The translations under genes were made by a program, and so were the position numbers. This document shows positions 1 through 42,956 of a stretch of 42,956 nt of DNA, piece after piece. The DNA lies in NCBI GenBank assembly GCA_902511005.1, contig CABXDN010000010.1, positions 1 to 42,956 on the forward strand. The letters run 5' to 3'. The notes beneath the pieces are model-generated. The model ran no database searches. It was not told the origin of the DNA and was given only the letters and a program-made list of their open reading frames with translations. Positions within the stretch are counted from its first letter, which is position 1; each line of letters opens with the position of its first letter. Source of the DNA: an uncultured Candidatus Poseidoniales archaeon. Lineage in GTDB: Archaea; Thermoplasmatota; Poseidoniia; Poseidoniales; Thalassarchaeaceae.

Positions 1-309
1 GCCGCAGGAATCTACGCATTAGAGAATAATATCAATCGTTTAGCCGAGGATCATATTAGAGCCAAGAGTTTAGCAAGTGCGATAAATAGTATAGACTCTT
101 TCTCAGTTAATTTGGAAACCGTTCAATCAAATATGATTTACATCTCTTGTGCAGATGGCCAAGCTCAATCATTAGTCGACAATTTATCTAAAGAAGGCAT
201 AGATATCTTGACAATTAATGATTCTACTGTAAGGGTGGTAATACATTTACATATTACTGATGAAGATATTGAAAGAACGATTACTGCATTCAAAAATACA
301 AACAATTAA
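1..309 (+). CDS. ltaE: L-threonine aldolase, C-terminal part (5' truncated by window edge)
   Basis: The reading frame is open from base 1 and ends at TAA 307-309, so only the last 102 residues are present. The opening segment (AAGIYALENNINRLAEDH) matches the helix near the end of low-specificity L-threonine aldolases. The end (RVVIHLHITDEDIERTI) matches their closing beta-helix segment. These PLP enzymes split L-threonine or L-allo-threonine into glycine and acetaldehyde in the cytoplasm. The PLP-binding lysine and most of the active site lie outside the window, so activity cannot be judged. The frame runs without interruption and nothing suggests decay. Confidence 0.85.
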   Translation, partial: AAGIYALENNINRLAEDHIRAKSLASAINSIDSFSVNLETVQSNMIYISCADGQAQSLVDNLSKEGIDILTINDSTVRVVIHLHITDEDIERTITAFKNTNN

Positions 310-317
310 CCCTCTAG

Positions 318-322
318 TTTTT
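318..322 (+). terminator. Short oligo-T tract after the threonine aldolase gene
   Basis: Five T residues lie nine bases after the aldolase stop codon. Archaeal RNA polymerase can terminate at oligo-T without a hairpin. The next gene starts only 25 bases later, so read-through is equally possible. Confidence 0.25.
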
Positions 323-347
323 GTGTTTAAACAATTTCCGATTTATC

Positions 348-1280
348 ATGACTCGTGTACGTGCCATAGTGGTCACACTGTTTCTAATATTCCTTTCACA
401 GCAATCTTTTGCTGAGTCTGATAACATAAAGACATGGCATAATGTACTTTCTGATTCAACTGACACTGGTACTTTAGGTGGGGTCTCAATTTCTCTTTCT
501 GAGAATGTTTCCAGTGATAGCAATACTATGAGTTCTGCAGAATGGCCCCATCTAATCGAGGTATACACCGCTACTTGGTGTACTAACTGTGTAAGGACAG
601 AGGCGATAACCAATTCTCTAATTTTATCTGATAATGAAAGTATAATGCAAATTCATTACCACCGCTTTATTGCCGAAGTCCAAGACCCCTTTGGGTCACA
701 AGAAACTGATGATAGGTGGGTTGATAGATATGGTAAATCTTCAGATATAGCAGGTGATTTAGAACGTATTGCTCCATCTAACGTATTTGATGGCGAGAGA
801 CTTCATGTTGGGACCACATTTTCATCAGATTCTTTAGATACTGATTATCAAATTTCTTTCGACACCGCTCCATCAATAGAGTACTCGGATTTTTCAGCAA
901 CATTAAATTGGTTCAATGAGTCAGATACCGACAGGTTTTCTTGGAATATTTCTACTCCCTCATTGACCGAATCATATACGGTAAGTCCTAAACTTTTCTT
1001 CATCGAAGAAGTGGGTTACTTTCCTGAAGGTGGTAACGGAGAAGAGTATTATCATAATATTCTAAGAGATATTGTGAATCTCCCCTCTCAAGAAGGCGAG
1101 ATTTTAGTAGATTACAATTCTGCTTACGATGGCACTGATTTGAGCGTAGTTCTAGTATTCGATTGGTATTATAATGATGATACTGGTGCATTTAGTGCTC
1201 TTCCATTCCCCAATTTAATTGTATTAGTTTCACTTTTTGTTGCGGCAATACATCCTCGGAAAAATAAATTATCAATGTAA
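348..1280 (+). CDS. Exported thioredoxin-like protein with C-terminal membrane anchor
   Basis: A predicted 310-residue protein. Residues 1-22 look like a signal peptide: basic start, hydrophobic core, ending QQSFA. Residues 66-90 carry a thioredoxin-type strand and active site, TATWCTNC, with the CxxC cysteines at 78 and 81. The C-terminus has a hydrophobic segment (about 285-302) followed by HPRKNK, a typical outside-to-inside anchor, so the thioredoxin-like domain should face outward. The start is ATG 348; a TTG at 321 would add nine residues ahead of the signal peptide and is less likely. Roughly 190 residues after the CxxC are beta-rich and unrecognised. A role in thiol-disulfide exchange on secreted proteins is inference. 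It lies 68 bases before the nuclease pair, with no evident functional link. Confidence 0.7.
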   Translation: MTRVRAIVVTLFLIFLSQQSFAESDNIKTWHNVLSDSTDTGTLGGVSISLSENVSSDSNTMSSAEWPHLIEVYTATWCTNCVRTEAITNSLILSDNESIMQIHYHRFIAEVQDPFGSQETDDRWVDRYGKSSDIAGDLERIAPSNVFDGERLHVGTTFSSDSLDTDYQISFDTAPSIEYSDFSATLNWFNESDTDRFSWNISTPSLTESYTVSPKLFFIEEVGYFPEGGNGEEYYHNILRDIVNLPSQEGEILVDYNSAYDGTDLSVVLVFDWYYNDDTGAFSALPFPNLIVLVSLFVAAIHPRKNKLSM

Positions 1281-1301
1281 TTTTCACATTGTAATATCGT
1301 C

Positions 1302-1315
1302 GGGTTCAAAAACCC
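1302..1315. repeat. Small inverted repeat upstream of the AddB-like gene
   Basis: GGGTT and AACCC are separated by CAAA, and the element is flanked by copies of CGTCG. It sits between the thioredoxin-like gene and the nuclease ribosome-binding site. It could be a weak terminator hairpin, a leader structure or chance. Confidence 0.25.
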
Positions 1316-1336
1316 TCGTCGTTATGATTAATACTC

Positions 1337-1343
1337 GGAGGTG
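1337..1343 (+). promoter_or_regulatory. Strong ribosome-binding site fixing a TTG start
   Basis: GGAGGTG lies five bases before TTG 1349. This supports TTG rather than the in-frame ATG at 1364 as the start of the AddB-like protein. Confidence 0.7.
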
Positions 1344-1348
1344 CTAAC

Positions 1349-4300
1349 TTGAGTAGCCATAATATGAATATAACCAATGAAGAGATTTTCTCGGGGCAAT
1401 CTCCTGCTTGGTTGTATGATCATATAATTTCTGAAATTTCCAACCCAATTCCATATTCGCAAGGCGGTCTTCCTAAATTATTAATCATATACCCTAATGA
1501 TGAATCTAGACTAGAGATGCTCTCAAAAATTGCTGACGAAGGATATGTAATCGACCGAAATTTACACCATACAGTTAATTCATTAATGATTTCAATTATG
1601 AATGATTTTAGAATGCCACAATTATTCAAGAATGCACCATATTTTGATTCAATAATTCATGAAGAATGCGTCAAAGAATCAACAAAACTAGGATTTCCTC
1701 TAATCAACCCTTTACCTACAATGCATTGGGGTCATGGTAAGACTAGAGCCCTTCTTCAATTACATAAATTTCTTTCTTCAGAAAGTGTAGACACATTTTC
1801 GTGGCAGGGCCCTGGTATCCCCACAATAAGCAAAATTCTAACTTCTTTAGAGACTAAAATGAATTTCACATATCCTGATTTTTTATCTCGCCGTCTTGTT
1901 AGTTATTTAGAGAAAATAGAGAAACCCTTCTCCTTAATAGGAATTGATGGAATCATAATGTTGAATCATTCGCCTACAACTTCCAAGGCATATCTAGATT
2001 TCATTTCCGCTGTTTCTTATCATTGTCCAATTCACCAATTAGCGAATAAAGGCAACTTTCGTAAAGGTGAACACGGATTATTATTATTAGATAACTATCC
2101 AGTAAAAGACGAATCAAGCCTACCGACTTGGGTTCCTAAACATAAACTCGATAATTTGAAAGAAACACGATTAAATAAAATACGAAGAGTATTAATCAAA
2201 GAGGAGAGCGATTCTTTCAATGCGGCTCTTTCTTTTGCCCGTGAGAAATTAGATTCTAGCTCAGATTCAAGAATAATAATTGTCGATCCAGATTATTACA
2301 ACAATGTATCTAAATGGAATATAGGTCTTAAAAATTTAGGGATTCCAATTAATCCTGTATCTATAAATGTCAAAAATCATCCATTAGGTTACTGGATAAA
2401 TAAATATCTTAAATTAGGCCATGATTCCGATTCATTTTCATTATTAAATCTTCGAGCATTGTCCCTCCAAAAAACAATTAATCTGTTCCCTGAAGTGCCC
2501 CCGCACCCTTTTGATAAGGATTTATTGCCCATTCCTGATATCGAAGTTCTCAATAGAGTTTCCATGCAAAATCATATTCTTGGTGGGCCCGGTGCTTTAG
2601 AAAGATGGATAAATAATTTATCTCGAACAAATATCGAAGTTGATAAAATAACAAAACCATCTGATTTAGAAAGAGTAAGGAAGCAAGAAGAAACCCTGTG
2701 GTGGTTACTTTGTTTATCCCAATGGCTTTACCCCATACTCAGTAAATCTGATCAACAAGTTATCAATAAGAGTAAAACGATAAATGGACTTTTATCGGAC
2801 CAATCATTTCCGTTACCAGAAGCTACTAAGTCTGGTGATCAATGGCTTTTAGAAACTCTAAAATTATCCAAAGAGAATTCTAGAATAGAAGAATTAGATG
2901 GATTATCCTGTTCTTCTGCAGGAGTAATACAAAATATATGGGCAGAATTAGATAAACTTAGAAAAATTCAAAATTTATTAAATCAAAATAATATTTCTTC
3001 GGACTGGGTCGAAGAAATATCAAATTTAATGAATAATATTGAAACATTTGTAACGTCTAATAAAACAAGTAGCAGATTAAGGGTATTGCCTGCTGAAAAA
3101 GTATTAGGCTGTACTGCTGATATGATAATTTTAGCTAATATCTCTTCACAATCTTGGAACTTAAAGGTTCCAAAGATGCATTTCTTAGGTGATGAAGAAA
3201 GGAATAAGTATAATCTTCTAAGAGCAGATAGTCCCGTTAGAAATGCTCGCCATATACGTGAACATATTTTCCATTGTTCGCCAGAGGTAATAATTCTTGA
3301 TCCAAGCAATGACGAATCAACACCCGCTGCCGCCCCCATTAGTGAATGGGTTTTAGAAAATGATTGTGCAGATATATCAGAAGTATTTGATTTAGAATTA
3401 TCAAATCTTTTTATCCCTAAACTTTTACGCCAAAAAGATGGGAAATCCCTGGAAAACAATATCGGTCCTACACTCTCACCTATTAACAGAAATGCAATAA
3501 CAATATCTCATGAACTCGGTCTTCAAAGAGATCGAGAACGACGTCAACCGAAGAAAGCAGACATAGATGGTTACATTTCAGAAGAGAATATAGGAAAAAT
3601 ATTTCAATTTAAACCCTCACATTTATGGAAAAAAAAGCCAAAAAAATTTCCTGAGGGTGTAGAATGGCCTCGCTTAAATCAAAGGTGGCCGGTGTATTCT
3701 GGGACACAAGAATGGAATGGAAAATTATTCGTTACTCCAACAGTTGATCCCCGGCCATTTGTTCCTGAATCGACAGGTGTGCTAGTTAGCGATAAGAGAA
3801 ATGGCTATTTATTTGATACTAAGTTAGGCAAGACCACATGGTCCCCCACAACTCTTCAAGATTGGCTAATTTGCCCTCGTCGAGGCTGGCTCACTCATGG
3901 AATAAAAGCAGGTATTGAAGAATCATCTCTTGATGAAGGACTTGATTCCAGAGTCCATGGTTCATTCTTTCACCAATTGCATTATGATTTATTATGCGAT
4001 GTTTTAGGGTTTAAATTAGGTAAAATTAGGGATATTGATAATTTAGAAACCCCGTCTAATTTAGCGAATTGTACAATTTCTGATGAACATCTCATGGCCA
4101 AAGGTCTTCATAATTTGGATAACCTAGCCCCATGGTTAACTAGAACTGATTCGGTATCAAAAAATAGACTTAGGATGATGAGTGGTATGTCGACAATTGA
4201 ATGGGAAAACTGGCTTGCAAACCCTCAACCAATTCCTCTTTCAGGTCGACTAGGTGAGATGATACAGTCAGAAAAATTAGAATTATCTAATTCTATACCG

Positions 4301-4978
4301 ATAGTATTTGAATGGAGATTCGATAGACTAAATCTATCACTTTCTAAAGAACTTACGATGCCTAATGGCGAACAACTATCGTCAATTCTAGTCAAAGGAT
4401 CGATAGATAGAGTCGATATTATCCCTTTTGTCATTGATGGTGAAAAAATTTGGATTAATGAAAATGGAAATAAAGATATAGCCCCATTAGAATTATACAA
4501 TTCTGAATGGAAACCACGTCGTCTCGTTGTGATTAGAGATTTAAAAACCTCTGAGAAAACTAAATCCAGTGATTTATCTAATCGTCATAAAAAAGGAATT
4601 CTTGAAGAATTGCAGTTAGCTCTGTATGCTAGAGCATGGGAACTAGAAAATCCCGGAGACTTAGTTGTCGGTGTGGGAATTTCTATTCTTGGTCAAAAGA
4701 CAACACACTATGTTGAAACTTCGGCTTCTGATTATACAAAATCTGTCGATAATATAGGTGAAAAGACTACGATTACCCACGATAAATATCGTTTCTTAAA
4801 TGAAGATTCTAGCCCTCAAAGTGACCCATTCAGAGCATGGCTTGCATCTAGAATTTCCACCGCATTAAACATTTCAAATAATGCTGATAATGGATATTTT
4901 CATCCTATACCTCAGGAGTTATGCAAATTCTGCAAAGTAAGAGATATTTGTGATGTAAGAGTGGAGGCCAGTTTCTAA
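1349..4978 (+). CDS. AddB-like PD-(D/E)XK nuclease with iron-sulfur cysteines
   Basis: A 1209-residue protein, the likely partner of the helicase that follows; the stop TAA and the next ATG share a base. The C-terminal third has the RecB-family nuclease layout: a His-bearing helix (GSFFHQLHYDL), GSIDRVD with D1020, IRDLKT with D1064 and K1066, then a QLALYARAWE helix. Four cysteines bracket this domain, C842 (ICPRRGW) and C1192-x2-C1195-x5-C1201. That is the 4Fe-4S staple pattern of Bacillus AddB. The N-terminal two thirds have no complete helicase motifs; a degenerate P-loop (WGHGKT, 127-132) is visible, as expected for an inactive helicase-like scaffold. The family processes double-strand DNA ends for recombination. 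The AddB assignment rests on architecture and gene pairing and could be broader. Confidence 0.8.
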   Translation: MSSHNMNITNEEIFSGQSPAWLYDHIISEISNPIPYSQGGLPKLLIIYPNDESRLEMLSKIADEGYVIDRNLHHTVNSLMISIMNDFRMPQLFKNAPYFDSIIHEECVKESTKLGFPLINPLPTMHWGHGKTRALLQLHKFLSSESVDTFSWQGPGIPTISKILTSLETKMNFTYPDFLSRRLVSYLEKIEKPFSLIGIDGIIMLNHSPTTSKAYLDFISAVSYHCPIHQLANKGNFRKGEHGLLLLDNYPVKDESSLPTWVPKHKLDNLKETRLNKIRRVLIKEESDSFNAALSFAREKLDSSSDSRIIIVDPDYYNNVSKWNIGLKNLGIPINPVSINVKNHPLGYWINKYLKLGHDSDSFSLLNLRALSLQKTINLFPEVPPHPFDKDLLPIPDIEVLNRVSMQNHILGGPGALERWINNLSRTNIEVDKITKPSDLERVRKQEETLWWLLCLSQWLYPILSKSDQQVINKSKTINGLLSDQSFPLPEATKSGDQWLLETLKLSKENSRIEELDGLSCSSAGVIQNIWAELDKLRKIQNLLNQNNISSDWVEEISNLMNNIETFVTSNKTSSRLRVLPAEKVLGCTADMIILANISSQSWNLKVPKMHFLGDEERNKYNLLRADSPVRNARHIREHIFHCSPEVIILDPSNDESTPAAAPISEWVLENDCADISEVFDLELSNLFIPKLLRQKDGKSLENNIGPTLSPINRNAITISHELGLQRDRERRQPKKADIDGYISEENIGKIFQFKPSHLWKKKPKKFPEGVEWPRLNQRWPVYSGTQEWNGKLFVTPTVDPRPFVPESTGVLVSDKRNGYLFDTKLGKTTWSPTTLQDWLICPRRGWLTHGIKAGIEESSLDEGLDSRVHGSFFHQLHYDLLCDVLGFKLGKIRDIDNLETPSNLANCTISDEHLMAKGLHNLDNLAPWLTRTDSVSKNRLRMMSGMSTIEWENWLANPQPIPLSGRLGEMIQSEKLELSNSIPIVFEWRFDRLNLSLSKELTMPNGEQLSSILVKGSIDRVDIIPFVIDGEKIWINENGNKDIAPLELYNSEWKPRRLVVIRDLKTSEKTKSSDLSNRHKKGILEELQLALYARAWELENPGDLVVGVGISILGQKTTHYVETSASDYTKSVDNIGEKTTITHDKYRFLNEDSSPQSDPFRAWLASRISTALNISNNADNGYFHPIPQELCKFCKVRDICDVRVEASF

Positions 4979-7900
4979 TGTCAGAAGATAGCAAAGAAGG
5001 TAAGAGTCCTTCAATGAGTCATAATATTGCTCAACGCTTAGCTCTAAATATAGATTCTCATATAGTTATCGATGCAGGTGCAGGTACCGGCAAAACTCGA
5101 ACCATAATAGATAGAGTAATCGAGCATTACTTGTCTGCAGATCAAAGAGCTACACGAATACTACCTACTCCCGACAGGCCATCAAAATTAGCAAGTGGAT
5201 TAATTTCTACAGAACCAAAAAATAGGGTGGACTTAGAAAATCATAAGGGTTTACTTCCCAGTGAAGTTGTATTACTAACATTCACTACCAAAGCTGCCGA
5301 TGAAATGCGAGATAGACTTAGAAGGAAATTAGTTAATCTAAGTTTAGGTTCTAAACACAATGACGGAGAAAATATGTCGGACCCAAGGATATTGAGAGCC
5401 GGCTTGAGTGAACAATTTCTATACCTTTTAGATGATGCACCTATAGGGACAATAGACTCATTCTTCCATCAATTAATAGCTCCATATAAAGGAATTCTCG
5501 GAAACTCTCTCAGTCATCAACAGATGACAACCTCTGAAAGAATAGCATTGAAAGATTCTGCATTAAATACACTTTGGAGACTGCCATCATACCCTCTCAG
5601 TGTAGCAGTTGATGCGGGCATTTATCCCGAAGATGTTGAAAAATTAATATCGTCCAGAGATAGAATTCAGAATTATTATTCTAGTCGCCGTAGAGCTATG
5701 GCAGTAATCCGTAATCTTTCCGAAAAATCACTTTTTCTCGATGAAGCCACGGAAAATCTAACCGAAGATGGTCTAAGCATAAGTCCAATTCTTTTGAAAG
5801 AAAAATTACTGGAATCAGTAGATGAGAATAGTTTAGATAATTTTAATCAGAAAATCAAAGGTTCAATAGATAATTATTGCCAATATATTAAAAATAATAT
5901 TGTTGCATATGGTGGGCAATGGGATACCAATACTCGCATATCTTGCTTAGATTATCTTTCCCAAAATCTTCCCGATACTAATATCTCTGAAAAATTAGTT
6001 TGGCTTAGTAACGTAATTCATTGCACTGCATCACGTTCTTCAATAATTAAAACATTGAATGGTAAAGAAAATGACCTTACTTTCTTCAGTGGTAAGAAGA
6101 AAACTAGCCTTCCAGATAAAGATTCTTGGGAAAAAGGAATTGGTAATGTAGCAGCACTAAATACAAATTTATTACCTATTGTTAATAATTTTAGATCCTT
6201 ATGGGAATCTAACGAAGCAGAAGCGATATTACATTATACAAAAATTATGATGTTAATAGATTCCACCCAAATTCCATTTTCTCCACCGAACTGGCTTCCA
6301 AGTGTTGTTGATATAGGTGCTGTTTTACCCAATCAAGCGCCATATAATGAGAAAGTAGTATATCGATTTAGTATCGAGCAAGAAGCCCAACATCTCGATG
6401 ATTTGAGAGTAGTCTTATCCGGATTTCTTAAAATTCTTAGTAAGTTAAAGCAGATCGATGAACTTCATGATTTTTCAGATACTAGGGATTTAGTAAGAGA
6501 TTTACTCCTATCGCGCTGCCCTGAGAATTGTAGAAGTTTTTATCATCAGTCAATGATTGATGCACTTGACAATGCAAACTCCTCTACTCCTTGGGATGAT
6601 AATCATATACATCTGGCTTTTGATAGATTAAAACATCTTGAATCAAAACCGAGTCTTGCTGGCGAATCCTTCTCATATCTTCAAGAAATTCGTAGAGATA
6701 TTGAATACAGATTTGAATTACTGAGAAAGATACGTAGGAGATATCGTGCCTTTGTCATTGACGAGGCTCAAGATAATTCGACACTTCAATGGCAAATCTT
6801 GGCTCGATTATGGGGTGAAAGATACTTCAATGACAATGAGGTTAATCCTCCGGATACTCCTTGGCAACCCACAATTTGTTATGTTGGAGATATCAAGCAA
6901 AGTATCTATTCATTTAGACAGGCTGAAGTCGGAGGCTTTAGGCTATATTCTGATTATCTACGTGATATCAATAAGCATGAATTTGCCAGTATTAAGCTTC
7001 TCACAGATTTCCCACCATTAAGAAAAGAAAATAAAAGTAGAGATCCAAGGAACGCTAATCATCTTACAATTTCAAGAGCAAGCAAACACCTTGAAAGAGG
7101 AGGGCAAGACCTAGATAATTGGGTAAACTTCGAACATTATGATGAGCAAGAAGCCCCTTCGCCGGAAGAAATCAAACTTCGAAAAGAGGGTGTAATTTCA
7201 CTTAAAATCAATTACAGAACAGATGCAGGTCTTCTCGAATTAATGAACGAATGGTGGAAAGATATCTTTTCTCCCCGACATAGAAAAATTCCTAATGCAA
7301 ACTTCTATGCCGATACTCAACTCTTATCTCCAAATAATAATTCATCCGGCTCCATTGAGTGGATTTGTCCTGTAGATACTAAAATCTCGGGCGACCCCCC
7401 ATCGGATCTAAACAAATACATTGATCCCTTCAGTATAAGTTCCTCTAATTCTCATGAAAGACAGGCATTAATGATTGCTTTGAGGATTAAAAATTTAGTA
7501 GAAGGTAGGCCTATTAGAGTCAGAGCAAGTTCTCAAGAAATAGGTGCAAATATATTACCTGCTGAACCCAAAGTACCTCCTAGTGAAATCATGGTCTTAC
7601 TTCCCACTCGTAATGAAATAGGTAACTTATTAGTAGGTTATTTAGAAGATTTCGGTATAGCAGTTCAATCAGATAAAGATGACGATGTATTAGCTCACCC
7701 TGCAGTCCATACTTTGAATGGTCTAATTCAATTTTTAGCTCGTCCTTTTGACCGTCACCATGCTTCTTGGGTTGCCAGATCATGTTTAATCGGATTTAAT
7801 GACGAGCAGTTAGATAGTTTCATTCGAAAATCAGATAGTTCAGAAAATTTACTTGAGCGTTTATTAGATATGGCCATCAATGATAGACAGAAATCTCTTA

Positions 7901-9951
7901 TTAATCGATGGATAGAGCTCTCTAAGAGAGGTCGAATCAACCAACTACTCGAAGATACAATTGACAATTCAGATATATTCCTCACATATTCAGATCGCAT
8001 CTCAGCGAATAATATTGAGCAATTCTTGGAATTAATAGGCTCTCTAAGTTCAGAAGTAGGTGGTGATATAATGGTAATTGCGAATCGCTTAAGAGAATTC
8101 AGTGAGCGTGCATCTTCATCTATTGAAGATACGAAAATAACTTCTGATAACTCGGTTAAAATTATGTCAATTCATAAGTCCAAAGGATTAGAATCTAGTA
8201 TTGTTTTTCTTGTGAATATTTTTTCTAGAGCACAAACTACAACCAATCAAGATTCTCGCTCCCGAGTGATGGTAAGTCCAGAACTTTTTGCAGGAAATCC
8301 AAAACCTTGGGGGGACGATGACCTATTCGTCCCCGCATCTTGGTTGCATACCAAAAGACTCTACCAGGCTAGAACAGATGCAGAAGCACGTCGGCTGTTC
8401 TATGTCGGTGCAACGAGAGCGAAGAAAAAATTAATTTTAGTTGGTTCACCCACAGGGACTACTTGGAAAGATAATGATTCTGCTACCGACGAATCTTATC
8501 TATCAGTACCCTGGAAATATCAAACTCCAATCCCTCAACTTGGCCAAATGTGGCTAGAATCATTACGCCAGAAATCATATAGATCGGGGGAAGAAGACTC
8601 TCCATGGCATAACGATTCTAATTTTTCCTCAAGCGGAATTTCTGATTCACCTGAGAATTTAGACTTTGATTTCCATCTTGATCCATTTAGTCTTCAAATT
8701 AATTCTTTTATCGGAAATAATATATTACCTGGAATTACTATTCTCCATCATCCTGATTGCTTTAATTTCGATAATTTTACTCCAGATATACTACTTACTC
8801 CATTACAAAAAATTGAACGCAAACATAATGCTGCAAAAGATACTTCTAATATACAAATACAAAATAATAAACTCCGTAAAGATTCTTTGTCAGTAGTCAA
8901 AATTCAACCGAGCCGTCTTTCGATATTAAGCCAGTGCTCTCGTCGCCATTGGATAGAAACTAGAGCCGGAATTTCATCTAATCCTATTATTTCTGAAATG
9001 AATAATAAGAAAATATCCTTTCTCCCTGGTGGCATAGACGCTGCAACATTCGGTAATGTGATTCATAGAATAGTTGAAATTGGAATTCCTAATCCTGGTC
9101 TAATTGACCCCGAATCGCCTTCTTTACCTGACTTATGGGTTAAGAAAAATCCTAATAATTTAATGAATAATACTATTCATGATGAAGTATACAAAGAGAT
9201 ACTTCCATCTAGTATGGATTCATCTGAAATTAGCCCATTAGTTCATCAAATGATTCAAAGATTATCTGCCGGAAAACTTGGACGTCTTGTTTCTGGAGAA
9301 GAAATAGATGGTGTAAAGGTTGAAGGTTTGAGAACAGAGATGCCATTCCATATATCGTTTGATGTACCTACAATTGACTTATTCATGACACGCTGGACTC
9401 CCAATGGTGAAATTCCTCTTTCTCAAATAGAAAAAACATCAGTAGTAATGGATGGGTTAATTGATTTGGTCCTATGTACTATTAGTGAAGATGGCCCCTG
9501 TATAAGGCCAATTGATTTGAAAACAGAAGAAGCAACTAAATTATATTCAAATAATTCTAATGGATTATTAGAGAGTCTTGGTAAAGACTCATATGAACCA
9601 TCTTGCCTATCTGAATATCAAATTCTAAATCATCATCGTATGCAGTTAGTTATCTACCATAGAGCATTACAAAAAATGGAAAGTAAAAGGGAGACTCCCA
9701 GGAAAGTTTTACGTCCTGCAATATGGATTGGAGTTACCGGACGATTGGTAGAATATCCCAAAGAAATGTTTGAAGAAGCGAATACTGAGTTAGACAAGAT
9801 TTTAGCTCAGGCTGCTAAAATTTCTCTAGACCCTAGAGACGTAATCGAAAATCACCCCCCTCTTTACGTTGAAGAATCAGAGCCATGTTTATCTTGTCCA
9901 TTCCATCGAGAACCTTTCCCAATTTGTGGTCCAATAACGCAGGACCTCTAA
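4978..9951 (+). CDS. AddA/RecB-like UvrD helicase with C-terminal nuclease
   Basis: A 1657-residue SF1A helicase-nuclease. Helicase motifs are intact: Walker A AGAGTGKT (33-40), motif Ia LTFTTKAADEM, Walker B/motif II VIDEAQD (593-599), motif III GDIKQSIYSFR, motif IV KINYRTD, motif V SIHKSKGLESS (around 1064-1074) and motif VI YVGATRAKK with R1147. A PD-(D/E)XK domain follows: FGNVIHRIVE, MDGLIDLV (D1496), PIDLKTE (D1513, K1515) and a QLVIYHRAL helix. It also has a cysteine set, C1320 (QCSRRHW) and C1637-x2-C1640-x9-C1650, resembling the iron-sulfur staple normally found in the B subunit. It is longer than bacterial AddA (about 1230). A GGAGG lies 10 bases before the ATG. It is probably translationally coupled to the AddB-like gene, the pair acting as an ATP-dependent end-resection nuclease. 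Confidence 0.88.
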   Translation: MSEDSKEGKSPSMSHNIAQRLALNIDSHIVIDAGAGTGKTRTIIDRVIEHYLSADQRATRILPTPDRPSKLASGLISTEPKNRVDLENHKGLLPSEVVLLTFTTKAADEMRDRLRRKLVNLSLGSKHNDGENMSDPRILRAGLSEQFLYLLDDAPIGTIDSFFHQLIAPYKGILGNSLSHQQMTTSERIALKDSALNTLWRLPSYPLSVAVDAGIYPEDVEKLISSRDRIQNYYSSRRRAMAVIRNLSEKSLFLDEATENLTEDGLSISPILLKEKLLESVDENSLDNFNQKIKGSIDNYCQYIKNNIVAYGGQWDTNTRISCLDYLSQNLPDTNISEKLVWLSNVIHCTASRSSIIKTLNGKENDLTFFSGKKKTSLPDKDSWEKGIGNVAALNTNLLPIVNNFRSLWESNEAEAILHYTKIMMLIDSTQIPFSPPNWLPSVVDIGAVLPNQAPYNEKVVYRFSIEQEAQHLDDLRVVLSGFLKILSKLKQIDELHDFSDTRDLVRDLLLSRCPENCRSFYHQSMIDALDNANSSTPWDDNHIHLAFDRLKHLESKPSLAGESFSYLQEIRRDIEYRFELLRKIRRRYRAFVIDEAQDNSTLQWQILARLWGERYFNDNEVNPPDTPWQPTICYVGDIKQSIYSFRQAEVGGFRLYSDYLRDINKHEFASIKLLTDFPPLRKENKSRDPRNANHLTISRASKHLERGGQDLDNWVNFEHYDEQEAPSPEEIKLRKEGVISLKINYRTDAGLLELMNEWWKDIFSPRHRKIPNANFYADTQLLSPNNNSSGSIEWICPVDTKISGDPPSDLNKYIDPFSISSSNSHERQALMIALRIKNLVEGRPIRVRASSQEIGANILPAEPKVPPSEIMVLLPTRNEIGNLLVGYLEDFGIAVQSDKDDDVLAHPAVHTLNGLIQFLARPFDRHHASWVARSCLIGFNDEQLDSFIRKSDSSENLLERLLDMAINDRQKSLINRWIELSKRGRINQLLEDTIDNSDIFLTYSDRISANNIEQFLELIGSLSSEVGGDIMVIANRLREFSERASSSIEDTKITSDNSVKIMSIHKSKGLESSIVFLVNIFSRAQTTTNQDSRSRVMVSPELFAGNPKPWGDDDLFVPASWLHTKRLYQARTDAEARRLFYVGATRAKKKLILVGSPTGTTWKDNDSATDESYLSVPWKYQTPIPQLGQMWLESLRQKSYRSGEEDSPWHNDSNFSSSGISDSPENLDFDFHLDPFSLQINSFIGNNILPGITILHHPDCFNFDNFTPDILLTPLQKIERKHNAAKDTSNIQIQNNKLRKDSLSVVKIQPSRLSILSQCSRRHWIETRAGISSNPIISEMNNKKISFLPGGIDAATFGNVIHRIVEIGIPNPGLIDPESPSLPDLWVKKNPNNLMNNTIHDEVYKEILPSSMDSSEISPLVHQMIQRLSAGKLGRLVSGEEIDGVKVEGLRTEMPFHISFDVPTIDLFMTRWTPNGEIPLSQIEKTSVVMDGLIDLVLCTISEDGPCIRPIDLKTEEATKLYSNNSNGLLESLGKDSYEPSCLSEYQILNHHRMQLVIYHRALQKMESKRETPRKVLRPAIWIGVTGRLVEYPKEMFEEANTELDKILAQAAKISLDPRDVIENHPPLYVEESEPCLSCPFHREPFPICGPITQDL

Positions 9952-9989
9952 ATCAAAGATTCAAAGACTATACAGCCTAACAAGGTACC

Positions 9990-11402
9990 ATGTCTGTAGA
10001 CTTAGATAAGCTGACCGAGAGGGCTGATGAGTTATGGGAAACTTCAATTCTTCCAAGTTTAAGTGAATTTATTGAAATTGAAGCGCTTTCACCTGGGTTT
10101 GAACCCGATTGGAAAAATAAAGGAGAGCTTGACTCGGCCATTGATTTATTTTCAAAGTGGTTAGTAAATCAAGAATTAGATGGCATGACTTACCAAATTC
10201 ATCGAATAGATGGAAGAACGCCTGTACTTTTGGTAACAGTGGAAGGAACCGGCCCCGGTGAAGTCATATTTTATTCTCATTTGGATAAACAACCATCACG
10301 AGCAAATCTTTGGTCAGATGGGCTCCATCCTCTCAAAGCAGTTCGGAGAGATCCTTGGCTTTTTGGTAGAGGCGCTTTAGATGATGGTTATGGTGGTTAT
10401 TTGTGTGTAACTGCACTAAAGATGTTACAAGAGCAAGGAGTCCCCTATCCTCGTTCTCATTTCCTTATCGAAACTTGTGAAGAATCGGGATCATATGATT
10501 TACCTCCATATCTTGATGCATTAACTGATGAATTAGGAGATCCAAATTTAATAGTCGTCCTTGACAGTGGAGGCCCCGATTATGAGCATATCTGGGTCAC
10601 TGAGGCTTTGAGAGGTTTAGTTGCTGGGAATCTTTCAGTTCAAGTTTCCAATGAAGGGGTGCATTCAGGTATGTCTGGGGGAGTAATTCCTTCTTCATTT
10701 AGAATTCAAAGAATATTACTCGATAGAGTTGAAGATTCCCGCACAGGAAAAATTTTGATACCTGAAATGCATGTTGAAATTAGTAGTAAAGTTAGAAAAG
10801 AAGCAGAACAATTGGGTAATTTATTAGGGGATGAATTATGGTCTCAGTTGCCTGTTGTTGATAGTCTGAGACCTCAGAATGAGGGGGCTGCCGAGATTCT
10901 TCTTGATATGAATTGGAGACCTGCGATGTCAGTAATTGGGGGCGATGGGATGCCTCCAACTCAGACAGCAGGAAATGTTCTTCGAACCAATACTGATTTG
11001 AAGTTAAGTTTCAGAATACCACCGGGCGTTAATGCAGAAGAAATGGATGTAATTCTCAAAGAGAAATTCGAGCAAAGTCCACCTTATGGTGCAAAAGTCG
11101 AGTATACGCCCGATGCTGCTGCCGATGGTTTCCATGCGCCAGCAATGGATGGTAAGTTGGCAGAGGCACTTCTTGAAGCGTCGAATCATGTAACTGGTTT
11201 GCCACCTATGGCTACATGGGTCGGTGGAACAATTCCCTTTATGGCAATGATGCAAGAAAAATATCCTAATGCACAATTCCTGTGTACAGGGACAGGAGGG
11301 CCAGGGAATAATGCCCATGGGCCAGATGAAAAGTTACATATTCCTTCATCAAAAAGACTGACGGCGGTACTTTCTGCAACAATCGCAGCAGTATCAAAGT
11401 AA
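9990..11402 (+). CDS. M20-family zinc metallopeptidase (dipeptidase/deacylase type)
   Basis: A 470-residue cytoplasmic enzyme with the full M20 metal and catalytic set: H97 and D99 in SHLDKQP, D131-D132 in GRGALDDGYG, the catalytic base pair E164-E165 in ETCEESGS, D192 in VVLDSGG, and a distal H443 in NNAHGPDE. A dimerisation domain is inserted between about 205 and 330. These dinuclear zinc hydrolases cleave dipeptides or N-acyl amino acids (carnosinase, ArgE and DapE relatives). The residues around the metal site resemble dipeptidase-type members, but the substrate cannot be fixed from sequence. No signal peptide is seen. It lies 38 bases after the helicase gene, with no obvious ribosome-binding site. 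Confidence 0.85.
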   Translation: MSVDLDKLTERADELWETSILPSLSEFIEIEALSPGFEPDWKNKGELDSAIDLFSKWLVNQELDGMTYQIHRIDGRTPVLLVTVEGTGPGEVIFYSHLDKQPSRANLWSDGLHPLKAVRRDPWLFGRGALDDGYGGYLCVTALKMLQEQGVPYPRSHFLIETCEESGSYDLPPYLDALTDELGDPNLIVVLDSGGPDYEHIWVTEALRGLVAGNLSVQVSNEGVHSGMSGGVIPSSFRIQRILLDRVEDSRTGKILIPEMHVEISSKVRKEAEQLGNLLGDELWSQLPVVDSLRPQNEGAAEILLDMNWRPAMSVIGGDGMPPTQTAGNVLRTNTDLKLSFRIPPGVNAEEMDVILKEKFEQSPPYGAKVEYTPDAAADGFHAPAMDGKLAEALLEASNHVTGLPPMATWVGGTIPFMAMMQEKYPNAQFLCTGTGGPGNNAHGPDEKLHIPSSKRLTAVLSATIAAVSK

Positions 11403-11459
11403 ATAGATTAGAATAACACGATTCTTAGCCGAAGAATCCGCCGAAGTTAAAGCGAGGAT

Positions 11460-12116
11460 ATGACTCGAGATAAGCGAGGGTATCCAATGACTGATAGTGA
11501 AGGCGGCTCAATAACGCCAGAAAATCGTATCAAACAACTCGAAGAAAGATTAGTCGAGGAGCAAGATCGTCTAGAGAAATTATACGTAGCATACCGTAAA
11601 GCTGAACAAGAGCTTGAGGAAAAGAATGCAATCATAGAAGTTCTAGAAAAAGAAGCAATAGACAAAGAAATAGAAAGAGAGGGAATGGAATCTTTACTTT
11701 CCGATAAAGATAACCGAATCCATGAGATGGAAATGGATGGTGCCAAATCTTCTACAAGGATTAAACATCTCGAACCTAAATTAGAGAAAACAGAAGAAAT
11801 GTATACTCGTGAGAAGGCTAGATTGGGGCGTGTTTTTGAAGTAGCAGAAGAGCTCGACGAAGCACTTCAGACTGCTCAAGTTGAACTTACAGCAAGAGAT
11901 GATTGGTATGTCCAACATATGAAACTATTCGAAAACCTGAATCAAGCCATTCAAACTCGTTATGAGATGATTGACTCTGCAATAGAAAAGAGCGCAGAGT
12001 TTGCAAAGAAACAAGACACATTCAAATCTCGAATGGACGAAGCACTCGATTCAGCAGAGGAAGCGGTTGTACACGCTCAAGAAATGTCTGAAGAATCCGA
12101 AGAATCTGAAGATTGA
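11460..12116 (+). CDS. Coiled-coil protein of unknown function
   Basis: A 218-residue, highly charged protein. Residues from about 20 to 150 are almost continuous heptad-like helix rich in Glu, Lys, Leu and Ile. A second helical stretch runs from about 165 to 205, and the tail is acidic (SEESEESED). There is no signal peptide or membrane segment, so it is presumably cytoplasmic. I do not recognise the family; structural or chromosome-associated roles are guesses. The start is ATG 11460, preceded by GCGAGG; ATG 11487 is an alternative that drops nine residues. Its stop codon abuts the stop of the convergent acyltransferase gene with no base between. Confidence 0.7.
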   Translation: MTRDKRGYPMTDSEGGSITPENRIKQLEERLVEEQDRLEKLYVAYRKAEQELEEKNAIIEVLEKEAIDKEIEREGMESLLSDKDNRIHEMEMDGAKSSTRIKHLEPKLEKTEEMYTREKARLGRVFEVAEELDEALQTAQVELTARDDWYVQHMKLFENLNQAIQTRYEMIDSAIEKSAEFAKKQDTFKSRMDEALDSAEEAVVHAQEMSEESEESED

Positions 12117-12869
12117 TTACTCTGGTTTAGACCCATCTGCTAGTTTTATGCATCTTGCAGGTATCCCCGCCCACACTTCTCCTTCAGGAATATTCGTCCA
12201 CTTCGGGACGACCGCTCGTGAAGCTACAACCGCTCCATCTCCAATGGTGCAACCTGGTTGAATAACCGAACCCATCCCAATTAGTGCATCATTTCCAATA
12301 GAGACAGGAGCCATGACTAATTCTCCCTTCTCTGTAAGGTGTGCATTAATTATCGCTTTACCCCCTATAACCACCCTATCACCTAAAGTTACCGAACCGG
12401 CGTCATTTAGATGAGCTGAATTAATTTGGACTCCCTTTCCTAATTTAGCGCCTGATAACCAATAGTATGTGTTACCTATGAATGAAGGCACTAAGAATGG
12501 TAAGAAGAAAAGAGCAATCCTATGGAATACCATAGACCAAGCCCATTGAATTGTTAAAAATGATTGTAATGGATAACGACCAGGTTCTAATCTTGGTCTG
12601 AATAAACCACCCAGTAGCCCGGAAATAATCACTAAAGTGATGCCCCAGGCCATTATGCCCATTCCTGCGGCAACTCCAGTTATTGCAAATTGTTCCCAGG
12701 GGACTTTATCAATATCATGCATGAATAAACTAGGGTCGTTCCCTGACCACAAACTTTGGATCTTCCAGAAAATATAGATTCCAGATACTGATGCTAAACC
12801 AACTATTGCTGCAAGAAAAGGAACCACCATTGCTGTCAAAAGATTTTGAACGATTGTGAATGACTTCAT
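12117..12869 (-). CDS. Membrane-anchored left-handed beta-helix (hexapeptide) acyltransferase
   Basis: A 250-residue protein. The N-terminal half is membrane-embedded, with hydrophobic spans near residues 8-33, 58-85 and 110-135. The C-terminal half (about 140-245) is a hexapeptide-repeat beta-helix, with turns such as GDRVVIGGKAIINAH, IGNDALIGMGSVIQPG and IGDGAVVASRAVV. It ends with the WAGIPARCIK motif common to LbH acetyltransferases. Such enzymes usually transfer an acetyl or other acyl group from CoA; this membrane-linked form could modify a lipid-linked or surface glycan, which is inference. The start is ATG 12869, with GGTG six bases upstream; a TTG at 12899 would add ten residues and is less likely. 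It diverges from the RaSEA-like gene. Confidence 0.75.
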   Translation of the reverse strand: MKSFTIVQNLLTAMVVPFLAAIVGLASVSGIYIFWKIQSLWSGNDPSLFMHDIDKVPWEQFAITGVAAGMGIMAWGITLVIISGLLGGLFRPRLEPGRYPLQSFLTIQWAWSMVFHRIALFFLPFLVPSFIGNTYYWLSGAKLGKGVQINSAHLNDAGSVTLGDRVVIGGKAIINAHLTEKGELVMAPVSIGNDALIGMGSVIQPGCTIGDGAVVASRAVVPKWTNIPEGEVWAGIPARCIKLADGSKPE

Positions 12870-12957
12870 AGGAACACCAATGCATCGTCCTAGAACCAAT
12901 CTCCCAATATGTTTTCGTCGACGGCAGTATCAAGAGAAAGAAACTAACCGAAGGGCT

Positions 12958-14091
12958 ATGGCAGGGGCTTCTGGGATACTGGGTGATGGTAAAAAAGCCG
13001 TTAAAGTTCACCATTTAGTAAAGGCTCCTGAGAATACCCCCCAATCAATTTCGCGTAGAGAATCTTGGGATGCTACTAAGCCCGCAACCGTCTATAAAAC
13101 TCCTGAAATGCTCCAAGATGGAACTCCTTGTACTGCTGCCACAGTTATACTGAGAACAAAAGGATGTGTATGGTGGTGGAAATCAGGATGTACATTTTGT
13201 GGTTATTTTAATGACGTTAGAGATGATGTTTCTGCTGATGATTTATTCGCCCAATGGGAAGAAGCTAAGAGACAAACAGATGATTTCAAAGGTTGTAAGA
13301 TGGTTAAAGTATATACTTCAGGTACATTTTTTGAAGACAGAGAAAATCCTCCTGAATGGCAAGAGATGGTGCTTAAGGAAACTCATGAACGAGGTTTAGA
13401 ATTGATTGTAGAAGCACAGGCACATCTATGTAGCCCCGAGAAGCTATCATGGGTTGCAGAAAGACACCCTGGTTGTACTGTTGCTATAGGTCTAGAAGCG
13501 TATGATGATACTGTATTGCGCTTCCACTGCAACAAAGGATTTTCGACTAAAACATGGAGAAAATCTGTATCTGATTTGAGAGACGCTGGCTTACGTGTCA
13601 AAACCTATCTATTATTCAAACCTCCATTTATGTCTGAAGGGGATGCGCTTAACTTAACTTGTGAATGGTTAAAAGAAGTGGCTCCCCTTTCAGACGAGGT
13701 ATCGATAAATCCAATGAATATTCAAAAGAATACAGTAGTTGACCGAATATTCCGTAATAGAGAGTATAGGCCGCCTTGGCTATGGTCTCTAGTTGAAATG
13801 ATTGAAAGAACTCATGATGAAATTATTAATTCTAATTGTCGAACAATAGTTCATCCAACGGCGGGTGGGAGAATTAGGGGCGCACACAATTGTAAAAAAT
13901 GCGATGCTGAAGTAGTAGCAGCAATTGAAAGGTACTCTGTATCTCGTGATTTAAGAGAGTTCAAGGGTCTTGATTGTGATTGTAAAAAAGTATGGAGAAC
14001 AGAAATTAGTAACGATTTTTCGTTACCAGTTCCTTTAGGGCAAGGTCGCGATAGAAGACTTTCTAGAGTTGATATGGTCCGTGCACCTTAG
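12958..14091 (+). CDS. RaSEA-like radical SAM enzyme of archaeosine tRNA modification
   Basis: A 377-residue protein. The radical SAM cluster region reads ILRTKGCVWWWKSGCTFCGY, giving C-x7-C-x2-C; I recall this wide first spacing as typical of this archaeal family. A TIM-barrel core follows (YTSGTFFED, IVEAQAHLCSPE, AIGLEAYDD, YLLFKPPFMSEGDA). C-terminal cysteine pairs (NCKKCD, DCDCKKVW) may bind metal. RaSEA works with ArcS to convert a lysine adduct on preQ0 at tRNA position 15 into archaeosine. No arcS or tgt gene lies in the window. I chose ATG 12958; an in-frame extension back to 12856 overlaps the divergent gene and encodes an unlikely basic peptide. Some uncertainty remains versus other Elp3-like radical SAM proteins. 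Confidence 0.75.
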   Translation: MAGASGILGDGKKAVKVHHLVKAPENTPQSISRRESWDATKPATVYKTPEMLQDGTPCTAATVILRTKGCVWWWKSGCTFCGYFNDVRDDVSADDLFAQWEEAKRQTDDFKGCKMVKVYTSGTFFEDRENPPEWQEMVLKETHERGLELIVEAQAHLCSPEKLSWVAERHPGCTVAIGLEAYDDTVLRFHCNKGFSTKTWRKSVSDLRDAGLRVKTYLLFKPPFMSEGDALNLTCEWLKEVAPLSDEVSINPMNIQKNTVVDRIFRNREYRPPWLWSLVEMIERTHDEIINSNCRTIVHPTAGGRIRGAHNCKKCDAEVVAAIERYSVSRDLREFKGLDCDCKKVWRTEISNDFSLPVPLGQGRDRRLSRVDMVRAP

Positions 14092-14129
14092 GCATCTAGG
14101 AACTACTCTCTCGGCTAATACTTAAGCGT

Positions 14130-14153
14130 GGATATCCGGTGGTAGCAATATCC
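14130..14153. repeat. Imperfectly spaced dyad before the membrane operon
   Basis: GGATAT and ATATCC are separated by 12 bases, about 30 bases before the small membrane gene. It could be an operator or a leader hairpin; the evidence is only the symmetry. Confidence 0.2.
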
Positions 14154-14169
14154 CTAACGGGAACCATTT

Positions 14170-14175
14170 GAGGTG
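14170..14175 (+). promoter_or_regulatory. Ribosome-binding site of the two-TM protein gene
   Basis: GAGGTG lies five bases before ATG 14181, so this transcript has a leader and the ATG choice is firm. Confidence 0.65.
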
Positions 14176-14180
14176 CAGTC

Positions 14181-14459
14181 ATGTCAACTAATACAATAGA
14201 TTCAGTAGATGTTTTTCTTCAAGGCGAAAAAGAACCTTCCGGTTCGTGGGTTTTCATAGTATTAGGGCTGGTGTTATCATTATCATTTTTAGTCCTCTAT
14301 AGTATTCTTTACCCTGGTCAGGATTTGCCAGTTATTTCTGATTTAATGCCCGTATTCAAAGGCGTATTTGATTCAGGAATATGGTTCTTTATTCTGGGGA
14401 CTATGATTGGAATTTTTGCAATATTGGGACGATTGCTGTTAGAGGCTACAAGTGAGTGA
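14181..14459 (+). CDS. Small two-TM membrane protein, partner of the oxidase-like protein
   Basis: A 92-residue protein with hydrophobic spans at about 24-44 and 69-88 joined by a short loop, and a polar N-terminus. No haem- or copper-binding motif is visible. It ends 10 bases before the likely ATG of the next gene and overlaps that gene's alternative GTG start, so the two are almost certainly co-translated. By position it may be an accessory subunit of the degenerate oxidase-like protein. I do not recognise the family. Confidence 0.7.
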   Translation: MSTNTIDSVDVFLQGEKEPSGSWVFIVLGLVLSLSFLVLYSILYPGQDLPVISDLMPVFKGVFDSGIWFFILGTMIGIFAILGRLLLEATSE

Positions 14460-14469
14460 GGGGATTATT

Positions 14470-16140
14470 ATGGATACAATTTTATCAACAATGTTTTATT
14501 TCTGGATAACTCTCTTTGTAGTATATTTCTTAGTGCAGAGAGGACTTTGGATATTCTCTGATGTGGCCAAAGGAACAGTTTCTTTTATGCTCGAGAAAGC
14601 TCTCGGACCTGGTGCCGATTTAGTAGAAGGTCGCCCTGGGGCAGGTGCACGCTCTTGGATTATGCAAGGGGCGTTATGGATGATTTTTGCCTCAATGTTT
14701 ACTTTTACGAGCATGTGGTTGACGCATGATCCCGATGCTCTCCATTCTTTAGCATCATGGGGTTATACAGCAAACGCAGAAGAATTAGCCGCTGCAGGGG
14801 TTTATGCTACACTTTATGGTACAGTTTCAATGTTTATTATAGGCTGCAGTTTCCATATTATCCCTAAGTTAGCGGGTACTGAATTAGCCAGTGAAACTAA
14901 TGCAAATTTAGTTTCGTTTGTTTGGACAATATCAGTCTTAGTTCTTGTGATAGGTTCTCAAAATAATAGCATCTTAGGAATTGATGTTATCCCGCTTGGA
15001 GTGGCTCTAAACAATGTAGTACTTCTCGCAGTTATCATGAATCAACTATTGACAGTTGCCAATAGGACTAGAAATATCGCAACACCAGGTTGGTTGATAT
15101 TAATCGCATTACTAAGCAGCCCGATATTAGCTATAGTTTCGATAGTTTCAGGAGCGGCAAATGATAATGTTGGTCAATGGTTAACATACCATATATTCGG
15201 CGGGACATTCTTTTTCGCAGGAGTAGCAGGAGTCGCTCTTTATGCATCTTCCATTGCTTCAGGTAACCCCCTGTGGTCAAAAACATTAGTTGGAGTTACT
15301 TTGATTGGCAGTATATTCACAATCAATCCATTTGGTGATGTTGATGGTCAGATGGTTATGGATGCGTTTGGTCCATTGGCCGATAATAATGTCATACCAT
15401 TCACTAATCAAGATATGTTGGCTGCTAGTTTCTTAATGGCCTTAGTATCAATACCTGTCTTAGCATTTTCAAGCAATATGCTTGTGACTATGCGTGGTTC
15501 AGATATGTTCGTAGATGATCCTGATGCTTCCGGTAATGCTGAGTTAAATCTAGGTTCTTGGTTAATCATTCCAATTGTAATTGGCTCATTATTTGTTCAA
15601 ACTGATACTGTTAGTGGCACAAATGAGTTATTGGGAATCTCTAATTCTCTTTCTGTTATGGCGGGATGGTTAGTATTAGTCCCTCTTTCCCTTGGAGCCG
15701 CTCTAAGTTTGTATCCTGAGTTAGTTGGTAGACACCTCTTTTCTCAAAACCGTGCTCGTTGGGGGTTCTGGATGATGTCCGGCGGAGCAATATTTGGGCT
15801 ATCAATAACTATGATTGCAGATTTTATGGACATAGCTCTTGCTGAGTTATTAGTTGAAGATCCAAGTATCTTATCAGAAGAACTCCGTAAAGTAGGTTCA
15901 GTAATGTTTTACGGTGTTGTAATTGGTTCAATATTACACTCTCTAAATATGGTTACTGGTATGTTCAGAGGAAATCTCATCCCGAAGAAATCTGTACGAA
16001 CATCCTCGATTTCTGTTGAATCATACCCTCTTGTATCTCCTACCACTATACGCAGAATACTATCTAGTGGAGCAGATCTTGATACCGAGGTAATCCCTAC
16101 TGGTGAGAATGATGAAAAAGGTAGTGCTACCAAATTATGA
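14470..16140 (+). CDS. Divergent CcoN-like (haem-copper oxidase subunit I) protein lacking most metal ligands
   Basis: A 556-residue protein with about 12-14 membrane spans. My manual comparison with cbb3-type CcoN shows matching order: an early helix, then VYATLYGTVSMFIIGCSFHI in place of the helix carrying the low-spin haem His (Y116 where His is expected); then QWLTYHIFGGTFFFAGVAG, matching the helix with the CuB His (H241 kept). About 45 residues on, the HH pair is replaced by INPFGD (N286-P287). In the segment where HxH is expected the sequence reads NSLSVMAGW (S393, S395). It is therefore unlikely to reduce oxygen; a structural, assembly or other role is inference. I prefer ATG 14470 (GAGGGG six bases upstream) over GTG 14452. 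A remote relation to other multi-span proteins cannot be excluded. Confidence 0.6.
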   Translation: MDTILSTMFYFWITLFVVYFLVQRGLWIFSDVAKGTVSFMLEKALGPGADLVEGRPGAGARSWIMQGALWMIFASMFTFTSMWLTHDPDALHSLASWGYTANAEELAAAGVYATLYGTVSMFIIGCSFHIIPKLAGTELASETNANLVSFVWTISVLVLVIGSQNNSILGIDVIPLGVALNNVVLLAVIMNQLLTVANRTRNIATPGWLILIALLSSPILAIVSIVSGAANDNVGQWLTYHIFGGTFFFAGVAGVALYASSIASGNPLWSKTLVGVTLIGSIFTINPFGDVDGQMVMDAFGPLADNNVIPFTNQDMLAASFLMALVSIPVLAFSSNMLVTMRGSDMFVDDPDASGNAELNLGSWLIIPIVIGSLFVQTDTVSGTNELLGISNSLSVMAGWLVLVPLSLGAALSLYPELVGRHLFSQNRARWGFWMMSGGAIFGLSITMIADFMDIALAELLVEDPSILSEELRKVGSVMFYGVVIGSILHSLNMVTGMFRGNLIPKKSVRTSSISVESYPLVSPTTIRRILSSGADLDTEVIPTGENDEKGSATKL

Positions 16141-16156
16141 TCATATAACCAGATTG

Positions 16157-16173
16157 AGGGTGAAACCCTTTTT
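16157..16173 (+). terminator. Intrinsic-terminator-like hairpin with T tract
   Basis: AGGGT, a GAA loop and ACCCT are followed directly by TTTTT (16169-16173). It lies 16 bases after the stop of the oxidase-like gene and just before ychF, so it probably ends the membrane operon. The stem is only five pairs. Confidence 0.5.
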
Positions 16174-16189
16174 CCGGATGTGATCATAG

Positions 16190-17479
16190 ATGCGTATTGG
16201 ACTCGTTGGAAAACCAAATGTAGGGAAGTCAACTACCTTCTCTGCTTTAACAGAAACTCCTGTGGAGATAGCTAATTACCCATTCACTACAATCGAACCA
16301 AACGTAGGAGTTGCTTGGTTACCTTTACGTGAAGAATGTGCATGTAAAGAATTACGAAATAGGAAAGAAAACCAAGGAAGATTAGTTTCGTTAAAAATTG
16401 ATGAATCACGTAAAGGTAGTATTTGTCAACCTAACTCAGGAACTTGTAATAATTACCAAAGACTCGTGCCAGTAACTCTTGTAGATGTTGCGGGATTAGT
16501 TCCCGGAGCCCATCAAGGACGTGGGCGGGGTAATCAATTTCTTTCTGATTTAGCACGTTGTGATGCTCTAATCCAGGTTATTGATGTATCCGGATCAACG
16601 GACATAGAAGGTAATCCAGTGGGCGAGGGGGGTTCAGAACCTATGGAAGAATATCAATTTCTTCTGAATGAACTTGATGCTTGGATCGTGGGGATAGTCC
16701 AGTCCAGTTGGTCCCGAGGTGCTAGAAGGGTTCAATCCGAAGGTGAAAAAGCACTTGCAACATATTTACTTGATCAATTATCTGGTATCGGCGCCAATGA
16801 GCAACACGTGAATGCAGGTATTCAATCTGTTTCAGAAAATCACCCTGAATCAGGTGTCCCTTGGTCATGGGGTAATGATGAATTAATGACCCTAGCAGGG
16901 ACTATTCGTTCACTTCTTTTCCCTATCTCAGTGGCTGCTAATAAGGCAGACAATGCATCGAGTGAAGAGAGTTGGAGAGATTTATCTAAAATCATATCAA
17001 AATCAAATGGGATTTTAGTAGCATCTAGTGCTGAAGCAGAGTTAGCACTCAGAAGAGCCTCAAAAACCGGATTAATTAATTTGAATCCTGTAAGTAATGA
17101 ATTCTTGATTACAGATTTAGGTGATAAGAATCTTTCTGCAAATCAACGTAATGCTTTAGTTAATATTTCTACAACTTTATCTAAATGGGATGGAGGGGGT
17201 TTGGTAGGTCTCCTATCTTCAGTAGTTTTTGATAGGCTAAAGCACCGAGTTGTTTACCCAGTTCATGATGAAACCCATTGGATTGATGGAGAAGGACATA
17301 TTCTTCCCGATGCAATATTGGTGCCTGAAGGAACGACTGCGAAAGGTGTGGCATATGCAGTTCATACTGATCTTGGAGATGGTTTCATCCGTGCGACAGA
17401 TGCTAAGAGTGGCCGAGTTATTGGAGCGGATCATGAAATTCAAAATGGAGACATTATTAGTATCCATGCAAAGAAGTAA
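16190..17479 (+). CDS. ychF: YchF/OLA1-type P-loop NTPase
   Basis: A 429-residue TRAFAC-class NTPase. The P-loop GKPNVGKST is at 7-15, followed by NYPFTTIEPN (switch I), DVAGLVPGAHQGRGRGN (switch II, with the characteristic absence of the usual catalytic residue) and NKAD as base-recognition motif. A helical domain is inserted between. The C-terminus is a TGS domain (YPVHDETHWIDG to the end) of the kind that contacts RNA. YchF proteins bind ribosomes and generally prefer ATP over GTP. An insertion after switch I contains ECACKE and later two more cysteines, which may form a metal or redox site. No Shine-Dalgarno sequence precedes the ATG. The role is inferred from the family. Confidence 0.92.
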   Translation: MRIGLVGKPNVGKSTTFSALTETPVEIANYPFTTIEPNVGVAWLPLREECACKELRNRKENQGRLVSLKIDESRKGSICQPNSGTCNNYQRLVPVTLVDVAGLVPGAHQGRGRGNQFLSDLARCDALIQVIDVSGSTDIEGNPVGEGGSEPMEEYQFLLNELDAWIVGIVQSSWSRGARRVQSEGEKALATYLLDQLSGIGANEQHVNAGIQSVSENHPESGVPWSWGNDELMTLAGTIRSLLFPISVAANKADNASSEESWRDLSKIISKSNGILVASSAEAELALRRASKTGLINLNPVSNEFLITDLGDKNLSANQRNALVNISTTLSKWDGGGLVGLLSSVVFDRLKHRVVYPVHDETHWIDGEGHILPDAILVPEGTTAKGVAYAVHTDLGDGFIRATDAKSGRVIGADHEIQNGDIISIHAKK

Positions 17480-17564
17480 TCTGAATTAAATCATATCCTT
17501 TTCGAGTACCTGGATTGGTGATATAGCCTATGCTCATTTTCTAGAATCAGGCATCCGCACGAAC

Positions 17565-17581
17565 ACTTCGAAAATCGAAGT
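17565..17581. repeat. Perfect hairpin between convergent ychF and rpl12
   Basis: ACTTCG and CGAAGT are separated by AAAAT. It is the only obvious structure in the 132-base gap 17480-17611, which holds no gene that I can see. No clean T tract follows on either strand, so a terminator role for one or both genes is only a guess. Confidence 0.3.
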
Positions 17582-17611
17582 ACAATTTATTTCGCTTCGT
17601 TTACAACAGTC

Positions 17612-17920
17612 TTATCCGAAGAGTGATCCGAGCCCTTCAAAGCCCGCACCATCATCTTCTTCCTCTTCTTCCACTACAGCTTCAGCAGGAGCTGCTTCAG
17701 CGGATGAACCGCCAGCAGCTGCTGGAGCAGCAGCAACAGGAGCAGCAACAGCAGTAGCCATTGCTTCACCAATATCGACTGATCCGAGTGATGATACTAG
17801 AGCTTTAACTCGAGCACCGTCAACATCTACGCCAGCAGCAGTTAGAACCGCTGTAACAGTCTTATCGTCAATTTCCTTTTCCGCAGAGTGCAGTAACATT
17901 GCAGCATATACATATTCCAT
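17612..17920 (-). CDS. rpl12: Ribosomal stalk protein P1 (archaeal L12)
   Basis: A 102-residue acidic stalk protein. It has the N-terminal helical dimerisation domain (MEYVYAAMLLHSAEKEIDD), an Ala/Gly-rich hinge, and the charged tail EEEEEDDGAGFEGLGSLFG that recruits translational GTPases. Dimers bind the C-terminal helices of P0. It is the last gene of the leftward cluster, 21 bases after rplP0, with GGTGA before its ATG. It is full length. Confidence 0.97.
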   Translation of the reverse strand: MEYVYAAMLLHSAEKEIDDKTVTAVLTAAGVDVDGARVKALVSSLGSVDIGEAMATAVAAPVAAAPAAAGGSSAEAAPAEAVVEEEEEDDGAGFEGLGSLFG

Positions 17921-17941
17921 TTTATCTCACCTTTTTTTTAT

Positions 17942-18961
17942 TTAGCCGAAGAGGTCCCCGAGTCCACCGAACTCTTGTTCCTCCTCTTCCTCTTCTTCCT
18001 CTTCAGTAACTTCAGTCACTGTTTCAGTCGCATTAGAGGATGCAACCGATTCACTAGCCGCTGACGCAGCAGCACCAAGTGCTGCCGACAATTCTTCGTC
18101 TAGTGCTGAGGAATCTAATTGGCCTGCTAGGGCCAAAGCACGCGCATTGGCACGTGATATGAATAGAGGCGCAGTTGTTTCATTGGTAACTCCAGCCTCA
18201 ACAGCAACTGATAGAGCCTCTCCACTTGCTTTCGAAAGCAGTGTAGGCATCGTTTGCTCAGAGAACCAGCGCATGTTACATGCGAGGTTAAATGCCCCTG
18301 ATGTTGCTGTAATAATATCTGTACGAACTTGGTCTAAGTCAATATTTAATGCAGATGCAGGGAAAAAGAACCCTTCTTCTATAGCACCGGTTAGGATAAT
18401 ACCAATTTCTATTGGGTTAATGTCTAATTTTGCAAGCATTATTCCCAGATCTGCCGAGATAGGCTCGCCTTTCTCAACAACAGTAGTGGTTTTCTGAATT
18501 GCGACTTTACCCTTATCAATTTTAGCAGGTATTCCAACAGCATTGAATTCTCCAACAATTGGTCCTGGACCAAATGTAGTCGGTCCTTTTTCGACTACGA
18601 TATCCATAGGTGCTAATTCACCTTCTTTAGCTGCACGCCCTTGACGTGTTTTTTCTAATTCGATAAACAATTCAAAAGGATTTAAATTTTCAGATTGAAC
18701 AATACATGGTTGTACCGCGCCTTCCATTAAAGTTTCTAATTCTTCATTAGAGCGGCCAGAATTCTCCCAAGCTAGTCTAATCAGAGTTTTCTTAGCCATT
18801 GTAATTTTCATTGAATCTCTTAGGTTACTTCTCATATCTAGCATATTACTGGCAGGAACGCCACCAACATCTACGATTCCAACAACTCCGTCAGAGTTTA
18901 GTACTTCTGTGAGTTCTCCGACTCTATCCTTTTTCCAAGGCGCGATTTTTGGTGCAATCAC
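17942..18961 (-). CDS. rplP0: Ribosomal protein P0 (uL10), stalk base
   Basis: A 339-residue P0. Its N-terminal domain binds 23S rRNA beside uL11 (IAPWKKDRVGELTEVL; later ALTLIRLAWEN-like core). An archaeal insertion domain follows (MDIVVEKGPTTFGPGP region). Helices for L12 dimers lie between about 225 and 300, and the acidic tail ends EFGGLGDLFG like that of L12. The start is GTG, sharing GTGA with the rpl1 stop codon, which implies translational coupling. The length is normal for archaea. Because its uL11 partner here lacks an N-terminal domain, the stalk base must be built differently from usual. Confidence 0.96.
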   Translation of the reverse strand: MIAPKIAPWKKDRVGELTEVLNSDGVVGIVDVGGVPASNMLDMRSNLRDSMKITMAKKTLIRLAWENSGRSNEELETLMEGAVQPCIVQSENLNPFELFIELEKTRQGRAAKEGELAPMDIVVEKGPTTFGPGPIVGEFNAVGIPAKIDKGKVAIQKTTTVVEKGEPISADLGIMLAKLDINPIEIGIILTGAIEEGFFFPASALNIDLDQVRTDIITATSGAFNLACNMRWFSEQTMPTLLSKASGEALSVAVEAGVTNETTAPLFISRANARALALAGQLDSSALDEELSAALGAAASAASESVASSNATETVTEVTEEEEEEEEEQEFGGLGDLFG

Positions 18962-19602
18962 TCAATCACCTCCACTTTTATTGAAGGCCCCATTGAAGTT
19001 TTAACGTAGCATGATCTAATATTTCCTGCGCCACGTTCTAATTTACTAGTTACTCTAGTCCAGATAGCCATGGCATTAGCAGTTAATTCATCGGTTCCTT
19101 GTATACGAGAACCAAATGCAGCATGGAAAGTAACTTTGTCTCGTGACCTAACAATAGTTGTATTTTTCAAACCTGCAGCAATCATAGCAGGGTCTAGCGT
19201 AGGAGGGACTGGACGTGGCATTTTTCCACGAGGACCCAAAACTACACCGAGAAATCTTCCTACTGTTCCCATGTGTGGTATTTCGGCCAAGAAGAAATCA
19301 TATTGTTTAGCCATTTTACGAGCTTGTTGGCGATTTCCACCTAAATCTTCGATAGTTGTTGGATCAATTACGCTAATTCCGGCAGCACGTGCTTTCGTAG
19401 CCATCTCACTACCAGCGAACATTGCTATTCGTACATCTTTTCCTCTTCCTGAAGGTAGACGTACTTCTTCTTGAATACGATTTACTGGATTCTTCAAATC
19501 TACGTCTTTGAGTGTTATAGCCATCTCAAAAGATTCTACGAACTTACGTTCTGGTGCGTTCTCTAATGCTTCTTGGATGGCGTTTTGGATATTTTCCTGC
19601 AT
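18958..19602 (-). CDS. rpl1: Ribosomal protein L1 (uL1)
   Basis: A 214-residue L1 of normal archaeal length. Recognisable family segments include the N-terminal helix ending FVESFEMAITLKDVD, RLPSGRGKDVRIAMFA, GRFLGVVLGPRGKMPRPVPP and the RNA-contact region near GSRIQGTDE. It forms the L1 stalk and helps release E-site tRNA. In several archaea L1 also represses its own operon by binding mRNA; I did not find a convincing L1 target here. The ATG is preceded by a strong ribosome-binding site. Confidence 0.97.
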   Translation of the reverse strand: MQENIQNAIQEALENAPERKFVESFEMAITLKDVDLKNPVNRIQEEVRLPSGRGKDVRIAMFAGSEMATKARAAGISVIDPTTIEDLGGNRQQARKMAKQYDFFLAEIPHMGTVGRFLGVVLGPRGKMPRPVPPTLDPAMIAAGLKNTTIVRSRDKVTFHAAFGSRIQGTDELTANAMAIWTRVTSKLERGAGNIRSCYVKTSMGPSIKVEVIE

Positions 19603-19609
19603 ATTTATT

Positions 19610-19616
19610 CACCTCC
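19610..19616 (-). promoter_or_regulatory. Ribosome-binding site of rpl1
   Basis: On the minus strand GGAGGTG lies seven bases before ATG 19602. It is among the strongest sites in the window. Confidence 0.7.
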
Positions 19617-19656
19617 GTGGTTAGCGAGGTTTCCCTCTCCCACAATTCGTGATAAC

Positions 19657-19935
19657 TCAGCTAAAGTGTTCGCTGAATTCCCCCTTGCTCATACGTTCGA
19701 GTGCTTCTTTTGGAGCAAAGCCCTCAACATTAACTCTCATAGCTACACAAGTTCCCATAACTTCACGGCAACGTGCATACAAGTTCGCACCTGTTAGGCG
19801 CTCTTCTTGTTCTGTAGCAATCTTTTTTATTTGATCCATTGTCAAATTTTCAGATGCTTCTTCCCAGGAACCATTACACTTCTTTTTGCCAAGCGCTTGG
19901 ACGACTTTGTGTGGTGTCTCATTACGTGCTGACAT
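19657..19935 (-). CDS. rpl11: Ribosomal protein L11 (uL11) reduced to its C-terminal domain
   Basis: A 92-residue protein matching only the second half of archaeal L11. LTMDQIKKIA, the REVMGTCVAMRVNVEG segment and APKEALERMSKGEF correspond to the rRNA-binding C-terminal domain and archaeal tail. The first 30 residues align with the interdomain stretch. The normal N-terminal domain, with its glycine/proline-rich PPLGP-type loop contacting elongation factors and P0, is absent, and usual length is about 155-165. The 85 bases between it and spt5 cannot encode it in any frame. An AGGAGGT seven bases before the ATG shows that this start is genuine. Gene order (spt5-rpl11-rpl1) confirms identity. 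Confidence 0.88.
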   Translation of the reverse strand: MSARNETPHKVVQALGKKKCNGSWEEASENLTMDQIKKIATEQEERLTGANLYARCREVMGTCVAMRVNVEGFAPKEALERMSKGEFSEHFS

Positions 19936-19942
19936 GTGTGTT

Positions 19943-19949
19943 ACCTCCT
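19943..19949 (-). promoter_or_regulatory. Ribosome-binding site defining the short L11 start
   Basis: On the minus strand AGGAGGT is separated by seven bases from ATG 19935. Its strength and position argue that the shortened L11 is initiated here rather than being a remnant of a longer gene. Confidence 0.75.
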
Positions 19950-20020
19950 ATGATTGTATCCCGCCGACTTACCTTCACTATTTGAGCGTGTTGCGTTAGT
20001 CCTCGGTCTCCTATATCTGA

Positions 20021-20887
20021 TTATTCAACACGTTGAGTAACACGTACTTGATCCGCTCTTACTGTTAACGCCACCGGAACTGCGGCTTCGAATAGCTCTA
20101 CAGTAACCTCTTCTTTAGACTCAGTGACACGAATTACACGTGCAGACTGGCCTCTAAATGCTCCACCATGAATTTCTACAATACATCCTTCTTCAATTCC
20201 AGATGTAGCAGCTTTTGGTTCTAGGTATGGCAGAACATCTTCTAGTGGAGATTCTCCATCCAAAACTTTCCTACAATTCTTGATTGGAGTTGTAGAAACA
20301 CCAGCTCGACCAATTAGTTTCTCCACATGATGGAAAGCAGAAGCTTCAACGAAAATATATCCTTTCATATAATTTGGACTCAATACTCCGTAAATTTCTC
20401 CTTGAATATCCATTAAAGAACCACTCCCGGAAAGTCTAGCTTGTATTTCTCTTGCTACGTTTTGTTCTTGACCAATACTGGTCTTCAATATGTAGAGGAA
20501 AGATGCAACATCTCCATACATATCTCTAAGACTTGGAGTGATATATTCTTTCTTCCCAATCATCCCTGGGTCTACCCATTCTGAGTTTTTGTAGAGAGTT
20601 TTTGGAGTCACTTCATTACTTTCCGCAATGAAAAGAAGTGGAGTAACTTCTAGTAGAGAGTTACCCATTGCAATTCCTCTTGAGTTTCCAGTTCTAACAT
20701 GTTGTAACATTTCTGCTGGAATTCCGGTTGATTCAACAATTCTTGAAACTACAGCGTCTAAGTCAGTAGGGTCTCCGTAACCATAGATTCCGTCCCATGC
20801 TCCAGGTAAGTCAGCGACTTCATCAGCCCTCTGCATAAGTAGAACTTTTTCTTCATGGCGAACAAATACAGTAAACGCATCAGACAT
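20021..20887 (-). CDS. spt5: Spt5/NusG with N-terminal Nudix-like domain
   Basis: A predicted 288-residue protein, about twice the usual archaeal Spt5 length. Residues from about 120 hold the NGN domain (FLYILKTSIGQEQNVA, NYMKGYIFVEA) and a KOW domain (GCIVEIHGGAFRGQSARVI), which clamp RNA polymerase during elongation. Residues 1-115 look like a Nudix fold: FTVFVRHEEKVLLMQRA, LPGAWDGIYGYG, SRIVESTGIP and VTPLLFIAES. The Nudix box is degraded: the REUXEEXGU core reads SRIVESTGI and the upstream metal Glu is not evident, so hydrolysis is doubtful. The domain may bind a nucleotide or RNA end; that is inference. I prefer ATG 20887 over GTG 20896. It sits in the normal secE-spt5-rpl11 position. 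Confidence 0.85.
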   Translation of the reverse strand: MSDAFTVFVRHEEKVLLMQRADEVADLPGAWDGIYGYGDPTDLDAVVSRIVESTGIPAEMLQHVRTGNSRGIAMGNSLLEVTPLLFIAESNEVTPKTLYKNSEWVDPGMIGKKEYITPSLRDMYGDVASFLYILKTSIGQEQNVAREIQARLSGSGSLMDIQGEIYGVLSPNYMKGYIFVEASAFHHVEKLIGRAGVSTTPIKNCRKVLDGESPLEDVLPYLEPKAATSGIEEGCIVEIHGGAFRGQSARVIRVTESKEEVTVELFEAAVPVALTVRADQVRVTQRVE

Positions 20888-20904
20888 TTCAATCACTCAA
20901 TTAT

Positions 20905-21168
20905 TTATTTTGTTAACCATTCAAAGAATGAAGGAAGTAGATTATCCATTAGGTATAACATAACGAAACCAATACCTCCAAGGACAAACATACCTATTCC
21001 ACAAACGATAACGGTTTGACGAAATTCTTCTTTAGAAGGCTTTCGAGCCATCTTCAAAATTCTAGCATAAGAACCAGTTTGAAGGCCACGAACACGGCTT
21101 TCAATTTCATCTTGTAAGCCTTGGACTCTGTCCTCAACCGCACTAGTGTTTGAGTTCTCAATAGCCAT
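20905..21168 (-). CDS. secE: Preprotein translocase subunit SecE (Sec61 gamma)
   Basis: An 87-residue protein with an amphipathic helix (YARILKMARKPSKEEFRQT) and a single membrane span at about 53-74. This is the standard SecE/Sec61-gamma layout that clamps SecY. The N-terminal extension of roughly 35 residues is charged and helical (VEDRVQGLQDEIESRVRGLQ). It is followed after eight bases by the Spt5 gene, as in most archaea. It is cytoplasmic-face anchored in the membrane. Confidence 0.92.
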   Translation of the reverse strand: MAIENSNTSAVEDRVQGLQDEIESRVRGLQTGSYARILKMARKPSKEEFRQTVIVCGIGMFVLGGIGFVMLYLMDNLLPSFFEWLTK

Positions 21169-21237
21169 ACCTTTCCCTCAGAAGCAGCACGGCGACCGAC
21201 CGACCTCATTTAAGCACGTCGGGAGAAACGTTGGGAC

Positions 21238-21245
21238 GTATATAC
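21238..21245 (-). promoter_or_regulatory. Possible TATA box for the secE-spt5-ribosomal operon
   Basis: GTATATAC lies 70 bases before the secE ATG in the 96-base gap after ftsZ. If used, it would give a leader of about 45 bases. The leftward cluster could also be read from ftsZ. Confidence 0.35.
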
Positions 21246-21264
21246 CCTAACTGAATATAAATTA

Positions 21265-22383
21265 TCAATTAATGAACTCAACAGTTCTAGTTTTGAGATT
21301 ACGCATTTGTGTATGTAATGCCGCCCCATGTATTTGTTCTGACTTAACTCCAGTTAATACGAGCAGTACACGTATTTCATCTCCCATTGAAGCATCAGTA
21401 GTAGCACCCAGAATTATACGTGCATAAGGATTAATTCTATCTCGAATAATCTTTGCACATTTTTCAGTATCTCCTAACGAGAGACCAGGTCCGCCGACTA
21501 CATTAATCAGGGCTCCTCTAGCATCTGAAATATCAATATCTAATAGTGGAGAATGAAGTGCTTCTTCAGTTGCCTTCTCTGCACGATCTGGTCCGTTTGC
21601 TTCTCCTAAACCAATCATCGCAACTCCGCCCCCATTTTCCATTACTGAACGCAAATCTTGGAAATCAAGATTGACAATACCTTCCTTAGCAATCATTTCT
21701 GAAACACCCGAAATAGATCTCATCAGTAATTCATCAGCAACTCTGAATGCTGCATCCAAGGGTAAGTCTCTCACTCCTTCTACTTCTAGTAGTCTTTCGT
21801 TTGGAAGTACAACTACGGTATCACAGACTTCTCTTAATCTCTCAAGGCCCCACTCTGCATTTTGTCTCCTAAGTGCACCTTCGGAAAGAAATGGATATGA
21901 AACTACTGCTATTGTTAACGCCCCAGCAGCCCGAGCTAGTCTAGCTATTACATGAGCAGAACCGGTACCAGTACCTCCTCCTAAACCAGCGGTAATGAAT
22001 GCCAAATCACACTCTTCGACTTCATTTTTTAGAGATCTTTCAGATTCATATGCTGCCTGTTCGCCTTTCTCAGGATCTCCTCCCGCGCCTCTTCCTCTTG
22101 CCGATCTACCAATAAGTACCTTATTTTGCACACCTACTCTAAGTAAATGCTGAGCATCTGTATTTATTGCCATTCCTCTGACATATGTATCATCAAATAA
22201 TCCCTCTTGTTCCAATCTGGCTACTGTATTAGAACCACAGCCTCCACAGCCGAAAACTCGTATTCTTGGTTGAAGCGAAGATAGCAACTGAACAAGCTCC
22301 GAATCACTCTCAGTATCTATGGGGGCAGACGGTATTCCTTCATCCTCTTGAAGTTCTAATACACGGTCGATGATATTCTTCAC
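21265..22383 (-). CDS. ftsZ: Cell division protein FtsZ
   Basis: A 372-residue tubulin-family GTPase. It shows the nucleotide-binding GCGGCGSNTV, the tubulin signature GLGGGTGTGSAH, and the T7 synergy loop (NLDFQDLRSVM) that completes the catalytic site in the neighbouring subunit. The N-terminal extension is about 35 residues. The C-terminus is short, ending KTRTVEFIN, which could be the partner-binding tail. FtsZ forms the division ring. The start is a GTG with no clear ribosome-binding site; the exact start is uncertain, but all domains lie downstream. The location upstream of secE follows a common archaeal order. Confidence 0.96.
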   Translation of the reverse strand: MKNIIDRVLELQEDEGIPSAPIDTESDSELVQLLSSLQPRIRVFGCGGCGSNTVARLEQEGLFDDTYVRGMAINTDAQHLLRVGVQNKVLIGRSARGRGAGGDPEKGEQAAYESERSLKNEVEECDLAFITAGLGGGTGTGSAHVIARLARAAGALTIAVVSYPFLSEGALRRQNAEWGLERLREVCDTVVVLPNERLLEVEGVRDLPLDAAFRVADELLMRSISGVSEMIAKEGIVNLDFQDLRSVMENGGGVAMIGLGEANGPDRAEKATEEALHSPLLDIDISDARGALINVVGGPGLSLGDTEKCAKIIRDRINPYARIILGATTDASMGDEIRVLLVLTGVKSEQIHGAALHTQMRNLKTRTVEFIN

Positions 22384-22471
22384 GAGTCACAGGCGGATTA
22401 GACAGAGGATAACCGTTACCCTTGTAAGAAGGCGTTTAGTTACTGTTTCATCATTTAATTGAATCAACGAA

Positions 22472-23152
22472 TCATAATTCTAGGAGCTGTTTCCTAGTAC
22501 TATTGAACCTAACTAAGAACGTGTAAACTCCCCCCCAAGCAGATACGGCTAATGCAGCCGTCATTCCATTTAACTCCGTATTACCCAGTAATATATATTC
22601 TAAATATTCGTTGTATGATACAATATCTATCCCTGAACCTCCCGTATACGCTTGCATAGCGGCAATTAGAAGCCCTAAGAGGGTAACAATCATACGATCA
22701 GCTCGGGAAAATCCCCCGTATATTCTATCCAGTCCTACTGATTGAGCCTGTGTTCCCATATAAGATCCTAGAAGAGTTAGAAGTCCAGCAATTAGACCTG
22801 CATCTGGATTACTTACAAATGAAGCATTCATTCCAATTGCTACCAATAACCCAACATCAACAATACGGTCTATAGTATGGTCAAGAAAATCGCCATATGG
22901 TCCGTCTGTCCCCTGATGTCTTGCTAATGCGCCATCTAGTGCATCAAACACTCCAGCGATTAAAACAAGAATTACAGCAGCAACAATCATCAAGGCCCCA
23001 GTAGTATTTATCTCCGCTATCGCCAGGACGTAGAATCCAACAAGCGAGACTAGTAATGATGTCCAAGTTAGTACAGAGGGGTCAAGGTCGCCCAATTTTA
23101 GCACAATTGGTTGTATTGCTTTTGTCCATGTACCTCTCATTTTCTCAAACAT
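22472..23152 (-). CDS. CDP-alcohol phosphatidyltransferase (likely ether-lipid headgroup synthase)
   Basis: A 226-residue protein with about six membrane spans. It carries the complete family motif D-x2-DG-x2-AR-x8-G-x3-D-x3-D (from DALDGALAR to FLDHTID). The enzyme replaces CMP of a CDP-activated lipid with an alcohol such as inositol phosphate, glycerol phosphate or serine. Archaeal relatives of this size are often archaetidylinositol phosphate synthases, but the headgroup is not decided by sequence alone. The start at ATG 23152 is supported by GGAGG six bases upstream; a longer reading to 23182 overlaps adk. It is tightly coupled to the kinase gene. Confidence 0.88.
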   Translation of the reverse strand: MFEKMRGTWTKAIQPIVLKLGDLDPSVLTWTSLLVSLVGFYVLAIAEINTTGALMIVAAVILVLIAGVFDALDGALARHQGTDGPYGDFLDHTIDRIVDVGLLVAIGMNASFVSNPDAGLIAGLLTLLGSYMGTQAQSVGLDRIYGGFSRADRMIVTLLGLLIAAMQAYTGGSGIDIVSYNEYLEYILLGNTELNGMTAALAVSAWGGVYTFLVRFNSTRKQLLEL

Positions 23153-23153
23153 A

Positions 23154-23696
23154 TTATTCCTCCATTCTCCCAATCCAGTCAATATCTGTGTCTACAGTAG
23201 ATGGTTTGAATCCATCTGTAATCCAACTGTGAATAGATTCAAAAATTGCTTCTTGTTTTATTTCCGAGGTATCTAACTCTAACCAACCATTTGAGCCGAT
23301 TTTATCATTCCATGGTCCACCAATCAATTCCCATTCCACATTCCCATTTATTTTTTCTTTGGTATACCCTCTACTTTCCAATCTTTTTTGTAAAATATCT
23401 GGTTGGCACCGTAAGACAATGGTATAATCACAAGGAAGTTGATGACTCAGGTGTCCGTCTATTATTACTATATTTTCTGGTTTTCTAGACCAAGATTTTT
23501 CTAATTCAAGACATAATTTTTCGATATCTACGGGCCTAGAGTTATCTAATGTGTCAATTTCACCCAAGCAGTTGTGTTCTTTTGCTAATGATTCTAAAGA
23601 AATAATATTATATCCATTTCTTTCAAGTAAAGATGCAACTGTTGTTTTTCCAGTCCCTGGCGTTCCACTAAGTGCTAGTCTAAACACACTTCCCAC
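23154..23696 (-). CDS. AK6/Fap7-type adenylate kinase
   Basis: A 180-residue P-loop kinase. Walker A is GTPGTGKTT (10-18). The SLESLAKEHNC and DTLDNSRPVD segments match the AK6 (Fap7/hCINAP) NMP-binding region. IVIIDGHLSHQLPCD carries the family's DGHxxH-type motif. These enzymes phosphorylate AMP and, in eukaryotes and archaea, also assist late small-subunit ribosome maturation with uS11. The start is GTG 23696 or GTG 23687; the sequence does not settle it. The stop codon lies one base before the phosphatidyltransferase ATG, so the pair is an operon. Confidence 0.88.
   Translation of the reverse strand: MGSVFRLALSGTPGTGKTTVASLLERNGYNIISLESLAKEHNCLGEIDTLDNSRPVDIEKLCLELEKSWSRKPENIVIIDGHLSHQLPCDYTIVLRCQPDILQKRLESRGYTKEKINGNVEWELIGGPWNDKIGSNGWLELDTSEIKQEAIFESIHSWITDGFKPSTVDTDIDWIGRMEE
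23159..23163 (-). promoter_or_regulatory. Ribosome-binding site inside the end of the AK6 gene
   Basis: On the minus strand GGAGG, within the last codons of the adenylate kinase, lies six bases before ATG 23152. It decides the start of the phosphatidyltransferase. Confidence 0.65.
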
Positions 23697-23753
23697 ATTA
23701 TCTCCGGCGTCGGTTTAACGGATGAATCCTCCCTATTGCAGGCGTAACATTGA

Positions 23754-23761
23754 CTTAATTA
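23754..23761 (+). promoter_or_regulatory. TATA-like box of the cation exchanger gene
   Basis: CTTAATTA is centred about 24 bases before ATG 23781, with no ribosome-binding site between. This fits a leaderless transcript. Confidence 0.45.
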
Positions 23762-23780
23762 TCGTTCCCGCAAGTAAATA

Positions 23781-24905
23781 ATGGTAGATGCTGCGAGTAT
23801 AGTTAGAGCCTTTGATCCACGTGAAAGTAAATTGAATATTTTATTGCTAGCCGTTCCAGCAACCGTCTATTTTAATTATTTTCAACATGATGAAAACCTT
23901 TCGTTCATTACTTCTATGATAGCAATAATGCCATTAGCATTTTTAATGGGTAAAGCTACAGAAGAAATTGCTCTAAGAACATCAGAATCAGTTGGTGGTT
24001 TACTCAACGCAACATTTGGGAATGCGGCTGAAATAATAATTTGTGTTTTAGCTCTTATGACGGCAGCAGAGAATGCGGGTACAGAAACCGAAGAGATAAT
24101 GATAAACATAGTACAAGCGAGTCTAATTGGTAGCATTCTTGGGAATTTATTGCTTGTAATGGGTCTTTCATTTGTTTGGGGGGGACTTCATCATTCAGAG
24201 CAAAAATTTTCTGAAACTCAAGTAAGTTCCAATGGTTCACTTCTACTATTGTCGGTTATTGTTTTAATTATTCCAACAGTATTCAATTTCACAGTTGATG
24301 GTACCGCTGGCGATGATGGTGTTGAGAAACTATCTCATGCTGCTGCTGTAGTTCTTCTAGCAATATACGGTTTCTTTCTTTTATTTCAGCTCAAAACTCA
24401 TTCTCACCTTTTTGCGACAGAAAATGTTCATCATGAAGATCCGAATATGGATCAGAAAGATGCAATAATTTTACTCGTTATTGCTACAATTTTAGTTTCA
24501 TGGATGGCTGAGATACTTGTTCATTCAGTAGAATCAGCCGCTGAGGAATATCATCTCCCCTATCTTTTCATTGGCGTTATTCTATTACCTTTATTCGGTA
24601 ATGCAGCCGAACATTTCACTGCCGTATCGGTTGCTGCAAAAAATAAGATGGACCTATCTTTCGCGATATCAATTGGTTCCTCGACTCAGATAGCAGTATT
24701 TGTGGCTCCTCTAATGGTAGTTATTGCTTGGATTCTGGATTTACCTCTAACCTTTGAATTTGGTATACTCGAGACTATAGCAGTATTCCTTGCAGTTACA
24801 ATAGCAAATTTAACGGCAGCCGATGGTAAGTCAAACTGGCTTGAAGGCCTCATGCTCTTAGGTACTTATGCAATTCTAGGCTTAGCCTTTTACTTTCATC
24901 CATAA
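23781..24905 (+). CDS. Ca2+/H+ antiporter, CAX family
   Basis: A 374-residue protein with about 11 membrane spans. It contains the two inverted alpha-repeat signatures of cation/Ca2+ exchangers, NATFGNAAEIIICVLAL near 75-90 and LPLFGNAAEHFTAVSVAA near 273-290. The GNAAE glutamates bind the ion. An acidic/His-rich loop lies between the halves. It should expel Ca2+ in exchange for protons across the cytoplasmic membrane. It diverges from the AK6 gene. Confidence 0.92.
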   Translation: MVDAASIVRAFDPRESKLNILLLAVPATVYFNYFQHDENLSFITSMIAIMPLAFLMGKATEEIALRTSESVGGLLNATFGNAAEIIICVLALMTAAENAGTETEEIMINIVQASLIGSILGNLLLVMGLSFVWGGLHHSEQKFSETQVSSNGSLLLLSVIVLIIPTVFNFTVDGTAGDDGVEKLSHAAAVVLLAIYGFFLLFQLKTHSHLFATENVHHEDPNMDQKDAIILLVIATILVSWMAEILVHSVESAAEEYHLPYLFIGVILLPLFGNAAEHFTAVSVAAKNKMDLSFAISIGSSTQIAVFVAPLMVVIAWILDLPLTFEFGILETIAVFLAVTIANLTAADGKSNWLEGLMLLGTYAILGLAFYFHP

Positions 24906-24914
24906 AACTACTAA

Positions 24915-24920
24915 TTATAA
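24915..24920 (+). promoter_or_regulatory. TATA-like box of the luciferase-like gene
   Basis: TTATAA is centred about 27 bases before ATG 24945. No Shine-Dalgarno sequence is present, which fits leaderless expression. Confidence 0.45.
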
Positions 24921-24944
24921 TAGTGGTTAGAACTCGCGAGATTC

Positions 24945-25976
24945 ATGGAAATTGGTGTTGATAGTTTCGCTGAGGTAAAACTCGATAATGGGCAGAGTTA
25001 TCCAGTTAATAGTGCCCAGTCTATATCTGAGCTTCTTGATCGAATAGAACATGCCGATAAAATGGGTCTTGACGTTTTTGGAATAGGTGAGCATTATCGA
25101 AGAGAATTTCTTGACTCTGCTAATTCAGTGATATTATCAGCAGCAGCATCTCGCACAAAGAATATTCGTTTAACCAGTGCAGTAACAGTTCTCAGTGCAG
25201 CAGATCCTGTAAGGGCATTCCAAAATTTTGCAACCCTCGACCTCGTTTCTTCCGGGCGAGCAGAAATGGTAGTTGGGCGTGGTTCATTCACCGAATCATA
25301 CCCTTTATTTGGCTTGAATTTAAATGAATATGACGAAATATTCTCAGAGAAATTAGATCTTTTATTATCTATTAGAGATAATGAAACCGTTAATTGGTCA
25401 GGTAAATTCAGACCCGCACTAAGAAATCAACAAATATATCCCAGACCTTTACAAGAAAAATTACCTATCTGGTTAGGAGTTGGTGGAACTCCTCAATCAT
25501 TCGTAAGAGCAGGATTGCTAGGTTTACCATTAATGATAGCAGTCATTGGTGGAGAAACACACAGATTCCGTCCATTGGTTGACCTTTACAGAGAGGCCGG
25601 TGAGCGTGCCGGGCATAATCCTGATCAACTAAAAGTCGGACTCCATTCACTAGGATTTGTTGCAAAAGATTCGCAAGAAGCTAGAGATATTTATTTTCCC
25701 GGCTATGCGAAGGCTTTCACTAAAATTGGGAAGGAAAGGGGTTGGCCTCCAGTTACTAGAAATAGATTCGATGAACAAACAGGTCCTCTAGGCGCTTATG
25801 TAATTGGCGATCCAGAAGAAGTCGCCGAGAAAATAATCAGACATAGTGAGGCATTAGGGGGAATCTCACGTTTTTCTTTCCAATTGGATAATGCAGGACT
25901 TTCACATAATCAGTTAATGGATACCATAGGTCTGATAGGAAAAGAGGTTTCACCCCTGATTAATAAGGGACTTTAA
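24945..25976 (+). CDS. Luciferase-like (LLM) flavin/F420-dependent oxidoreductase
   Basis: A 343-residue TIM-barrel protein of the bacterial luciferase superfamily. Signature segments are DVFGIGEHYRREF near 44-56, RLTSAVTVLSAADPVRAFQN, VVGRGSF, and LPIWLGVGGTP near 178-188. Such proteins use reduced FMN or F420 to oxidise small organic substrates. The sequence does not tell which cofactor or substrate applies. It is full length and single-domain. An N-terminal loop (KLDNGQSYP) resembles the substrate-loop region of alkanal-type members. Confidence 0.85.
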   Translation: MEIGVDSFAEVKLDNGQSYPVNSAQSISELLDRIEHADKMGLDVFGIGEHYRREFLDSANSVILSAAASRTKNIRLTSAVTVLSAADPVRAFQNFATLDLVSSGRAEMVVGRGSFTESYPLFGLNLNEYDEIFSEKLDLLLSIRDNETVNWSGKFRPALRNQQIYPRPLQEKLPIWLGVGGTPQSFVRAGLLGLPLMIAVIGGETHRFRPLVDLYREAGERAGHNPDQLKVGLHSLGFVAKDSQEARDIYFPGYAKAFTKIGKERGWPPVTRNRFDEQTGPLGAYVIGDPEEVAEKIIRHSEALGGISRFSFQLDNAGLSHNQLMDTIGLIGKEVSPLINKGL

Positions 25977-26013
25977 CCAATTAATCAAAGACCACATACT
26001 TATCCCTCGTAAT

Positions 26014-27324
26014 ATGAGTCATGTTTTGAGCTGGTCTGAAGACGAACTCTCATCCTATTATTTTGATAGAGAAATAGATTTATCTTGGCTCAATAAATCC
26101 TCTAGACACCAATTTCGATGGAAGTCACTGAAGGGCCCTTGGATAACATCTGATAGAAGGATTTCTTCTTCAAAGAAATTAATTGAATTATTTTCTAACT
26201 CAATGCCCACTGATGTTTATGTTTCAACTTCTTCATGGCTTAATCCCATTAATCTCCCTAGAATTAAAGATACGAAAAGACCCTCGCCTATACTTTTAGA
26301 TCATCTTGTTGTATTTGATATTGATATCAGGCCGTTTTGTATTATTCGCTTAGAAGAAGCAAGGAAAGCAACTTTGAATCTTCGGAATTGGTTAATAGAA
26401 AATACTGATATTAAAATTAGACATATTACATTTTCAGGAAGTAAGGGGTTTCATATTATTGCGGATGATCCTGATAGAGAGTCATTTTCTGAACCTGATC
26501 CAGTATTAAGAGAAGAGAAAGTTAAATCTCAACGTAAGCAACTTTTGAATCAGGTAATTGAAGCGGGGCATCCTGTTGATAAGGTTGTAACAGCGGATAC
26601 TAGGCGTGTTATTCGTTTACCTGGAACTATTCATGGTAAAACCGGCTGGATTTGTACAATTCTCAATGATGAATGGATTGAATTACCAGTAAATGAATGG
26701 ATAAATAAAATTCCTAGACATGAATCCGCAATTAAAATTCCGAAAAGACCACCAATTAGAATACCCAAATTTTCTCTCCCTAAAATGAATCTAAGACTTA
26801 CATCAAAAAAAATAGTAAGTCCGCCTCAATATACTAGTTTGGAATTAAGTAGTCATGTTTCTGGAACCAATGATCGCTCTGCATTTGTATCATGGTTACC
26901 CATAAAATGGGGAGATATTCGCACATCTATTGAGAAATCACAAGAACTGTTCAGACAGCTCAATTTAGCACCTATTGCATATTTTCATGATCATGAAAGA
27001 GTTTTAGCAATTATTCCGAGAGCGATTCCTAGAGATTTTCTACTTAGTAAATTATCTCAGAAAGATTTCAAGAATTTTATTTATGAAACACGACATATGA
27101 ATCATAGTTGGACAAGAGTCTCAGGCAGACTGATTGGAGAAAATTGGGAAGGAGAGATTGAACCAGTAACGGTACTTGGATACGACTTCTCTGATGAATG
27201 CCTACACCCTTGGTCAGCCCCTCATCTTGAGATTTGTTCTCGTTTGGGTCTACCTATTCGGGAGCATCAAGGTGATGTCTCAGGGAGTGACAAAGTTCCA
27301 ATTAGAGTCGTAGTCCGGCGTTGA
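26014..27324 (+). CDS. priS: DNA primase catalytic small subunit
   Basis: A 436-residue archaeo-eukaryotic primase subunit. Metal-binding aspartates D102 and D104 lie in VVFDIDIRP. The nucleotide-contact motif is SGSKGFH (141-147), and the third acidic position is D195 in VVTADTRRVIRLPGTIHGKT. The opening YYFDREIDL and REF-like HQFRW match the family's N-terminus. PriS makes RNA/DNA primers with PriL, which is not in the window. The typical zinc knuckle between the catalytic motifs is not evident. About 100 C-terminal residues (from roughly 335) are not assigned. The gene lies 37 bases after the oxidoreductase gene. Confidence 0.85.
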   Translation: MSHVLSWSEDELSSYYFDREIDLSWLNKSSRHQFRWKSLKGPWITSDRRISSSKKLIELFSNSMPTDVYVSTSSWLNPINLPRIKDTKRPSPILLDHLVVFDIDIRPFCIIRLEEARKATLNLRNWLIENTDIKIRHITFSGSKGFHIIADDPDRESFSEPDPVLREEKVKSQRKQLLNQVIEAGHPVDKVVTADTRRVIRLPGTIHGKTGWICTILNDEWIELPVNEWINKIPRHESAIKIPKRPPIRIPKFSLPKMNLRLTSKKIVSPPQYTSLELSSHVSGTNDRSAFVSWLPIKWGDIRTSIEKSQELFRQLNLAPIAYFHDHERVLAIIPRAIPRDFLLSKLSQKDFKNFIYETRHMNHSWTRVSGRLIGENWEGEIEPVTVLGYDFSDECLHPWSAPHLEICSRLGLPIREHQGDVSGSDKVPIRVVVRR

Positions 27325-27352
27325 GTTTATTTCCTTAGTTACAGACGACGTC

Positions 27353-27460
27353 ATGTCCCAAAGAAGGAGCCTAGCGGCAATGACTGCAGATGCTACGCAT
27401 CAATCTACAACGAACCCAAAGGTCATGGCGCCGGGACAGCGCCATGGCCAAAATAAATAA
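27353..27460 (+). CDS. Possible 35-residue basic peptide
   Basis: An ATG-to-TAA frame of 35 codons fills most of the 145-base gap after priS and ends nine bases before the zinc-finger gene. The peptide is basic and Ser/Thr-rich (starts MSQRRSLAAMTADATHQ, ends GQRHGQNK). Base composition is more G+C-rich than its surroundings, and the frame contains a strong hairpin. There is no ribosome-binding site. It may be a real small protein, a leader peptide, or a structured RNA with a chance frame. Confidence 0.3.
   Translation: MSQRRSLAAMTADATHQSTTNPKVMAPGQRHGQNK
27424..27446. repeat. GC-rich perfect hairpin upstream of the zinc-finger gene
   Basis: CATGGCGC and GCGCCATG are separated by seven bases. 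It lies 24 bases before ATG 27470 in an otherwise AT-rich area. It could be a leader structure controlling the downstream gene, or part of a small RNA. Confidence 0.5.
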
Positions 27461-27469
27461 GGTGAAATA

Positions 27470-28060
27470 ATGGGCTTTTTTGATACAATCAAAAAGGTAA
27501 TTCAAGATCTAAACTCCACTCAGCAAGGGGCAGTGTTGCCTGACGTGGTCGAGATTGACTGGACTTCCCCTAACTATCGTGATTCAAGCGATTATCCTCG
27601 TAGAGACCCCAATCGTAAATTAACCAAAAGAATGGAAATTTCATATAATCGATTAATTGCACTTTTAGAGCCAGTCAAAACTATCGAAGAAGGTATAAAA
27701 CAATTTCATTATTATTTCTATAATGTTCATCCGGAGCATGCGAAAAATTTCTTCAATCATCCACATGTAGTTAGAGCATTAAACCTAGAACCTGTTTTAG
27801 AATCTAACATACAATCTGAAGCAGTTAACTGGTGGGATGTTAAATCTGAAGATAAATCCTCAATTCCTTGGTCTTCGGACACATCATCAATTCCTTGGTC
27901 CTCTATTCCCGTTTCAGAAAACGTGGATATATGTGGCGATCCAAGTTGTTCAACTGGAGTTAATGCCTTTGATTTCAGATGTTTTACCTGTAGGAAAAGA
28001 TATTGTGATACGCATAAAGGTACAGGCATTGATTGTAAATTCTGTGAATCTTTGAGCTAA
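27470..28060 (+). CDS. AN1-like zinc-finger protein
   Basis: A 196-residue protein. The C-terminus has eight candidate zinc ligands: C155-x4-C160-x10-C171-x2-C174-x4-C179-x2-H182-x6-C189-x2-C192. The order closely follows AN1-type zinc fingers, which bind two zinc ions; the last pair is CxxC instead of HxC. Before it is a duplicated SSIPWSS element (130-145), probably a flexible linker. Residues 1-115 are a mostly helical domain that I do not recognise. A GGTG ribosome-binding site lies seven bases before the ATG. Its stop overlaps the convergent helicase gene by four bases. Function is unknown; protein-protein binding is a guess from the finger type. Confidence 0.65.
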   Translation: MGFFDTIKKVIQDLNSTQQGAVLPDVVEIDWTSPNYRDSSDYPRRDPNRKLTKRMEISYNRLIALLEPVKTIEEGIKQFHYYFYNVHPEHAKNFFNHPHVVRALNLEPVLESNIQSEAVNWWDVKSEDKSSIPWSSDTSSIPWSSIPVSENVDICGDPSCSTGVNAFDFRCFTCRKRYCDTHKGTGIDCKFCESLS

Positions 28061-30840
28061 GTAAATACGCTTTTACTATGGAAATCTCCTCTTGGTGAAA
28101 GATCTTGTTCCACCGCCCAACGAACCTGTTCTCTTCCATCTTTACTGTAACCATACATTACTTCTCCCGGACTAACTTCAAAATTCCAATGCTTTTGAAA
28201 AATTGCTGCATCTTCCTTATTTTGAGCTAGTTTCTTAGGTACTGAATGGAACATAACTAACTTCTTTTTCTTTGTTCTGAAATATTTTCCTATGATTTCA
28301 GGAAGCAATTTGCTCACCCAATTGTCACTAATCATCTTGACCTGTCTTGGGATCATATATCTTGGATTATCTAGTGGACCTAGTACTTGTTCCATTGCTT
28401 CTGTGAATATTTTTGAATCTTCTTCTGAGGCATCTTCAAGATATGTCCTCATCCATCCTCCACCCCTATCTCCTGATGCAATTGTAGGGCTTGTTTTCAA
28501 ATTACCAGTTTCTCTTAATGCACCAGAAACAGCAGTTGCTATTGCGAGTACTAATGATTCATCATTCCATTCTGGTCTCTGAAATGAAACACTCAATATA
28601 GGCCATCCTCCTGAAAATCCATCCTTCATTTTCATTTCAATTGCTTCTTTCGGTTTCGCATTAAATGGTTCACCAATTTTCCATAGTTCTCTGGTTCTTT
28701 TTCTATTCCTCGCTCTACGTATCATTTCATCATTGAATACATCTAAAGTTTCTGAGATACCCTCTGGACGAGCTTCAGTAAATGCAGCATGTACATGCCC
28801 TACCCCCTTCTCAATAGCACTATCGTCACAAACTCCATACAGCCTCGAATGCTTTTTTTTGAAACGGTAATAATCATCAAAACCTTTACTGAATTCTTCT
28901 GCCAAGCATACAATATCCCAATTATTAGCAACCTTTTCTGGATTCTTTTTATCAAGTCTAAATGAGCGTCCTCTTAATTGATTAATGCTCATACTAGTTG
29001 TTACTGTAGTCAAATCAATTAGAACATTAATTCTACTTGCATCCCAACCTTCTCCGAGTAGACCTCTAGTGCCTACTATACATTTTGTAACTCCTTCTTG
29101 AAATAATTCAGTAATCATTTCAGTATAGTATCTTGGTTTCCATTGATTACCCCTGCCTCTAATTTCATTATAACCGTCTTTTTTAGCACTCTCAAGTTTA
29201 ATTTCTAATCCTTTTTCTTTAATCCATTGTTCAAATCTAGGTAATATTATTTCACACAAATCATCATCTACTAGTACGGTAGAACCAGTCATTAGAACTG
29301 GATTAAGTCGATCAGTTGCTTCATCAACTAGAACTGAACGGAATGCTGCAATAGCCCCACCCGCATTCTTATCTAGAACTCCTTCAACTAGAGCCGTAGC
29401 AGATGTCTTCTCAAAGTCTGTAACAATTACTGCTCTAATATCCGGCCCCAATGCTTGCATTTCTGCAGTTAAGATATCTCTCAAAGCATCATATTTTGCC
29501 GATGCATACGCCATTACACGCCCGACTGGTGACGCACAAGGCCTCATCCCAGTCTCAGTAATTTGATGACCTAACATTCTTAGCCTTTGGATAGCAACTT
29601 CTGCTAACTCATGATCTTTTTCATTTTTTGAACGAAGAAGCCCGTGTCTGATATAACGATCTAATAAGGTAATCATAACTTGATTTTTTTTCAAATTCAA
29701 ATCGATTAATTTTTGTTCAGGATATGGTACATTTTCCGGTAAATCTATATTTTTATACAGGAGATAAAGTCTAGCAGAATTGGCTAAATTTTCGTCTCTT
29801 TTAACGAATGAAGTCCAATTTTTTACTGTCCCACTCGGGAGCAATAATTTACTTAGAATTTCAGTTAACCAAATATCTAATTTTGGTGTACGATTTTTGG
29901 TATCTTCAGGTCCATTACTAATTTCTTCAATTAATTCCTCAAATTCTTTATCAACATTAGCTATGTATTTTAATTCATCTGGATTTGGCCTTACAAAATA
30001 GGCCAGATCTTGATAGGGAGATAAATTAGAATCTCTAACTAATGCTGGAACAGGTACCTCGTAATCAACATCTCCAAAAAATTCTTTGTATCTTTCACCA
30101 TCATCAATACTTACAGAACCAATGTCCGGAGGTGTCGCTGTGAGACCTAAAACAATTGGATCACCAAAATATTCTCTAATTTCGCTTAGAACTCTTCCCC
30201 AGTGTCCGAGCAGATGATGACATTCATCAAGAATTATCAAGCCAATTCCAGTTTTCGCTAGGTTCTCTAGATTCTTTTTCGAAGATTCATGTAATACCCA
30301 TAAAGCATTTCCATGAGTGGTGAAATCATCTCTTACTTGTTTTCTGTATGAGCTAAACCTTTCTGTAAAATAATCCTTATTATTATCTCTCAAGTCTTCT
30401 ATCCAAGCCTTAGCAGTTTCTTCATTATCTGCTTCATTTTCAGAAATTAATTTTTTAATCCATATTTCCATTGCAGCGCCATCAAGATTTTCATCGGCAC
30501 GTTTTGGAAGAGTGACTGATTGATATGTAAGGGAAGTTAGCAATCCAGGGGACTTTGTATTTGTAAGAATTTGTTCTTCTTTACCATCTAAATTGAATAA
30601 TTCTTTTGCTCTTGCAACCCATTGTGCCTGAATTGCAGAGTTAGGGCTTAAAACGAGAGTGGGCATTCGTACTAAATCAGACCAAGTATACAGTCCAAGG
30701 ACAGTCTTTCCGGATCCTGGTGGTGCTACAATATGCAGGTTTTTTTCACCCGCTTCTAATTGTTCATGGATAATCTCAGATGAAGCAACCTGCGAAGGTC
30801 TTAATTTTCCAGAAAAACCAATCTGCCCGAATTCCTCCAT
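28057..30840 (-). CDS. Large SF2 DEAD/DEAH-family helicase
   Basis: A 927-residue protein. The first RecA-like domain has APPGSGKT (39-46), LVLSPNSAIQAQW, DECHH (205-209) and GLTATPP. The second has TDFEKTSA, GTRGLLGEGWDASRINVLID and QLRGRSFRLD. The motif-VI arginines are therefore present, and DNA- or RNA-dependent ATPase activity is likely. About 250 residues are inserted between the RecA domains and about 300 follow them; I recognise neither. The DECHH box and type III restriction-like layout resemble XPB, RadD and restriction helicases, but no methylase or nuclease partner adjoins it. The start ATG 30840 has a TATA-like box at the leaderless distance. Confidence 0.8.
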   Translation of the reverse strand: MEEFGQIGFSGKLRPSQVASSEIIHEQLEAGEKNLHIVAPPGSGKTVLGLYTWSDLVRMPTLVLSPNSAIQAQWVARAKELFNLDGKEEQILTNTKSPGLLTSLTYQSVTLPKRADENLDGAAMEIWIKKLISENEADNEETAKAWIEDLRDNNKDYFTERFSSYRKQVRDDFTTHGNALWVLHESSKKNLENLAKTGIGLIILDECHHLLGHWGRVLSEIREYFGDPIVLGLTATPPDIGSVSIDDGERYKEFFGDVDYEVPVPALVRDSNLSPYQDLAYFVRPNPDELKYIANVDKEFEELIEEISNGPEDTKNRTPKLDIWLTEILSKLLLPSGTVKNWTSFVKRDENLANSARLYLLYKNIDLPENVPYPEQKLIDLNLKKNQVMITLLDRYIRHGLLRSKNEKDHELAEVAIQRLRMLGHQITETGMRPCASPVGRVMAYASAKYDALRDILTAEMQALGPDIRAVIVTDFEKTSATALVEGVLDKNAGGAIAAFRSVLVDEATDRLNPVLMTGSTVLVDDDLCEIILPRFEQWIKEKGLEIKLESAKKDGYNEIRGRGNQWKPRYYTEMITELFQEGVTKCIVGTRGLLGEGWDASRINVLIDLTTVTTSMSINQLRGRSFRLDKKNPEKVANNWDIVCLAEEFSKGFDDYYRFKKKHSRLYGVCDDSAIEKGVGHVHAAFTEARPEGISETLDVFNDEMIRRARNRKRTRELWKIGEPFNAKPKEAIEMKMKDGFSGGWPILSVSFQRPEWNDESLVLAIATAVSGALRETGNLKTSPTIASGDRGGGWMRTYLEDASEEDSKIFTEAMEQVLGPLDNPRYMIPRQVKMISDNWVSKLLPEIIGKYFRTKKKKLVMFHSVPKKLAQNKEDAAIFQKHWNFEVSPGEVMYGYSKDGREQVRWAVEQDLSPRGDFHSKSVFT

Positions 30841-30861
30841 ACTAATGTCTCATGTATCAGA

Positions 30862-30869
30862 CATAAAGA
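30862..30869 (-). promoter_or_regulatory. TATA-like box of the SF2 helicase gene
   Basis: On the minus strand TCTTTATG is centred about 25 bases before ATG 30840. No ribosome-binding site lies between, suggesting a leaderless mRNA. Confidence 0.4.
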
Positions 30870-30905
30870 AATTATTCACTACGATGTTCTAGAAAAATAT
30901 TCTTA

Positions 30906-30940
30906 TTTGGTTTAACCAAAGATTGACGGTAAAGTACCGT
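30906..30940. promoter_or_regulatory. Two adjacent dyad-symmetric sites in a divergent promoter
   Basis: TTTGGTT-T-AACCAAA (30906-30920) is followed five bases later by ACGGTA-AAG-TACCGT (30926-30940). Both are perfect palindromes with short spacers, placed just before the deaminase ATG and between two divergent genes. They look like operator sites for dimeric regulators; no regulator is identified. Confidence 0.45.
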
Positions 30941-30951
30941 TTGGCAGAATC

Positions 30952-32217
30952 ATGGTTGTATCTGAGCCGGGGCTAAGGCGTGTCACGAATACTCGTTTAA
31001 TTGACCATGATGGTACAGTCAATCATGGTAATTTTCTTTTGCATAGTGATGGCACCTATTCATTGAGTAATGGTGATGAAGATGTAATCGAAACTATCGA
31101 TGGTTCAATGCGTTTAATTACTCGCTCATTTCAAAATTGGCATACGCATTTAGCTATGGTTCTTAATCGTGGTATGGGAGAGGGATTACCTCTTATGGAG
31201 TGGTTAGAAAATTCAATTTTTCCAGTAGAGAAATTTCTAACTCCTGGATTTGTAGAAGTTGGTACCAGAGCAGCAGCGGCTGAATTGATATCAACAGGTA
31301 CAACATTTGCTTGCGACATGTACTTTCATACTGAGGTGATAGGCAATACACTTGCTGAGACAGGTCTCAGAGCAGAGTTATGTGGCCCCATTACAGATGG
31401 TTTAACGCCCAACTTCAAGCCGGGTTCAGGAGATGCCTTGAAGCATATGGAATCTTTGATTAGAGAAGGTTCGTCACGCCCTGATAGAATATCATATGGT
31501 ATAGGTGCTCATTCAGTTTATGTTTGTAGCGAAGAGACTCTCAGAAAGGCATCCGAACTTTCTAAAAAGACGGGATGTAAACTTAGTATCCATACTTCTG
31601 AAACCCGTAAAGAAGTAGCTGACTGTCATGAATCTACTGGGATGTACCCTATTGAATATCTTGATTCTTTAGAATTCTTCACTGATGGCAATACTGTATG
31701 TGCACATTGTGGTTGGGTTACAAAGAAAGAAATGAGGATATTAGCGGGACATGACGCTCATGCGGTTCATTGCCCTACGTCAAATCAAAAACTTGCATGT
31801 GGCGGGACACTTTCTTACCCAGCTATGATAGAGGCTGGTGTTGATGTCAGATTAGGAACAGATGGAGCAGCCAGCAATAATAGTCTAGATATGCGGGCAG
31901 AATCTAAAGCAGCTAGTTTAGTCCAAAGACACGATCATTGGGATGCTAGAATATTAGATCCAGTCGAAACATGGCAATTGGCAACTAAAGGTTCCAAAGA
32001 TTGGATAACCTGGGATTTAAATGATATTCGTATGCGACCATTTGGAAGAGATGGACGAAGGTTACTTGCTAATTTGATATATTCAGGAGGCCAAGTATTG
32101 GATGTATTAGTAGATGGTGAACCCCTACGTAGAAACGGTAATACATTGACAATCGATGAAAATCGTACTGCTAGAGAAATTGAAGAAGTAGTCGTTGACT
32201 ACTATGCTGAAATCTAA
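30952..32217 (+). CDS. Amidohydrolase: SAH/MTA/5'-deoxyadenosine deaminase type
   Basis: A 421-residue member of the TRZ/ATZ-deaminase branch of amidohydrolases. Metal ligands are H64 and H66 in QNWHTHLAM, a third His in KLSIHTSET, and a fourth in the HAVHCPTSNQ region, with Asp in LGTDGAASNN. The catalytic Glu precedes the third His region. These enzymes deaminate the adenine ring of S-adenosylhomocysteine, methylthioadenosine or 5'-deoxyadenosine to the inosine forms, salvaging products of SAM use. Sequence does not separate these substrates; guanine deaminase-like activity is less likely. It is full length. Confidence 0.85.
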   Translation: MVVSEPGLRRVTNTRLIDHDGTVNHGNFLLHSDGTYSLSNGDEDVIETIDGSMRLITRSFQNWHTHLAMVLNRGMGEGLPLMEWLENSIFPVEKFLTPGFVEVGTRAAAAELISTGTTFACDMYFHTEVIGNTLAETGLRAELCGPITDGLTPNFKPGSGDALKHMESLIREGSSRPDRISYGIGAHSVYVCSEETLRKASELSKKTGCKLSIHTSETRKEVADCHESTGMYPIEYLDSLEFFTDGNTVCAHCGWVTKKEMRILAGHDAHAVHCPTSNQKLACGGTLSYPAMIEAGVDVRLGTDGAASNNSLDMRAESKAASLVQRHDHWDARILDPVETWQLATKGSKDWITWDLNDIRMRPFGRDGRRLLANLIYSGGQVLDVLVDGEPLRRNGNTLTIDENRTAREIEEVVVDYYAEI

Positions 32218-32233
32218 TAATAGAGTAAAATAA

Positions 32234-32425
32234 TTACTCTGATTTTGAGACATTGATGGCGTTAGGTCCCTTTGGTCCTTCGCCAACTTCGAACTCAACT
32301 GAATCGCCATCTTCGATGACGCCCTCAACTTGAGTATGATGGACGAATAAATCGTCTCCATCTTCTTGTTCGATAAATCCGAACCCTTTTTTCTGATTAA
32401 ACCACTTGACTGTTCCTTGAGCCAT
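32234..32425 (-). CDS. Cold-shock domain protein
   Basis: A 63-residue single OB-fold protein. Its RNP1 motif is KKGFGFIE and RNP2 is DLFVHHTQV. It is a typical CspA-like single-stranded nucleic-acid chaperone, as found in marine Thermoplasmatota and haloarchaea. It has an upstream leader of about 110 bases to the peroxiredoxin stop, containing an inverted repeat. Confidence 0.95.
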
Positions 32426-32431
32426 AATTTC

Positions 32432-32469
32432 TCATCGCGCTGACCATACTACTTCAACTAGTGCGATGA
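32432..32469 (-). promoter_or_regulatory. Inverted repeat in the cold-shock gene leader
   Basis: TCATCGC (32432-32438) and GCGATGA (32463-32469) could pair around a 24-base loop directly before the csp ATG. Cold-shock mRNAs are often controlled through leader structure; that this one is so is inference. Confidence 0.3.
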
Positions 32470-32536
32470 AAGATTACCTAGTATAGCGATATTTTCATAG
32501 TTTTATTTTTTCTAGATATCTTATTAAAAATCACAT

Positions 32537-33010
32537 TTATAAAGTATTTTCAACTATCTTTATCGCTTTCAGTGCTTTTTTGACGTGTCCAGTAACTCCT
32601 AGCTGACTTGTATAAGAATAAGTGATGTATCCTTCGGGGTTGATAACAAACGTAACTCTTGCATCTAGAAAACCAAAGTTTCTTTTTAATTTCAATGATT
32701 TAGCGAGTTCACTATTATTATCACTTAACAATGAATATTGTAAGTTATATTTTTTCTTAAAACTTCTATGTGAAGATATTGAATCTGAGGAGACACCATA
32801 GAGTAAAATTCCCTTTTCAGTAAACTGTTCATATTGATCTCTAAAAGAACACGATTGTAATGTGCATCCAGGCGAATCATCTTTTGGATAAAAGAAAATA
32901 ACCGTCCATTTCCCTTCAATATCAGCTCTACAAACTAGTTTTTCATCATCATCATATAAGCTAAACTCAGGAAATTTAGTATTTACTAAATATTCATGAG
33001 TATCTGCCAT
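32537..33010 (-). CDS. Peroxiredoxin, PrxQ/BCP type
   Basis: A 157-residue thiol peroxidase. The peroxidatic cysteine C49 lies in DDSPGCTLQSC, with the resolving C54 spaced Cx4C as in atypical 2-Cys PrxQ/BCP. The conserved FFYPKD strand precedes it, and a conserved Arg is in FLDARVTFVI. It reduces hydrogen peroxide and organic hydroperoxides in the cytoplasm using thioredoxin-like donors. It starts four bases after the SRPBCC-epimerase stop, so it belongs to the photolyase operon. Confidence 0.93.
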   Translation of the reverse strand: MADTHEYLVNTKFPEFSLYDDDEKLVCRADIEGKWTVIFFYPKDDSPGCTLQSCSFRDQYEQFTEKGILLYGVSSDSISSHRSFKKKYNLQYSLLSDNNSELAKSLKLKRNFGFLDARVTFVINPEGYITYSYTSQLGVTGHVKKALKAIKIVENTL

Positions 33011-33014
33011 TAAA

Positions 33015-34412
33015 TTATCTCCATTTACCTAGTGAGTCTCTAAGAGCGGATTCAATATCTTTGTGCACAAATTCATATCCAGACTTTTCTAGCCTATTTG
33101 GTAAGACTCTTTGACCCTCTATCAATAGTGATTGCGCTAGTTCACCAAATAATATTTTCATAGAAATCCCTGGTATAGGAGCGATTGCAGGACGCCTTAG
33201 GACTTTTCCTAACGTTTTTGAGAATACTCTTTGCATACATGGATTTGGTGCCGTTAGATTGTAAGCACCTTCACAATTATTATTCATCATTAGATGATGA
33301 ATGGCGTAAATCTCGTCATCTAAAGAGATCCATGACATCCATTGCTTCCCTCCGGCAAGCGGGCCTCCTCCTCCCATCTTCCAAGGAAGTAACATACGCC
33401 CTAAAGCTCCACCAGTTGCAGACAAGACAATCCCGTTCCTTGTATTTACTACCCTAATACCTGCTTCTTTGGCAGAATCTGCATATGATTCCCAATCAAT
33501 TACAGTATCGGTCAAGAAACCTTCGCCTGGGGGGCTTTCTTCTGTAAGCTCTTCATCACCTCTATTACCATAGTAGCCTATTGCACTAGCTACAATGAAT
33601 ACCTCCGGCTTATTTTCAAGTTTACTCATTGTATCGGATAACAGTGTTGTACTTTCTCTCCTAGAATCTACAATTAGAGCCTTTCTTTTCTTACTCCATC
33701 GCTTGTCTCCGATACCTGCTCCACCTAGGTGGATTACTACATCAAACCCTTCTATATCGCTTGAATTGAGAATACCTTTGTCTGGTTTCCAACTCAATTC
33801 TTTACTTCCTTCTTTGACGGGTCTTCTAACAAGTCTCCAAACATCATGCCCACCTGTATCTAAGAAGGCTACAAGTTGTGTACCAATCAGTCCTGAAGAA
33901 CCAGCAATTAGAATTTTCTTTTTTGGTGTAGTGGAAAATTTTGAATGTTCGCGCATATCTCTTTGTAGCCTTAATTCTCTTGCTTTGAACATTGAGGATA
34001 TTCGTCCAGTAACTAATGAGCCTCCAAGAATTTTATCAACTAACATTCCTATTGGTCCAAAAGGTACGCTGTATGTAACATCATCAACTACTGTCGTAAC
34101 CCCATCTTTTTCGGTCAGATAATGATCATGATCCCATTTCCAGAATGGTCCTTTAACCATTGTATCTGCAAAATAATTAGGTTTGTCGTAACCTGTATGC
34201 TCAGCGATCCATGTCATATTCACAAATGGTATACCCGGTGCAGGAAATCTGAAAATTCTTTGAGAACCAACTTCTAATGAATCATCCGCCCGAACTTCTT
34301 CCGCAACTTCCCAAGGAGGCATTAATCTCCTAAATGATCCTTCATGTTCAAACCAATCAAAGGTAGATTTTATGTCGGCATCAACTACCGTTTCATGTTT
34401 ATATTTAGTCAT
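33015..34412 (-). CDS. SRPBCC domain fused to NAD-dependent epimerase (TIGR01777/YfcH type)
   Basis: A predicted 465-residue fusion. Residues 1-155 form an SRPBCC/polyketide-cyclase-like ligand-binding domain (FDWFEHEGSFRRLMPPWE, FRFPAPGIPFVNMTW). Residues from about 164 form an extended SDR with the Rossmann motif ILIAGSSGLIGTQL, IHLGGAGIGDKRW, and the family's SAIGYYG catalytic Tyr region, plus the C-terminal DUF1731-like end (LLIEGQRVLPNRL). The fusion order is known in bacteria. Its reaction is not established. I chose ATG 34412; TTG 34424 would overlap the photolyase gene. It lies between photolyase and peroxiredoxin in one apparent operon. Confidence 0.85.
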   Translation of the reverse strand: MTKYKHETVVDADIKSTFDWFEHEGSFRRLMPPWEVAEEVRADDSLEVGSQRIFRFPAPGIPFVNMTWIAEHTGYDKPNYFADTMVKGPFWKWDHDHYLTEKDGVTTVVDDVTYSVPFGPIGMLVDKILGGSLVTGRISSMFKARELRLQRDMREHSKFSTTPKKKILIAGSSGLIGTQLVAFLDTGGHDVWRLVRRPVKEGSKELSWKPDKGILNSSDIEGFDVVIHLGGAGIGDKRWSKKRKALIVDSRRESTTLLSDTMSKLENKPEVFIVASAIGYYGNRGDEELTEESPPGEGFLTDTVIDWESYADSAKEAGIRVVNTRNGIVLSATGGALGRMLLPWKMGGGGPLAGGKQWMSWISLDDEIYAIHHLMMNNNCEGAYNLTAPNPCMQRVFSKTLGKVLRRPAIAPIPGISMKILFGELAQSLLIEGQRVLPNRLEKSGYEFVHKDIESALRDSLGKWR

Positions 34413-34416
34413 ATTA

Positions 34417-35973
34417 TCATCCAAATTTGGCTAATGTCATAGTATCTTCTTTAGCATATCTTTCAAGATAATTTTTTAGTTTTAGTTTCCGCATTGCCGA
34501 TTCCGACGACATGTATCTGACTTTCCCAAATATTGGTCTCTCCGGCCCCCAAGCTCTATCATGGCGACCCAGAACCCAAAATATCCCAGTGTATGAATTT
34601 GGGTCTCTTCCATCTAATGCCCACTTATCATTAATGTAGATCATTCTTTCAGCAGCAGTTTCAGGATCAGGAGACCATTCTAAGATTTTTTTCCCCCATA
34701 ACATCCTCATGTAATTATGCATTTGACCTGTTCTAACTAATTCTCTTTGAGATGCATTCCATATTTCGTCATGAGTTTCTGCCTGTTCCAATTCTTCAAG
34801 AGAATATAGAGTCCGATCGTCATTTATATGTTCAGTCATTGAAATTTTAGCCCAGTTAGGTATAGTTTCAATAGTTGCATGGTCAATTCTGTTGTAAGCA
34901 TAATTAAATCCTAACTCTCTCCATGTAATAATTTGATCTAGGAAAGATGAAGCAGATTCGGAAGTCCCCCACCATCCACTTCTTGTGCCTTTACCTGTAT
35001 CTTCATGATTTAGTGAACCAACGCTCCAATTTTCTTTATCAAAGACTTTCTCAATTATTTCAAATGATGATATATGGCCGAAATGCAACCAAGGAGATAA
35101 ACCACTAACTGCCGGCGTATCAGGATTATTTCTATCAATACTATATTTATTCAATTTATAATTCAAGAACTTTTGTAATCTCATTCTTGCTTCATCAATA
35201 CCGCCAATAGTTTCTTTTACTGCAGGAACGCTATGATCTATTGGGAAATCAGCCATAGCACGGTCTCCTACAGTACCTCCTTCAGAAACCCTCCATAACC
35301 ACTCTAGAGGAGTAGCCTCAAGATTCGTTTCTTCTCTCAAGAATTCCAAATCATCTGAAGTCAATGACAAGTTATCTTCTACACCATCCATAGAGTTCAT
35401 AGCAGGAATTGTTTGTAATGCATCTACCAGACTTTTTTGCATATATTTCCTGAAAGAATATGCTGTTGTAAACTCTTTTTCAGCCCACATCATCGGAAGA
35501 ATACCATTTGAATCTACTGCATCTACACGTAATTTCAGTATTTTCGGAGCAGCCCTCAATATCTTGTTGGGCGTGTAAGTTGGATAATCGTCTAAAATAA
35601 CGCAGCTAGCATGCTTAGACAAAGAAAGTAACATCTTATCTCCGGCCTTTTGCTTAATTTCTACCCAAGGAATATAAGTAATATTATTTTCTTGAAAATC
35701 CCTAGAATTGTTCATCATACCTTGGATCATAAAAGATAAAATTCTGTCATTAGCAAACTTGTGCGTAATTGAAACGGCTTCTACAACTAGAATTGGTTTA
35801 CTGAGTTCTTTTGAAAGAGAAATTGCATAATCTAATGAAGCGTTGTAATTGTATCTTCTACATGCCGTCATCCAATACAATATGAATCTACCATTAGGGT
35901 TGATCTCATGCTGACTTACAGTACGGACACGAGAATTTTTGAGTTCACTAGATGTGAAATACTCGTGCATCAT
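34417..35973 (-). CDS. phr: Class II CPD photolyase
   Basis: A 518-residue FAD enzyme that uses light to split cyclobutane pyrimidine dimers. The C-terminal half shows class II hallmarks: ITWRELGFNYAYN, RELVRTGQMHNYMRMLWGKK, and the segment from NDKWALDGRDPNSYTGIFW on to RAWGPERPIFGKV that lines the FAD pocket. The N-terminal half is the Rossmann-like antenna domain (RFILYWMTACRRYNYN). It is somewhat longer than many class II members (about 450-480). The start is ATG 35973 or 35970. It faces ribA, which feeds flavin synthesis, across a short divergent promoter. It supports life in the photic zone. Confidence 0.95.
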   Translation of the reverse strand: MMHEYFTSSELKNSRVRTVSQHEINPNGRFILYWMTACRRYNYNASLDYAISLSKELSKPILVVEAVSITHKFANDRILSFMIQGMMNNSRDFQENNITYIPWVEIKQKAGDKMLLSLSKHASCVILDDYPTYTPNKILRAAPKILKLRVDAVDSNGILPMMWAEKEFTTAYSFRKYMQKSLVDALQTIPAMNSMDGVEDNLSLTSDDLEFLREETNLEATPLEWLWRVSEGGTVGDRAMADFPIDHSVPAVKETIGGIDEARMRLQKFLNYKLNKYSIDRNNPDTPAVSGLSPWLHFGHISSFEIIEKVFDKENWSVGSLNHEDTGKGTRSGWWGTSESASSFLDQIITWRELGFNYAYNRIDHATIETIPNWAKISMTEHINDDRTLYSLEELEQAETHDEIWNASQRELVRTGQMHNYMRMLWGKKILEWSPDPETAAERMIYINDKWALDGRDPNSYTGIFWVLGRHDRAWGPERPIFGKVRYMSSESAMRKLKLKNYLERYAKEDTMTLAKFG

Positions 35974-35993
35974 GTTATCTCACCCACCATCTA

Positions 35994-36001
35994 GCATATA
36001 A
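35994..36001 (-). promoter_or_regulatory. TATA-like box of the photolyase operon
   Basis: On the minus strand the TTATATG element is centred about 25 bases before ATG 35973. A GGTGAGAT also precedes the ATG, so leaderless and short-leader readings both remain possible. Confidence 0.45.
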
Positions 36002-36004
36002 CCA

Positions 36005-36045
36005 AGTGTTTTATGAAAGTACCAGAAACAAACACTAATTCATAA
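36005..36045. promoter_or_regulatory. Interleaved inverted repeats between phr and ribA
   Basis: AGTGTTT (36005-36011) pairs with AAACACT (36030-36036), and TTATGAA (36011-36017) pairs with TTCATAA (36039-36045). The two pairs interleave and lie between the two TATA-like boxes. They may be operator sites shared by both divergent operons. Confidence 0.3.
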
Positions 36046-36046
36046 G
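36039..36046 (+). promoter_or_regulatory. TATA-like box of ribA
   Basis: TTCATAAG is centred about 25 bases before ATG 36068. An AAGG before the ATG is a weak alternative ribosome-binding signal. Confidence 0.35.
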
Positions 36047-36067
36047 TGAATAAGCCAAGGCGTGCTT

Positions 36068-36685
36068 ATGACCATACAAATTAGAAACCCGTTAAACCCT
36101 AAGGATATTGATTCGGATGCCCACCTCCCTACAGACAGTGGTGACTTTAGAATTGCAGTTACAACTGACGATCAAGGATTCGAGCATGCATTGCTGTATG
36201 TAGAAGGTTTTTCTCAATCAGTAAATCCGTTAATTCGAATACATTCAGAATGTCTGACTGGAGATGCTTTTGGATCCTTAAAATGTGATTGTGGAGCGCA
36301 ACTTAAAAAATCAATGAGATTAATTCAACGAGAAGGTGCAGGAGCAATAGTATACCTCAGACAAGAGGGTAGAGGAATAGGTCTCGAAGCAAAAATTCAG
36401 GCGTACAACTTACAAGATGATGGATATGATACACTCGATGCAAATTTAGCTCTGGGTTTGCCTGCTGATGCGAGAGATTATGAGATTGCTGCGAAGATGT
36501 TGAAAAAGAAAGGAATAACTAGAGTACGTTTAATGACGAACAATCCTCTCAAAGTCAATGGATTGAAAGATAATGGTATAGCAGTGTCTGATAGGGTCTC
36601 TCACATTAGTGGCCTTTGTGCAACGAATAGAGATTACTTACACACTAAAAAAATACGCATGGGCCATCTTTTGGATGTTGAGTAA
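36068..36685 (+). CDS. ribA: GTP cyclohydrolase II
   Basis: A 205-residue enzyme opening GTP to the first riboflavin intermediate with release of formate and pyrophosphate. Zinc ligands C62, C73 and C75 lie in HSECLTGDAFGSLKCDCG. The catalytic segment RQEGRGIGLEAKIQAY and the NNPLKVNGL end are intact. It is the bacterial-type RibA without a fused RibB domain; many archaea use the unrelated ArfA instead, so the gene may have been acquired from bacteria. The start is ATG 36068, two codons after an in-frame GTG. Location opposite the FAD-dependent photolyase suggests linked demand. Confidence 0.95.
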   Translation: MTIQIRNPLNPKDIDSDAHLPTDSGDFRIAVTTDDQGFEHALLYVEGFSQSVNPLIRIHSECLTGDAFGSLKCDCGAQLKKSMRLIQREGAGAIVYLRQEGRGIGLEAKIQAYNLQDDGYDTLDANLALGLPADARDYEIAAKMLKKKGITRVRLMTNNPLKVNGLKDNGIAVSDRVSHISGLCATNRDYLHTKKIRMGHLLDVE

Positions 36686-36716
36686 GTATTTGAGGTAAAT
36701 GACGGGGGCTCGTAAC

Positions 36717-37193
36717 ATGACAATCACTGCTGGCGACATTGCACCTGATTTTACTCTACTAGATAGTGATTCGAATGAGTTTAATTTATCAGACCTTGAT
36801 GGTAGTTGGAAAGTTGTTTTCTTCTATGCCAAAGATGGCTCACCAACTTGCAAAAGAGGATGTTTGAGTTTCAAAGAGCAATATGAATTATTTCGTTCAT
36901 TGACACCTCCTGCAGAGGTGATTGGAATTAGCCAAGATTCTATCTCAGATCACAAAGAATTCAAAGAAGAATTGGGTTTACCATTTCCCTTATTATCGGA
37001 TTCAGATAGAACAGTAGCAGAACTATTTGGTGTGGCGAATTATTTAGGACAATTTCCAGCCAAGTCTTCATTCGTCATAGGTCCTGATAGACAGATACAT
37101 TACGTATATGATTGGCTATTTAGACCTCGTAACCATGTTGCCAAGATACTTGCTGCAATGAGTGATGTCACAGAACGGGGAGATTTCAAATGA
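36717..37193 (+). CDS. Peroxiredoxin with CxxxC active site
   Basis: A predicted 158-residue PrxQ/BCP-like protein. The peroxidatic cysteine is C45 in DGSPTCKRGC; a second cysteine at C49 gives Cx3C, one residue closer than the Cx4C of typical PrxQ and of the other peroxiredoxin in this window. VVFFYAKDGSP and the IGISQDS strand are standard. I prefer ATG 36717 (GGGGG eight bases upstream; the natural family start TITAGDIAPDF) over ATG 36699, whose GAGGT is too close. Its stop overlaps the TrmB start (ATGA), so the regulator is made with it and may sense the same stress; that is inference. Confidence 0.88.
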   Translation: MTITAGDIAPDFTLLDSDSNEFNLSDLDGSWKVVFFYAKDGSPTCKRGCLSFKEQYELFRSLTPPAEVIGISQDSISDHKEFKEELGLPFPLLSDSDRTVAELFGVANYLGQFPAKSSFVIGPDRQIHYVYDWLFRPRNHVAKILAAMSDVTERGDFK

Positions 37194-38560
37194 GCTGGGA
37201 AACTATTCTCAGTGATGCGGGACTTAATGATAGAGAGATTAGAGCAGTTCTCGTTCTTTCATCAAAATCTAATTTGAAAGCTAGTGAGTTAGCTAAAGAG
37301 TTGGAAACAACTCGTCTTGACGCTTACAATTCTTTAGAAAAATTACAGGCAATCGGACTAGTAAAAACTACTGCTGATAGACCAATGAGATTTTCTTGCC
37401 CACCAATTGGTGAAGCAGTTGAACATCTTATAGGGATAAGAAAGTTACAACTTCAAAGAATCGAACAAGCATATGAAGAAGTTAAAGTAAATCCAAATTC
37501 ACTTAAGTTCAGTAAAACTGAAGAAGAAAGTACCCATTTAAATCCTAAATTCGCTGTTCTAAAAGAACGTACTCACATCATGAAGAGAATAGAAAAGATG
37601 GCAGATGATTCAAATGATAATTTGATATTATTATTGGGCAAATTTGGAATTTTGCATCTTTGTAGAAGTCCAGCTATTACTGCTGTTAATAATGCCGCTA
37701 GCCGAGGAATAAAGATTCGAGTAATAGGTCAACTAGATCGTCGAACACTTCGTTTCTATGGTGAATTAAATGATGGAATTGAGGTGCGACATACAGAAAA
37801 TCTTGAGGCCCAGGGTGCATTGATGGATGATTTAGAAACTATTCAATACCTCAATATGGAAGAAAATCCAGTAGGACGTGGTAAAGAAGATGCAGCTCTT
37901 GTAATTGAGTCTCCTGATTTTTCAAGTTCATGGGCGAATCTTGTAGAATCAATATGGTCAGAAGGAATTCCTCTTGATTCGGCATCTAAAAGGTTTACAG
38001 AGAATAGAATTGTTGATCCACTCAAACTCACCTTCGAGAGTGGTTCATTTTTAGAGCGTATACGAGAAATTCTTGATGTCAATGATGATTTACCGACTGA
38101 AGACACTCCTTTCGATCCAGAATCTATTCTCAACGCGGGTATGGAAATTAATCAAGCGAGAAAGAAATTAGAAACGGGAGGAGTCCAAAGTCTCGCAGCT
38201 TTCGGAATTGATATTGAGACTTTATTGAGGCAAGTTGGTATGAGAATTGGTGAAGAACTTTCTTTTTCAATGAAGGATATTAAGGGTGATGTCGAATACC
38301 TCAACGAGATGATGGATTGGTGGGAATTTTCCGGTCTAGGATTATTAAACTACGATATTGATCCAGTTTTCCATATTGATGTCAAATTACAACAAAATAA
38401 TTCGAAAGACAAATTGCCTTTATGGGCGTTAGATGACGGTATTATTGAGGGGGCAATTTCATCTAGATATGAATCAAGAGACGGAATTAAAATCAATCGA
38501 ATAATTGGCGATAATGATTCAGGATTCCATAGTCGTTATGAGATTATAATGAACTCATAG
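37190..38560 (+). CDS. TrmB-family transcriptional regulator
   Basis: A 456-residue protein. Residues 1-75 form a winged helix typical of TrmB (LNDREIRAVLVLSSKSNLKA, TTRLDAYNSLEKLQAIGLVK). A coiled linker follows, then a PLD-like domain (from about 115 to 265: NLILLLGKFGILHL, GIKIRVIGQLDRRTLRF). The C-terminal 170 residues are not the sugar-binding domain of classical TrmB in any way I can recognise and may be a different sensor. Translational overlap with the peroxiredoxin hints at redox-linked control; targets are unknown. Confidence 0.8.
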   Translation: MSWETILSDAGLNDREIRAVLVLSSKSNLKASELAKELETTRLDAYNSLEKLQAIGLVKTTADRPMRFSCPPIGEAVEHLIGIRKLQLQRIEQAYEEVKVNPNSLKFSKTEEESTHLNPKFAVLKERTHIMKRIEKMADDSNDNLILLLGKFGILHLCRSPAITAVNNAASRGIKIRVIGQLDRRTLRFYGELNDGIEVRHTENLEAQGALMDDLETIQYLNMEENPVGRGKEDAALVIESPDFSSSWANLVESIWSEGIPLDSASKRFTENRIVDPLKLTFESGSFLERIREILDVNDDLPTEDTPFDPESILNAGMEINQARKKLETGGVQSLAAFGIDIETLLRQVGMRIGEELSFSMKDIKGDVEYLNEMMDWWEFSGLGLLNYDIDPVFHIDVKLQQNNSKDKLPLWALDDGIIEGAISSRYESRDGIKINRIIGDNDSGFHSRYEIIMNS

Positions 38561-38587
38561 ATGCATAATATTGATTAAATTGTCTAA

Positions 38588-38593
38588 TTTTTT
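38588..38593 (+). terminator. Oligo-T tract after trmB
   Basis: Six T residues lie 27 bases after the trmB stop and before the TATA-like box of the next gene. The position fits an archaeal oligo-T terminator. Confidence 0.4.
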
Positions 38594-38612
38594 CATACGG
38601 TAATATACGACC

Positions 38613-38620
38613 TATTATAT
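38613..38620 (+). promoter_or_regulatory. TATA-like box of the UbiB-like gene
   Basis: TATTATAT is centred about 26 bases before ATG 38643. No Shine-Dalgarno sequence is visible, which fits a leaderless mRNA. Confidence 0.5.
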
Positions 38621-38642
38621 CAGTTAACGCTCAGAATCGTTT

Positions 38643-39881
38643 ATGAGGTTACTGACGTTCTTATTTTTCATGCGTGAAATTTTGAAAAAGAAGCCAGCAG
38701 ATCTCGACTGGATTCAAAAACAGGGGCTATTGTCAGTCAAACTTGCTCAAATCTTTGCCCTCCGATCCGACCTAATTGGCGTTGAAAAATGTAGACAATT
38801 ACAGCAATTGTATCAACACGCAGCGAGTATTCCATCGGAAGATGTATTTGCGAATCTTGAACTTCGTGCACCTGAAGGCTTCTTTGAAGCATTTGAAAAA
38901 ATTGAGAAGGAACCATTAGCAGCTGCATCAGTCGGACAAGTTCACCTTGCAAAATTAAAAACAGGAGAAAAAGTAGTAGTCAAGATAATCAAAAATCAAA
39001 ATTCTAAGACATTCAGGAGGGATGTTGAAAGAATGAGGCGATGGCTGCGCATATTTTTATTCTTTAATAGAAAACTTCGTAGAGTTGGCAATCCAGTGGC
39101 TTTACTAAATCATGTTGCAGACTATACTACGAGAGAACTTGATCTTCGTAATGAAATCAAAGGAGCCCAAGAGCTAGACGGCATAAAGAATGAAATTTCT
39201 AAAAATTTTTCTATGGAAATGCTCAGGTTTCCAAAATACTGGTCTGAATTATCTAATGAAGATGTTTTAGTTTCAGAATTTATCGAAGGGAAATCTTTGG
39301 AAGAAGGAATAGAAGAAAAATCTCTTAGTTGGGATACATTACTACAATTATTCAGGATTCATGGTGCTTATCTTTTTGGAATTGGAACATTTCATGGTGA
39401 TTTACATCCAGGGAATTGCATTATTGATAATGATGGTAAATTTGTATTCATAGACAATGGAGCGATATGTCATGCTCCTTCTAAGGTCAATTTGTCACTA
39501 TTCCAATTTTTTGAACAATTATCTGATAATAATTTTAAAGAAGCCTTTGACTCATTGTTAGGTCTTTCAGATTCGCCATTGACTTCTAATAATTTAGATG
39601 TTTATTATAAAAAAATGAATGAGATTTATGATGGTTTTGAGACCCAAACTGTAGGTGAAAAGAGCCTTACAAGAATTATGATGCAGACTGTACAAGCAGC
39701 AGTAGAAAAAGCAGGTGCAGATTTTGGTGAAGAAGCATTCCCAATTATTCGTGCTTTAATGTATTTAGATGGTTTAGTACTAAGGACTCACCCCGATGTT
39801 AAACTTATTGAATCCATGGGGCCGTATTTAGAAGAGTTCCGAACAGGACTTAGTTTAGATGCAAAAATCAATCAATTATAG
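38643..39881 (+). CDS. ABC1/AarF/UbiB-type atypical kinase
   Basis: A 412-residue protein-kinase-like fold. The family's N-terminal KxGQ motif appears as VKLAQ (K33 to Q36), with Gly replaced by Ala. The Ala-rich loop is LAAASVGQVH (92-101) in place of a normal Gly loop, and the lysine of VVVKII is K114. The catalytic loop is FHGDLHPGN (D253, N258), and the metal Asp is D271 in FIDNG. Bacterial UbiB and eukaryotic COQ8 support isoprenoid quinone synthesis through ATPase activity rather than protein phosphorylation. Quinone or lipid metabolism is likely here too, by inference. No C-terminal membrane anchor is evident. Confidence 0.88.
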   Translation: MRLLTFLFFMREILKKKPADLDWIQKQGLLSVKLAQIFALRSDLIGVEKCRQLQQLYQHAASIPSEDVFANLELRAPEGFFEAFEKIEKEPLAAASVGQVHLAKLKTGEKVVVKIIKNQNSKTFRRDVERMRRWLRIFLFFNRKLRRVGNPVALLNHVADYTTRELDLRNEIKGAQELDGIKNEISKNFSMEMLRFPKYWSELSNEDVLVSEFIEGKSLEEGIEEKSLSWDTLLQLFRIHGAYLFGIGTFHGDLHPGNCIIDNDGKFVFIDNGAICHAPSKVNLSLFQFFEQLSDNNFKEAFDSLLGLSDSPLTSNNLDVYYKKMNEIYDGFETQTVGEKSLTRIMMQTVQAAVEKAGADFGEEAFPIIRALMYLDGLVLRTHPDVKLIESMGPYLEEFRTGLSLDAKINQL

Positions 39882-39892
39882 GGCGTGTAAAA

Positions 39893-40633
39893 ATGACTGA
39901 ATCTCAACAAAAAGTTATATGGATTATAGGTGGATCTGGAGGAATAGGTTCACAAATTGCAAAAAGAATGTTAGGTAATGGATGGAAGGTTATCATTAGC
40001 GCTAGGGATATTGATAAATTACATGAAGTATCAAATCATGAGTCTATAGAAATCATTCCTCTTGATGCAACTAACGCTGATGAAGTCCAATCCAAAGCAA
40101 TGGAAATTAACAAGACTTATGGTTCAGTAGATGCTGTGGTAAATTCAGTAGGTTCAATTTTCCTCCGTCCACTCCATGCAACTAGTTCTGAACAATTTTC
40201 AGAAACTATTAACCAGAATTTAGTTACTTCTTTCAATGTCATCAGAGCAACCGCCAAAATAATGATGAGAGGAAACGGTGGGCGAATAGTGCTTTTCTCA
40301 TCAGCAGCAGCATCATTGGGTATGCCAAATCATGCTGCTATATCTGCAGCCAAAGCAGGTGTCGAAGGGCTTGCCCGTGCCGCGGCTGCTGATTATGCCA
40401 AAAGAGGAATTAGAATTAATGTAATTTCTCCAGGGTTAGTAGACACTCCCTTATCAGCTCACTTACTATCAAATGATCAAAGTCGAAAAATTAGTGAAGA
40501 CATGCATCCAGTTGGAAGTATAGGGAATGCAGATGATATTGCATCTGTTGCTGAATGGCTAATCAAGGATGCTCCTGATTGGATGACTGGCGACATAATA
40601 CCTGTAGATGGTGGTTTAACTAACCTTAAATGA
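39893..40633 (+). CDS. SDR-family oxidoreductase with substituted catalytic Tyr
   Basis: A 246-residue short-chain dehydrogenase/reductase. The Rossmann motif is GGSGGIGS (13-20); VNSVGS stands for the NAG motif; SS at 136-137 and K154 are in place; the C-terminus has ISPGLVDTP and IIPVDGGL. At the YxxxK position the sequence is HAAISAAK, so residue 150 is Ile rather than Tyr. Some SDR branches with NHxAIxAAK share this, so it is probably a subfamily feature, but classical proton relay is impossible. It lies 11 bases after ubiB-like and may belong to the same operon. Confidence 0.85.
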   Translation: MTESQQKVIWIIGGSGGIGSQIAKRMLGNGWKVIISARDIDKLHEVSNHESIEIIPLDATNADEVQSKAMEINKTYGSVDAVVNSVGSIFLRPLHATSSEQFSETINQNLVTSFNVIRATAKIMMRGNGGRIVLFSSAAASLGMPNHAAISAAKAGVEGLARAAAADYAKRGIRINVISPGLVDTPLSAHLLSNDQSRKISEDMHPVGSIGNADDIASVAEWLIKDAPDWMTGDIIPVDGGLTNLK

Positions 40634-40644
40634 TATTCAGAATC

Positions 40645-40652
40645 TTTTTTTT
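40645..40652 (+). terminator. Eight-T tract after the SDR gene
   Basis: TTTTTTTT begins 12 bases after the SDR stop codon. It is the longest T run in this operon and a good archaeal oligo-T terminator candidate. It also argues that the Rieske protein starts downstream at 40696. Confidence 0.45.
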
Positions 40653-40695
40653 GAATTACAGACATTCAAAAGTCATAATACTCCTTGACTTCATT

Positions 40696-41082
40696 ATGGA
40701 TTTACCATTAGAGAGTGACGTATGGCACCCAGTTATCAAAAGTGAGAAGTTAAAGTTAGGCAAAAAAAAGATGCTTCGTATAGGTCTCAAAAGTCTAATG
40801 GTTGTTCGAGAATCATCTAGAATTTATGCAACTGATGCACTTTGTAGACATATGGCATGGCCTTTAGCATATGGTGGAAAAATAAATGATGAGTGTATAA
40901 CTTGTCCATTACATCAAACAAGATATGATCTTAATAGTGGCGAAATAAAGGAATGGTCTCCATTTCCTTTATTTCCATTATATGGACGAATTGTTGGCTC
41001 CCTAAGGAGGCCGAGCCCTCTCGTCGTCCACGAGACGAGAGAGCTCGACGGTTGGGTCGAAGTCCGATTATCTACGGCGTGA
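40696..41082 (+). CDS. Rieske [2Fe-2S] domain protein
   Basis: A predicted 128-residue single-domain protein. It has both halves of the Rieske motif, C50-x-H52 in LCRHMAWPL and C70-x2-H73 in TCPLHQTRYDL, so the 2Fe-2S cluster should form. GxL/Y strands follow (FPLFPLYGRIVG). It resembles ferredoxin components of oxygenases or small Rieske electron carriers; no partner oxygenase lies in the window. I chose ATG 40696; an earlier ATG at 40630 overlaps the SDR stop and would add a hydrophobic 22-residue stretch encoded by the T tract, which looks artefactual. Its 3' end overlaps the convergent surface-protein gene by 15 bases. Confidence 0.82.
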   Translation: MDLPLESDVWHPVIKSEKLKLGKKKMLRIGLKSLMVVRESSRIYATDALCRHMAWPLAYGGKINDECITCPLHQTRYDLNSGEIKEWSPFPLFPLYGRIVGSLRRPSPLVVHETRELDGWVEVRLSTA

Positions 41083-42956
41083 GCCAGCGACAACCAATGC
41101 ACTGATTAGTGCTATTGCAGCAATACCCGCTGTAAATCCTGGGGTATTATCATCCGAATCTACTACATTCGTAGGTGCTTCACTGATACCAGTTCCAACA
41201 ACTACATGTCCGTTCATTCCCATAGATGCATGAGGTTCACAGATGTAATAGAATGTTTCATCTTCCGTAAAGGTGATACGGTAATCAACAATTGTAGCTG
41301 CTGTACCGCTGTATTCTCCAGCTACATCTCTTGTAGTATCTCCTTCTTCTCTGATTTGTGCAACGTTATGTGCCATAGCTGCATCATTCCAAATCCAGCA
41401 TACAGTTTGTCCTACAGCAATACTTAGATCAGTATTGTCGAAAGCCATTCCATCCTCACTTAATCCGATTACGAAGTCACATCCTTCCGGGATAACTGGT
41501 TCATCAGCTGGTGGCATTAGTACCTTGTCGATGACATGGATTACACCGTTTGATGCCATAACATCAGCTGTAGTTACAGTAGCATCTCCAACCATTACAG
41601 TTCCATCTGTTACTGTGAATGAAGCCTCATCTCCGTTAACCATTGCTACAGTTAATCCATCTGTTACGCCAGCAGCATTGACTGCTCCAGAGTAAACATG
41701 GTAAAGTAAGATGTCTGTCAAAGCAGCGATTTCTTCATCAGTTGTGAATGCATCCAAATCGATTCCAGCATCAGTGAATGCTTGATCTGTTGGAGCGAAT
41801 ACTGTGAACGGTCCATCACCTTGTAATGTAGCAACCAAATCAGCCTTTACTAGAGCAGCGACTAATGAGTCATGCACTCCTGTTGACATTGCAACCGCTG
41901 CAATATCTACCAAGTCAGCTGGTGGCATTAGCACCTTGTCGATGACATGAATTACACCGTTTGATGCAGGTACATCAGCCAACACTACAGTAGCATCTTC
42001 AATCATTACAGTTCCATCTGCAACTGTGAATGATGCATCATCCCCGTTAACCATTGCAACTGTCAATCCATCTGTTACACCAGCAGCATTGACTGAACCT
42101 GAATAAACATGGTAAAGTAAGATATCTGTTAATGTAGCAATATCTTCATCTGTTGTAAATGCTGCCAAATCAATTCCAGCATCAGCGAATGCTTGATCTG
42201 TTGGAGCGAATACTGTGAATGGCCCATCGCCTTGTAATGTAGCAACTAATCCAGATGCTGATAGTGCATTAACCAGTGAATTGTGTATTCCTGTTGACAT
42301 TGCAGTTACTGCAATATCTACTGGAGGTGTCCACATGTATGATTCACAGGTTGCTTGTGTATCATCACTCAGTACGTGAGATACAGTGTTGTAGCATCCA
42401 GTAAACTCTTCTCCACCCATACTGTAGTTTTCTACATACATGTATGCTCCACATTCTTCCATTGAAGCTCCTGCAGCAATCATGTGTGTTGCGCTGTTAT
42501 AGCAAATACCGACTCCTGTGTAAGGAGCAGGTGGCATTAGTACCTTATCGATGACATGGATGACACCGTTTGATGCCATAACATCAGCTGCAGTTACTGT
42601 AGCATCCTCAATCATTACAGTTCCTTCTGTTACTGTAAATTGAGCATAATCTCCATTAACCATTTCTACTGCTAGACCATCTGTTACATCAGCTGCATAT
42701 ACTGCTCCAGAGTAAACATGGTAAAGTAAGATGTCTGTCAAAGCAGCGATTTCTTCATCAGTTGTGAATGTATCCAAATCGATTCCAGCATCAGTGAATG
42801 CTTGATCGGTTGGGGCGAATACTGTGTAAGGTCCAACGCCTTGCATTGTACTTACTAAGTCAGCCTTTACTAGAGCAGCAACTAATGAGTCGTGTGCTCC
42901 TGTCGACATTGCAACTGCTGCAATATCTACCAAGTCAGCTGGTGGCATTAGTACCT
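41068..42956 (-). CDS. Surface protein: fasciclin repeats, plastocyanin-like domain, PGF-CTERM (5' truncated)
   Basis: The frame runs off the right edge, so the N-terminus is missing; 629 residues are visible. Three complete FAS1 domains occur (each with TVFAPTDQAF and a YHVYSG H-box), and the end of another at the edge. A Cys-rich pair of motifs separates the first and second. After the third comes a cupredoxin domain with His in MAHNVAQ and CEPHASMGM, giving the His-Cys-His-Met type 1 copper set. The end (TPGFTAGIAAIALISALVVA then SRRR) is a PGF-CTERM signal, processed by archaeosortase for lipid attachment. FAS1 domains mediate adhesion; the copper domain suggests electron transfer at the cell surface. 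That combination of roles is inference. Confidence 0.9.
   Translation of the reverse strand, partial: VLMPPADLVDIAAVAMSTGAHDSLVAALVKADLVSTMQGVGPYTVFAPTDQAFTDAGIDLDTFTTDEEIAALTDILLYHVYSGAVYAADVTDGLAVEMVNGDYAQFTVTEGTVMIEDATVTAADVMASNGVIHVIDKVLMPPAPYTGVGICYNSATHMIAAGASMEECGAYMYVENYSMGGEEFTGCYNTVSHVLSDDTQATCESYMWTPPVDIAVTAMSTGIHNSLVNALSASGLVATLQGDGPFTVFAPTDQAFADAGIDLAAFTTDEDIATLTDILLYHVYSGSVNAAGVTDGLTVAMVNGDDASFTVADGTVMIEDATVVLADVPASNGVIHVIDKVLMPPADLVDIAAVAMSTGVHDSLVAALVKADLVATLQGDGPFTVFAPTDQAFTDAGIDLDAFTTDEEIAALTDILLYHVYSGAVNAAGVTDGLTVAMVNGDEASFTVTDGTVMVGDATVTTADVMASNGVIHVIDKVLMPPADEPVIPEGCDFVIGLSEDGMAFDNTDLSIAVGQTVCWIWNDAAMAHNVAQIREEGDTTRDVAGEYSGTAATIVDYRITFTEDETFYYICEPHASMGMNGHVVVGTGISEAPTNVVDSDDNTPGFTAGIAAIALISALVVAGSRRR
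41510..42956 (-). repeat. Tandem FAS1-coding repeats
   Basis: Units of 411 bases lie at 41510-41920, about 41921-42330 (the two adjoining) and 42530-42940, with the start of another at the edge. The first and last complete units are the most alike: 41681-41750 equals 42701-42770 base for base. The middle unit is more divergent. Confidence 0.85.

Follow-up and report, generated by a model that had tools for sequence, protein, structure and literature searches.

The window, a single contig of 42,956 nucleotides from an uncultured archaeon of the Poseidoniales (family Thalassarchaeaceae), encodes a membrane protein that is very probably a homologue of haem-copper oxidase subunit I without haem, derived from the side of the superfamily that includes the cbb3 subunit CcoN and nitric oxide reductase (NOR). 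The fold of haem-copper oxidases is generally seen as bound up with its cofactors. A cofactor-free member that is strongly conserved throughout an order would imply that such a fold can take on non-redox tasks, and this in the Poseidoniales, which are abundant archaea of the ocean surface. The gene for this pseudo-oxidase lies directly behind that of a small protein with two predicted transmembrane (TM) helices:

14181..14459, + strand: putative two-TM partner protein, 92 aa, single copy in nearly all genomes
14470..16140, + strand: probable subunit I homologue of the haem-copper oxidase superfamily (CcoN/NOR side) without haem, 556 aa, with profile and fold matches

The longest open reading frame opens with GTG at 14452, with an alternative ATG at 14470. 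Because the methionine at 14470 is kept in 49 of 50 orthologues, the ATG is the preferred start, which gives a protein of 556 aa; the reading frame of 14470-16140 proposed by the first-pass annotation is thus real and better than that from the GTG. The start falls 10 bases past the end of the 92-aa frame (14181-14459). The pair is flanked on the upstream side by the gene for RaSEA, an archaeosine radical SAM protein (12856-14091), and on the downstream side by one for a YchF-related GTPase (16190-17479). In most loci examined in both Poseidoniales families the same succession of RaSEA-like gene, small protein, pseudo-oxidase and YchF recurs, gene order being judged only where the contig was long enough, and the juxtaposition of the small protein and the pseudo-oxidase is near universal in these loci. 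The usual neighbours are genes linked to tRNA modification and translation (RaSEA, YchF); oxidase genes are not adjacent and no NOR genes were seen beside the pseudo-oxidase in the loci examined. Elsewhere in the window (1349-9951) are two big adjacent reading frames of 1209 and 1657 aa. The second frame has matches to RecB/AddA helicases, and the first, for which NCBIfam gave no match, may be its AddB-like partner.

Is the resemblance to CcoN more than a shared hydrophobicity? Searches of Pfam, NCBIfam and the PDB with the single pseudo-oxidase sequence gave no convincing match, and no Pfam or NCBIfam model dedicated to the family matched, as might be the case for an unrelated polytopic membrane protein. 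Profiles tell another story. Of all PDB sequences, a profile of 41 orthologues picks three distinct ones, each of them a cbb3 subunit I (E = 5e-10, 2e-9 and 1e-7). A profile-profile alignment with a CcoN/NOR set scores 132.6 over 370 columns, against 54.6 for the best of 60 block-shuffled controls and about 24 for A-type and B-type oxidase sets, which consist of only five sequences and one sequence, respectively; with NOR-like proteins the alignment spans 370-435 columns. In one orthologue the Pfam COX1 curated cut-off is exceeded by 0.1 bit (34.9 vs 34.8 bits), in a match that covers nearly the whole model, the window protein itself being below the cut-off.

The fold points the same way. Two AlphaFold models were used, one from each archaeal family, both being predicted and not solved structures. 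With the first (mean pLDDT 83, pTM 0.85), the seven top Foldseek matches in the PDB are all CcoN chains (E 2e-12 to 3e-10), with TM scores of 0.73-0.78 depending on the target, followed by NOR and then by ba3 and aa3 oxidases. The second, of a Poseidoniaceae orthologue (pLDDT 79), gives the same ranking with CcoN best. The twelve-TM fold of subunit I is thus recovered with two orthologues (top E 2e-12 and 2e-8), and the 13 predicted TM helices comprise the 12 of the oxidase fold and one at the N-terminus. Since the profile search, fold matches, profile-profile score and COX1 match agree, homology to the CcoN/NOR side is well supported, and at the level of the family profile sequence homology to subunit I is found; the proposed likeness to CcoN is beyond chance, as profile and fold searches against oxidase families both place the protein there. 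That it is unrelated and CcoN-like by hydrophobicity alone is scarcely credible in view of the profile's choice of CcoN only, the long order-preserving alignment far above the shuffled controls and a fold ranking that descends from cbb3 to NOR to other oxidases. An origin as a paralogue of the aa3 oxidase in the same genome was also considered and rejected (24.6 against the A-type set of five sequences, vs 132.6 for CcoN/NOR).

Which of the ligands remain? The ligand columns were set from sequence rather than from coordinates, by aligning 82 orthologues together with nine real proteins of CcoN/NOR type. CcoN numbers are chain indices of 3mk7_A from HMMER output, and the window protein is numbered on 556 aa; H60 lies beyond the HMMER-aligned stretch of 3mk7_A and was placed by means of a related CcoN. 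From what is established for cbb3 structures, we take H60 and H347 to be the bis-His ligands of the low-spin haem, H345 the proximal His of the high-spin haem, H207, H257 and H258 the CuB ligands, and Tyr251 the active-site Tyr of TM7. The corresponding positions are:

14797..14799, + strand: G110, column of the low-spin haem ligand H60; His in 0/82 orthologues
15190..15192, + strand: H241, column of the CuB ligand H207; His in 27, Arg in 23 and Lys in 10 of 82
15340..15345, + strand: V291-D292, column of the CuB pair H257-H258; His in 0/82 and 8/82
15649..15657, + strand: L394-S395-V396, column of the HxH haem ligands H345/H347; His in 0/82 and 4/82

The full ligand set is present in none of the 82 orthologues. 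The bis-His pair of the low-spin haem is gone (0/82 and 4/82 His at the H60 and H347 columns), as is the proximal His of the high-spin haem (H345, 0/82); the three His of CuB, or FeB, are kept in none (H257), eight (H258) and 27 (H207) of the 82, and Tyr is found in 0/82 at the Tyr251 column. Even with two positions' slack, no orthologue has more than three His at seven sites, one of which is a conserved His that is no ligand. Non-ligand residues common to real oxidases are retained: every one of the 82 has S270 and N336, while W208 is present in 81, T340 in 80, G439 in 77, P267 in 73 and W434 in 71. The residue assignments of the first-pass annotation miss the aligned positions by one to five. 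The low-spin haem His, given as Tyr, aligns with G110; the CuB pair, given as Asn-Pro, with V291-D292; and the HxH motif, read as Ser-Leu-Ser, with L394-S395-V396, one position away. H241 was named correctly and aligns with CuB H207, but it is not the sole remaining His, as the protein has six (86, 92, 129, 241, 422 and 490). The loss of the ligand set itself stands and is common to the 82 orthologues compared. Profile, fold and orthologues together support the central proposal of that annotation, a conserved, ligand-free homologue of subunit I.

Could a haem, metal or quinone still be bound through non-canonical residues? In a 31-member clade that includes the window protein, H129 is found in 31/31, H86 in 97% and H490 in 94%, and 74 of the 82 orthologues have a His at 84 or 86. 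As the Thalassarchaeaceae keep these conserved H86, H129 and H490 of their own, they may have a lineage-specific metal or haem site. Set against a retained cofactor are the lack of any family-wide conserved His, Cys or core Met across the 82 orthologues, two Poseidoniaceae orthologues with just two His in the entire TM core, and the lower conservation of the haem-side half; the prospect is an improbable one. We infer that the pseudo-oxidase would be unable to reduce O2 or NO.

The conservation pattern of the pseudo-oxidase shows where a new function would sit. By the positive-inside rule, loops assigned inside carry 11.3 K/R per sequence vs 0.7 outside, and since this gives one topology, the C-terminus is predicted to be cytoplasmic. 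The cytoplasmic half of the helices is more conserved than the outer half, to a degree reached in 0/5000 permutations, and the excess appears in 10 of 12 helices. Real CcoN/NOR proteins show the reverse, the outer, haem-bearing half being more conserved (p 0.003, permutation). The outer half seems to have been freed from an old constraint, and the inner half seems to carry the present function.

The near-invariant polar residues N191, T195, S270, N336 and T340 lie where TM4, TM7 and TM8 end on the cytoplasmic side. These residues, and the His, Arg or Lys found at the CuB H207 column in 60/82 (Arg or Lys in 33), are what might be expected of a channel or transporter, in which the old proton channels or the haem cavity would have been reshaped for an ion or small solute, with gating on the cytoplasmic side. 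This is the main rival to a scaffold or signalling role, yet an unlikely one. N336, T340 and S270 may be purely structural because real oxidases conserve them too; there is also no invariant charged residue inside the membrane core, and no transporter family matched.

The cytoplasmic end of the protein is also conserved:

15970..16137, + strand: predicted cytoplasmic C-terminal tail, motif TTIR..L..G...DT, conserved in the family

The conserved residues after TM12 are R528, G534, D538 and T539. In the Poseidoniaceae the tail runs on into EF-hand pairs (7/7 members scanned singly), and in some other lineages into SAP or helix-hairpin-helix domains, which are usually nucleic-acid binding. Tail domains (EF-hand pairs, SAP, helix-hairpin-helix) are swapped between lineages, as seen at the C-termini of loci L042, L049 and L038. 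EF-hands are absent in the window protein, so that Ca2+ control is not the general function. Where EF-hands are present, in the Poseidoniaceae, Ca2+ might control the pseudo-oxidase. The functions first put forward, of transporter, sensor or scaffold, can be narrowed: cytoplasmic conservation, and the EF-hand tails found in the sister family, speak rather for a scaffold or sensor, a role that stays putative. Service as a membrane scaffold or as a sensor and signal transducer is a fair candidate on these sequence patterns, at somewhat less than an even chance.

How old is the pseudo-oxidase? A profile search covering the Thermoplasmatota, alongside which genome contigs were scanned once for close relatives, found the oxidase domain in 125 of 128 sampled Poseidoniales genomes. 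Absence in the other three (G027, G367 and G046, the last with an EF-hand match only) may be due to gaps in the assemblies. Across the remainder of the phylum as sampled, seven sister-group genomes of the same class among them, there is no match except one weak partial one (G336, E 1.8e-4, 75 positions), and re-examination of that locus gave no match at 1e-10; many weak matches in the phylum search stem from the EF-hand tails within the profile and not from the oxidase domain. The pseudo-oxidase would have been fixed in or before the ancestor of the Poseidoniales. Pseudogene decay was rejected, with dN/dS about 0.05; against same-genus orthologues the values are 0.04-0.06, in the same range as those of the neighbouring YchF gene. 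By this measure the pseudo-oxidase is a working gene under purifying selection. In one genome (G009, contigs C38 and C58) there are two distinct copies, with 84% and 52% identity to the window protein, along with two genes for the small partner; with contamination estimated at 4%, this is likely to be a mixed bin.

The small protein occurs in 57 of 60 genomes, nearly always as a single copy, with E18, P19, P50, W68 and G73 invariant. Gene adjacency suggests that it may form a complex with the pseudo-oxidase. Did it originate from CcoP? A profile of the small protein found nothing useful in the PDB. The CcoP N-terminal model FixP_N matches it weakly (best E 0.0011, 19.0 bits, below the cut-off of 24.9), and column-shuffled controls occasionally equal this. 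When compared with CcoP, CcoO, CcoQ and subunit II sequences, CcoP comes out on top (16.9 vs about 12). The two-TM protein may be a remnant of CcoP, an origin kept only as a lead because 2/100 column shuffles also reached 16.9 and DUF3185 outscored FixP_N within the same protein.

Genuine oxidases are found in the same genomes. An A-type (aa3) subunit I with a complete ligand set, and with subunits II and III adjacent, lies elsewhere in the genome of the window (G000:C2), so that the true subunit I sought by the first-pass annotation exists, and 56 of 60 relatives' genomes have a COX1 match above the cut-off. Low-affinity cytochrome c oxidases have been described in the Poseidoniales (PMC6336850). 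At the N-terminus of the A-type subunit I (locus L001, 799-3174), a long extension with a CxCH motif (GCNCHG) precedes the first oxidase helix. In one Thalassarchaeaceae genome (G031:C12; locus L130, minus strand, ~400-2070) there is a second divergent subunit I of 559 aa, probably B-type (COX1 E 5e-38), with an adjoining reading frame for a cupredoxin-like subunit II. The co-occurrence in 56 of 60 genomes would suit a factor that assembles or regulates the genuine aa3 oxidase or another respiratory complex. Such a role is less likely because gene linkage is lacking in the loci examined; moreover, the pseudo-oxidase comes from the CcoN/NOR side and is no aa3 paralogue, and one genome that is 92% complete (G018) has the pseudo-oxidase and no COX1 match, for which missing sequence may account. 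Overall, an aa3 factor is distinctly unlikely.

What, then, might the pseudo-oxidase do? A subunit I of the CcoN/NOR side has lost its set of haem and copper ligands and the active-site Tyr, and is encoded with the small two-TM protein just upstream; it would work with that protein, its own cytoplasmic face and tail binding a partner as a scaffold or signal transducer. Taken whole, the reading of a haem- and copper-free descendant reused in this way together with the two-TM protein is slightly favoured. A bolder version, in which the emptied fold serves order-wide in a signalling or channel complex, tuned by Ca2+ in one family, with the partner perhaps a CcoP remnant and the complex a cofactor-free relic of cbb3, is speculative and rather doubtful. 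There is also a warning here, as annotation by loose homology might credit the Poseidoniales with a cbb3 or NOR enzyme that they lack.

No earlier description of the family was found in the literature searched, which was largely without subscription journals. Among known systems, CcoN of the cbb3 or C family (PDB 3mk7, 9g6b, 8smr) is alike in its twelve-helix fold and helix order, in the long profile alignment and in the N, T, S, W, P and G structural residues common to both. The pseudo-oxidase differs in having neither haem ligands nor the Tyr, in CuB ligands that are at best partly kept, and in its extra N-terminal TM helix and cytoplasmic tail; CcoO (FixO, PF02433) is found in 0/60 Poseidoniales genomes. 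Nitric oxide reductase subunit B (cNOR and relatives) gives the second-best fold matches (4xyd, 3o0r), with the same ligand losses on the side of the pseudo-oxidase. The A-type subunit I of the same genome shares the superfamily fold, but it has complete ligands and adjacent subunits II and III, and no significant profile similarity (24.6). The nearest precedent, as far as its description goes, is the halobacterial family fam02696, which has no KEGG or Pfam annotation and a reported distant homology to haem-copper oxidase subunit I (PMC9258230). By that description it too is an unannotated family distantly related to subunit I, and it differs in occurring in Halobacteria, often beside oxidase genes.

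Follow-up and report, generated by a model that had tools for sequence, protein, structure and literature searches.

The Spt5 protein of Poseidoniales, an abundant order of ocean archaea, carries at its N-terminus an additional domain of about 115 residues that is predicted with high confidence to adopt the Nudix fold and whose catalytic glutamates have been replaced. The case analysed here lies in a window of 42,956 nucleotides, the whole stretch of DNA under study. The fused protein is a true Spt5, and its added domain belongs to the Nudix fold without being a canonical Nudix hydrolase, as a test for the catalytic box that defines such enzymes found it absent. We put at roughly 55% the probability that the domain serves the elongation complex as a non-catalytic binding module, recognizing RNA or a phosphate-bearing ligand, with any one named ligand being less probable than the binding of a ligand or RNA as such. 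We are nearly certain of the anatomy and evolution of the domain.

Spt5 is a universal transcription elongation factor, the NGN domain of which sits on the polymerase clamp together with Spt4, whereas the KOW domain reaches to partners. The gene in the window is a single open frame, running from an ATG at 20887 to a stop at 20021 (Table 1). Its product scores 43.8 bits against the NGN model PF03439 (cut-off 22.4) and 117 bits against the Spt5 equivalog model TIGR00405 (cut-off 69.95), the latter match joining protein residues 132 to 286 to positions 1 to 142 of the 145 in the model. The Pfam KOW model alone gives 20.2 bits in the window protein, slightly below its cut-off of 22.3, and the residues comprising NGN and KOW align end to end with solved archaeal Spt5 structures (E 6e-25). 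By homology, the NGN domain would bind RNA polymerase and Spt4, and the fused Spt5 would engage the polymerase clamp. The gene order secE-spt5-L11-L1-L10-L12 is the usual setting of spt5, as the first-pass annotation had recognized, and the fused gene is the sole Spt5 detected in its own genome (72% complete), with the single-contig relative G035 likewise encoding one copy. The earlier view that the fusion involves the main Spt5 thus stands, and a paralogue reading was rejected because Spt5 is single copy. The Spt4 partner is encoded in all 40 genomes searched, that of the window included, and FttA scores above its cut-off in 24 of 25, indicating that the ordinary Spt5 machinery is present. 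Characterized archaeal Spt5 proteins (TIGR00405; Pyrococcus furiosus, 3p8b; Thermococcus kodakarensis, 9bct) resemble the Poseidoniales protein in their NGN and KOW domains, operon position, and the presence of Spt4, but they consist of these two domains only, whereas the Poseidoniales protein adds the Nudix-fold domain before NGN. Insertions specific to individual lineages directly precede the linker, and loci of family f2 (e.g., L111, L113, L114, and L116) have an extra NGN insertion (GRSGGRDPSARRG-type) relative to family f1 and other archaeal Spt5 proteins.

Table 1. Features of the fused spt5 locus in the window and swivel-Nudix fusions in other Thermoplasmatota (locus handles given where outside the window).
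Feature	Position	Strand	Basis or remark
Fused Spt5 gene	20021..20887	minus	288 aa + stop; TIGR00405 117 bits; order-wide conservation
Predicted Nudix-fold domain, presumably inactive, residues 1-~115	20542..20887	minus	Pfam NUDIX in relatives, AlphaFold, Foldseek; catalytic residues lost
Former Nudix helix, residues 43-54	20726..20761	minus	AlphaFold model; 115 fused domains vs 18 intact relatives
Nudix-like/NGN linker, residues ~116-130	20498..20541	minus	Low confidence of full-length model; variable length before linker
NGN core, residues 131-193	20309..20497	minus	PF03439 E 2.5e-11; alignment to archaeal Spt5 structures
KOW motif, residues 236-264	20096..20182	minus	PF00467 E 5e-4; TIGR00405 covers region
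secE, upstream neighbour of spt5	20905..21168	minus	PF00584 above cut-off
Ribosomal protein L11, 92 aa, C-terminal domain only	19657..19935	minus	Downstream neighbour of spt5; only RNA-binding domain matches
Swivel-Nudix fusion, L193	3963-5192	minus	Pfam
Swivel-Nudix fusion, L199	3920-4765	minus	Pfam
Swivel-Nudix fusions, L215, L216, L218-L223, L226-L229			Identified by eye

The first-pass annotation had proposed a Nudix fold for the first 115 residues and named structure prediction as the check, and the prediction bears it out. The AlphaFold model of residues 1 to 124 (pLDDT 89.3, pTM 0.83) displays the Nudix strand order with one Nudix helix, and in a Foldseek search of the PDB with this model the best 50 fold matches were all Nudix proteins (TM-score at most 0.77), including Methanosarcina mazei MutT, RppH, Ap4A hydrolases, NudI, and IPP isomerase. 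In sequence searches, L111, a more conservative relative from family f2, exceeds the Pfam NUDIX (PF00293) cut-off (23.7 versus 21.1 bits, E 5e-5), the N-terminus of the window protein has no Pfam match, its one NCBIfam match, to Nudix IPP isomerase, being weak (E 0.0015), and a search of PDB sequences with the domain profile returned marginal matches to NudC only (E 0.07-0.1). The model of the full-length protein has a pTM of 0.43, with pLDDT under 50 in the linker and over much of NGN, so the orientation of the domain relative to NGN is not fixed by it.

To follow the fate of the active site, we compared alignment columns between 115 distinct fused domains and 18 intact Nudix relatives. All 18 relatives have glutamates at positions 39, 49, 52, and 53 and D-W-E at 96 to 98, and none of the fused domains retains the Nudix box GX5EX7REUXEEXGU with its metal-binding glutamates; the reported loss of catalytic glutamates therefore extends to every distinct sequence compared. 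In the fused domains, position 39 is mostly Asp; position 49, Glu in the relatives, is Arg in 113 of 115; position 52 retains Glu in 103 of 115; position 53 is Cys, Ser, Ala, or Val, with one Ile, and never Glu (0/115); and position 98, the glutamate of the WEH motif, is likewise Glu in 0/115. The window protein follows this pattern in its old Nudix helix, with E49 replaced by R, E52 retained, and E53 replaced by S. Judged from these columns, the domain is presumably non-catalytic. Several other residues are near-invariant in the fused domains and not fixed in the relatives, namely R10 (112/115), D32 (114/115), R70 (112/115), G71 (114/115), Y99 (114/115), and D106 (113/115). The domain, acidic overall with a net charge of -9, evolves faster than NGN and KOW; its median dN/dS is 0.056 versus 0.009 for NGN (Nei-Gojobori estimates for pairs of moderate divergence, which are rough since dS is high in many pairs). 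Because invariant residues have been gained, the domain does not look like a pseudo-enzyme drifting to nothing, and its sequence evolution is that of neofunctionalization under strong purifying selection rather than of decay.

The fusion was found in 271 of 319 Poseidoniales genomes, covering all 22 genera, and in each of the 35 genomes that are at least 90% complete; partial matches that were re-examined turned out to be contig ends or frame breaks. Families f1, f2, and f3 appear to correspond to Thalassarchaeaceae, Poseidoniaceae, and Marine Group III, respectively. At the class level, f3, a family of the sister order, has a plain Spt5 with a short acidic tail only before NGN and no Nudix domain, and none of the 34 Nudix loci fetched from outside Poseidoniales carries Spt5; a fusion spanning the phylum was thus not found. 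One Poseidoniales bin contains a second, two-domain Spt5 of the f3 type together with a full-length L11 (G174:C36, locus L139), most likely through bin contamination. The frame of the fused Spt5 appears split or extended in L109 (2329-4202, UBA250), where one frame of 470 aa overlaps another of 306 aa, and in G179:C19; both are probably assembly or frameshift errors.

We searched 293 genomes of the phylum with a profile built from the domain (A2), and among the matches inspected the Spt5 fusion was seen in Poseidoniales only. Outside the order, the profile recovered Nudix proteins with E-values down to 5e-18, and the nearest relatives, in Thermoplasmatota, either stand alone (~134 aa) or are linked to an aconitase-X swivel domain, and they have intact catalytic boxes. 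Compared with these Thermoplasmatota Nudix hydrolases (PF00293), the Spt5 domain has the same fold and is alignable over its whole length, but it is part of Spt5 instead of standing free or being joined to a swivel, and its catalytic glutamates are replaced, including one by arginine. At the threshold used, no free-standing second member of the family was found in Poseidoniales, save for fragmentary or duplicated copies in a small number of assemblies. Of the 50 domains placed in a tree, the fused ones all lie on one side of a branch supported at 100/100, and among them the f2 sequences cluster apart from f1; this topology indicates that the fusion has a single origin and was then inherited vertically. 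Members of the same Nudix family lie C-terminal to an aconitase-X swivel of the phosphomevalonate dehydratase small-subunit type in several other families of Thermoplasmatota (Table 1); most of these swivel-fused domains have an intact box and conserve the D-W-E-H motif. The aconitase-X swivel domain is associated with the archaeal mevalonate pathway, and the swivel fusions hint that this Nudix enzyme takes part in the synthesis of isoprenoids in archaea. We considered whether the Nudix gene had been freed by loss of the mevalonate-linked aconitase X and rejected this, aconitase X being present in 25 of 25 genomes.

We propose that the fusion arose in an ancestor of Poseidoniales, when a Nudix domain became attached to the start of the sole Spt5 gene, and that Nudix hydrolysis was subsequently lost while the old active-site cleft was rebuilt, one metal-binding glutamate giving way to the near-invariant R49. 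The domain would now be tethered by the linker to NGN as a non-catalytic binding module. Because it is held just before NGN, it should ride on every polymerase bound by Spt4/5, so that each elongating complex would carry it near the upstream edge; binding of a phosphate-bearing ligand, be it nascent RNA, the 5' end of an RNA, or a nucleotide, would then tune elongation or FttA-dependent termination. In Thermococcus, the NGN domain of Spt5 is seated on the polymerase, and at the RNA exit KOW forms a bridge to the termination nuclease FttA (PMC11616081). With arginine in place of a metal-binding glutamate, the cleft may hold a phosphate directly, without metal, and the positively charged conserved replacements in the former metal site make an anionic ligand plausible, whereas the acidic net charge argues against non-specific RNA binding. 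Sensing of a nucleotide signal or of an RNA 5' end, as suggested in the first-pass annotation, is a putative role of the domain. Our working analogy is CFIm25 (NUDT21), which likewise has an inactive Nudix fold with lost glutamates and a tie to RNA 3'-end formation by the CPSF73/FttA family. Human CFIm25 has lost two Nudix glutamates and has no hydrolase activity, yet still binds nucleotides, and in Entamoeba CFIm25 three of the four are Lys and RNA is still bound (PMC3695940). CFIm25 differs in being a separate homodimeric protein that binds UGUA, whereas the present domain is part of Spt5 and its RNA binding is putative. Direct kinship is not supported, as CFIm25 is not among the best 50 PDB fold matches, and the closest sequence relatives of the domain are Thermoplasmatota Nudix proteins. 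Together, the Glu-to-Arg change in the cleft and the CFIm25 precedent favour a module that binds RNA or a nucleotide-like ligand.

The main rival to such a module is a role in protein docking, in which the degenerate fold would serve as a scaffold for a protein, possibly a polymerase subunit, FttA, a ribosomal protein, or another factor, and would bind neither a small molecule nor RNA. Degenerate enzyme domains frequently turn into scaffolds, the acidic net charge somewhat favours this reading, and the conserved residues reach beyond the old box (D106-P107, Y99, W31-D32-G33) and could form a docking surface. The former metal-binding positions have nevertheless changed with a reversal of charge, from E to R, which suggests that the cleft is still used, and we consider docking possible but distinctly less probable than ligand or RNA binding. 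A third possibility, that the N-terminal domain masks the polymerase-binding face of NGN until a ligand or partner is bound, following an RfaH-like logic, would agree with its position directly before NGN and with the varying length of the linker region; permanent masking of a housekeeping factor would be costly where a single Spt5 is found, and the full-length model (pTM 0.43) contains no confident packing of this kind, making auto-inhibition unlikely.

Retention of an unusual enzymatic activity, such as that of an isomerase or of a hydrolase with other metal ligands, might be read from the weak similarity to type 1 IPP isomerase, the persistence of E52 in 103 of 115 domains, and the joining of relatives to the aconitase-X swivel domain. 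It is very improbable given that three of the four canonical ligand positions are lost, one of them to Arg, in practically all sequences. Least credible of all is an artefact, whether an assembly chimera or a mis-called start merging two genes. The first-pass annotation had asked for a survey of related genomes on this point, and the order-wide occurrence of the same open frame and identical architecture in independent assemblies from 22 genera refutes an assembly error; the start is conserved in a single open frame, the exceptions checked being contig ends or frame breaks, and dN/dS is 0.056 across the domain. Internal initiation at M123 may yield some two-domain Spt5, but there is no obvious ribosome-binding site at that codon.

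RfaH and other NusG paralogues are likewise variations on the NusG/Spt5 theme, but these are extra specialized copies, whereas the Poseidoniales fusion concerns the sole housekeeping Spt5 of a whole order. If the proposed role is correct, a conserved third Spt5 domain derived from an enzyme would be a novel means by which regulation is coupled to each polymerase engaged in transcription. The literature that could be searched, which leaves most subscription journals outside, contained no report of an Spt5-Nudix fusion and nothing relevant on Poseidoniales in connection with Spt5 or L11.

The gene immediately downstream of spt5 has also been remodelled. In the window, L11 is reduced to its rRNA-binding C-terminal domain; the same is seen wherever an L11 could be identified in f1 and f2 loci, whereas f3 has a full-length L11 (~157 residues). 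The N-terminal domain of L11 (PF03946), which contacts translation factors (PMC9122527), scored above the cut-off in 0 of 79 Poseidoniales genomes, with 14 of 14 controls positive, ruling out its relocation elsewhere in the genome; in a sample of the phylum, 74 of the 75 genomes from outside the order had it, compared with 0 of 23 Poseidoniales. The L11 truncation and the Spt5 fusion, both of them rare alterations of core machinery, thus affect adjacent genes on the same branch, in Poseidoniales only. Our default reading is coincidence on a long stem branch; it is doubtful, though conceivable, that a ligand- or RNA-sensing Nudix module permanently present in every elongation complex and the L11 loss are connected parts of one remodelling of transcription, translation, and termination. 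Taken with an L11 devoid of the domain that contacts translation factors, the Spt5 fusion would make Poseidoniales a natural experiment in how core information machinery can be rebuilt, and the loss in L11 is possibly as surprising as the fusion itself.
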